From the NCBI GenBank assembly GCA_948144175.1, contig CANXME010002675.1:62001-126000 (forward strand): a DNA stretch of 64,000 nucleotides, in the 5' to 3' direction. A program made the translations under genes and the position numbers. The stretch comes from Closterium sp. NIES-65 (lineage: Eukaryota; Streptophyta; Zygnematophyceae; Desmidiales; Closteriaceae). Under the pieces are notes generated by a model. The model was given only the letters and a program-made list of their open reading frames with translations. It had not been told where the DNA came from and did not search any database. Below, piece after piece: positions 1-64,000 of the stretch; within the stretch, counting starts at the first letter, position 1; each line of letters opens with the position of its first letter.

Positions 1-1794
1 GAACTGGTGAACACCCCCATCCTGCAGGTCCGCTCCACTCACCAAGTTCGTGGAGAACGAGGGAAGGTACAGACCCGACAGGGTGCCCGAAGGGGCAGCC
101 GGACACGGGAGGACAGTGAAGAAGTGAGACAGGACAGGACCTCCAGAGGGGTCAGCAAGGGAGACTGCAACCGGTCGGCCGAGCGGCGTAAGGGTAGTGC
201 GGTCTCGAAAGAAGGAGCGAGAAGCTCCGGAGTCAAGTGTGAAAGTGAGGGAGGACGAGGACGACGCAGTACCTGAGAGCGCAGTCTCACCAGTACCTGA
301 GAGCGCAGACGCACTGGCACCTAGAGCAGCAGCCTCACAAGCACCTAGCGCAGCAGTACCAATGCCCGGGTCGGGCTGGAAACAACGGTAACCCTCATTC
401 TCCTCACTATAATCCACAACATACATAGCAGTAAGGATAGCATCAAAATCAAGATCAAAGATCGCTACACCAGCCCTGAGAAGCTCATCCCAGCGAGGGA
501 TCTCACTAGCCCCAGGGAACTGCTGACGCCAGGCGTCCGTCAGGCGGCCAAAGCAGCGCTGGGTGGCGTGGGCACCCCCACACTGCTCACCCGCGCGGTC
601 GCCGGAACGAAGAACGTAGGTGCAGGGACCAGTACCCCCACCCCTCTGACGCCCAGCGTACCACTCACGAAGCTGCTGAGGCGAAGGGATGTCCCGAGAG
701 CGCTGCTGCTGCTGCCGCTGCGAGCGCTGGCCACCACCACCGCCGCTACGCTGCTGGGTACCACCCCGACCAGCTCCACCCCCTCCACCACCACTGCCTC
801 CTCCGCCGCCGCCTCCACCGCCTCCACCTCCGCCGCCTCCACCCCCGCCGCTGCCTCCACCACCACCGCTGGCACCACCACTACTGTCCCCGCCGCTGCT
901 GCCACCACCACCACCACCCCCGCCACTAGTCCCGCCGCCACCCCCACTCCCTCCGCCGCCACCGCCGCCACCGCCACCGCCCCCTCCAGCTCCACCCGCG
1001 CCCTTGCCCCCCTTGCCCTTGCTGGAGCGACGTCTCCCACTAGGGGCAGACGCCGCGCCGACCGACTCAAGACCAAGCAGGTCGGCAGCAGCAGCAGAGG
1101 CAACAGAGGGCAGCAAGGGGGAAGGAGAGCACCCCTCAAAGATGGGGGTGCGAGGGTCACCACGAGAAGCACCTACAGCGACTATGCTCTTCTCCGCTGC
1201 GAGGAGGGCCTTCTCGAGGAGGTCGACGGTGAGCGTGGTGGGGCAAACTGCGAGAAAGTGGTCCCTGACGACTCGAAGGGAGTCAGGGAGGCGCGCGACT
1301 ACGTAGTAGAGAGCGATGTACATGGGGGGGGGGTTCTTAGCGCAGAACTCAGCAGGAAGGGCGGCGCGGTAGCGAGTGTCACTAGTGCGGAGATGCGTAA
1401 TGAGGTCAGCGACAGTGGGAAAGGCAGAGAGGTCAGGAAAGAGGTAGGGAAGCATGAGACGGCTCAGTGCAGCAGTGGCAGGGGAGGAGTAGCGTGCAAC
1501 TACAGCGTCGTACAAGGTCTGAGCACTCTTGTACTGACTGAAGTGCGCACGCTCAGAGGTAGGAAGGTGGCGACGCACAGCAAGACGTGCAGCAGCATCG
1601 CGGGTGGCCCACTTAGAGCGGACAACGGGATCAGCATCAGTAGCAGGAGCAGGAGAGGCGCCAGAGGTGAGGTCAAAGAGAGAAAGGTCGTCAGCTCTGT
1701 CGCACTGTAAGAACAGCTGCAGGTCGTCTAGCCAGACCTCAAAATCAATGGCGCGACCCTCAGCGTCAAAAGCTAGGACACTAGGGGTAGCCAT
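1..1794 (-). CDS. copia gag-protease polyprotein, N-terminal 598 codons (open, partial)
   Basis: Starting at the ATG complementary to 1792-1794 (reading MATPSVLAFDAEGR), I translated the frame to base 1 without meeting a stop. It has a copia-type Gag domain (residues about 1-230, with the motif MLPYLFPDLSAF), a long Gly-rich tract encoded by GGT/GGC/GGA repeats (about 725-1020), and a zinc-knuckle-like segment with ordered Cys, Cys, His, Cys (near 540-620). Near 230-260 there is an aspartic protease active-site motif LDSGASRSFF. A run of ten C residues (minus strand, 1324-1333) stays in frame here. The product would form the particle and process the polyprotein. An intact frame contrasts with the broken copy at 31-38 kb and suggests a younger insertion. 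Pol is not visible. Confidence 0.85.
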   Translation of the reverse strand, partial: MATPSVLAFDAEGRAIDFEVWLDDLQLFLQCDRADDLSLFDLTSGASPAPATDADPVVRSKWATRDAAARLAVRRHLPTSERAHFSQYKSAQTLYDAVVARYSSPATAALSRLMLPYLFPDLSAFPTVADLITHLRTSDTRYRAALPAEFCAKNPPPMYIALYYVVARLPDSLRVVRDHFLAVCPTTLTVDLLEKALLAAEKSIVAVGASRGDPRTPIFEGCSPSPLLPSVASAAAADLLGLESVGAASAPSGRRRSSKGKGGKGAGGAGGGGGGGGGGGGGSGGGGGTSGGGGGGGGSSGGDSSGGASGGGGGSGGGGGGGGGGGGGGGGGGSGGGGGGAGRGGTQQRSGGGGGQRSQRQQQQRSRDIPSPQQLREWYAGRQRGGGTGPCTYVLRSGDRAGEQCGGAHATQRCFGRLTDAWRQQFPGASEIPRWDELLRAGVAIFDLDFDAILTAMYVVDYSEENEGYRCFQPDPGIGTAALGACEAAALGASASALSGTGETALSGTASSSSSLTFTLDSGASRSFFRDRTTLTPLGRPVAVSLADPSGGPVLSHFFTVLPCPAAPSGTLSGLYLPSFSTNLVSGADLQDGGVHQF

Positions 1795-1839
1795 GACGAC
1801 GACTGTGAAGCAGTGCAAGCAGTAGGGGGGAGAGCACGC

Positions 1840-2790
1840 AGTGACAGTGGGACTGTGCTCACCAGGCAGGGCAGGTCGCGTAGCTCGACAGAAAGGCAGC
1901 TCGGCGACCGGGCGGCTCGGGTGCACAGCGGCTCGGCTCCCGGGCGGCTCGGCGGCAGGGCAGCTCGGGGGCAGGGCGGCTCGGCTCCCGGGCGGCTCGG
2001 CGACAGGGCGGCTCGGGTGCAGGGCGGCTCGGCTCCCGGGCGGCTCGGCGGCACAGCTTCTCAGAGGTCCGCCCGCACAGTCGCTACAGGTGGACGGCGG
2101 GGCCGATGCGTAGTGGGCGGCGAAGCCGCGGTTGAGCAGGCGGCGGCCGCAGCCTAGTGGGCTGGGAGGCCGCGGTCGTAGCAGGCGGCGGGGCCGTGCG
2201 AGCAGGCGGCTGGGGCCGCGGTAGTAGGTGGGCGGCGGGGCCGCACGAGAAGACGGCCGGGGCCGCTACGGTAGTAGGCGGCGGGGCCGCGGTCGAACAG
2301 GCGGCTGGCGCCGCGGTCGTAGCAGGCGGCGGGGCCGTGCAAGCAGGCGGCCGGGGCCGCGGTAGTAGAGGGCGGCGAGGCCGCGCTAGCAGGCGGCCGG
2401 GGCCGCGACAGTAGCGGGCAGCGGGGCCGCGGTCGAACAGGCGGCTGGGGGGCCGCGGTCGAGCAGGCGGCCGGGGCCGCGGTAGTAGCGGGCGGCGAGG
2501 CCGTGCGAGCAGGCAGCCGGGGCCGCGACAGGAGCGGGCGGCGGGGCCGCGGTCGAACAGGCGGCTGGGGCCGCGGTCGTAGCAGGCGGCCGGGGCCGCG
2601 ATCGTAGTGGGCGGCGGCCGCGGCGTAGCGGGCGGCAGGGCCGCGTCGAGCAGGCGGCTGGGGGGCCGCGTCGAGCAGGCGGCTGGGGGCCGCGTCGAGC
2701 AGGCGGCTGGGGCCGCGATCGTAGCGGGCGGCTGGGGCCGCGACTTAGCGGGCGGCTGGGCCGCGTGTGGGAGGGAGGCGACACGGAGGG
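1840..2790. repeat. GC-rich tandem repeats in the copia copy 1 leader
   Basis: The untranslated leader between the 5' LTR and gag consists of two repeat types. One is a GGCGGCTCGG-type repeat (about 1885-2065). The other is a longer degenerate unit around GCAGGCGGC-GGGGCCGCGG (about 2105-2760). The frames that cross it are by-products of the repeat. Copia copy 2 has a comparable but differently built array at 37490-38080. Confidence 0.8.
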
Positions 2791-2882
2791 TCGCTCGAGA
2801 GCGGAAAAAAAAGTTGAGCGCGCCTCGGGGCGCGCTTCGGTGGGCCCTAGGCAGAGTTCCACAGGGAACCCGCTCTATACCA

Positions 2883-3010
2883 TGTGAAATGAGTAAGCAG
2901 GAATGAAATGACTAAGGAAAGATTGGGTACAAATACAACCCTAGAAACCCTGTACCCCATATGTGCTACCCCACTATAGCCTACAGCAACTATGTCATAT
3001 AAATCTGACA
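2883..3010 (-). repeat. 5' LTR of copia copy 1 (128 bp) with adjacent primer binding site
   Basis: The LTR begins TGTGAAATGAG and ends AAATCTGACA on the plus strand. It is homologous to the 125-130 bp LTRs at 30952-31078, 38198-38322, 40471-40600 and 41877-42006. Just before it (about 2871-2882) the minus strand reads TGGTATAGAGC, close to the initiator-Met primer binding site TGGTATCAGAGC. That fixes the orientation as minus. Confidence 0.8.
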
Positions 3011-3848
3011 CGTGCGCCCGCTGAGGTGGCAGTCCTTGTGGTAAATCATCCGGAAAAATCCCCGGGAACCGTTTCAGTAGTGCCTGTAGTTCGGGCGGTA
3101 CGGCTGCCAACAGTTTCTGTAAATCACTCGGGTGCTCCTCTTTTTCTACTAGTGCGATATCCACTGCGTACACGTCAGCTCCAGCAGCGACAGCCCGTTT
3201 CATCGTGATGGCGTTGACCTGGACCGTCGAAGATTCGGGTGGCTGCCAGCGAGGTAGAACGACCCAGTTACCACTACTTCGCACTGTGCAGCTTCCCGTC
3301 GTCCAGTCAATTCGTGGGTTGTAACGTCGCAGCCAATCACGTCCCAATAAAATGTCGTGCCCATCCAGTGTTGTTGCGAGCATTTCCTGTGTAAACCCGA
3401 AGTTCCCCCCGCAGCGGACTTTTACTCGCTCCGCCTTTTCCCGTATAGCCAGGGGCGTGCCGTCGACTAAACGTGCATCTATCTCAGGTAAGCATCGGTT
3501 AAGTGTTAACTGTAATTTCCGTGCGGTTGCGGTATTAACTAAGCTGTGACTTGCTCCTCCGTCAATAAAAATCTTCACTGCTGCTCCCTGTATTTTCCCG
3601 TAGATCAGTACCGGGCAATCCGTCGCTGTACCCTCCTTATTCATCCGAGCCCGATCGATGGCGTGAATCGGTACTGTGACTCGGTGAGGGTCGGTGTGGT
3701 TGGGCGAGCAGGCAGTCTCGTCAGTAGTTGGCCCAACTTCTACTGACTGCTGGCGTTTCCCTGCCTCTGAGACTCCCTCCCCTGCTCTGCTCCTCGACGT
3801 CTCAGCTCCTCTGGGCAGTCGCTCTTGCGATGGCCCGGCCTGTTGCAA
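3011..3848 (-). CDS. Ty3/gypsy pol fragment: aspartic protease and start of the reverse transcriptase linker
   Basis: An open minus-strand frame encodes a retropepsin-like domain with active-site motif FIDGGASHSLV. Strands typical of gypsy proteases follow (GHDILLGRDWL, then RYNPRIDW), then the pre-RT linker ending FPDDLPQGLPPQR. In gypsy elements this Pro-rich segment directly precedes the reverse transcriptase. Here it stops because copia copy 1 is inserted at 3010/3011, and the few codons read into the LTR are not native. The frame overlaps the end of gag in a different frame, so either a frameshift is used for expression or one has arisen by decay. Confidence 0.75.
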
Positions 3849-4918
3849 GCAAAGCAGCGCCCTTTAAACGGTGCGGCAGCTGCATTCGTTGCGACGGCAT
3901 GTACAGTGGCGTGCTCGGTCAGTCCCCGAGGACGATGTCCGTAATAGGACCCCGGTCTCGGTCGGCGTAGAATGTCGATCTTCTCGGCGAGCGCGAGAAT
4001 CTCGTTGAAGTTAGAGAGTCCGCGCAGCATTATCTCGTGCGAGATGTCCGGCTTCAGCCCTCCGACGTAACGGTCCACCCGCTCCGCCTCGTGCATGTAG
4101 CCGACCTGTTCGCAAAGTGCGAGAAAACCGCTGGTATAGTCTTAAACTGACCCGAGCTGGCGCCAAGTGCGCAGTTTCTGACGCGCCGAAATTGAAGCCG
4201 CGATCGGCTCAAAACGCGCCCGAAGTCCTGCGCACCACGCATCCCACGTGCTGTATTGGGCGGTCTCGCAGAACGAACTCCAGGTGACAGCTGGACCCGA
4301 GGGCCCTTCCTCGTGCGACGATGGCTCGTAGGCGCGTGGCGACGTCACGATGACTCGCCACCAGTCCATGGCGGGGCCCCTGAGCAGTGAAACCGCATAC
4401 CGGATCTTCGCGGCGTCCGACTCGACGTAATTGGCGTCGAAGAAAACGTTCATCGTGAAGACCCACGATTGAACTGTCGGACCGCCGCGTTGGCTTGGGT
4501 CGAAGCAGGGCGGGCGTTGCGGCTTGAGCGGCATTGGGGCCATTATGGCGTTTTCGCCACTTGTCGTCGCAAACTCCACGTGCCGACGGGCTTCTCGGGG
4601 CTCCCGTGGGCTTGGTGCGCTCCTGTTTCTTCCCATGCCAGGCATCGGCTGGGCGGCGCCTTCACTGGCTGCGCCTGAGCGTTGTCCCGTGCTGTCGTGT
4701 TGTGTTGGTGTGCCGGACGAGATGACGATCGGCTCATCCGAATGTGCAGATGCATGTGTTGGTGCGTGTGATGTCGTCGGTATGTTCACCGTAGACTGTT
4801 GACGGGCGGAGTCACGTTCCGCCGTGAGAGTCGCGATTTCGAGCGCCGAGTCCTCCAATTGACGCACAAGACGATCGAATTGCTCTTGCGTCAATGTGGC
4901 GAGCGTGAAATCGGCCAT
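3740..4918 (-). pseudogene. Ty3/gypsy gag with zinc knuckle, one in-frame stop
   Basis: The frame begins with ATG at 4918 (MADFTLATLTQEQ) and encodes a coiled-coil-like N-terminus and a retrotransposon gag domain (motif LLRGPAMDWW, then TWDAWCAGLRARFEP). It ends in a CCHC zinc knuckle, CFACNRPGHRKSDC. A TAA codon at 4142-4144 interrupts an otherwise continuous frame: reading through it gives the expected gag continuation (DYTSGFLALCEQV). Gag packages element RNA in virus-like particles. The single stop suggests a relatively recently inactivated copy. Confidence 0.75.
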
Positions 4919-5085
4919 GGCGGGGGTGTCGGGCAAGCTCAGCGAGAGCCTCGGTCGTGGCCGTGCGTGCTTGCAAGAGAGCACTACGAGCGGCGGTGCT
5001 GTATCGCTGAGAGACGTCTACCCCCCCCAAAAAAATTGAGATAGTGGGAAGCGAAGGTGTGGATGCGGTCCGAGATGAGATCGTA

Positions 5086-5439
5086 GGCTCTGAATACCAA
5101 GTGTTACGAGTGCAATTGAGTGAACGAACGAGAATTGCACTATCGAAGCAAGAATACAATGAGCGAAGGCATGAGCGAACAATATATAGCGAAACTACAG
5201 TGGTAACGGTAATGGTCGCGCGACGAGCCTGGGACTGAGGTTGGGAAAGTGTCGAAGCGTAGGCCCGGAGCGCGGGTTACCAGCCGAGCCGTGAGGTCGG
5301 GATGCGATGTGCGAAAATGGCGGGATGATGAATGATGCGATGGTCGCGAGTGGTAACGGTGCTGACTGAGGTGCTACAGTGGTGTACGCGTTGAGCAGGG
5401 ACGCGACGTAAGGAAAAAGGGATTTCCTTACAACAACAT
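5086..5439 (-). repeat. Gypsy primer binding site and presumed 5' LTR
   Basis: On the minus strand 5099-5086 reads TGGTATTCAGAGCC, a primer binding site complementary to initiator tRNA-Met. The LTR should begin at 5102 (TGTTACGAG) and run right. A right end near 5439 (...ACAACA) is a guess, because the partner LTR is outside the window. A TATATATT box lies at about 5181-5188 on the minus strand. Confidence 0.5.
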
Positions 5440-5744
5440 ACACTCGCCTCACGTGCACCCTCACGTTCATCCATGTGATTCAAGTTGAGTTCACATATGA
5501 CATACGCACTTGCGTGCCCCCAAAATTCTCATGCCTTCGCCAAAGCTTCTTGACGACATTGACAAGCTCGTAACCACTCAAAGTTAGACCTTTTTTCATA
5601 ACCTGAAAATAGTTCACACGCGCCCCAAAGATACTAGACGCAAATAAGCCCAGCTGCCTCGTCCGCGGAGTAGGCTTCACCTACGAGAATAGCTCTGCCT
5701 CAGCAGCAGGTGGCGCTTCCATTCCCTCACGGAGGTAGATTCTC
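5440..5744. other. Upstream region of the mS41-like gene
   Basis: About 300 bp between the presumed gypsy LTR end and the first ATG of the mS41-like gene. It must hold the promoter and 5' UTR. I see no clear TATA box and nothing else recognisable. Confidence 0.4.
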
Positions 5745-6492
5745 ATGGCTACCAGAACTTTCGTCGCAGCGACACGGTCTTCGGGGCTGCAGCGGCTTCT
5801 CGCACCATTTGTGAACCCTAGTGCGCGGACCGAGTGCCACTTTTCCGCGTCGTGGGTGAAGTCGTCGATCCCCTTGGGCGCTCCCCCCGCCGGTGGGCAC
5901 TTCTCGCTTGTGCAGACCCGTCTGTACACCGCTGCAGCGGACGATTCTGCTGAAGAAGGCAGCACGTCTGCTTCGCCGCCCGAGGCAGCTTTGGGTAATG
6001 AGACACGAAGAATCCGGGTTGGAACATTTCGCTTTGCCCGTTTTACAAGCAGAAACCGTATTGGCGCACTAATTGGGTTACAGCAGAAACCGGGAGGGCG
6101 AGAATTGGGTTAGAGCAAAAACCGGAAGGGCGAGAATCAGGTTAGAACAATAGAACCGCATCCTGGAAAAACCAGGTCGCTAGAACTCTGCCACCTTGTA
6201 GTAATTCTGAAGTGCTCCGTGGCCATTGTGGGTAAGGGTGAATTTGCACGGTCTTTTTTTTTCGACTTTCAAGCAGGAGGTGCTGCTTCTGTCTGATCCT
6301 TTCTACAATGGATGGTTCTCTCCCATTACTTCATTGCAGCTGGTGCATTGTGCCGCCCTGTAGTCTACACGTCATAAGACATTTATTCTGGCAGCTCGCC
6401 ATTCCGTTGCCTTGGAGCAGTTAGTACCCGCGTCCATGCATGTGCCCGCACTTTCGTGTGTCTCAGCCTCTTCTTGGATTCGGTTCTTTTGT

Positions 6493-6540
<48 letters not shown>

Positions 6541-7104
6541 GCTCTCTCCCCCTCTCCCACCCCCACTCCCCCCCTCTCCCCCCTCCCTTCCTCCCCCTCT
6601 TACCCTCTCTTGGCCAGTCTATATATTTGTACCTCTATCTATCGCTGCGTATCTGTCCCTATGCGTATCTCGACGTTTCTCCACACCACAATCTCACTGC
6701 ACTTCTACTTCGTTCTTCCTCGTTTTTCTCTCCTCCATGCCTCTCAGACCCAATATCAGTGAGCGACTTTGTTCGTGCTGTAGGGGGAGGGGTGGAGGCC
6801 AATGCGGACAAGGTGGCTGCCGAAATCTCGTCATTGCCGCAACTACTTTCAACCCGATCAGGACGGCTGAAAAAGATTGGCTTGCCTTGTCAACAGGTCA
6901 GTTTTTATCCTAGAGCATCACTGTATGCCAGTGGACAAGATCTATGTTGCCTATCGTTCAAGCGTGCAATCATTCATTCAATCCATTTTTTTGTTCCTGG
7001 TTCCTATGCTTCTTGGTTTTGGTGGTATTTTGTGTTTTCAGAGAAAACGACTTCTGAGCTATTTGGAGAAGTACAAGCAATGTGAATGGGCTCCTTCAGC
7101 ATAG
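5745..7104 (+). CDS. mS41-like mitochondrial ribosomal protein (IGR-motif protein)
   Basis: Three exons, 5745-5994, 6748-6896 and 7042-7104, join in phase to 462 nt (153 residues plus TAG). The splice sites are TTGG/GTAATG, CTCTCAG/ACCC, CAACAG/GTCAG and TTTTCAG/AGAA. The N-terminus (MATRTFVAATRSSGLQRLL) is rich in Arg, Ser and Ala and lacks acidic residues, as in a mitochondrial targeting peptide. Exon 2 carries an IGR-like motif (VSDFVRAVGGGVEANADKV) and LKKIGLPCQQ, which continues across the last intron into RKRLLSYLEKYKQ. This order matches the IGR domain of the yeast Fyv4/mS41 family, a small-subunit mitoribosomal protein. The canonical IGR triplet reads VGG here. Intron 1 contains a long CT run. 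The gene is 400 bp upstream of the KDEL receptor gene on the same strand. The family call rests on motif recall only. Confidence 0.72.
6494..6560 (+). repeat. (CT)n microsatellite in intron 1 of the mS41-like gene
   Basis: An almost pure CT run followed by C-rich sequence (to about 6600). It lies inside the 753-bp first intron, upstream of its polypyrimidine tract and acceptor at 6745-6747. Three long frames through it are artefacts of the dinucleotide run. Confidence 0.9.
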
Positions 7105-7503
7105 AAATCTAATTTTGACTATATCTAGGGATATTGGCCTTCAGAACGTAATTGTTTTAATACAGTCTTAGATCGTGCAATAATGTCGAGTTGCCTCTAT
7201 CAAGGATTTCATTCCTCTCTGGAATGAACGGCTTTTTCTGTCAGTAGCGCGCCGAGCTGTTTGAACCACGGGTGGACCAGATTGCTTGGATCAGCGCTCC
7301 GTGCTCCTCTTGGTTTGGATCTCCTCACTCGGGGGAATCTGACAATCACTGGCCTGCTCCAGCTTCAGTTCCTTCCTGAGATGCTTCTTTTTCTGGTTAT
7401 GTGAAAATCAACACATCTGGTCGGCTAACTTTTGCACTTGCACATAGCAGCGATAGTCGATTAGGAGAAGCAACTTTCCTTGGCTCAGTAAAAATCGCCA
7501 GCC

Positions 7504-8983
7504 ATGAATATCTTTAGGCTTGCGGGTGACATGACGCACCTGCTGAGTGTTGTCGTCCTCCTCTTGAAGATCATCACGATGAAGTCGTGCGCAGGTAAGT
7601 GTTGTACTCATCGTTAGTGGTGGCACGAAGAGGTGGACTGGTTCTCATGGTCCGTATCCGCGTTCTCTTCGGGTGCTCGTGTGATTCGCTGTTATGGGGA
7701 ACAGGAATATCGCTGAAGACGCAAGAGCTATACGTGATGGTTTTCGTGACCAGATATTTAGACCTCTTCTACGCTTTCGTATCGGTCTACAATTCCGTTA
7801 TGAAAGTGATCTTTCTGGCGAGCTCGTTCGCGATCGTCTACTACATGCGCTACGACAAGATCGTGAAGCACAAGTACGACAAGGAGCATGACACATTCAG
7901 ACACGTCTTCCTCGTTATTCCATGCCTTGTGTTGGCGTTGCTGGTCAATAGGAAATTCACCGTTACTGAGGTAAGCGCATTTGCCCTCCCTCGTGACGAC
8001 TTCGGACGGTTCAGTTGCTTCGAATTTCTGGGTAGCCCCCGTTTTTCCCTAGGAATGGTGAATCCTGTGGTCTAACCCTAGCCGCGATGGTAACAGGTTT
8101 TGTGGACGTTCTCCATTTACCTCGAGGCTGTGGCGATAATGCCTCAGCTCGTGCTTCTTCAGCGGACCAAGAACATTGACAACCTGACAGGGAACTACGT
8201 CTTCTTTCTGGGGTACGTGCGTGTTCTTTCTGGGGTACGTGCGTGTTCTTTCTGGGGTACGTACGCGCTCTTTCTGGGGTACGTACGCGTTATTTCTGGG
8301 GTACGTACGCGTTCTTTCTGGGTACGTACGCGTTCTGTCTGGGGTACGTACGCGTTCTTTCTGGGGTACGTACGCGTTCTTTCAGGGGTACGTACGCGTC
8401 CTGTCTGAGGTACGTACGCGTTTTTTCTAGAGTACGTACGCGTTCTTCTGAGGTACGTACGTGTTCTTTTTGGGGTACGTATGCGTTCTTTCTGGGTACG
8501 CCAGGAACCCGTTTGCGTCTGCACAAAAGGAAGGGTGTGGTCCAGAGACAGCCATTGATTCATTCATCTTGTGTGTTTTGCATTCTTCAATTTCCAGCGC
8601 ATATCGAGGTTTCTACATACTAAACTGGATTTATCGATACATTACTGAGCCACACTACAAGCAATGGATAGGTGAGCCCTCTACTTCCATCTCCATGCAT
8701 GCTTTTGCTTTTACAACGCTTCCTACTATTTTTATGGCTCATGACCATGTGTCCCGTTACGGGCTACTCTGTCATATCCCCATGTGAGCTGCCAGTTTGG
8801 ATATCTGGATTGGTCCAGACAGCACTATATGCGGACTTCTTTTACTACTACATCATCAGGTCAGTCTTCACCGGTCATTTTAGAATGGAGATTTGCAAAT
8901 AACAGTGGCGCTTTACTAATTATTGTCTTGTACCTCTGTTATGCAGTTGGAAGAACAACAAACGGTTGAGTTTGCCTGCGTAA
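7504..8983 (+). CDS. ERD2: ER lumen protein-retaining (K/HDEL) receptor
   Basis: A complete six-exon gene: 7504-7594, 7705-7970, 8097-8212, 8598-8671, 8796-8859 and 8947-8983. The exons total 648 nt and give a 215-residue protein, the usual plant ERD2 length. It begins MNIFRLAGDMTHLLS and contains SLKTQELYVMVFVTRYLDLF, EHDTFRHVFLVIPC, LEAVAIMPQLVLLQRTKNID, GFYILNWIYRYITEPHY and DFFYYYIISWKNNKRLSLPA at the C-terminus. ERD2 is a seven-helix membrane protein that binds the C-terminal K/HDEL signal of escaped ER residents in the Golgi and returns them by COPI vesicles. The start codon is that of the conserved N-terminus. All introns are GT-AG. Intron 3 begins with a minisatellite that repeats the splice donor. 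The 7105-7503 spacer should hold promoter and 5' UTR. Confidence 0.96.
8203..8504 (+). repeat. 22-bp minisatellite containing a copied 5' splice site (ERD2 exon 3/intron 3 border)
   Basis: About 14 units of roughly TTCTTTCTGGGGTACGTACG plus two bases. The first unit is the actual end of exon 3 (CTTCTTTCTGG) and its donor (GTACGTGC). Later units carry single-base changes and one or two short deletions. Nearly every unit therefore carries a GTACGT donor preceded by exon-like bases. Confidence 0.92.
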
Positions 8984-9514
8984 ATGGCAAATTGTACAAC
9001 AAATCTCCAACAAATACCCCTAGAGAACCAACTTCTTTGGTCTGCTTGCATTTGGCAAGTGCACTAGCTACAAGCAGAGTTAGTTCCTGTAGTACAAGGC
9101 TGTAGCTTGGCCTGAGGGCCAAGTGCTCACTGCCCAGAATCCAACTTTGCATTTTCTGTTAGGAGGTAAATACTAGTGCAGCAGGTGTAGAGCATAGTTG
9201 CAGCAGCACTGATAACCTAACCTTGTCTTGATGGTAGACACACTGATTGGAGCTGCTAAACAATATTTGGTGTAGTATAGGTATTGCAACACATTGTGGA
9301 GCCATGCAAAAACACCTCTGCAGGTCCTGGTGCTAGCTCCACAGCGTTATCATGCTACTTGTGTGAGAACATCTTTCACTTACGGTATGAGAATTGTTGT
9401 CAGCTAGAGCACAACTCATCAATTTAGGAGCTGGCAATGAGTGGCAAAGCTGGATTCTAGCACCAGCAGAGGACAGGACAGCAGCATCAATGCAAGGCAT
9501 TTCACTAAACTGCT
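8984..9514. other. Intergenic region between two convergent genes
   Basis: About 530 bp between the ERD2 stop codon and the stop codon of the TPR gene. It should hold both 3' UTRs. No repeat or RNA gene is evident. Confidence 0.5.
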
Positions 9515-21436
<11,922 letters not shown>

Positions 21437-21582
21437 CTGGCAGGAGTGCAAGGGAATACGCGACAAAGAAGAGGGGTGGGGTGGGACGAAGGTGTGGGGT
21501 GGGTGGGAATGCGTGACAGAGAGAAGGCTGGAGTCCGGACGGAGGTGCAGAGAGGGAATTCGGGGCGGGTGAGGGGGGAGAG

Positions 21583-21864
21583 TGTTAATGTTTAGCTCTC
21601 AATCTCACATTTGTACTTGTACTTTTTATATCCTAGTTTAGCGTAGTCTGCACCTTGTGTTGGTGTACACCAACATCCCAACCAAACCCAAATGTGATCT
21701 CCAAGCAATCTCCAACCCACCAATTGGAGATTGCCTTGGGATTACCTCCAATTCCCCAGGATTGTCCCCGATTCTCTCCCCACCCTTACCTTGCCCATTT
21801 CCAATGTACTTAAAGAGCCTTGAGCTCATAACTAATGCATGGATTCTAAGCTCAAGTTCTGACA
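21583..21864 (+). repeat. 5' LTR of copia copy A (282 bp)
   Basis: About 95 percent identical by eye to the right LTR. It contains the hairpin CAATCTCCAA / TTGGAGATTG (21706-21715 and 21724-21733), also present in the other LTR. Confidence 0.95.
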
Positions 21865-22224
21865 TGGTGACAGAGCTCTTCAACCGCACACTCGGATCTT
21901 GATCCTATTACCTTTGCGGAATCCTCTCCCGCTATACTAGGCGAAGCCGCCGTCAACATTCATCGCTCGACGTTAAGAGTCATCATCGACCTAATCTTCC
22001 TGGCCGGAAGTTCTCCTGTGCCGCTCCTCGTCGCCGTGATTCGCGACATCTTCCGTGGACAGTTTCTCTCTCGTGCGACCTTTTCCGCAATCACAGTGCA
22101 ATCACGGTGATTCGCAATCAAGGTAACCTTCACTAGCGTTTGCTCGCCATTCACCTCAAATCACCGCGGTTCTGTCCCGTTTTTCTTCTCGCTTCGGCGT
22201 AACCCCATTCCTCTCATCTCGTCA

Positions 22225-22415
22225 ATCTTCGGGCTGTCGCCCGCCGCCCTGCAGCTTCTCATCGGGCTGTCGCCCGTCGCCCTGCAGCTTCTCATCGAGC
22301 CGTCGCCCGTCGCCCTGCAGCTTCTCATCGAGCCGTCGCCCGCCGCCCTGCAGCTTCTCATCGAGCCGTCGCCCGTCGCCCTGCAGCTTCTCATTGGGCT
22401 GCCGCCCGTCGCCCC
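22225..22415 (+). repeat. 33-bp tandem repeat in the leader of copia copy A
   Basis: About six units of CTGCAGCTTCTCATCGAGCC plus GTCGCCCGTCGCC, in the place where gag would be expected. Confidence 0.9.
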
Positions 22416-22692
22416 GCTACGGCACTTCCACCACCCCGCAGCTAAACAGGTGCAGCCGAGCAGCAGTGCAGCAGCGAAGCCGCGAAGCTGAGGGACAGGG
22501 CTGGGGGGGGGGGGGGGGGGGGGGGAGGGCTAGCAGTTCGTTGATGGTTCTAAATTCAGCGTTTCCTTCAAATTCTCCTTCAGAAACCCAAAACCTCAAG
22601 TTCTTCAAAATTCTCCTTCGTAAACCCTAAAACCCAAAGTTCTTATCGGTGACTTAAGAGAGACATTTCGCGCAAGAAAGAGGTTCTTCACC

Positions 22693-25600
22693 ATGGCCTT
22701 CGCTTCGGCAACCATCAACTTGTTAATCCCTGGTCCCGCCATGATCAATGAAGCAACCTCGCAGCATATCGGCTCACCGCAAGCACCACAGTACATAGAG
22801 TTTACACTCGACAACGGGGCCACCCACACAGTGCTCAAGGAGATACTCTCCTTCAAACCTTACGCAACACCTATTCCTCTCTTGGGAGCTGATTCAAGCT
22901 TCACCACCTACGCCAAAGGTTCATCCACTGTCCCATGCCCCGCCTTCCCATCCGGCACTGTCACTGGCATGTGCGTGCCTTCACTACGCCACAATTTAGT
23001 GGCTCAAACAGAAATTCAGGATGCGGGGTTACGCACCATCTTCTCGGAGAACGAGGACCATTGTGACATCGTTGACCCACTCACCAACAAGGTCTTGGCT
23101 CGCTTCACCCTCAATAGCAGCGGTCTTTACACGCTGCGAGTACCTATCCTACAGGTGCCAACCACCCAAGCACAGGCTGCTATCACACCATGCTCATGTC
23201 GCAGCTTCTCCAACCCGACCATCCTCTACCACCATCGGCTCGGGCACCCAAACTTCCGCACGCTCGCTGACATGGCCTCCAAGAAACTTCTTCTCGGCCT
23301 ACCAGCTTCACTTCCTCCACCACCCGACTCTTCCGCTCCCACGTGCCTTGACTGCACCAAGAGCAAGCTACGCCAACAGCCCCACCCTGCCTCACCCTCA
23401 ATCGCAGCAGCCAAGGATCAAAATTACGGTTATCGTATTATACGGTCCGTATAATACGGTCGTTTTTTACGGCCAAATATCCAAAAATACGCCGTATTTT
23501 TGATAGACTTTTAAAAAGCGTAGTTTTTCTCCTAGCAATCAATGAATTTTTTCAAACCAATTCCGTATTATACGGTGGAATTTCAATAATTCGGTCGTAA
23601 TTTTGAACCTTGGCAGCAGCCCCACTTGACCTAGTACACATGGACGTCTGGGGCCCTGCCCCTGTTGCCGCACGAGGCGAATATCGCTATTTCCTTGCAA
23701 TAGTTGATGACCACTCTCGCTACGTCTTTGTGCACCTCCTTCACACTAAGGCAAAGGCCCTTGAGGTCATCATAGCGTGGATCAATCTGGCACAGACCAC
23801 CTTTGGCCGCACGGTCAAGCGCCTCCATTCAGATGGTGGTGGTGAATTCTGCAACGACAAGCTCAAATCCTTCTGCTCCTCAAAGGGCATTCTGCAAAAC
23901 TTCACCCTTCCTGACAGCCCGCAGCAGAACGGCATCGCAAAGAGCCGCAATCTCACGCTGGCACAAATCACCTGCTGCCTCCTTAGCCACTCCCAAGCAC
24001 CACTCTCACTCTGGGGGTACGCCCTTTATCATGCCGCACTCCTCTACAACCTCTACCCCCACCCGCATCTCCCCGATACCACTCCCACCACACTCTGGCT
24101 CGGGAAAACACCCACTGCTTGCCCTCTTCGCGTCTGAAGGTGCACCGCCTATGTCCTCCTCAACCCCCAGGCTCGGCGGCGGCAAGGTGGCAAACTCGGC
24201 CCCAAGACTCAAACATGCATCTACCTTGGGCACAACGCCGACTCGCCTGACTACCTCTTCCTCAACCCCTCCAATCAACAGTTAGTCCGGAGCCGTGACG
24301 TTGTCTTTGATGAGACCCGCCCCTTCTACTCCACCTCGGGGGACGATCCCCCTTCCGGACCACCCTCTCTCGTGTGGGCTGACTTTGATGCACCTCCCGC
24401 GCTCCCGCCTGCACCAGCTGCTTCACCTCCTACCTCCCCTGCCATCGCACCCTCTCCCTCGGAGGACTCTGACCCGACCTCACCGGTGTCATCGGCAGCT
24501 GCTCCCCCATCCCCCCCTTCTCCCACTCTCCCAACCGCGCCACCAGTACCAAGCACACCAATCACATACCATCGGCGGTCGAACCCTCCGGCCCCACCTC
24601 CTCCCCCTGTTCCCCCCTCCACTCAGGAACCCGCTCCCCCACAACCGCCCGAACTGATCACGTACCAGCGACGGCCGATCCCTCCGCCCAAACCCCCTAA
24701 ACCGACCCCTCCAGTGCCGCCCGCTCCACCCTCTTCTCCGGTGGCTCATGGCACTAGGTCGCATGGGGCTGCTCCTCCACTGGCACTTGCCATTTGATGC
24801 TCAGTGATCACTCCGACTCCTCCTGCTGGGGGGGATGTGCTTTTTACCCTTCTCGAAGACAGGCATGAGCTTTGTGATCTCCACGCTGTCACTCCTCAGC
24901 TCTCGCACATCTTCCCCGACATCAATGAATCACCGTCACTCAACTCCTCGGAGAATCCGACCACCCCCATCCCTCTCACCGTTCAAGAGGCTCTCTTGGG
25001 TCCCCATGCTGCCGAGTGGAGTGCTGCCATGGAAGCTGAGGGTGAAGCCTTCACTCGCAACCACTCTTTTGACGATGAAACTCTACCGCCAGAGTTAACA
25101 TCGTTGGGGGCAAGTGGCTGTTTCGAGTGAAACAGCTTCCGGATGAGGCCCAGTTTTTAAAGCGCGCTACGTGGCCAAGGGATTCACTCAGCAATACTAC
25201 TTTGACTTCTTCAAGACATTCTCTCCAACATCCAAACCTCCCACTGTTCGTACGCTCTTGGATGTAGCATCACGAGAAGACTTCGAGATCAAATCCATGG
25301 ATGCCTCATCGGCCTTCCTGCAAGGACGCCTCAAGGAGACAGTGTTCATGGACTGACCTCAAGGCTTTCCAGGAGAGTTCCCCCCCAACACAGTCTGAAA
25401 GCTGAAACGCCCTGTTTACGGGCTCAAGCAAGCCCCTCGTGAATGACACAACAAAGTGAAAAGAGTCCTTCTCTCATTGGACTTTCACCCATCGTCTGCT
25501 GACCCAACTCTCTACATCTGCCGTCACTCTGAGCCATTCTACATCTTTGTCTACGTCGATGACTTCATCCTCGCTGCCAAGGACCCGGCCCAGATGACCT

Positions 25601-26523
25601 CTGTCCAAGCAGCCCTGAGCAAGACCCTCCTAATGAAAGACCTCGGTGACCTCAAGCACTACATGGGGATGGAGATTACTCGCGATCGCCAGGCTCGCAC
25701 CATCTTACTCTCCCAGGAGTTCTACATCAATAATGTGCTCAAGCGCTTTGGAATGGAGCTGTGCACACCTATGGCCACCCCATTGCCGCTGCAACACCTC
25801 CTCACCGCTCCAGCTGCACCCACACCAGAGGCATGCACTGAGCCATACCCAGAACAAGTTGGGTCCCTCATGTACGCCATGATGTGTACCCGGCCTGACC
25901 TGGCATACCCTGTCAATGTCCTCTCTCGGTATGTGGCTCCTGGATGCTTCACTGACCTCCATTGGAAAGCGGCAAAGCGGGTGCTGTGTTATCTGCAGGG
26001 CACCAAGTCTCATATCCTCACCTTTGGTGGGCTTTCTCCTCCTCGCCTAGAAGATTACACAGACTCCTCCTGGGCTGATGACCAGACCGATCGACGCTTC
26101 TCCCAAGGCTACTCTTTCACCCTTGGGAGTGGAATTGTCAGGTGGCGCTCCACTCGGTCGTCAACAGCCTCCCTCTCCTACAGTGAGGCCGAGCTCTACG
26201 CTGGCACCATGGCTGCTCAGGAGGCCTGCTGGCTCACTTTCCTACTCCAGGATCTTGGCTACCCTCAGCCCACTCCCACGCTCTGGTGTGACAACAAGAG
26301 TACCATCCACCTGTCCCAGGATCCCGTGTATCACACTCGCACCAAGCACATCGAACTTCGGCACTTCTTCATCCGTGACCTTGTCCAGCGGGAGTAGCTC
26401 AGTGTGGAGTATGTGGCTTCTGACTGCAACTTGGTTGATCTGTTCACCAAGCCCTTTGGGAAGGTTCCTCACCATCGCCTCCTAGGCACCATGGGGCTCT
26501 GCGCTCCTCCTTCTCTGCCATGA
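22693..26523 (+). pseudogene. copia copy A pol (protease, integrase, RT, RNase H), broken
   Basis: The first frame starts at 22693 and has a protease motif LDNGATHTVL and a GAG-pre-integrase domain (HHRLGHPNF). A MITE then interrupts it at 23412-23612. The integrase resumes at 23613 (DLVHMDVWGP, with HSDGGGEF and an AKSR in the place of the usual AER/AEN motif), then frameshifts near 24137. After a Pro-rich linker come RT segments at 24804-25130, 25171-25356 and 25456 onward, with the catalytic IFVYVDDFIL near 25540. RNase H ends the frame (WADDQTDRRFSQGYSF, then EAELYAGTMAAQEA, ending near 26523). TGA codons at 25354 and elsewhere, and TAG near 26395, show it cannot make a full polyprotein. 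Confidence 0.88.
23412..23612. mobile_element. hAT-type MITE (CAAGG family) in copia copy A integrase
   Basis: 201 bp with terminal inverted repeats CAAGGATCAAAATTACG and CGTAATTTTGAACCTTG. The 8-bp target duplication GCAGCAGC lies at 23404-23411 and 23613-23620. The interior is AT-rich with several ATACGG/CCGTAT motifs. A second copy in the opposite orientation is at 55477-55699. The 8-bp duplication is typical of hAT elements. Confidence 0.93.
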
Positions 26524-26547
26524 GTTCGATTGACGACTATGGTGGGG

Positions 26548-26835
26548 TGTTAATGTTTAGCTCTCAATCTCACATTTGTACTTGTACTTTTTATATCCTA
26601 GTTTAGTGTAGTCTGCACTTTGTGTTCGGTTGGGTGTACACCCACATCCAAACCAAACCCAAATGCGATCTCCAAGCAATCTCCAACCCACCAATTGGAG
26701 ATTGCCTTGGGATTACCTCCAATTCCCCAGGATTGTCCCCGATTCTCTCCCCACCCTTACCATGCCCATTTCCAATGTACTTAAAGAGCCTTGAACTCAT
26801 TATTAATGCATGGATTCTAAGCTCAAATACTGACA
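26548..26835 (+). repeat. 3' LTR of copia copy A (288 bp)
   Basis: Partner of the LTR at 21583. A few substitutions and a 6-bp length difference indicate some age since insertion. Confidence 0.95.
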
Positions 26836-27754
26836 GAGAGGTTGGTGAATTGTGGATGGAGCTTCAGCTGACCGCTGTGATATCCATGGCTGTTCTTTAA
26901 AAGAGCGCTTGCTGCTTGAAAAGGAGTTAGCGCTCTGTGCATTATGCTCTATCAATCCGTCCCCCCTCCACCTCCCTCCCCTTTGCAATCCCTGCTGCCG
27001 CCTCACAACCTTGCCCTCTCACTTCTTCCTCCTTGCCCTCTCTCACTCCTTCCACACACTTGTTCCTCCTTCCCGTTTCACCTATCTTCCTCCCAATTCC
27101 CTCCTTTTCCCCTTTCCATCAATCACTCCCAACCCCCGCCTCCAACCCCCCCAAATCCCCGCACCTCGTTGGAACAGCAGAGAGATTTCCCCAGGTGACC
27201 CCTGCACTGCTTGCCGCAGCTGTGCGATCTCCTGGCAGAGGAGGGGGAGGGGAGCATACGTGCAGGAGGAGGGGTGGGTGGGGGGACGTCTGCTTTGGGA
27301 CAATGAGTGTCCCGTGTGGTGTGCTGTGGTGTGCTGTGGTGAGGTCTGGGCTGTGAGGTGCCAGGGTGAATGGCAGAGGGGGCAGAGGCAAAGGCAGAGA
27401 CATGTAATGGGGGGAGAGGCAGGCTGGGGAACGGGATGCCTGATAGCATGGTTGCGGAACGGGGTGAGGGACGAGGTGGGGAGCAGATGGGGACATTGGG
27501 CAAACGCAGGTATGGAAGGCACGTGCGGGAACACCCGCTTGTGGTGAGTGTGAGGGCGGGCGGGCATGGGGAGAGGCAGGGATGGCCAGGCAGGCAGGCA
27601 GGGAGGCATGGGGAGCCCACCTGGGTGTCAGCAACGTGTGGGGGCGCAGTGAAAGGCGTCGGGGGGAATGAGTGTGGCTGCAGCTGATATGACGAACGGT
27701 TGGTAGAGGCTGGAGGGGCTGAGGAGTGTGGACTGCGGGAGGACGGAGAAGAAG

Positions 27755-28052
27755 GGGAGGAGGAGGAGGAGGAGGAGGAGGAGGAGGAGGAGGAGGAGGA
27801 GGAGGAGGAGGAGGAGGAGGAGGAGGAGGGGGAGGAGGAGGAGGAGGAGGAGGAGGAGGAGGAGGAGGAGGAGGAGGAGGAGGAGGAGGAGGAGTAGGAG
27901 GAGGAGGAGGAGGAGGAGGAGGAGGAGGAGGAGGAGGAGGAGGAGGAGGAGGAGGAGGAGGAGGGGGAGGAGTAGGAGGAGGAGGAGGAGGAGGAGGAGG
28001 AGGAGGAGGAGGAGGAGGAGGAGGAGGAGGAGGAGGAGGAGGAGGAAGAAGA
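27755..28052. repeat. (GGA)n trinucleotide array
   Basis: Almost pure GAG/GGA triplets over about 300 bp with rare GGGG and GTA interruptions. Poly-Glu, poly-Gly, poly-Arg, poly-Ser, poly-Pro and poly-Leu frames are all translations of it. Confidence 0.97.
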
Positions 28053-28934
28053 GATGGTGGAGGAGGAAGAGGAGCGGGGTGGGGGAGTGGAAGGCTGGTG
28101 GGCAGTGAGTGGCACACACAGTGCGGAGAGGGGCGAGGGCCAATGCGGCATGGAGGTGTTAGGAGTGCTGTCAACAGCTAGGGGCAGTGTGTGCTGGTGG
28201 TGCGCTAGCGAGAGGGCACGGAGGCAAGCACCTGTGGCAGGGACCGACGGTGGAAGACAAGGCAGCAAGGAGGAGGAGCGGGGACGGTATGAGAGCTGGG
28301 GGTATGGATGAATGCGTGTGTATGAATGGCGCATTTGAGTGAAAGATAAGGGGACACCGAGATGGAAGGGGAGAGAGGAGAACGGAAGTGGTGAGAGAGG
28401 GGAGGCTGAGGAGCTGTGTCTGACGCCACAAACAAACACCACACCACACCGCACTGCACCGCACCACACTGTACCACACCACCACGCGGAGCGGGGAGGG
28501 CGTGGGTGGTCTCACGGTCTCTCACCACACCACACCTTCCAGGAGGAACAGCTGGGCGCACGTCCCTTCCGCCCACACCACCCCCCCATCCGCCTTGCTC
28601 CCATCCTCGCGCCCGCCTTGCTCCTCCTGCGCTCTGCTCCCCCTTCCTCCTTGCTCCCCGCCAACCCTCTGCTTCTGCTTCCCCACCCGTCCACCTTTCC
28701 CTTTCCGCCTCCCCCCTTCCGCTGCCCCCCAGCTTGCCCCCAGCGCAACCAGCTCCCCCTGTAGCCTGCTGTTGGGGGGTGGAGGGGCGAAGGGGGAGTC
28801 GGAAACGGAAGAGTGAGGGAAGACGAGGGAAGGAAGGCGAGAAAGGGTGGTAGGTGACAGTGGGGATGCGCGTGAATGGGGACACGTGGTGGGTTGAGGG
28901 CGAAGAGGCACGGATTGGTGGGGATGGGGTAGGT

Positions 28935-29085
28935 TCGCGGAGTGGCAGAGAGGCGGAGTGGCAGAGAGGCGGAGTGGCAGAGAGGCGGAGGGGCGGAGAG
29001 GCAGAAAGGCGGAGAGGCAGAGAGGCGGAGAGGCAGAGAGGCGGAGAGGCGGAGAGGCGGAGTGGGCGAGAGGGCGAGAGGGCGA
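28935..29085. repeat. GGCGGAGAGGCAGAGA-type tandem repeat
   Basis: Alternating 8-bp units (GAGGCGGA / GAGGCAGA / GTGGCAGA). No coding support. Confidence 0.9.
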
Positions 29086-30602
29086 GAAGGGATGCACAGC
29101 GCATGCGAATGGGAGGGGATGGTACAGAAGGAAGCTTGTGAGGGGTTGAAAGACCTTGAGGACAATCAAAGGAGGGTGAGGGGTGTAAGGAACAAGGTGC
29201 ATTGTAATTCTGGTGTATAGTACGATGTTGTATTTCTCGGCCGCATAAAACGGTTCAAAACGCCTATATGTTGCCTATACCAAGGTAGGTGGAGGCGGGT
29301 GGAAGGGGAGGAGAGGAATAACAGGGGGACATTGAATGGGCGGGTGGGGGACGGGGGAGGGGAATATATGCGAACCAGTGGCGCTGGAATAGGGGGGCGG
29401 AGGGTTGCAGGCGCGCGAGTAGGCACGCGAGGGGGCAGAGCGGAGCGGCAAGGGCGGAGCGGCTCTTACCACGGCCGTGGGTCAACACCGCCGCCACCAT
29501 CCATCGCGCCGCCGCAACGCTCCGCCATTCCGCCCGCGCTCGACTGCACGGCGGCCGTCGCACGACGACGATGCTGCGACGAGCACGGCCATCGCACAGC
29601 GTCTGCGACGCTCAGACCCGCGGCGCAAAACCCGCCACTCAAGTCAACCCGCGGGTCACCTTCATAGCCCGCGTCTGATTGGCCGGCATTCAACGCGCGG
29701 GAATGCGCGGCGGGGGGAAGGGAGCCGCGCGGGGGGAGCAGCAGGAGGTGGCAGGCGGCGGTGACGTTGAGCGAGAGGCACACCCAGGCGGAGAGGGCGG
29801 CGGGCATGTCGGCGCGGCGAGCGGACGGAGGTATCGAGGGGTGTGGTGTGAGCGAGGAGATGGGGCGGGTCGAGCATGGGTGAATGAAGGGTGATGGTGA
29901 TGGCAGCCGCGAGCACCAATTGCCATGCGATGGCTCACCAAAGCGCAAGACGGGTTGGTGTAGTTCAGTTCTAGGCTGGAGTGGCCCTGAAGAGGGCATT
30001 TCGGGATGACCCGGTGCTCGTGCGATGGAGCGTGGCACCGAGCGGTTCTGGTTTGCGCCAAGCTGACTGTAAACAAGTCTCACCTCAATATAAGCACGAC
30101 TGTAAAGAACCTAGTTGGCATACCTTTACATTTCCTAACTTTAACCCCATACCGCGTACAATACCTCTCCCGCCATTTCATCCAAGCAGTGTTTCCTTAC
30201 CACTTCGCGATACTCGCTTATGGAAAATCCCCAAGTATAAACGGTGTAGATTTATTGATGTCTCATTATACTGATCACGGCGCTTTATAGAAAATTCCCA
30301 ATAATAAACGTACCACAAAAAAAACCCGTTTCATTACAACCTGCCGGGGCATTTATATTCAGGGAGGTTTGGAGGGGGAGGCAAACGGTACCGTCATACC
30401 CCGGATATACCCCCATGGGAGGCACTAATAAAACATGATTTTTTAGGGGGTGGGCTGATAATATAGTAAAATTATAAGCGCCAACGTTTATGTTATGTCA
30501 AAAATGAAATTTGTTTTTAAATATACCAAATCGAAGCATTCTCAAAGGCGAATCCACCTGAGTCGAGAACGTTCGAAACTATGCATGTTTTGCGCATGAA
30601 TC

Positions 30603-30645
30603 GGCCAACAAGGCGTGGCATCACGCCTTCCACGCCTTGTTGGCC
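30603..30645. promoter_or_regulatory. Hairpin 1 in the transposon leader
   Basis: Perfect 16-bp arms GGCCAACAAGGCGTGG and CCACGCCTTGTTGGCC around an 11-nt loop. A regulatory or transposase-binding role is inference. Confidence 0.8.
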
Positions 30646-30733
30646 AGCCCAGGATCATCGAACGTGAACCTGGCCCATACCAGCGCACACATAATTCGCA
30701 TCACAGCGGCCCAATCATGGTTGCATGCGATCG

Positions 30734-30766
30734 TGGGCACGTCGTGGTTCAGCCACGACGTGCCCA
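30734..30766. promoter_or_regulatory. Hairpin 2 in the transposon leader
   Basis: Perfect 14-bp arms TGGGCACGTCGTGG and CCACGACGTGCCCA around a 5-nt loop (TTCAG). Confidence 0.8.
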
Positions 30767-30817
30767 TCAAACATCAAGATTCCCTGCCACAGAGGCAAGG
30801 AGCTTCCCAGCTTAGCT

Positions 30818-30862
30818 CCTCTGCGGGGAATCTGGACAGTGGCTGGACTTTCCCCGCAGAGG
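30818..30862. promoter_or_regulatory. Hairpin 3 in the transposon leader
   Basis: Perfect 13-bp arms CCTCTGCGGGGAA and TTCCCCGCAGAGG around a 19-nt spacer. It is about 90 bp before the point where the copia element was inserted. Confidence 0.8.
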
Positions 30863-31299
30863 AAGCCGGGCCACAAAACTGAAGGGGTCTCGGGCTAGGG
30901 CTTCATACGGCCCTCACTCTCAGCTTTTGATTCAGTTTTCTTCGTTCGTTTTGTAAAGAAATGAGGAATGAAATGAACTAGCAAGCAGGTGGGTACAAGT
31001 AGAAAAACCTATAAGTGTTGTACCCCATATTGTCTACCCCACTACAGCCTACACAGACTATAGCATATGAGTCTGACACACCCCCATAGGCAAAGTGGGG
31101 GAGAACAAGAGGTCACAAGACCAGTCAAGCAAAGCAAAGCAAGCTCAGGGTGGATCACAACGTCACCACACATTCCGAGCACAAGTTCAAGGCCACAAAG
31201 CCAGCTCACATGCAAGATCATATATAAAAGTAAACAAGCAAGTGCATGTATAGAAAGATCACAGTACAAACAAGGTCAAGAAGTGAGCAAGTGAGGCCA

Positions 31300-34200
31300 A
31301 GTAGGCACAAGACCTAGCATCGTACAACAGCGCTGATGATCACAAGGCGGAAGTGCCTTGGTAAAGATATCAGCATTGTTGGCCTAAGAGGCCACGTAAG
31401 CAAGGCGCAGCTCACCACGGTGCTGCAGCTCACGAGCAAGGAAGTAGCGAAGAGCAATGTGCTTCGTTCTGTGCTCCAGTCTGTGCTCCCGACACAAGGC
31501 CACCATGGCCTTGTTGTCTACGTACAGAACTGGAGGAGAACGAGGCGGCTCTCCTAGGTCAGTCAGCAGGTAGGTGAGCCATCGTAGCTCCTGTGCAGCC
31601 ATGGCCCCCGCGTAGATCTCAGCCTCACAGCTCGAGGTGAGAACAGAAGACGAGCGGGTAGAACGCCACGAAATAGAGCCGGAACCAAGGCTAAAGGTGT
31701 AACCCTGTGACGACCGCTGCGTAGCGTGGTCGTCAGCCTAAGAAGCGACTGCGTGACCATTGAGGACCACTGAACGTTGCCCACCAAGCACTAGCCCCAT
31801 GCCCGACGTACTGCACAAGTAGCGCAACACCCTCTTCGCTGCAGCCATGTGCTCTGGTCGTTGTCTCCCAGGAGCCACATAGCATGCCAAGATGCTAAGA
31901 GGGTATGCAAGGTCAGGTCTTGTGCAGGTCATCAGTTACATGAGGCAGCCAACAAGCTCTGGGTACGGGCCACTCTGCTCTACGGACTCATCTGAAGATA
32001 GTGCTGAGAGCGAGTGGCGAGTAGACATAGGAGTGGCGTGAGGCGAGGAGCACGTGAAGTCGAAGCGTTGAAGGACCTGCTGCACCATGTGTGACTGAGT
32101 CAGGGTAATGGTGCAGCGTGATCTGTCCCGGGTGATCTGCAAGCCAAGGTAGCTGCGCAGTTCACCCAGGTCTGTGCACGTGTGTCTCTTCTGCAGCTCG
32201 GACTTCACGTGGGCGAGTCCAGCAGTGTCAGCAGTGGCAAATACCAAGTCGTCGACGTACACGAGGATGTAGAACGGCGGCAAAGAGGTGTCGGTGCGCA
32301 GAAACAGCGACAGGTTGGGTGTAGAAGGAGCAAACCCAAGAGCCGCAAGTGTAGTCCTCAGTGTGTCGTGCCACTCTCGGGGTGCCTGGCGGAGACCGTA
32401 GACAGGCCGCCGGAGGCTCTACTGGGTACTAGGAGGAAACGACCCAGTGAAGCCAGGTGGGCGCCGCAGCCAGATCTCCTCGTGCAGGCTGCCCTGCAGG
32501 AAAGCTCTGCTGAAGTTAATAGAGTGAAGCTCGTAGTCGCGCTGAGCGGCTATGTGCAGCAGCACCCAAAGAGTGGTCATCTTCGGGGTGGGAGAGAAGG
32601 TCTGAAAGTAGTCAACTCCCTGCCGGTGATTGAAGCCTCAAGCCACGTAACGCGCCTTGAAGACAGGCGGAGAACCCGGCGGCCGCTTCACCCTGAAAAT
32701 CCACATGCCACTGACGATGTTCGCCCCAGGTGGGGGAACCTCGTTGACGTAGGTGCCTGTGGACTTCCAGGAAGCCATCTCTGCGTCCATGGCTGAATGC
32801 CACTGTGAGGAGTAGGGACCCTCTATCGCCTCAGCATACGATCGAGAAGTCGGGATGTCTGGTGCATCCAGGTCTCCCTCAAGGGCAATCAGCGTAGACA
32901 CGAGATGAGGCAAAGTAGCAGCAAAACACTGGAACTCCTCGTGCCTGTCCTCAAGGACGTCTGTGCTAAGAGCACACTCACCCCCGACAGACGGAGGACT
33001 GACAGACTCAGACTCAGCAACAAGACTAGCGGCGTAGTCTAGACGACAGCGCGCAGCAAAGTCGACAAGCTCAGAAAACTAAGGCAGACGCAGTAGTGGA
33101 CTCAAAGGAAGGGTCAGTGACTACAGTAGCGAGAAGACGCGTGACAGTAGGACAGGGAGCACGAAGAGAGTGAGACTCAGGGTCAGCAAGAACAGGAAGA
33201 GAGGACTCTGGAGGAGACGAAAACGAGACACGCAGAGGAGTAGTGGAAGGACGAAGTGCCATCTGATGTCTTCCCGGGACCGCAGGAGGACGCGGACGCG
33301 GAGCACGACTACTAGTGCGAGTAGCACGAATAGGCGACGCAGGACGAGACGCAGGCTCACGACGCTCAGCAAGACTTCTAGTAGGACTAGTGTAGGGAGA
33401 AAGAGCAGGCAGGGGGGAGGCGAGCTGTAACTATGACTGCGACTGGACAGGCTGTGGACACTCTAAGGGAGGAGCAGGACCAGTAGAAGGCGGGAGACCA
33501 AGAACCTGCTCAAGGAGCGGAACGAAGTACGGCCGCGGCCGCGCAGCGCCTCCAGAACCAGCAAGGACAGCACCAGCACCCCCAGCGGCAGCACCAGCAC
33601 CAGCAGCACCTCCAGCTCCAACAGCCCCAACTCCAGCACCCTCAGAAGCACCAGCGCCACCAGCACCTCCAGCGCCAACACCCCCAGCAGCTCCAGCAGC
33701 TCTAGCTCCACCAGCTATAGCATCACCAACTCCATCAGGACCGCCAGCTCCAGTACCGCCAGCAGCTCCAGCACCAGGAGTACCTCCAGGCCCAGTAGCT
33801 CCAGTACCTCCAGTACCTCCAGCAGCACCAGCAGCACCCCCAGTCCTAGCAGCTCTAGTACCGCCTGTACGAGCACCTCCAGGACCAGTGGCTCCAGTAA
33901 CTCCAGTTCCGACCCTAGGGTCAGCAGCAACAATAGCACCTCCAGCTCCAGCAGCACGGCTCCAACGCCGGGCAAACCACTCGCGCAGCTCCTATGGAGA
34001 GGGTAGCTCACGCCTTGAGGAAGCATGCGAAGGGCCCCCAAACCTAGCACCGCCAGAGGCCACACGAGCAGACCTAGCACCCCCAGGCTCCGCACCCCCA
34101 CGCTCAGCACCCCTAGGCTCCGTACCCCCAGGCTGCGCACCCCCAGGCTCAGCACCCTCAGGGTCCGCACCCCCAGGCTCAGCACCACTAGGCTCAGCAC

Positions 34201-37198
34201 CCCCAGACTCAGCACCCCAAGACTCAACACCCCTAGGCCCAGCACCCCTAGAAGCACCAGAGTCAACTGCTACCTCGACAGGCTCGACTGCGTCTATCTG
34301 GGACACACCTTACGGGGCAGGACCCTAAGGGGGGAGAGGGTCTACCCGGGGGGAGGGGCGCAGTGCGGTAGGGGAAGAGATGGTAGTAAGGCACCAATCG
34401 TCAAACGTGACGTCCTAGGAGGACTGAACACGCCGCGAAGTGGGGTGGTTAAACTGCCAACCAGGCGCGTCAGTGGGGAAGCCAAGGAAGACACAGGGAA
34501 CAGCACGGGGGGACAGCTTGTCCGGAGACAAGTCGCGGACAAACGCCCGAGATCCCCAGACACGAAACGCAGACGCATCGCCAACCTTCCCCGTCCACCG
34601 CAAGGTGGGGGAGGTCTCTGGCAAGGAGACCCGGGGCTGAAGGTTGATCTGATGCGCTGCATACTGAACCGCAAACGGCCACACAAAATGGGGAGCAACC
34701 GCATGGATGATGGACGTACCAGCAACGTCCATGACCATGTCGATGCGGCGCTGAGCAATCCCGTTTTTCTGTGGAGAGGCCGGAAGCTTGAAGGTCTTGC
34801 GGATGCCTTGTGCACGACAGAAGGCTCCCAGAAGGGCAGAGGAAAACTCCCCGCCTCTGTCAGAGTGCAGACGCAGAAGAGGAAAGTCCGAGCCGAAACT
34901 CTCTTTGAGCTGGAGATGAGCTGCGCGGATCCAGTCCATCAACACCTCAGTGACGTCACCCTTGTTGCGCAAGGGGAACACTGTGGTGTAACGCGAGTAT
35001 TCGTCAACCACCAACAGGAAGTAACGCTCGTGACCCTGGCCACGGACGCGGGCGGGGCCCCACACGTCCATGTGAAGAGTCTACAGCGGAGCCTCCGTCG
35101 GAGGAAACTCGGAGGAGTGAGGGGCGGCGCGCTGCTGCCCCTTGACGCAGGGAACGCAGATACGGGCAGGCCCCGGAGACAATGCAGGGATGGGTGACCA
35201 AGGCGGTGGTGCCAGAGGAGAGTCTGGTGGGTCAGGAGACGACACGAGCAGGGAGCAGACTCAGGACGAGACCTGGACGCTGCAGCAAACACCTAACCCG
35301 ACGCAGCTACCTGACCAGACTCAGCAACCGGAGGAGACTCAGTACTCAGTGTGTACAGGCTCGACCCGGGCTGACGGGTAAACTTGGCCAAGTGTCAGCT
35401 CGTCCGAGCACCCGTATAGTGGGTCACCCGCTTACTCGCAGGAGTGAACTGGTCAACCCCCCCATCCTGTAGATCAGCACCACTCACCAAGTTCGTTGAG
35501 AACGAGGGGAGTTAGAGACCTGACAGGGTGCCAGAGGGGGCCGTTGGGCACGGTAAGATAGTGGAGAAGTGGGTAAGGACAGGACCTCTAGAGGGGTCCG
35601 TCAGGGAGACCGCAACTGGCCGACTGAGCGGCGTAAGCATGGTGCGATCTCGAAAGAAGGAGCGGGAAGCACCCGAGTCAAGGGTGAAGGTGTGTAAGGC
35701 CTGAGCTGACATGGTGCCTGAGAGAGCAGACTCACCAGCATCTGGGGCAGCAGACGCTCTAGCACCTAGAGCAGCAGCCTCACCAGCACCTAGAGCAGCA
35801 GCCTCAATGCCCGGGTCAGGCGGAACACACAGGTAACAGTCACCCTCATCACTAGTCGACACAACAGACATGGCAGCAAGAATGGCATCATAATCTAGAT
35901 CAAAGATAGCAACCCCCAACCTAAGCAGCTCGCCCCAGCGGGGGATCTTAGTGGCGTCAGGGAACTGGAGACGCCAAGCGTCCGTCAAGCGGCCGAAGCA
36001 GCGCTGGGTCGTGTGCGGGCCACCGCACGGCTCACCAGTGCGGTCGCCGGTACGCAGGACGTAGGCACAAGGACCAGCACCCCCACCGCGCTGACGCGCA
36101 GCGTACCACTCACGAAGCTGCTGGGGGGGCGAGGTCTCACGAGTGCGCTGGTGCTGCTGGCGCTGACCACCACCGAAGCCGCCCTGCTGCGCAGAGCCAC
36201 CCCGACCAGCTCCACCTCCGCCGCCGCCACCTCCGCCACCGCCGCCTCCGCCTCCTCCTTCGCTCCCACCGCCACCACAGCCGCCGCCTCTGCCTCCACC
36301 GCCGCCACCGAAGCCCCCACCCCCGCCACCACTCCCACTGCCACCCTCACTCCCTCCGCCGCCTCCACCCCACCTCCACCGCCCCCGCCAGCCCCTCCTG
36401 CGCCCTTGCCCCCCTTGCCCTTGCCGGTGTGGCGTCTCCCGCAAGGGGCAGACGCAGCGCCGACCGACTCGATGCCAACGAAGTCGACGGTAGCAGCAGA
36501 GGCAACAGAGGGAAAAAGGGGGGAGGGGGAGCACCCCTCAAAGAAGGGGGCACGAGGGTCACCACGAGAGGCTCCTACAGCGACTATACTCTTCTCAGCT
36601 GCCAGGAGGCGCTCCTCGAGGAGGTCAACGGTGAGTGTGGTGGGGCAAACAGAGAGGAAGTGGTCCTTGACCGAGCGAAGGGAGTCAGGGAGCCGGGTGA
36701 CTATGTAGTAGAGGGTGATGTACATGGGGGGGGGGGGGTCTTGGCGCAGAACTCAGCAGGAAGTGCAGCGCGGTAGCGGGTGTCACTAGTGCGAAGGTGC
36801 GTAATGAGGTCAGCGACTGTGGGAAAGGCGGCGAGGTCAGGAAACAGGTACGGCAGCATGAGGCGGCTAAGGGCAGCAGTGGCAGGGGAAGAGTAGCGTG
36901 CAACTACAGCATCGTACAAGGTCTTAGCACTCTTGTACTGACTATAGTGCGCGGGCTCAGTGGACGGTAAGTGACTACGCACAACAAGACGGGCAGCAGC
37001 ATCGCGTGTGGCTCACTGTTAGCGAACAGTGCTGTCAGCATCAGCAGCAGGGGCAGCAGAGGCGCCAGACGTGAGATCGAACAGTGAGAGACCGTCCTTC
37101 CTATCGCACTGTAGGAAAAGCTATAAATCATCGACCCCGACCTCAAAGTCAACAGCCCGACCCTCAGCATCAAAGACTAGAACGCTAGGGGTAGCCAT
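31300..37198 (-). pseudogene. copia copy 2 gag-pol, broken
   Basis: Gag begins at 37198 (MATPSVLVFDAEGR, as in copy 1) with stops within the first 60 codons. A Gly-rich tract and zinc-knuckle-like region follow (36000-36450), and a protease motif LDSGASRSFF near 35640. The integrase is open from 35071 to 34415 (starting MDVWGPARV, with HSDRGGEF). Between integrase and RT lies a 0.7-kb repeat-rich linker. RT pieces run 32913-31936 with the catalytic ILVYVDDLVF near 32255, and RNase H runs 31787-31384 (EAEIYAGAMAAQEL). Stop codons separate many of these pieces, so the copy is dead for autonomous movement. Confidence 0.9.
33540..34270 (-). repeat. Low-complexity linker in copia copy 2 pol
   Basis: GCACCCCCAGGCTC-type and CAGCACC-type repeats in the region between integrase and RT. 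The minus-strand reading is Gly/Ala/Glu/Pro-rich (GGAEPGGA). Such linkers vary freely in copia elements. Confidence 0.75.
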
Positions 37199-37489
37199 GA
37201 CAGTAGTGGCAGCAGGCTAGGGGCAGCAGTAGCAAGTGTGGCTCGGCAGTGCTCTCACCAGGGCTGGTAGGTAGGGGCCGGCAGGCGGTGGGGCAGGGCC
37301 GAGGCGCGTTGGCAGGGACAGAGCCGCGACCGCGGCGGCAGATCCTGCTGTCAGTGGCGGCGGCATTCGCGGCTGTCGGCGACGACGGCTGCTGCTGGTG
37401 GCGGCCGCCGCTGCTGTCGGCGGCGTCTGCTGCTGTCGGCTGGTGCTGGCGGCGGCGGCGGCTGCTGGTGGTGGCGGAGGAGCCGAGAA

Positions 37490-38080
37490 GGGGCTGGGAA
37501 GGGTTGCGACGGGGCCACGAAGGGCAGCGACGGGGCCGAGAAGGGGCGGCGAGGGGCCTCGAAGGGTGGCGACGTGGCCGCTAGGGGCGGCGACGGGGCC
37601 GCGAAGGGGCCGCGAGGGGCCAAGAAGGGCGGCGACGTGGCTGCTAGGGGCGGCGACGGGGCCGCGACGGGCGGCGACGGGGCCAAGAAGGGGCGGCGAC
37701 GCGATCGCGAAAGGGGCCGCGAGGGGCCTCGAAGGGCGGCGACGGGGCCGATAGGGGCGGCGACGGGGTCGCGAAGGGCGGCGACGGGGCCGCTAGGGGC
37801 GGCAACGGGGCCGTGAAGGGCGGCGTCAGGGCCAATAGGGGCGGCGACGGGGCCGCGAAGGGCGGCGACAGGGCCGTAACGGGCGGCGACGGGGCCACGA
37901 GAGGCGGAAACTGAGCCGCGAGGGGCGGCGGCGGGGCCGCTAAGGGCGGCGACGGGGCCGCGAGGGGCGGCGACGGGCCGCGAAGGGCGGCGACGGGGCT
38001 GCTAGGGGTGGCGCGAGGGGCCGTGAGAGGGGCCTCTAGAAGGGCGCGACGGGCCGCTAAGGGCAGGGGACGCGACGAGG
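37490..38080. repeat. GC-rich tandem repeats in the copia copy 2 leader
   Basis: Degenerate units of about 21-24 bp built on GGCGGCGACGGGGCCGCGAA. It occupies the same position as the array at 1840-2790 in copy 1. Confidence 0.85.
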
Positions 38081-38128
38081 GGGCGGCCCACGGGGCGCGC
38101 CTTGGGCAGGGGCGACTCGCGCTCCGGT

Positions 38129-38131
<3 letters not shown>

Positions 38132-38165
<34 letters not shown>
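38132..38165. repeat. Poly-T run in the copia copy 2 leader
   Basis: About 34 consecutive T residues beside the 5' LTR and its degenerate primer binding site. Confidence 0.95.
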
Positions 38166-38341
38166 CAGTGGTGGGCCCTAGGAAGCGTTCCTAGCAATGA
38201 GGAAATGAGGAATGAAATGAACTAGCAAGCATGTGGGTACAAGTAGGAAAACCTATAAGTGTTGTACCCCATATTGTCTACCCCACTACAGCCTACACAG
38301 ACTATAGCATATGATTTTGACATGTTTGGCCTGTCGTGGCC

Positions 38342-41155
38342 ATGGCGGGCCTTCCAGGCACGCATTTTTTGTTCCGCTGCCAACCTGCTGCTAGAGAAAG
38401 TACCCGCAGAGACACCCGTGACTACTCTCAATGGCAGTCGCGCCCTGTGCCCGTCCCTCCACCACAACCAGTAGTGCCTCCCGTTCCTCCCACTCCTCCT
38501 ACGCCTCCTACCCCTCCCGCTCCCCCGGCGCCTTCTATTCCTCCCGTTCCTCTGGCCCCTCCTGACCCGCTTGCTGTTGGTGTTTTGCGACAGGGGGTTC
38601 TGCAGCTTCTCCTCCCGCCTGGCGACTCGGCGTTCGACGCCTTCATGTCTGAGCCTGAACGCAGCGGCAGCGAAGGATCTTCCTCCGCACCGGAGCCACG
38701 GTGGGGAGCGCCGGCTGATTGCACGTTGGACGAATCCGCAACCGGTGCAGAGGACGACGTGGAGTTCTGGGCTGCTGACGGTCTCCCCGAGCACCTTCCA
38801 ATACCCTCCTTCCCCCCTCCGAATAAAAAAAGGCCCCACCCATCTCGCGATAATCGTGATGCCTGTCCTCCCTCCCCAGGCACAAGCCCACAAAGCACAG
38901 GCGCAATTCCTACACCTCGCATGAGAAGCTGCAATGGATTCTGAAGCTCGAAGCCGGAGAGATGAGTGTGCGGCGCATGTCTCGCGAATCCGGCATCTCC
39001 CGAAGGTGTCTCACAAAGTGGAAGAACCGCAAGGCTGAGCTTGAGGGCGCGCACGGTGCACGCTGTTGCCTGCACGGCCGTGGAAGGAGCTCGTGGTATC
39101 ACGACATCGAAGTGGAGGTGTACCGGAGGTTTCTCGCCCACCGCAAGAAGTGCCTCGCCGTCTTGATCGCACGATTGCAGAAGTGGTCGCACGAGGTGAT
39201 GAAAGAGTTACACCCAGGTGAAAAGTGGGCTGGCTCTCAGCGGTGGACTCAGTGCTTTCGCCGCCGCTGGAACCTGATGACCAGAGCGAAGACCCGGGTC
39301 GGCCAGAAGCTCTCGTCAAGTGAGTTATTTGGTGGTGTTGTTGTTTGTATGAACCGTCTATTCACGGCTCTCACTCTGTGTTTGTGCTTTCTATTCCTCC
39401 CATCCCGTGTCCCAGACTGCGGGACTGATGTCAAGAACTTCTGGACGTACGTGCGTCACTCCCGACGCCAGTACAAGATCGACCTGCCGTGGATCTTAAA
39501 CGCGGACCAGACGCCCCTCTGGCTCGAGATGTCATCCGAACGCACCGTTGAAGAGGTTGGCTCGCGCTCCGTGCCCGTCCGCAGCGGCGGCTACCAGAAA
39601 GAGCGGGTTACCGTGATGCTCGCCCGCACCGCCAGCGGGGAGAAGTTGAAGCCGTGGGTCTTCTTCAAAAGGAAGACCATCCCCAAAGGAGATTTTCCTT
39701 CAGGTATGAAGCACACGTCGATTACGCGGTGGCATGTTCATGTCAGGTAAAAATCGTACGGTAACTAACATCGTGATTTTGATGTTGTGCAGATATCCAC
39801 GTGGGGGTCCATCCCAACAGTTGGATGGACGCGGACGGGGTCATCGAGTGGCTGGACGGGGCGCTGAAGCCGTACATCAACCCCAAGTTTGGAGTCCGTC
39901 CCCGCAAGGCTCTGCTCGTCCTCGATTCGTACCGCGGGCACCTGACCCCGGAGGTGAAGAAGAAGTTTGGCGAGCTCAACCTGGTCCCTGGGATTATCCC
40001 TGTTGGCTGCACCTCGGAGATTCAACCCCTCGACGTTGCGGTTAACCGCTCCTTCAAGGCCGCCATTCGCCAGCTCTACCAGGAGTGGTTTGAGCGTGAG
40101 GGGGTCGACATCTTGACGAAGAAAGGTGAGATGTGCAGCCTCTCTGTTTATGCTTTTATTTATTTCACCCGTGCTGACTCTATTTCTGGATTTGCGTAGC
40201 AGGCAACATCAAGAAGCCTCCTGGCGAGCTGACGCTGAAGTGGATCTCGGGGGCCTGGAATTTCATGCCTAAGGAGCTTATTCAACGGGCGTTCCTCACC
40301 TGCGGCATCAGCAACGCCTTGGATGGGTCCCAGGACAAGCTCTGCCTGCGACACAGGCGAGACGATCTCGAGGGCGATGAGGTCGACGTGGATGATGAAA
40401 TTGTAGCAGACGGATTCTTCTGCAACAACATAGAGGAACCTGAGTCGGACTCTGAGGCCGACCCAGATAATGTCAGAATATTCTTCTTATGTTCTAGCCT
40501 GTAGTGGGGTGCTCTATAGCGAGTACAACCCTTCTAGGGTTTGCTATTTGTATCCCCATTTCTGCTAGTTCATGCCTCTTTCTTCTTCTAACTTTTGTCA
40601 TGCTATCAGAGCAGGTCGATCCCCTTGGATCGATCCTGTGGGTGGGTTACCACCTTGCTTCCGCTGCTACTTTTTCCTCCCGCCGTGCGCCCCGAGGCGC
40701 GCGGCGGTTTTCTGCCCGCCGTGCGCCCCGAGGCGCGCGGCGGTTTTCTGCCCGCCGTGCGCCCCGAGGCGCGCGGCGGTTCTCTGCCCGCTGTGCGCCC
40801 CGAGGCGCGCGGCGGGCTTCTGCCCCGTCGGTCGCCGCGTCGCCTTCTGGAGGCGTCGCGACGGGCGACGGGGACCATCGTCGCGGCCCCGCCCTACAGT
40901 CGCGGCCCCGCCCTACGTCGCGGCCCCGCCCCGACCGTCACGGCCCCGCCCTACGTCGCGGCCCCGCCCTGTGTCGCGGCCCCGCCCCTCGAAGCGGCCC
41001 CGCCCTACGTCGCGGCCCCGCCCCGACCGTCGCGGCCCCGCCCTACGTCGCGGCCCCGCCCTGTGTCGCGGCCCCGCCCCTCGATGCGGCCCCGCCCCTT
41101 GTCGCGGCCCCGCCCTCCAACCAGGCCCGTGGTGGGTCCCTTTCACCACCCCGCC

Positions 41156-41194
<39 letters not shown>

Positions 41195-42038
41195 ACCCTC
41201 CCCCTGCCATTTCCCGTCGCCCGTCGCGGCTCCTTCGGGGGCCGCGAGCTGTGGGGTGGCGGGTATGGGGGTGATCGGTGTGCCTTCCTCCCTTTGCTCC
41301 TCCTCCTCCTTCGTCTCCCACTGCTGCAGCTGTCGCTGAGGGGGGTGGTTGTGTGGGAGACTCGGGTTTAGGGTTTAAGGGGGGTGCGTGGGAGTGCAGC
41401 TAGCGGTGTAGCAGTGGGTGTGCATCAGGGGGGTGGGACTGTGTGCGGAAGGTTGAGTGGAGGTTGTCAGTTTGTCGTTCGCAGCACCTGTAGTCCGGGG
41501 CGCTGTCCTGGTAGCCCAGTCGTAGCCAGCTGTGCCAGCCGCCCGTGGGTCCGTTGCCCGTCTGCCGCTACTTGAGCCGCGGGGCCAGTTACTCCAGTAG
41601 TCCGGAGCGCTGTTCCGGTAGCCGCTGTGCCAGTGTGCCTCCTGTTGCCCGTGTGCCTGCAGCTTCAGCCGTCGCCTCCTATCTCCTCTCCCCTCACTCT
41701 CTCTCCTCCTCCTGACTTGCTCGTTGTGACTACCACTAGCTCTGCTCATAATTGTGAACTCTAAACTATTTCTTCTTGAACTTGTGCTCAGAATGTGTGG
41801 TGACATTGTGATCCACCCTGAGCTTGTTTTGCTTTGCCTGCTCTGCTGATTACACCCCACTTTGGCTATGGGGGTGTGTCAGAATATTATTCTTATGTTC
41901 TAGCCTGTAGTGGGGTGCTCTATAGCGAGTACAACCCTTCTAGGGTTTGCTATTTGTATCCCCATTTCTGCTAGTTCATGCCTCTTTCTTCTTCTAACTT
42001 TTGTCAGATAACCCCACTGCAGCTGATGATTAGAGTAG
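38342..42038 (+). CDS. pogo/Tigger-like DDE transposase (interrupted near its 3' end)
   Basis: The reading starts MAGLPGTHFLFRCQ (ATG 38342) with a Pro-rich N-terminus. A change of frame between about 38700 and 38880 (intron or frameshift, unresolved) leads into a helix-turn-helix segment (MSVRRMSRESGISRRCLTKW) and a DNA-binding region. Introns are 39320-39415, 39704-39792 and 40126-40199, all GT-AG. The catalytic region has WILNADQTPLW (first Asp) and ALLVLDSYRGHLTP (second Asp). The third is in TSEIQPLDVAVN, 35 residues later, a DD35D arrangement typical of pogo/Tigger. The C-terminus is acidic (EPESDSEADPDN), then broken by the LTR element at 40471. Its target duplicate is followed at 42012 by codons leading to TAG at 42036-42038. 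The enzyme would cut and paste the surrounding element. Confidence 0.85.
40471..42006 (+). mobile_element. Small non-autonomous LTR retrotransposon (TRIM-like)
   Basis: 130-bp LTRs at 40471-40600 and 41877-42006 (start TGTCAGAATATT, end CTTTTGTCA) with perfect 5-bp target duplication GATAA (40466-40470 and 42007-42011). The primer binding site GCTATCAGAGC begins at 40602, and a purine tract CTATGGGGG precedes the right LTR. No protein domain lies inside. The LTR resembles those of copia copies 1 and 2, so those could have supplied its enzymes. Confidence 0.95.
40681..41193. repeat. GC-rich repeats inside the TRIM-like element
   Basis: First four 36-bp units around GTGCGCCCCGAGGCGCGCGG (40681-40820). 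Then CGCGGCCCCGCCCTACGT-type units (40880-41115) and a poly-C run (about 41157-41193). This parallels the GC-rich leaders of copia copies 1 and 2. Confidence 0.9.
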
Positions 42039-42353
42039 GGTAGATTTCTAGAAAATGGTGAAGCCTGTGTGAGGCTCGTAGGTAGAAGTAGATGAACTAG
42101 AAGTAGATAAACTAGTTGTAGATTAACTAACATGATATGCTAGTGGATTAAATGTATAAAATGTCTTCAAATTAAAAAAACAACAAAAAAACAGGGTGGC
42201 GGTTATAATGTGTACGGTATAGGTATGCGGTTATAATCTGTAAGCCTTTTAGGTATGCGCTTATAATCGAGCACTGGATATAAGCCCCACACGCCAATTA
42301 AAAGCGCCAGGCGCTTATCCGCGGGTGGCGCTTATATCCGGGGTATAACGGTA

Positions 42354-42798
42354 GATTTAAACGGTCAGGTCTTTCAACCGAAGGATTACAGTAGCACCGT
42401 AAAAAGTACGATTAGTGCAAGCTGCACGATTTTTTGCATTGACGAAGGAGACTCTTCATATTTGCGCTGTTATAGCATGTAACCCTGAGTTAACTGAACT
42501 ATCACCGTGTTTCATGGTAAGTGGAAACGTCCTCCACAATGTCCCCTAAGCGTTTTTGCAGTTACCGGTACCTTGGAGCCATTAATTTTAAGAGTCAAAC
42601 AAGGTACATTTCAAATTACTATGGCACACAAATGGACTTATCTGCCACAGTTCCAGAGCAAGACCTGCCATTGTACTCGTAAAACCGTGCGATTGTTGTT
42701 GAGGTAGGTCCACCGTAGAAACTGTAAGCAGCTGAGCATGCCATTGACCGCTGGACAGGCTTGGCCCTACCCTTCTTGCATACACCCCTCGTGAATGG
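42354..42798. other. Spacer between the pogo-like element and the LRR/LysM gene
   Basis: AT-richer unique sequence. It should contain the 3' UTR of the minus-strand LRR/LysM gene. Nothing else recognised. Confidence 0.4.
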
Positions 42799-45700
42799 CT
42801 AATACTCTTCCTCCAGGCAAACCTGGAACCATAGGACATATGGGATGGGATAGAGGTTCATGAATCCATAATGACGTTGGATAAGCTGGAGGAGAGTAAC
42901 AAGGAGTGCACAATAGGTGCAAAGGAGATAAGGCACGTCCCCTTCAGTCCCGGCAATCCTCACCTGCACACCAATGTTGCTGCCGATAGCGGAGGCAGAG
43001 GAAGGGATGGTGGCGGCGCAAGTGAGGCCGGGATTGTTGCGGTACAGCGCAGCCCATGGATTCTCACTGGCACTGGCATCCCCTTGTGAATTGTCACTGG
43101 GATTGCCTTCCGAAGGGGGTACGTTCTTGCTGGTCCTTTGCAGTAGCTGGTCGCACGTGTCTTGAGTTGTGAGTGTGCCGTATCGTACACACTCAGGCAC
43201 GGTGAATGCGAAAGCAGCACTGCGCTCAAGGCACACAGAGCGGCCCACCTTGATGGGCTTGGAGCAGTCAAGGGGCGATGAGTTGTAATCTGCAACGATG
43301 AGTATGAATAAAGGGAGGGGTATTATGAGGTAGATATAGGAAGCTCAAGATTGCATGGCAACGAGCGATGGATAGGAGCAAGCAAGCAACTCCACTGGGA
43401 GGTGAGCATCCATGAGAAAAGCAGCACGTGGAAGAATTTAGAAAAGGCATGCTCTGTGCGTGCCCCAAGGACTGTAATCCACGTATAGAATGGTCACAGG
43501 GAAGAGCATACGGGTGAGGGAAGGGAGAGAGGCGGAAGCTAGATAGGAAAAAGGAAGACAAATATTTGATGAGGAACGTAGGGACGATACGGAGAGTGGT
43601 GTGAAGATAGGAAAAGAAGGACGCACGAAGTATGCAATGATCTTGAGATTCTAGGACTGGAAAGGACGGAATGTTGTAGTATACTAGGGCCATTCATAGA
43701 CTTCTTATCCCATCAGTCATCTGCATCTATTTATATCGTACGTACTGTAGACATTCAGGGGTTGCGTGCGCTATAATAATTAAAGGGTGCTCATTAAGTG
43801 ATTGTATCAGAAGCCAGGCAGCTCAAGCTCGGCACTGGGGTCGCGGGCCACTCAGCATGTCTCCCATCCTTAATGTCGCGGTTTCAGCTTGAGACCCACG
43901 AATTTCAACATTGTAAATGCGGCTCGAACTTGGGATTGGGCGTTTGCAATTCGCAGTTTTCTGGTTCCACTATAAGGAGAGCTTCCAAGTCTCGTGTACC
44001 GATTTCCTCATCTTGACCAGTGCAAGTCGCCTCCAAACCAACTCCCTACATCTTTGCTTTTTGCTCATGTTTCATAGAATACTCCATTTCGTTTCCAAAC
44101 TGACTGTGGATCCTTTCTAGAGCACTTCGAAACCAGTGTCTTCCTGTCTGCATTGTTCAATTGGAACTGTTTTTCTACACTGGGCCTATTTTGTTTGCGG
44201 TGAATCACTAACCATAATACCTGTTTTCTCTCAAGCATGGCCATTAGTAGGGATGAGCAGAAAAATGACGAACCAAGCAGGCTTTTTTTTTTTTGCTTAA
44301 AGTGTTCGCTGAACATTGTTCAAGGTTCGCCTGAACACGTTCGTGTTCGGACCGCTGCTGCAATTTGCCCGGGGACGAACACGAACGTGTTCGAGGTTCG
44401 CCTGAACACGCCTTCACAGGCGAACGTCGAACACCTGCTTTTGCTCAAAGTGTTCGCCGAACCGATTCGGTTCGGTAAACAGCTGTGTTTGTGTTCGCCC
44501 CTTGCTCATCCCTAGCCATTAGGTTGGTGAATTCGGATCGTTTAGCCATTAAAGGGAGTGTGAATGAATAAGCACCAGCTGTAGTGACGGATTATAACCG
44601 AAGTGGTTCGCTTTGGTGTCAAACCGCATTAGTTCAGGGTGCCCCTCTTTATAAATAGAAACGACCCATGAACCGCTCCCCTACAGAGGACTTTGTTAAC
44701 AAACCTGCTGGGCTATACTATGGCAAACTAAAGGTTCAGTCTCGTTCAGTTTGCTAGGCTATGGGCTAGGCACGTGTGCTCGTGTGATCTCTGCGTTCGT
44801 TCACCTAGTCGTTTCCTTCTGTTCACGCTTCTTGCTAGTTCATGGGGAGAATTGGCAAGAGTTTTACTAGGAAAACATGACAACAATGATAGCAACAACA
44901 TTGGTATCACAGACTACATCAGTGCTAGCTAGGCTGCTGGTCGACCTCCAGTGCAGCACGGACGACCGCACTCCAGCGCAGCAGCGCTCGCACCGCTCCA
45001 GCGTTGCAGAGTAGCGGTTTGCCAACGTTGCAAGTCCACGGTGTGCTAGTGCTGCAGCAAGTCGGCTGCACAGCGTTGCACCCGCAGGACAACGGTGCAC
45101 CTGCTTCACAGGTGCGCGCAGCTGGTTGGTGCGCACTTCCTTGTCACGTGCACAGCGCAGACGCCTGGCAGACTCCACGCCAGCGACTGTGCCCACCAGC
45201 CACGTCGACCTCGGGATACCACCCCCGAGGTCGGCCTCGCAGACTCCACCCTGGCGACACTCGCGCACGTCGCCCGAGTATTCCGGTCGACCGGGCAACC
45301 ACGCCTGGCCGACCAGCGCAGTCCGTAGTCGGCCACGGATGCCCGGCGTCCCCAGTCCGACGTCCAGGCGCCCAGGACGCCTTCAGAATCCCCAGGTCGG
45401 CACCCAAACGCCCAGGACGCCGTGCAGGCGCCCACGACGTCGACCAGGCGCCCGGGTAATTGTGGCGACGCTTGCTCGGCGTCCAGCTTCCCAGGACGCC
45501 GTCCAGGCGTCCGGGACGCCAACCAGGCGTCCAGGGCGGCGTTCTCTTGCTCGGCGCCCTACAGCCAGGCGCCCTCCAGCTTCGCGCCCTTGCAGTGGCC
45601 CCCGTGCCCACTGCTGTCGGTCAGCTGCAGCCCCCGCACCTCCGACCACAAGGTTGGCTCCGCCCAAGCGAGGACGGGGCCTTACAACGCTCCCGTTGAC

Positions 45701-48700
45701 ATTGGGTACCTCAGGCGTTCAAGTTTGCCTGTTGCTCATGTCTAACTGGTACACGACATATTTCCTCTGAACAAAGGACGGTGAATCTTCTGAAATCGAC
45801 AATAGGACAGAGCAGCTGTGCAGTCACTTTTGGCGGAGAAGAGTTTTTGTAGAAACACCCGTGCTTTCTACGGCACTGTGCATGGCATCCACCACCAGAC
45901 TCACAACTAGGGATGAGCAGAAAAACGAACACCTTTCGGTTCGGTAAACGGCTGTGTTCGTGTAGGGGCAAACACTAACACGTTCGTGTTCGCCCCTTGC
46001 TCATCCCTACTCACAACCTCCTCTTGGGAGAGTGGCATCATTGGCACCCTCATTTGCAAGATCACCAAGACTGCTCGACGTCACTCTCAGAATCTTAAGT
46101 AGAGGTAGGCTTAGGAGCCATAGTTGAGGTACCTAGGTGATCGAGTTCGAGTGAGTTAGGAAAGTGTCGAGAGATTTTTGAAAGAGGAGGGGTTTTACTA
46201 GCAAGAGTTGGGATACAAGTACAATGCCCTAAATTGGGTTGTACTCATTACAGAGTACCCCACTGCAGGCTAGACAACAAATATATTCTGACAGTCACCT
46301 CCTCTCTCATGCTAAAAGTTTGAAATTCCGGTTGGAGTAAAACAAATTATTCGGTCGTTTTTTTGTTACAGATATTGGGAAAGAAAGAGAAAGGGGTTCA
46401 TAAATGATTCCAATATTGACCTGCAGAAACAATACACAGCAACGAATGGAACAAGTATAAAAAGGGCAACTTTTATACTCCCCCATGCATCCTTCTCCCC
46501 CTCCTCCTCTTCCTCCTCGTCGACACGTTCCTCTCTTTCCCCTGGCGGGGCCCGCTGATGTTGTGGTTTGCTCTTCAACTTCTTCAATATCATAATTGTC
46601 GCATGTCGGTAGACATGAGCACAAGGGCGAACTTCGAGGCGAACCGAACAGGTTTGTTTTTTTTGCTTAGAGTGTTCGCCAAACAGTGTTCGAGGTTTGC
46701 CCGAACACGTTCGTGTTCAGGCCGCTGCTGCAATTTGCCCCGCGGCAAACACGTGTTCGAGCTTCGCCCGAACACGCCTTCACAGGCGAACGGCGAACAC
46801 GTGTTTTTGCTTAAAGTGTTCGCCGAACCGAACAGTGTTCGGTTCGGCAAACGGATGTGTTCGTGTAGGGGCAAAAAATACGATACCGCATTTTACTCCA
46901 AATTTTCAAAAGTTCGGCCGTGTTTTTTGCACCTTGCTCACACCTACCTCCACTCGTTCTCTATAAAGCTTTATTCCTCTTCATGCCTCCATTTGGACCA
47001 GGTTTCATCCAAACCGGTTCGGGTTCGGTACTTTCTCGTTCCTACTTAAAGGCCTCTGAGGTTTGTAAGCATGCCAAGCGCAGTAGGGATTGAGCCAGTG
47101 AGCTGATTGTATTGAAGATATCTGCAATAATAAACACGTATTGGCATGCATGAGATTCATGGAGTAAGATTACATATAAATGAGCTGGGATGAAACCTTA
47201 GTTGGCATTTTACGTTTAGGGGGGTTAACGTGTACGTGACTTTACGTAGTAAGCTTACGTTTACTTACAAGGGTCCAAAACGGCTTGACGTTTACGGTCA
47301 GCCAGAAACATTTCTGACTGCCCGGAAAGATAAGAACTCATCGGACTAGGGATGAGCAAGTAGCGAACACGAACGTGTTCGTGTTAGCCCCTACACGAAC
47401 ACCTTCGTTTGTCGAACCGAACACTATTCGGTTCGGCGAACACTTTGAGCAAAAAATGGTGTTCGCCGTTCGCCTGTGAAGGCGTGTTCGGGCGAACCTC
47501 GAACACTGTTCGTGTTCGTCGCGGGCAAATTGCAGCAGCGGCCCGAACACGAACGTGTTCGGGCGAACATCGAACAGGTGTTCGTGTTTTTGCTCAACCC
47601 TACATCGGACTAAGTGCCTGCATGGGAAGCTCCTAATCAATCACTAGCTTGGTTCTTCTATGCCCAAGCACGCCAGCATATTATTACATCAAATTACAGA
47701 TGCCCCAAATTTACACCAACAAGTCACAGCCTCTCCCACCTCATAGCAGTCAGAATTTTCAATTCAGCAGGAAAAAAAAAAACTCTTTTTTTGCCCTGCC
47801 TGTGCGACTTCACGAAATCTAACGCGTAAGAAACCGTAAAGGTAAACTCATACGTAAGTTTACGTTAACGTGACCCAAAAAAACGTAAAGGACCATTATA
47901 TCTTAGAACAAAGCAGCTCCAGTGGGAGGCAAAATTCCTAAAACGTAACACATGCAGGAAATGCTGCACAATAGACTTTGTGTTGGGTGCAAAATATTAT
48001 TTGCACGTCAACCTGTCGCCTATTTGTCGAGCAACGTGAATTTTGAAAGTATTTGATTTAAGGTAATTTGTGTTGTGGTTTGGAATGCAAAATCTCAAAG
48101 AAGGCAACAGAAGCATGAAAGGCAGTGCGATGGGCATCGTCCATGGTGGGTTGGAATGCGTGCTGTGCTAACAATAGCGGGAGATGGATGTTGGCAAGAG
48201 ACGTGAAAAAGACGAGTTCTTTGCCAGCCCCAAGGCATGTCAGGCATGCATAGAATGACAACGGGAAAGAGAGTGGCGGGAGAGGGGAGGAGAGAGGTAA
48301 ACCAAGGTAGGATAAAAGGGAAATGGAATGAGTAAGGAGAGAAGGAGAAATCCTATGGAAAGAGATGTGAAGAGAGGAATGGAGGGTTGCAAAATGAGTG
48401 CAATGGTTTTCATGTTACAGGGCTGGAAAGGACGAAAGGCTAGAGAAGGAATGGGGGGAGCAACACTTACAAAGATATCAGATGTGCAAGGCTGCATATT
48501 GCGACAGGAATTGTGCCACTAAGCTGATTGCCCCAAAGTGATCTGCAAAGATGAGTATGAATGGGCATACGGTAGATATAGGAAGGTCAAGTTTGCATGG
48601 CAACAAGGGATGGATAGGAGTGTCGAGATAGAGGCGAGAGAATGTAGAGTTAAGTTGAAAGGTAGGGCCTAGGCTTAGGAGCCTAGGCCCGAACTTAGGT

Positions 48701-51700
48701 GTCGAGCGGGTTGCTCCTAGGGTGAGTATCGAGTGAGTTGAAGAGGAGTTGGGAGAATGTGTGCTTCACTATAGGGTTCGAAGTACATATAGCAAAGGAA
48801 ACACATAAGGTGCACCACCACACAAAGTTTAAATAACTACACTAACTACAGCTACAGGCAGTTACAAATATAAGGAGCAAACAAGCAACTCCACTGGAAG
48901 GGAAGATCCCAGAGAATGCAACAGAAGCATGAAATATAGCACAAGGAACATTTCGTGTGCTGACACTGGCAAGGGATAGATGGGGGGATAAAAAGTGAGG
49001 AGAGAACTGAAGTTTGTGTGCCCCAACAAGTGTCAGTGACATGTACAATGGCCACGAGGAAGGGCGAATGGGAGAACGGCAGAGAGAGGCGAAAAAGATG
49101 TTGAGTGCAATACATAGTTTGCACGACAACTTACCGCCTACGTGTCGACATTGAGAGAAAGTGAGGTGTTTTGTCTCAAGGTAATTTGTTGTGTGTGAGT
49201 TGCGCATTTATGTGCTTCACGTTTCTGTGTTTACGGCTCGTGAATCGGATCAACGGTTCATGAGTTATGTGAGTTCCCGTGAAAGGTTGTGTTCCTGAGT
49301 GTTCGTGAAGGTCCGTGTGTGAATGCGAGACTTCGTGTGCGTTTGCGTTGCTTCGCGAGCTTTCATAAGCGTGTGTTGATTTTGTGTTCGTGAATTTCTA
49401 TTATTGGTAACTATGTTCGTGAAATTCCGTGAAGTTTGTGCGCTGTTCATGAATGTTTGTGAGTGTTCATGTTAGTTTTCGTTTTTCTGTTTTCGTGTGT
49501 GCTCATGAAGTATCGTGGGTGTTCACGAGGGGTCAATGTTGACCCTTAGAATTCTCGCGATGGTCAAGGTCAACAGCGCGAGGAAATCGGGACCCGCGCG
49601 TGGGGTTCTGATCACGCGTGTGGGTCCTCAGGCCCGCGCGTGTGCCTTCGCACTGCTGCGAGCGTGGCATGGCCCACGATCGCAATAGAACAGAGCGAAT
49701 GATCGCCCTGCCCACGCGCAGTACAGCGCACTGTACAGCACGACCGAAATATCGGTCGTGCATGATTGCAGCCGTGGGGGTGCTCGGGATTACGGTTGAA
49801 AAACCGTATCCCGCGTTGACTCGACTTACAAGTAACTTCGCTGGAAAGATCGCGCGAGTAAAGGGACGATTTCGATACAGGAGAAAAACGGTGAAAGCCG
49901 TTTTTCAACTGTGAGACTTAGTGAAAATGGTAATCTCACACGAGCGTTTATGATTGCGCACGAGAAGTCGCGAACGTTCACGAGGGGAGTCAGCAGGGGA
50001 ATTTGGCAGACATGAAATTTGAAGACAGTTATTCTACAGGGGAGAACCAAGCCAAATTCCGAAGCAGTTCGACAACCGTTTTCCTTGGCGCATCTGGCGA
50101 AGTCCTGAAGTATAGATAGACAACTGCTTTGTGCTTTCTCATGCTTGTGTGCTAGGCGAAATATAAATGCGTGCTTGTGAGCAGTTGTAATCAATCATTT
50201 TGAGTGAAGTTATTCTCTATCATCGTATTGACGTGAAGAGAACTTTCTGCACGCGACCAGTTCGTCGTCATAACGCTGCGCAAGGAGTTCTGAGAATGCT
50301 CTATTGCACATGATCGTTTTCATACTTGGCGTATCCCTCTACAACACACGCACCCTTGGTTAGGGGCTGGCCTTGTCAGGCACCCAAGGACCCTTGGAGG
50401 TGACCCCGTGGGGACTGTTAAGTGTGAATTCAAGGTGTGCATAGTAGCTTCCAGATCTCAATAGTAGTCAACAAGTGGTATCAGAGCTATGGTTCTACGG
50501 ATTGCCGTTAGAAGAGTATGGCATCGGGCGACAATGAAGGTTCTTTGCCACAAGCTAATAGCGGAAGCCAAGATAATGGTGATTCAGCGCCAAGGAGAGT
50601 GCGGGTCAGCAGGGGCTCCCTATTGAAGGAGGTGCTCAAGAATTTCGTCGTCGATAAGTTCAACGGCAACGGCTACGACGATTGGGCGTGGAAGATGCAG
50701 TTGGCTTGTTGAAGCTGATGACAAGCAAGGAGAAGAGGCTGGACGACCCGAACCTACAAGAGGAGTGGGACGAACGTGCAACGGCCGGCTACTACCTTCT
50801 CTCACAAAGCTTGGAGCTGAACCAGCGGTCACACGTGATGCATCTGCTGGAAGAAGCTGATTGTGGACCTCGAGCTTGGAAGGTGCTAAAGGAACTGCAT
50901 GCGCCTACCTCGGTGGTTGCAACGCTCATGCTGGAGCGTGAATTGGCGGCATTGCGTCTGAGTGAGGGGGAGCCGATTCAACCGGTTCTCGACAAGATGC
51001 GGGAGTTATATGCGAAGTTGCAGATTGCGGGCATCACCTACCCGGAGCAGACGAAGTGCATGCGGATGCTATCACTACTACCCGAGTCTTGGTTGCAGTT
51101 TACAAGCGGGCTGAGCCTCCCTCAAAACAAGAAGTCGTGGACCCTGGAGTGGGTGCGAACCAAGATTTTGGGGGAGGATTTCAGGAGGCGGCAGTTCAAT
51201 CTGAGTCAAGATGGTGATGGCGGCTATGGAGTTCAAGGGGGCAGGTGGCGTAAAGGAAACAACCGCGGTCAAGGTGAACATGGACGGCACATAAATGGTC
51301 GCGATGAGAGGGGCGAGAGGAGCAACAGTGATGATGAAGAAGATGATGAGCACGGTGGCTACCAAGGGTTCAAGGGTACCTGTTGGTATTGCAAGAAGCC
51401 GGGGCACACTTGGGCAAGGTGCTGGAAGCGGCCCAAAGGGTGGACTCCTGGATATGAGGGTGGTGAACGAAAGGAGAACCAACACCACGGCGTTGGTTAT
51501 GTAGCAGAGACCGCAATAGAACCGAACACTGTTCGGTTCGGCGAACAATTTGAGCAAAAAATGGTGTTCGCCGTTCGCCTGTGAAGGCGTGTTCGGGCGA
51601 ACCTCGAACACTGTTCGTGTTCGTCGCGGGAAAAATGCAGCAGCGGCCCGAACACGAACGTGTTCGGGCGAACATCAAACACTGTTCGGCGAACATTTTA

Positions 51701-54700
51701 AGCCATTCGAGGCAAACCGAACAGGTGTTCGTTTTTTTGCTCAACCCTACCGCCGACAGTGCATGGGTCAGGAATAAGATCAAAGGGAGGAGAAGGGCAG
51801 GGGGGGTTAGAGGGGAGATGAACCTGGAGTACAGCCAAGCAAGGAACTTGCTGGAGGCTTACAGGGTGTTCAGTTTTGCGAGGTTGCCAATTTCAGCAGG
51901 AATCGTGCCACTGAGCTGGTTGAAAAAAAATGATATGCAATGAATGGAATACTCATGTTTGCAATGCAAGGAGCGGCGGATAGGAGAAAGAAACTCCGTT
52001 GGGAGGCAAAATCCCCCTGAGGATGTAGCAGAGACACCAAACGCAGCCCAATGGAGAGTGTCTGTGGAACGTGTGCTGACACTGGCGGGGGAAGAATGGG
52101 GACAGGAGAAGTGAGGGGAAACGTGCACTTTGTGTGGCACAAGGAGTGTCATTGTATAGAATGACCATGGGGAAGAGCGCATGGGACTCCCATGTTGGGA
52201 GATGTGGGAATAGGGGGGCTGAAGAGGTGAAAATAAGATAGGAAAATAAGGAAGAGGAAATGAGAAGCACCGGAGGGAGGATGCGGAGAGTGCTGGGAAA
52301 GGAGGAAGAGGGACGAAAGAAGTATGCAAAGATTTGAAGGTTTTGGGACTGGAATGAACAGAAGGATGTAGTCCGAATGTGGGAGCAATACATAAGGATG
52401 TGTGATGTGAACAAACATTGAGCGAGGAGGGTAAGATTGATGAAGAGGGATGATGAGCTCGAAGCATGGCAGACCAGGAGCAGAAAAGCCTTACGCTCGC
52501 CAAAAGGTTTGTAACAGTGCCTTGCCAATTGTCTGGAATCTGAGACCAACAGGCACTCGAACCCTAAGCTCTAGACAGCAGTGTGGCTTCACTCTCCCTC
52601 ACCAACCGGCACAGGGGTGTTTGCCAGACTTGTGTCAGTCTCAGCTCGCTGTTTGTGCATGTCTGCGGACAGACACTGTACTGTGTGGTCATTTCACACC
52701 TACGTTGCAATCCAATCCCATGCACACTACTAGTACCAAGACCACAGGATACAGCGAAACAGACATTGGTGGTCCACAGAATGCAAGTGGACGCAAGGGA
52801 CGAGAGGTCAATGGGATGCATCGGTCATGAGTAGCATCAAAAAGAGGAGAATTGGTGGAGATAAGAGAGGAGAAGAAGCTGGAGGACAGCCAAGCAAAGG
52901 CCTTGCCGGGGTCTTACAGATAAGTCAGGTTTGCGAAGTTCCCCACTGAGGAAGGAATTGTGCCATTGAGTTGATTGCGACCAAGATCTCTACCAGAATG
53001 AACATGAATGCACATGCGGTAGACACAGGAAGCTCAATGTTGCATGGCAACAAGCAGCGGGTAGGAGTACAAAACTCCGAATCCCCGAGAATACAACAGA
53101 GGCATACAACACAGCATGATGGACAGTTGAATGTGTGCTAGCACATTGGAAGAGGAAAGATGGGAACAGGAGAAGTGAGGAGAGAAGTGCACTTTGTGTG
53201 CCCCAGGGAGTGTCATCAACATACACAATGGCCACAAGGAACAGCGCATAAGAGAGGGGGGGAGAGAAGTAGAGAGTAGATAGGAAGGAGAGAGGTGGTG
53301 GAATGTACACAGGAAAAAAGAAAAAGGAAGGAATAAGGAGGACAGGAGGAATGATGGGGAGAGAGTGCTGCGAAGGGGGGAAACAGAAGGACGTAAGAAG
53401 TAAGCAAAAAATCGCAAGTCCTGGGACTGTAAGGGACAGAAGGTTAGAGTAGGCATTAAAAAAACCCGAACATGAACTCGTTTGTACCAAACACATCTTC
53501 TTGAACATGCTTGGAGGGCGAAGCGAATAAAATGGTGTTTGAGTGTTTGGCCTTGTATGCAAACACTTATGTGTTTGCTTGGAACACAAACATGTTCGTG
53601 GCAAACATGTTCGTGTTTGTCTTTTGGTAATACTCTACTGTGTTCATCCCACAACCTCATATTACTTCTACCTTGCAACCCAAAACCACATGACTCCAGT
53701 CACATGCGCACTAGTAGAGACCACACGATGCAGCGAATGAGAGGGTGGTGGTCACCGGAGCTGATGCGAGTGGATATAAAGAAAGAGGGGAAAATGGAAC
53801 GCATGGGTCAGGACTAGCATCAAAAGGAGGAGAATGGCGGGGAGTAGAGGGGGGATGAATCTGGAGTACAGCCAAGCAAAGGCCTTGTTGGGGGCTCACA
53901 GAGTGTTCAGCTTTGAAAGGTTGTCAATTTCAGCAGGAATTGTGCCACTGAGCTTATTGGAAGAAAGTGATCTGCAATGGATGGAGATATTCATGTTTGC
54001 AATGCAAGGAGTGATGGATAGGAGAGAAGAGAGAAAGCAACTCTGATGGGAGGCGAAACCCTCCGGAGGATGCAGCAGAGACATCAAAACCGGCACAATG
54101 GAGAGTGTCTGTGGGACGTGTGCTGACACTGGTGGGGCATAGATAGGGACATGAGAAGCGAGGAGAGACGTGCACTTTTTGAGGCCCAACGAGTGTCAGT
54201 GACGTATAAAATGGCCGCGGGGAGGAGCGCATGGGAGGGGGAAGAAAAGAAGAAGAAAGTAGATAGGTCAAAGGGAACAGGAAGAAATGAGGAGGAACGG
54301 AGGGATGATGCAGAGAATGCTGTGAAGGGAGGAGGAAGAGAGGGGCGCAAGCAGTATGCAAAGATTTTGAGGTTCTGGAGCTGGAAGGGAAGGGAAGTAG
54401 TTCAGTTTGACTACACCCGTTGGTTTGACCAGGTTCGACCCAACTCAGGTCCAGTACTTGCTCATGCCTCACAGGATTCGCAGGTTTGTAAGGTTGCATA
54501 TTGCAGTGGGAATTGTGCCATTGAGCTGATTGATAGAAAGATATCTGCCACAATGAGAAATCACAGACACGCATAGAAGATACTGAAGCTCAACTTTGCA
54601 CGGAAACGAGCAGCAGAAACGAGCAGCGGATAGGAGCATGCAACCCCATGGGGATGGAGAAACCCCCAAAACGCAATTGAAGCATGAAAGACAGTGCGAC

Positions 54701-57700
54701 GGACATCGTCCGTGATGGGTATGGAATGTGTGCTGTGCTAACAGTAGCAGGGGATGGATGGGGCAGGCAACGTGATAAACACGAGTTTTTTGCCTGCGCC
54801 TAGGCCTAGGCATGTCAAGCATGCATAGGTGAGGGGAGGACAGAGACGAAGCTAATATAGGTCAAAAAGGAAGAGGAATGGACCAGGAGGAAAGGGGGGA
54901 TGATGCAGAGAAAGGTGCTGAGAGAGGAAGGGAGCGATGTAAGAATGAAACGGTTTTAAGGTTACGGGACTGGAAACATAAGAGGGTTAGAGAAGGAATG
55001 GGAGAGCATCACGAAGTTATGTATGTTAAAACATAGAGAGGGAGGTCGGTAAATGGACAAGAGAAATCAAGAGGGACGAGCGAAAAGCAAGCAGGAAATG
55101 TAGCAGAGCAGTGATCCACGTGTAAAATATTTGCACAAGTCCCTTGCCGATTATCCTAAATCTGAACCCAATAAGCACTCGAGCCCTTGGCTCTAGACAG
55201 GAGAAGTGTGGCTTCACGCTCCCTTACCAGCTGGGATACAGGTGTTAGCAAGAGTCGTGTCAGACTCAGATCGTTGTTTGTGCATGTCTGCAGTGTGTGG
55301 TAATCCCACACCCTCAAATCACTTCTACCTTGCAATCCACAATCACATGGCTCCAGTCGCATGCGCACTATTAGTACCAAGACCACAGGATACAGCGAAG
55401 GAGAGGGTGGTGGTCAGTGGAGCTGATGCAAGTGGACACAACGGAAGAGGGGTCAATGGAATGCATGGTTCCGGACCAAGGTTCAAAATTATGACCGAAT
55501 TATTGAAATTCTACCGTATAATACGGAATCGTATAAAACGACCGTAAAATACGGTTTGAAAAAATTCAGTGATTGCTAGGAGAAAAACTACGCTTTTTAA
55601 AAGTCTATAAAAAATACGGCGTATTTTTGGATATTTGGCCGTAAAGAACGAGTGTATTATACGGACCGTATAATACGATAAACGTAATTTTGATCCTTGT
55701 TCCGGACTAGCATCAAAAGGAGGAGCAATGGCGGGGAGTAAAGAGGAGAACAACCTGGAGTACAGCCAAGCAAAGGCCTTGTTGGGGCTTATTGAGTGTT
55801 TAGTTTTGCAAGGTTGCTGAATTCAGCAGGAATTGTGCCACTGAGCTGATTAACAGAAAGTGATTTGCAACAATGAGTTTGAAGGGGTACGCGGTAGATA
55901 CAGGAATCTCAAGGTTGCATGGCAACGAAGGACGGATGAGAGCATGAAAGCAACTCCATTAGAAGGCAAATTCCATGAGAACGCAAGGGAGGCATGAAAG
56001 GCAGCACGATGGACTAAGTCCATGGGATGTATAATGATACCGACACGGCAGGGGATAGATGAGAGTATGAAAAGTGAAGTGAGATGTGCACTTAGTGTTC
56101 CCTAGTAGAGTCATCAAAGCATAGAATGGTCATGGGGAAGAGTGCACAGTAGATTTTGGGAGAAAGGCAGAAAGTAAAAAGGGGCGAACCGGGTATTAAT
56201 ACGGAGAGTGGTGTGCAGGGAGCCCAGGTGGCACTCAAATCCTCGGCTCTACAAAGCAGTGTGGTTTCACACTCCCTTACCAGCCGGCACAGCCGCACAG
56301 AGGTGCTAGCCAGAGTGATGGCATACTCAATTTGCTGTTTGTGCATGTCTGCAGACAGACGCTGTAGTGTGTGGTCATTTCACACCTACCTAAGGCGTTT
56401 TTTTACAACTTCGCGTTTTACTAGAGATACTTCAATTCACAGGCTGCACGCTTCGTTTAAGGCCAGCAGTTGCTCATAGGCTGACATTGACAAACACACA
56501 CCCCACTGAACCCTACACATGGTCGGGTCATCCTGGCCCGACCCGACCCGACCCGTGCCCGGGTCCAAGTTGACCCGAGTGTGTAGGCCCGGGTCGGGCC
56601 AGAACCTTCAGGAACCTGGCCCAAGCCTGGCCTGACCCGACCCGACCCGGAAGCCCGTGTGGCCCGGCCAGGTTGGGTCGGGTCGCGTCGGGTCGGGCTG
56701 GTTGCTCACCTCTACCTACCTTGCAGTCCACAATCACATGGCATGGGTCCAGTCAAATGCACAATACTAGTACCAAGACCACAGGGTACAGCGAGGGAGA
56801 CATTGGTAGTCAGAGGAGCGATGCAATTGGACATAAGGAATGAGGGGTCAATGGAATGCATCGGTCATGACTAGCATCAAAAAGAGGAGAAATGGTGGAG
56901 ATTAGAGAGGAGAAGAAGCTGGAGGTAGCCAAGCAAAGGCCTCGTGAGGGTCTTACAAATAAGTCAGGTCTGCAAAGTTCCCCATTGAAGCAGGAATTGT
57001 ACCAGTGAGTTGGTTGCGACCAAGATCTCTACCACGATGAACATGAATGCACATGCGGTAGACACAAGAAGCTCAAGTTTACATGGCAACAAGCACTGGG
57101 TAGGAGTAAGAAACTCCATTGGAACAAAACGCAGCACAACAGAGGCATGTAAAACACAAGATGGACATTAAATGTGTGCTAACACGTTGGGAGACGAAAG
57201 ATGGGAGCAGGAGAAGTGAGGATAGACGTGCACTTTGTGTATCCCCACTAGTGTCATCGATGTATACAATGGCCACAGGGAAGAGCGCATCAGAGAGGGA
57301 GGAGGAAAGGCGGAGCATTTATAGGATGGAGAGAGGTGGAAAGTACACAGCAATGATATGAAGAGTGTTATGAAGGGGGAAAATAGAAGGACGTAAGAAG
57401 TATGCCAAACTTCCGAGGTCCTGGGACTGGAAAGGACGTAAGGGTAGAGTAGGCACAAATACATGAATGTGTTTGTGTCAAACACATCTTAAATATGCTT
57501 GGTGCTCTAGTGTTCACCTTTGTATGCAAACACTTATGTGTTTGCTTGGAATACAAACATGTCTGGGGCTGTTGGAGTAGGCTCGAGCTCGCTCTGGTAT
57601 TTATCATGGTGTTGTTTTGTTATTTCGCCATGTTTAGAGCAAGTTACACTTAGATCCATTTCGTAGTCCCGAGCTTAAACTGAACGTACCCTAAGATCAA

Positions 57701-59952
57701 TTAGGGTTTCTCATTCTCTCCTTGAAATGTATCTCGAACTTTTGCTAATGATAACATTTCTCTCAACCATGGCTCTCAAGTAGGGATGAGCACGGGCCGG
57801 GCCGGGCCTGGCCCGACCCGACCCAGGCCGAATGACCAAGACCCTGGCCCGAGCCCGACCATTTTGCACTCGGGCCAGGGTGGCCCGACCTGGGCCAAGC
57901 AAGGCCCGACCCGGGCCGGGCCCGGGCTGGCCTGGGTGCACTCTTCAGATAGAGTCAAACATGATTTACGAAAACAAAATATCTTGAATTTAAACCTAAT
58001 CTAAACTAAAACGCACAATTTCGTCACCCTTCGATATAACCGTTACTTTAAAACGAAAAACTAACACTAAAACCTAACTTACTTAGTAGGTGAGATCTAA
58101 ATATATGGCGAGAAGCTAGGGGTGAGCTTGCGTTTAGAGCTTGCGCAAAATGTCGCGCAGCTCAAACTTGACACCCGCGACACTTGTTGGGAGGGTCAAA
58201 TCCCCGCGTGATTGAAATATGATGAAATTGACTCAAATCTCAAATCATGCCAACAAAAAACAACAAAAACCGCATTTGACTGCACTGAATCGAGGTCGAC
58301 TAGATCTGGCCGCATTTGTTGGCCTGAGATCTAGTCGATAGCGTAATCAACTCACAGGGTTTTCTCGACCAACTATTAACTAGCTTATATGTAAACTTGT
58401 CGCAGGGGAGATAGACGGGCCAAAACAGCCCGACCCGGGCCGCGCATCGGGACAGGCCGGCCCGGCCCGGCCTGGGGCATTTCCGGACCGGCCCGACCCG
58501 GGCTGGGCCCAGCCCGTTTTTTTTTCTCAACCCTACTCCCAAGCATGCTTTCTCAACAGGGGCAAACATGATTGTGTTCGGTTCTTGACAGTATTATGAT
58601 GTTGTCATCCCACGCCATAATATTACTTCTACCTTGCAATCCACAATCACATGACTCCAGTCAGATGCACGCTACTAGAGACCACACGACGCAGCGAATG
58701 AGAGGGTGGTGGTCAGCGGAGCTGATGCGAGTGGATATAAAGAAAGAGGGAAAAATGGAATGCATGGGTCAGGACTAGCATCAAAAGGAGGAGAATGGCG
58801 GGGAGTAGAGGGGAGATGAATCTGGAGTACAGCCAAGCAAAGGCCTTGTTGGGGGCTTACAGAGAGTTCAGTTTTGAAAGGTTGCCAATTTCAGAGGGAA
58901 TTGTGCCACTTAGCTGATTGGAAGAAAGTGATCTGCAATGGATGGAAATATTCATGTTTGCAACGCAAGGAATGATGGATAGGAGAGAGAAAGCAAATCT
59001 GTTGGGAGGCAAAATCCCCCTGAGGATGCAACGGAGACACCAAAACCAGCACAATGGAGAGTGTCTGTGGGACGTGCGAAGATGTGGACATAGATGGGGA
59101 CATGAGAAGTGACGAGAGACGTGCACTTTGTGTGGCCCAAAGAGTGCCATCAACGTGTAGAATGGCCATGGGAAAGAGCGCTTGGGACAGGGGACTGAAT
59201 AGAGGGAAAATAGATAGGAAAAAAGGAAAAAAGGAAATGAGAAGCACCGGAGGGTTGATGCGGAGAGTGCTGTGAAAGGGGGAAGAGGCACGAAAAAAGT
59301 ATGCAAAGATTTTGAGGTTCTGGGATTGGAATGAACAGAAGGATGTGGTCAGAATGTGGGAGCAATACAAAGGGGGAGAAGGGTAAACGGACAAGATTAG
59401 TGAAAAGAGACGGCAAGGATTATGGCGGAAAAGGAGCATAAAGGCTTTACCCTCAGAAAAAGGTTCGTAAAAGTGCCTTGCCGATTCTCGAATCGGAGAC
59501 CAACAGGCACTCGATCCCTTCACTCTAGCCAGCAGTGTGGCTTCACCCTCCCTTACCACCCAGCACAAAGGTGTTTAGCCAGAGTCGTGTCCGACTCAGT
59601 TCGCTGTTTGTGCATATCTGCAGACAGATGCTGCAGTGTGTTGTCATTCCAAGCCTACCTTGCAATCCACAATCACATGCCTCCAGTCACATGCGCAATA
59701 CTAGAACCAAGATCACAAGATACAACCAAGGAGGCGGTGGTGGTCAGAGGAGCGGGCGAGTGGTTATCAAGAAGAGGGGCCAACGGAGAGCTTGGGCAAG
59801 ACTAGCATCGGGCAGAGGAGAAAAAGGTAGAGCAGAAGAAGCTGAAGTACAGCCAAGCAAAGGCCTTGCAGGGGGCTTACAGAATAGTCAGGTTTGCAAA
59901 GTTCCCCAATCCATCAGGAATTGTGCCAGTGAGTAGATTCCTAGAAAAAGCT
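42799..59952 (-). CDS. LRR-exon array with LysM-like C-terminal exons (gene model partial, possibly a pseudogene)
   Basis: LRR exons of exactly 72 bp lie at 59881-59952, 58861-58932, 56957-57028, 54473-54544, 53900-53971, 52918-52989 and 48471-48542. Damaged ones are at 55794, 51863 and 47050. Each has the same phase and encodes one plant-type repeat, for example NQLSGTIPSEIGNLSKL. The 3' end has an exon 42964-43289 (LDCSKPIKVGRSVCLERS, TQDTCDQLL, LYRNNPGLTC) joined in phase to 42799-42822 (VCLEEEY, then TAG). The Cys spacing and NPGL/VCL motifs resemble plant LysM modules that bind chitin-like glycans. There is no kinase or membrane segment, so a secreted or surface protein is likely. The phase between the last LRR and the LysM-like exon does not fit, so at least one exon is missing. 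No signal-peptide exon was found. Confidence 0.6.
42964..43289 (-). CDS. LysM-like exon of the LRR-array gene
   Basis: 326 bp between acceptor TTGCAG (43290 side) and donor GTGAGG (42961 side). It contains six Cys residues before the terminal exon adds one in VCLEEEY. The segment LYRNNPGLTC followed by GSNIGVQ-VCLE fits the end of a LysM repeat. Another Cys-rich carbohydrate-binding fold is possible. Confidence 0.55.
43290..44239. other. Intron of the LRR-array gene
   Basis: Contains the intron block seen in the other LRR repeat units (GAGTATGAAT, TGGCAACGAGC, GCATGAGAA and related phrases near 43300-43640). No exon was recognised. Confidence 0.5.
44248..44514. mobile_element. hAT-type MITE, TAGGGATGAGCA family, copy 1
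   Basis: Terminal inverted repeats TAGGGATGAGCA and TGCTCATCCCTA. The 8-bp target duplication GCCATTAG is at 44240-44247 and 44515-44522. The interior is built from GAACACGAACGTGTTCG-like palindromes. The ends and duplication length match hAT (Ac-like) elements. Confidence 0.95.
44910..45770. other. GC-rich block with GGCGTCCTGG-type repeats, origin unknown
   Basis: It begins with a primer-binding-site-like TTGGTATCACAGAC (44910-44923). It contains many imperfect copies of CCCAGGACGCC and CCAGGCGTCC (45340-45545). Open frames exist on both strands but show no known domain. It could be the leader of a non-autonomous retroelement. Confidence 0.4.
45908..46009. mobile_element. hAT-type MITE, TAGGGATGAGCA family, copy 2 (102 bp)
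   Basis: The same terminal repeats as copy 1, with 8-bp target duplication CTCACAAC at 45900-45907 and 46010-46017. This is the shortest copy. Confidence 0.95.
46165..46293 (-). repeat. Solo-LTR-like sequence related to copia copies 1 and 2
   Basis: It contains the conserved LTR block GGGTTGTACTCATTACAGAG followed by TACCCCACTGCAGGC and ends ATTCTGACA. No target duplication or partner LTR was found. Confidence 0.55.
46610..46946. mobile_element. hAT-type MITE, TAGGGATGAGCA family, copy 3 (degenerate ends)
   Basis: The ends read TAGACATGAGCA and TGCTCACACCTA. The interior shares the GAACACGTTCGTGTTC motifs. No target duplication remains. Confidence 0.7.
47050..47121 (-). pseudogene. LRR exon with a lost splice donor
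   Basis: It encodes NQLTGSIPTALGMLTNL in phase with the other LRR exons, and the acceptor TTGCAG is intact. The donor GTAAGT reads TTAAGT (47048-47049 complement). Confidence 0.75.
47347..47602. mobile_element. hAT-type MITE, TAGGGATGAGCA family, copy 4
   Basis: Ends TAGGGATGAGCA and TGCTCAACCCTA, with 8-bp target duplication CATCGGAC at 47339-47346 and 47603-47610. Confidence 0.94.
48471..48542 (-). CDS. LRR exon (72 bp)
   Basis: Acceptor TTTGCAG and donor GTAAGT intact. Encodes NQLSGTIPVAICSLAHL, one repeat of the array. Confidence 0.75.
49188..51514 (+). mobile_element. Truncated Ty1/copia element (LTR, primer binding site, gag)
   Basis: The primer binding site TGGTATCAGAGC is at 50476-50487. 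The LTR should end at about 50473. A start near 49188 (TGTTGTGTG) would make it about 1.3 kb, but this is unproven. A TATAAAT box is at 50162-50168. Gag follows, and the element is cut off where a MITE remnant begins, so pol is absent. Confidence 0.7.
50518..51514 (+). pseudogene. copia gag with zinc knuckle, frameshifted and truncated
   Basis: It begins MASGDNEGSLPQANSG and ends its first frame after KFNGNGYDDWAWKMQ. The continuation is in another frame from about 50690 (LLKLMTSKEKRLDDPNLQEE, then LLPESWLQFTSG), a UBN2/copia-type gag. A CCHC knuckle CWYCKKPGHTWARC lies near 51390-51430. After 51514 the frame runs into MITE sequence and is meaningless. Confidence 0.85.
51515..51749. mobile_element. 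hAT-type MITE remnant, TAGGGATGAGCA family, left end lost
   Basis: The interior GAACACGAACGTGTTCG motifs and the right end TGCTCAACCCTA are present. The left inverted repeat is missing at the border with the truncated copia gag. Confidence 0.8.
51863..51934 (-). pseudogene. LRR exon with a lost splice acceptor
   Basis: Encodes NQLSGTIPAEIGNLAKL. The acceptor reads TTGCAT instead of TTGCAG, while the donor GTAAGC is intact. Confidence 0.75.
52918..52989 (-). CDS. LRR exon (72 bp)
   Basis: Acceptor TGGTAG and donor GTAAGA. Encodes NQLNGTIPSSVGNFANL. Closest sibling is the exon at 56957. Confidence 0.75.
53900..53971 (-). CDS. LRR exon (72 bp)
   Basis: Acceptor TTGCAG and donor GTGAGC. Encodes NKLSGTIPAEIDNLSKL. 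Closest sibling is the exon at 58861. Confidence 0.75.
54473..54544 (-). CDS. LRR exon (72 bp)
   Basis: Acceptor TGGCAG and donor GTGAGG. Encodes NQLNGTIPTAICNLTNL. Confidence 0.75.
55477..55699. mobile_element. hAT-type MITE (CAAGG family), second copy
   Basis: Inverted relative to the copy at 23412. Ends CAAGGTTCAAAATTATG and CGTAATTTTGATCCTTG, with 8-bp target duplication TTCCGGAC at 55469-55476 and 55700-55707. Confidence 0.94.
55794..55865 (-). pseudogene. LRR exon with both splice sites lost
   Basis: Still recognisable as NQLSGTIPAEF-like sequence. The acceptor reads TGCAA and the donor ATAAGC. Confidence 0.7.
56391..56716. mobile_element. MITE with GGGTCGGGTCGGG-type interior
   Basis: It interrupts the conserved LRR intron phrase CCTACCTTGCAATCC between 56390 and 56717. 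The right end reads TTGCTCACCTCTA, similar to the TAGGGATGAGCA family. The interior (56520-56710) is CCCGACCCGACCC/GGGTCGGGTCGGG repeats. The left end is unclear. Confidence 0.6.
56957..57028 (-). CDS. LRR exon (72 bp)
   Basis: Acceptor TGGTAG and donor GTAAGA. Encodes NQLTGTIPASMGNFADL. Confidence 0.75.
57781..58535. mobile_element. hAT-type MITE, TAGGGATGAGCA family with GGCCCGACCC interior (755 bp)
   Basis: It starts TAGGGATGAGCA and ends TCTCAACCCTA. The 8-bp flanks CTCTCAAG and CTCCCAAG match at 7 of 8 positions. GGCCCGACCC repeats lie near both ends, with unique AT-rich sequence between. Confidence 0.85.
58861..58932 (-). CDS. LRR exon (72 bp)
   Basis: Acceptor TTGCAG and donor GTAAGC. 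Encodes NQLSGTIPSEIGNLSKL. Confidence 0.78.
59881..59952 (-). CDS. LRR exon (72 bp), most 5' one seen
   Basis: Acceptor TGGCAG and donor GTAAGC. Encodes NLLTGTIPDGLGNFANL. Confidence 0.75.
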
Positions 59953-60957
59953 CTGCCAAGATGAACATGAATGCAAAGGCAAAATCCCCCCAGTGAATGC
60001 ATGAAGGCATGAAAGGCAGCACGATGTGAAACGTGCTGGAAATGGGGCTGTTTATTTTATGGAACATACATAAAAAATAGAATTAGATGTGTAGCAATCT
60101 TATAAATTGGGGGGTTGTTTAGTGTACCCTCCAACCAACCGCAATTTGTGGTTGATGGGGATTGATCCTTAGCTCAACCAATCCCGACCAACACCTTGTG
60201 CTTGCTTGGGACACAAGAAAGCTCACCCATTGGCCACCTTATTGGCCAAAAGGGTAAGCTTCCCTCTCATTTCTCTCTTGTTCATTGTCTGTACTAAAGA
60301 GCCTCTTGGCTCTTTCTTCAATGTTTCAATTCTATCTTTTCTAAAATGTTCGAACCAAACTCTTTGGCCAAGAAGAATTACCCGTTCGGTTTACTCAGAG
60401 CATGTTTGGGGTGTCGCGTTATTAACACTTAGCTGGCAACTAAGTGTGAATTCCACAGCAGCCAAGGTGAGGTGTACTATAGTTTACTGCTTTTTGCATT
60501 TTACTTTGTTTGCTCTTTTTGGAATGTTACTGTACTATACAGAGTCGAGCTACTGAGGAGTTCGAGGGGGTTGGTGAGGAGGATGAGGGCGAATTCGATT
60601 CTAGCCAGCCTGGGAATTCAATTTGACATTCACAGGCTGGAAGGCGGTGCATGCCTAGTGGGCCCAGTGGGACCCAGCTAGCACCTTGAAGCCTACGCGA
60701 TCAGCTCGGCTGACTCGCGCTTAGGAGTAGAGGTAGCTTGCGGGACAAGGCACCTAGGCAGGAGAGGATTTAGACGGAAGTAGCGCTCGGACTCATTGCT
60801 TTTTGCTTGTATGTTTCTCATTTACTGCAATTGTGATTTCCTAATCCAGGGGGAACTAGCAGTAGAGAGGAGCTGAAGCAAATCGGCGGAGCCCTTGCAA
60901 GGGAGTTAAGTCTTGTTTCAAGGAGGAAGATAGGTGCCCCCTCTTATCTCAGTCCCT
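59953..60957. other. Region upstream of the LRR array and downstream of the methyltransferase-bearing gypsy element
   Basis: No LRR exon, signal-peptide exon or retroelement domain is visible here. The frames at 60206-60681 have no family resemblance. Confidence 0.4.
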
Positions 60958-61217
60958 CTTCCTGTAATAATTCAGGAAGCCGAGTAACGCCCGCAGCCCT
61001 GTCTTGTCCTTTGGCGCTGCCAGGTTCCCCAGCACCTTAACCTTCGCCTCTTATATGGCCAGCCGACCGCCCTTCACTTCAAACCCCAGGTAGGCCACCG
61101 TGTGCCTCGCCATCTTACACTTATCTGGGTGACACGTCAGCCCCGCAGCTGCTATTGCCTCTAGAGTCTGCTTCAGATCTTGCACATGCTGTTCTTCGCT
61201 GCTGCTGTAAATCCCCT
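60958..61217 (-). pseudogene. Gypsy RT thumb fragment downstream of the deleted catalytic site
   Basis: It resumes in a different frame with IYSSSEEQHVQDLKQTLEAI, then LTCHPDKCKMARHTVAYLGF, an internal stop, and LRALLGFLNYYRK. These are typical of gypsy RT after YIDD. The catalytic YxDD segment is missing between the two pieces. Confidence 0.8.
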
Positions 61218-62794
61218 TCAGGCTGCAGCTGGAATCCCCTTCAGCACTTGATCCATGGCTCTCTTAAACACTGCTGGTGCATTACTAAGCCCGAAAGGCA
61301 TAACGTTGTACTCATACAACCCGTCCACCCCGTGAAATGCAGTTTTCTGTTTATCTGTTTCTCTAATGCCTATCTGATTGAAGCCCTGCCACAGGTCCAA
61401 GGTGGTAAAGACGGTGGCCCCTTCCAGCCGGTCGAAAATATCTTCAGCAGTCGGCATAGGGTATCTGTCAGGGCTTGTAATCTTGTTCAGCTCCCGGAAA
61501 TCCCCGCACATCCGCTTCGCTAGAACCTTTCCCGTGATGTCCTTCCTAGCAGCTACCACCGTGGCCGCTGCGTAACTTGATTCTGACGGGCGAATTATCC
61601 TTGCAGCTAGCAACTCCTCACATTTCTCTTTGCAGATGGCTGCATCCTCCGCATTCATTCGCCTCCTGCGTTGGTATGTAGGTAGCTCGGTTGTGAGGTT
61701 CAGCTCCAGCTCTCTCCCCTTGTATCTCCCCAATTCCTGCAGGTTATAGGCGAAGGTGCCCCTATGCTGCTGCAACATCTCCCTGATTGCTTCAGCTGCT
61801 TGCTCCCCTATACCTGCCCCCAGCTCCCAGGTTTTGCCCGGCTCTGCTTCCTTGCCTACTGGTGGTGCAGTATTGATCTCCTTCTCGTCTGTGAGCTTGC
61901 TGACAGTGCTGTAAGCAGCTTGCTTGCCGCCCCTGCCCTTCTCCTCTTCCGTCTTTCCCCTTTTCTCGGCTGGCCCCTTTCTCATCTCACTAACTAGCCA
62001 TCGCAGCGAGTGCTGGTCTATGGCTCGGCCCAAGGCAGCTTTGCGCACCTCCTCCCCCACTCCGTCTGCTGCTGTTGCCCCCGGCAAGTACCCCATGGCT
62101 AATTCCCGCTCCAAAGCCGTCAGCTCCTCCCATCTTTTCTTACGGTGATCATACACCATCCCTGGACCTGGAGTCCCTTCCACTTCGACAAATCCCCATG
62201 CCTTTGCATAGGCCACCAGTGTCGGCCAGGCCCTCCTTGCTTCCCCCACTCGGTTACACTGATACTGTCGCGGATGATCTGGCTTTACCACTTGGGCGGC
62301 CACTCTCCCTGGTTCCAGGATGTCTTCCACAATTCGACTCTCATCTCTCCACACCTTTGCTAATCTCGCCCTCAGTTCTCCTTCTGGCAGGACGTTCTGC
62401 CATTACTGCCGCACTCTATGACACCTTGCCCCCAGCTGTGCCCCGTCACAACTCACTCCCCTTCCCAATTCTGCTTCCACTAGCTCGCGTACGGCTCGGA
62501 CCGGCTCCCTGATATCACTCCTCATATCCACATGTTCTAGGATGTAAGCATATTCCCCGCCAGATTCTCTCGCCCACCTCATAATTGTCAGCAGTGTTGT
62601 CACCATCGCCGTGCGGTCATCCTGCATTCCTCTTCCCTTCCCCGCTCGGGAAGTACCCTGGCACTCCCACCCTGCTACCAACAGGTCCACCTTTCCCCAG
62701 CGGTTCACATCTTCCCTGGTAAGCTGTCCCACATCCCACTTCTCATTCTGCATGGCCTCCCGTATCACTTCCTTCGCCAGTTGAGCTGGGTACC
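61218..62794 (-). pseudogene. Fusion of C5 DNA methyltransferase and gypsy reverse transcriptase, 5'-truncated, one in-frame stop
   Basis: From 62794 the frame reads YPAQLAKEVIREAMQ, then VDLLVAGWECQGTSRAGKG (methyltransferase motif IV; the Pro of PCQ is Glu, the catalytic Cys codon is 62661-62663). ILEHVDMRSD follows (motif VI, ENV as EHV), then AQLGARCHRVRQ (motif VIII). A TAA at 62400-62402 interrupts, and the same frame goes on with WQNVLPEGELRARLAKVWRD, ERELAMGYLPGATAADG and ALGRAIDQHSLRWLV (motifs IX-X). RT follows: RIIRPSESSYAAATVV, CGDFRELNKITSPDRYPMP, FTTLDLWQGFNQIGI and YEYNVMPFGLSNAPAVF. The frame ends at 61218, just before the place of the catalytic YxDD. Known C5 methyltransferases transfer a methyl group from S-adenosylmethionine to cytosine. 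Activity here is unlikely because of truncation and the motif change. Confidence 0.85.
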
Positions 62795-63160
62795 TGTGAG
62801 AGGACGTCCCCGTTATAATATTTTCTCACTAATATATTTTTCCGTTATCCTATTCTTCCTTTTCTCCTCTTTATTTTGGTCTTTATCTCATCTCAATCGG
62901 CCTACTATTCTATTTTCTAAAGCCTTCTATTTATTTCTCTTATTTCCTACCTTTCCCACCGACATACCTATTACACGGCACCGACAGCGCCGACAGTGGT
63001 GTATACGATGTAATCTGGGCGTAATCCCAAGTGCCAATAGCCTTCGGGTGTGTTCCCGAAGGTTCGTTTTATCTCGTTTATCCTTGTACTTTCTGAGTAT
63101 AAATAGGCCTTGTATTCAGTTTTAGTGACAAGTTTCGATTGAGAATTCGATCCTGTGACA
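62795..63160 (+). repeat. 5' LTR (366 bp) of the right-edge gypsy element
   Basis: It starts TGTGAGAGGACG and ends ATCCTGTGACA, immediately before CTTGGTAATCAGAGCC. The partner LTR is outside the window. Confidence 0.8.
63098..63105 (+). promoter_or_regulatory. TATA box of the LTR promoter
   Basis: TATAAATA about 55 bp before the LTR end. Transcription probably starts shortly downstream, inside the LTR. Confidence 0.65.
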
Positions 63161-63162
63161 CT

Positions 63163-63176
63163 TGGTAATCAGAGCC
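63163..63176 (+). other. Primer binding site
   Basis: TGGTAATCAGAGCC, complementary to the 3' end of initiator tRNA-Met with one inserted base relative to TGGTATCAGAGC. Confidence 0.8.
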
Positions 63177-63324
63177 GTTCTCACTCGACGACTCTCGGCT
63201 AAGCAGCGGTCGCGGAAAAAATCGCCTCGAAAAACCGCCGGGGGCGACCAATTCGACGCCGAATTCTGGTAAGTACCAGTTCCGCGCTTTTCAAATTAAC
63301 CCCCTCGCGTGGTTTTTGAACAGG

Positions 63325-64000
63325 ATGGGTTCGTCGGCGACCAACGACGTTACGCAGCAGCTCTTCGCGCAAATCGCCAAGATGGAAGCGGAGATGCGAG
63401 CGACGACTGAACGGTCACGATTGGAGAACGAGCAGCTGCAAAACGAACTCCAGCGCGTTACGCGGCTCCTCTTGACCATGAACATTCCTGCTTCGACGAC
63501 TTCGCAGCAAACGCAGCGTCAGTTTGAGGTTCCGAAACTTCGCTCGCCGGAATCGTTCGACCCTAGCGATCGAAAATCCGACGTCAGGCGGTGGCTCGCG
63601 ACGATGGAAATTTATTTTGCGGCGATCGGATGGTCGACGACGGAGTACAACGGCGAAAAAATTCGTCTCGCGACAACGTTGATGCGCGGTCCAGCTCTCG
63701 AGTGGCTCGGAAGCAACAGTAGCATTTTCCAGGGCGAAGCCACGTGGCAGCAGTTCCAGGCAGACCTTCTCAAACGTTTTGAGCCGATTAATTCCACTTA
63801 TATTGCGCGCGAAAAATTACATCACCATAGGCAATTCAGGAGTGTCGCGCAATACACGCAGCAGATGGAGGAATTTTATAATCACATTCCCGACATTACC
63901 GAGGGCGAAAAAATTCAGTCCTACATCGCGGGGCTGAAAACCGACATTCGGCGCCAGGTTGCTGCAGCGAACTACAGCAGCTACAGCGAAATCGTATCGG
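63325..64000 (+). CDS. Ty3/gypsy gag, N-terminal 225 residues (open, partial)
   Basis: ATG at 63325 (MGSSATNDVTQQLFAQ) opens a frame without stops to the edge. It has a coiled-coil-like N-terminus (ERSRLENEQLQNELQRV), then a retrotransposon gag domain (FDPSDRKSDVRRWLATME, LMRGPALEWLGSN, QFQADLLKRFEPIN, YIAREKLHHHRQF). The zinc knuckle and pol should follow beyond the window. An open frame together with a complete LTR suggests a young copy. Gag would form the element's particle. Confidence 0.88.
   Translation, partial: MGSSATNDVTQQLFAQIAKMEAEMRATTERSRLENEQLQNELQRVTRLLLTMNIPASTTSQQTQRQFEVPKLRSPESFDPSDRKSDVRRWLATMEIYFAAIGWSTTEYNGEKIRLATTLMRGPALEWLGSNSSIFQGEATWQQFQADLLKRFEPINSTYIAREKLHHHRQFRSVAQYTQQMEEFYNHIPDITEGEKIQSYIAGLKTDIRRQVAAANYSSYSEIVS

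What the first reader, a model, noticed from the sequence alone, without database searches (positions are those of the whole stretch)
61218..62794. Gypsy retrotransposon polyprotein that fuses a cytosine-5 DNA methyltransferase to reverse transcriptase
Seen: one minus-strand frame holds methyltransferase motifs in order (CQ in a motif IV context, EHV, QLGARCHRVRQ, then the AMGY and ALGRAID segments) and then a clear gypsy RT, with only one TAA between. Known: C5 methyltransferases carry motifs IV, VI, VIII, IX and X in this order. I recall reports of methyltransferases captured by retrotransposons in charophytes and dinoflagellates, but cannot check them here. Inference: such an element could methylate its own cDNA or genomic copies. 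A methylation mark written by the transposon itself would be a notable host-element strategy.
Basis: partly seen in the sequence, partly recalled or inferred. Interest (0 to 1): 0.88.

Follow-up and report, generated by a model that had tools for sequence, protein, structure and literature searches.

The report
Algal retrotransposons carrying a DNA methyltransferase
A dead fragment in this green-alga genome belongs to a large, recently active family of mobile elements that carry their own DNA-methylating enzyme, and the copies bear scars suggesting that each element joins its two DNA ends before it inserts into the genome.

Summary
The window copy (60958-62794, minus) has a C5-methyltransferase match (PF00145, 23.1 bits, cut-off 22) and a Ty3/gypsy RT (2.6e-15) in one frame split by one TAA. 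It is a truncated relic. The genome (874 Mb, Closterium-like) has 43 more copies at 94-96% identity, 16 in frames of 2084 aa; order: zinc knuckle, protease, methyltransferase, RT, RNase H, integrase.

The enzyme is a complete, unrearranged DNMT3-type domain under purifying selection, but motif IV reads ECQ instead of PCQ. Relatives in chlorophytes carry it between RNase H and integrase.

The kind is known: KnitGypsy-Dnmt3 of Klebsormidium (PMC5890265), also with DIRS-like repeats. New here is the repeat anatomy: A-ORF-B-A-B, TGTC...GACA ends and a 4-bp target duplication in 16 of 16 copies examined. The B1|A2 joint is invariant and palindromic (24 of 24 matches). The A2|B2 joint varies between near-identical copies (16 forms in 23), with added bases, trimming or leftover purine tract, as in 2-LTR circle joints. 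I infer that cDNA ends are joined and integrase cuts an internal palindrome. Methylation of the element's own DNA remains unshown.

The parts
60958..62794 (-). the whole fragment homologous to the DNMT-gypsy Pol (equals L037 4309-6158), truncated at both ends
   Evidence: blastn 95.5% to L037, 96.3-96.9% to L030-L036
62583..62735 (-). C5-methyltransferase Pfam match (motif IV region)
   Evidence: PF00145 23.1 bits, cut-off 22
62640..62675 (-). motif IV AGWECQGTSRAG with the catalytic Cys; Glu in place of the usual Pro
62526..62546 (-). motif VI, EHV form of ENV
62394..62438 (-). motif VIII, interrupted by the TAA at 62403-62405
61992..62237 (-). C-terminal methyltransferase motifs (RRAWPT, ERELAMGY, ALGRAID) after the stop
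   Evidence: alignment with intact copies
61230..61514 (-). Ty3/gypsy reverse transcriptase, N-terminal part only
   Evidence: RVT_1 2.6e-15
60412..60920 (+). A repeat of the same family (TGTC...TTGTTTC), in the opposite orientation to the Pol fragment and 37 bp from it: a rearranged piece or separate solo repeat
   Evidence: blastn 94.7% to L037 A1/A2; ends read

Best explanation
The fragment is a dead copy of a Ty3/gypsy retrotransposon family whose Pol carries a DNMT3-type cytosine methyltransferase. Shown: full copies read A1-[zinc knuckle, PR, DNMT, RT, RNase H, INT]-B1-A2-B2, with TGTC...GACA ends and a 4-bp target duplication. Inferred from these scars: reverse transcription, started at a site after A1 and at a purine tract before B1, makes an ordinary linear cDNA [B-A]-ORF-[B-A]. 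Its two ends are then joined (A|B joint, formed anew in each copy). The element's DDE integrase does not use those ends. It makes a 2-nt staggered cut in the palindrome CGACA-GC-TGTCG inside the 5' [B-A] unit, and the resulting CA-3' ends are transferred to the target, giving A-ORF-B-A-B. Inferred, less certain: the Pol-borne DNMT3 domain methylates CG sites of this double-stranded, probably circular, cDNA before integration, so that new copies arrive premethylated. A circular dsDNA stage, which DIRS elements are thought to have too, may explain why both groups carry methyltransferases.
Against: No methyltransferase activity is shown; Glu replaces the motif IV Pro in all host rows aligned, and the published KnitGypsy DNMT gave no methylation in yeast (called inconclusive there, PMC5890265). 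The circle itself is not seen. A circle has two B|A palindromes and only one opening is observed (none of the 10 loci with both repeat pairs shows A-B-A-ORF-B), which the model does not explain. No tRNA-type (TGG) primer site follows A1 in the copies read. In 5 of the 24 copies with a B1|A2 joint no B2 was found at the expected place. 9 of the 23 joints share their form with another copy, besides the C2025 pair inside one element, so some may be inherited or recurrent. The B1|A2 joint of L013 carries one change.
Confidence: 0.62

Rival explanations
1. The element is an ordinary gypsy element that integrates linear cDNA by its LTR ends; the extra B after A2 arose by recombination or tandem insertion.
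For: Protein order and 4-bp TSD are ordinary for gypsy. Tandem arrays exist (C995, three matches 7064 bp apart; L025; in C106 part of the A repeat is followed by 5' internal element sequence). Five of 24 copies lack B2 at the expected place.
Against: The TSD flanks A1 start and B2 end in 16 of 16 copies examined, so B2 came in with the element. B1/B2 identity is close to A1/A2 identity in most of the 10 loci (L010 is worse, 89% against 97%). Joints differ between near-identical copies, which copying one old rearrangement would not give.
Confidence: 0.08
2. The element replicates like DIRS/PAT: the cDNA is circularised using the internal B1-A2 region as template, and integrase cuts the B2-A1 joint. 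The circle is the same molecule; only the way it is made differs.
For: Same A-ORF-B-A-B plan, as reported for KnitGypsy-Dnmt3 and SymbioDIRS-Dnmt3 (PMC5890265). No TGG primer site seen.
Against: DIRS templating would make the B|A joint and leave the A|B joint as an inherited inner sequence, but A|B is the variable one. A purine tract ending GGGGGCA sits at the start of B1 in 8 of 9 copies and is left over in some joints. DDE integrase and TSDs are present; no tyrosine recombinase hit in the ORFs scanned.
Confidence: 0.2
3. The DNMT domain is kept for something other than methylating element DNA: RNA methylation, cDNA binding, or a structural role, with ECQ making it weak or inactive.
For: Glu instead of Pro next to the catalytic Cys in 106 of 127 domains. 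KnitGypsy and SymbioLINE domains were inactive in yeast, and an RNA role was proposed for the LINE one (PMC5890265).
Against: Catalytic Cys and motif VI Glu are invariant where aligned and dN/dS is low, unlike a dead scaffold. The fold is DNMT3-like. SymbioDIRS-Dnmt3 domains methylate CG de novo (PMC5890265).
Confidence: 0.3
4. Chance juxtaposition, pseudogene fusion or assembly artefact.
For: The window copy alone is truncated, broken and beside an inverted A repeat.
Against: Long open frames holding both domains in many contigs, and relatives in Closterium, Haematococcus and Monoraphidium records.
Confidence: 0.01

Closest known systems
KnitGypsy-Dnmt3 of Klebsormidium nitens (de Mendoza et al. 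2018, PMC5890265)
   Same: Gypsy Pol with an unrearranged Dnmt3-type domain, DIRS-like order of repeats, purifying selection; streptophyte algal host.
   Different: Sequence not available here. In what I read (sections 9-11 and passages), TSDs, joints, a palindrome or an integration route are not described for it, and its copy number is only said to be lower than in Symbiodinium; state of its motif IV not seen. The present genome gave 123 scored PF00145 matches.
SymbioDIRS-Dnmt3 of Symbiodinium (PMC5890265)
   Same: Retroelement Pol with Dnmt3 and A-coding-B-A-B repeats; active on CG in yeast.
   Different: Tyrosine recombinase instead of DDE integrase; RT of another class.
Ty3/gypsy LTR retrotransposons
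   Same: PR-RT-RNaseH-INT order, Ty3 is the closest solved RT (1e-65), TG...CA ends, 4-bp TSD.
   Different: Integrated ends lie inside the LTR-like B-A unit, giving split repeats; extra DNMT domain.
Retroviral 2-LTR circles cut by integrase (foamy virus, PMC1180852)
   Same: Palindromic joint cut on both strands after CA; LTR-LTR junctions with some heterogeneity.
   Different: There the circle as precursor of the provirus was proposed but not substantiated (passages); here the joint scar is found inside integrated copies and the palindrome is internal.

Membership tests
DNMT-bearing gypsy elements (KnitGypsy-Dnmt3 kind) | C5-MTase domain inside the Pol frame of a gypsy element | tested here: met
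   in 9 of 9 loci scanned, DNMT upstream of RT; one frame from DNMT to integrase in 8 (in L010 a stop separates DNMT and RT)
DNMT-bearing gypsy elements (KnitGypsy-Dnmt3 kind) | Dnmt3-type, motif order not rearranged | tested here: met
DNMT-bearing gypsy elements (KnitGypsy-Dnmt3 kind) | DIRS-like A-ORF-B-A-B repeats | tested here: met
   both repeat pairs in 10 of 22 loci; L038 as well with a trimmed B2; in several of the rest the 9.9-kb stretch ends inside the element
[quoted passage not shown]
   dN/dS 0.04-0.21 in 7 pairs, dS saturated in 5
DNMT-bearing gypsy elements (KnitGypsy-Dnmt3 kind) | Common descent with the K. nitens element | not testable with these tools
   no protein named as K. 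nitens in the lists
Ty3/gypsy (Metaviridae) | RT related to Ty3 and INT after RNase H | tested here: met
Ty3/gypsy (Metaviridae) | Identical LTRs at both integrated ends | tested here: not met
   ends are A (5') and B (3')
DIRS order | Tyrosine recombinase | tested here: not met
   no such Pfam hit (E up to 0.01), rve integrase instead
DIRS order | Split direct repeats | tested here: met
DIRS order | No target-site duplication (recalled) | tested here: not met
   TSD of 4 bp or more in 16 of 16
DNMT3 methyltransferases | Catalytic Cys, motif VI Glu, motif VIII Arg | tested here: met
DNMT3 methyltransferases | Pro before the catalytic Cys | tested here: not met
   ECQ in 18 of 18 rows from 17 host loci; EC in 106, PC in 18 of 127
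DNMT3 methyltransferases | De novo CG methylation activity | not testable with these tools
   needs an assay

The most novel reading that the evidence does not exclude
This is a retroelement lineage whose normal, heritable route of integration goes through end-joined (2-LTR circular) cDNA: integrase ignores the cDNA ends and opens a built-in palindrome inside the LTR, so every full insertion carries an end-joining scar of its own. Its DNMT3 domain acts on this circular stage, which would link methyltransferase capture to circular replication across unrelated retroelements (gypsy and DIRS).
Probability: 0.5. Interest if true: 0.9.

Novelty: new variant of a known kind. Interest (0 to 1): 0.78.

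Why it matters
Whether circular retroelement DNA can be a real precursor of integration was proposed for retroviruses and not substantiated. This family offers natural, sequence-level evidence that a DDE-integrase element may do it, and the genome holds more than thirty scored joints that can be read again. It also extends methyltransferase-carrying gypsy elements from the one charophyte I found reported (Klebsormidium) to Closterium and, with the domain in another place of Pol, to chlorophytes, and shows an unusual ECQ catalytic motif that can be assayed. It makes testable why transposons keep an enzyme whose mark usually silences them.

Tried and rejected
Chance juxtaposition or assembly artefact: rejected. 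DRM (rearranged) type: rejected by motif order and weaker match. Tyrosine-recombinase DIRS: rejected. My note read the window as Pol piece, deletion, then A repeat; the deletion reading is wrong, because the A repeat lies in the opposite orientation.

Led nowhere: viral contigs gave no confirmed relative (31 pattern matches in the first, none in the second). A native host DNMT3 was sought with a mouse DNMT3C fragment: 77 matches from 150 scored of 675 candidates, best 41 bits; no match stood out from the elements' own, but I did not inspect each, and introns limit this search, so absence is not shown. No protein named as Klebsormidium was returned. No tRNA gene in the window and no TGG primer site after A1 in the copies read. 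Paper searches on DNMT retrotransposons: PMC5890265 was the one on-topic paper by title; PMC9861306, PMC12344493 and PMC11244446 hold the terms and were not opened. Searches on split direct repeats with gypsy and 2-LTR palindromes: no title or abstract start in the listings describes a DDE-integrase element of this plan; of these papers I opened only PMC1180852 (passages). A search for ECQ led to PMC6709928 (passages). Foldseek against pdb was not run; its second look by VIA-align was.

Full report
Observation. The minus strand at 62825-61218 holds one frame with a single TAA. Its first part matches PF00145 just above the curated cut-off (23.1 against 22 bits), its second part RVT_1 at 2.6e-15. 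Compared with relatives, the homology runs from 62794 to 60958, so motif I, protease and gag, the RT end, RNase H and integrase are missing. An A repeat of the same family lies 37 bp away at 60412-60920, but in the opposite orientation. This copy is dead.

The family. The window lies in an 874-Mb assembly. PF00145 gave 123 scored matches of 901 candidates, many in frames of 1000-2300 aa. The window's RT piece gave 108 matches from 105 scored of 10241 candidates. Apart from the window itself, 43 copies are 94-96% identical over at least 389 of 394 residues; 41 of these 43 have no stop in the matched stretch, 16 lie in frames of 2084 aa, and 21 have the same score. So the family amplified recently. 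Counts are lower bounds because only the best candidates are scored. The best protein relatives come from Closterium; the domain of L022 is 98.8% identical to a Closterium sp. NIES-65 protein, while that of L037 is at most 84% identical to the proteins in hand. The host is a Closterium or close to it (inference).

Protein anatomy. Of 22 long loci I scanned ORF pieces of 9 with Pfam. DNMT lies upstream of RT in 9 of 9. A protease match lies upstream of DNMT in 8 of 9: above the curated cut-off in L018, L022, L025, L027 and L013, below it in L014, L010 and L037, none in L026. Order: zinc knuckle, aspartic protease, DNMT, RT, RNase H, zinc-binding integrase domain, rve. In L018, L022, L014 and L037 all of it is one open frame; in L010, L013 and L027 stops split it; in L026 a gag frame is separate; in L025 the scanned frame starts near the protease. 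The closest solved RT is Ty3.

Wider distribution. Three protein searches returned 181 proteins, of which 177 gave a DNMT domain. In 57 it lies upstream of RT (type I), in 74 downstream of RT or RNase H and, where seen, upstream of integrase (type II); 16 had only an integrase anchor, 30 none. The named type II proteins are four of Haematococcus lacustris and one of Monoraphidium neglectum; many type II proteins carry a PHD finger. In the DNMT tree (two vertebrate outgroups only, bootstrap not settled) 50 type II rows form a branch (90/97) and the host rows with close Closterium rows another (100/99), but six rows, among them three type II PCQ rows and two type I rows, stay unresolved at the base. 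In the quick RT tree, rooted on Ty3 alone, type II is one branch (99), type I without P0161 another (84). PC members occur in both types: 13 of 69 scored type II rows, 1 of 15 scored public type I rows. P0161 has DNMT before RT, as in type I, and a PHD finger after the integrase, as in type II. I read this as one old association with a later change of place, but it does not exclude two captures.

Repeats and ends. Self-comparison of 22 loci found two repeat pairs in 10, always in the order A1-ORF-B1-A2-B2 (in L009 the stretch cuts A1); L038 has A and a trimmed B2; in several others the stretch ends inside the element. The element starts TGTC and ends GACA, with a 4-bp (in L013 6-bp) target duplication in 9 of 9 copies with all four repeats located, in 6 of 6 further copies and in L038: 16 of 16 examined. 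Random 4-mers match at 0.56%. So the whole A1...B2 unit is what integrates. A purine tract ending GGGGGCA stands at the start of B1 in 8 of 9 copies (L024, whose B1 was called further in, does not show it), with 52 exact occurrences of one such boundary in the genome.

Two joints. In the window's subfamily the B1|A2 joint reads CGACA-GC-TGTCG, the two integrated ends plus GC, a 12-base palindrome; in other subfamilies the core GACAGCTGTC is shared, with one change in L013. With a free gap of 0-30 bases the B1|A2 joint was identical in 24 of 24 matches. The same kind of search across A2|B2 gave 23 matches in 16 forms (reversed control 0): as a rule the A end TTGTTTC, then 0-5 variable bases, then the B start GGGAAGCC; one form keeps GGGGGCA, others are trimmed. 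Some added bases (A, AT, ATA) could be copied from the sequence after A1 (ATACAAGC), others cannot. Nine of the 23 share their form with another copy, and two more lie in one element (C2025). Sixteen of the 24 B1|A2 matches pair with such a joint. The other 8 were read: 2 joints with larger trimming (C842, C863), 1 with a cut B end (GC kept) joined inverted (C21), 5 without B2 (after A2 other DNA in C2299 and C501, 5' internal element sequence in C106; no element sequence at the expected place in C180 and C2305). Two other subfamilies gave 4 forms in 4 and 3 forms in 4, a third a single match. Added bases, leftover primer tract and trimming are what end-to-end joining of reverse-transcribed linear DNA gives (general knowledge).

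Mechanism. The start of B lies at the purine tract and the end of A at the presumed primer side, so a linear cDNA would be [B-A]-ORF-[B-A]. Joining its ends and cutting at the B|A palindrome next to the ORF gives exactly A-ORF-B-A|B. A 2-nt staggered cut would give CA-3' ends like processed retroviral ends. Foamy virus integrase does this to its own palindromic 2-LTR joint in vitro (PMC1180852, passages); HIV-1 integrase has been reported to cut such a palindrome (PMC1905944, title and abstract start only). Shown: structure, TSD, invariant and variable joints. Inferred: joining before cutting, a circle instead of a joined dimer, the identity of the nuclease. Unexplained: why only one of the two palindromes is used, and what primes minus-strand synthesis.

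Methylation. The window copy differs at 31 of 1718 sites where its relatives (eight compared) agree; C>T or G>A occurred at 10 of 154 CpG bases and 8 of 803 other C/G bases (p 1.2e-4). This points to past CG methylation of the copy, but not to who did it. That the DNMT marks the element's own cDNA is the most natural use and was proposed in PMC5890265 (sections 9, 10, 11 and passages read), where the Klebsormidium domain gave no activity in yeast (judged inconclusive) while SymbioDIRS domains did.

Known and new. Gypsy elements with Dnmt3 and DIRS-like repeats are known from Klebsormidium (PMC5890265). New relative to what I read are the Closterium family, the second Pol layout in chlorophytes, the ECQ motif, and the termini, target duplications and joints with the integration route they imply.

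Noticed in passing
window 63169-63999 (+): Gag of another Ty3-type element (Ty3_capsid 1.7e-12, Retrotrans_gag 8.7e-12), cut by the window end, on the strand opposite to the finding.
   Followed up: no
window 50658-51581 (+): Copia-type gag (Retrotran_gag_2, 9e-18).
   Followed up: no
window 2850-3863 (-) and 4145-5017 (-): Retroelement aspartic protease (6.5e-9) and a weak gag match below cut-off.
   Followed up: no
window 58857-59348 (-): A frame ending in LSSNQLSGTIPSEIGNLSKLNSL looks like a leucine-rich-repeat exon (read by eye; this frame was not searched).
   Followed up: no
G000 C995 460522-474898 (L025): Three DNMT-gypsy matches at a constant 7064-bp spacing, the first two 100% identical over the 2837 bp compared: a tandem array with the A+ORF+B period.
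   Followed up: partly
P0161, C-terminus after the PHD finger: DPWAGSGA...SSPWF resembles the motifs of N6-adenine/N4-cytosine methyltransferases (recalled; Pfam gave no such hit): one polyprotein may carry two methyltransferases.
   Followed up: no
G000, whole genome: A mouse DNMT3C fragment found no match that stands out as a native intron-containing DNMT3; the retroelements may hold the only DNMT3-type genes here, but the search is weak for exons and not every match was inspected.
   Followed up: partly
G000 C2025 44161-45556 (+): Two identical A|B joints 683 bp apart: an element with a duplicated A-B unit.
   Followed up: no
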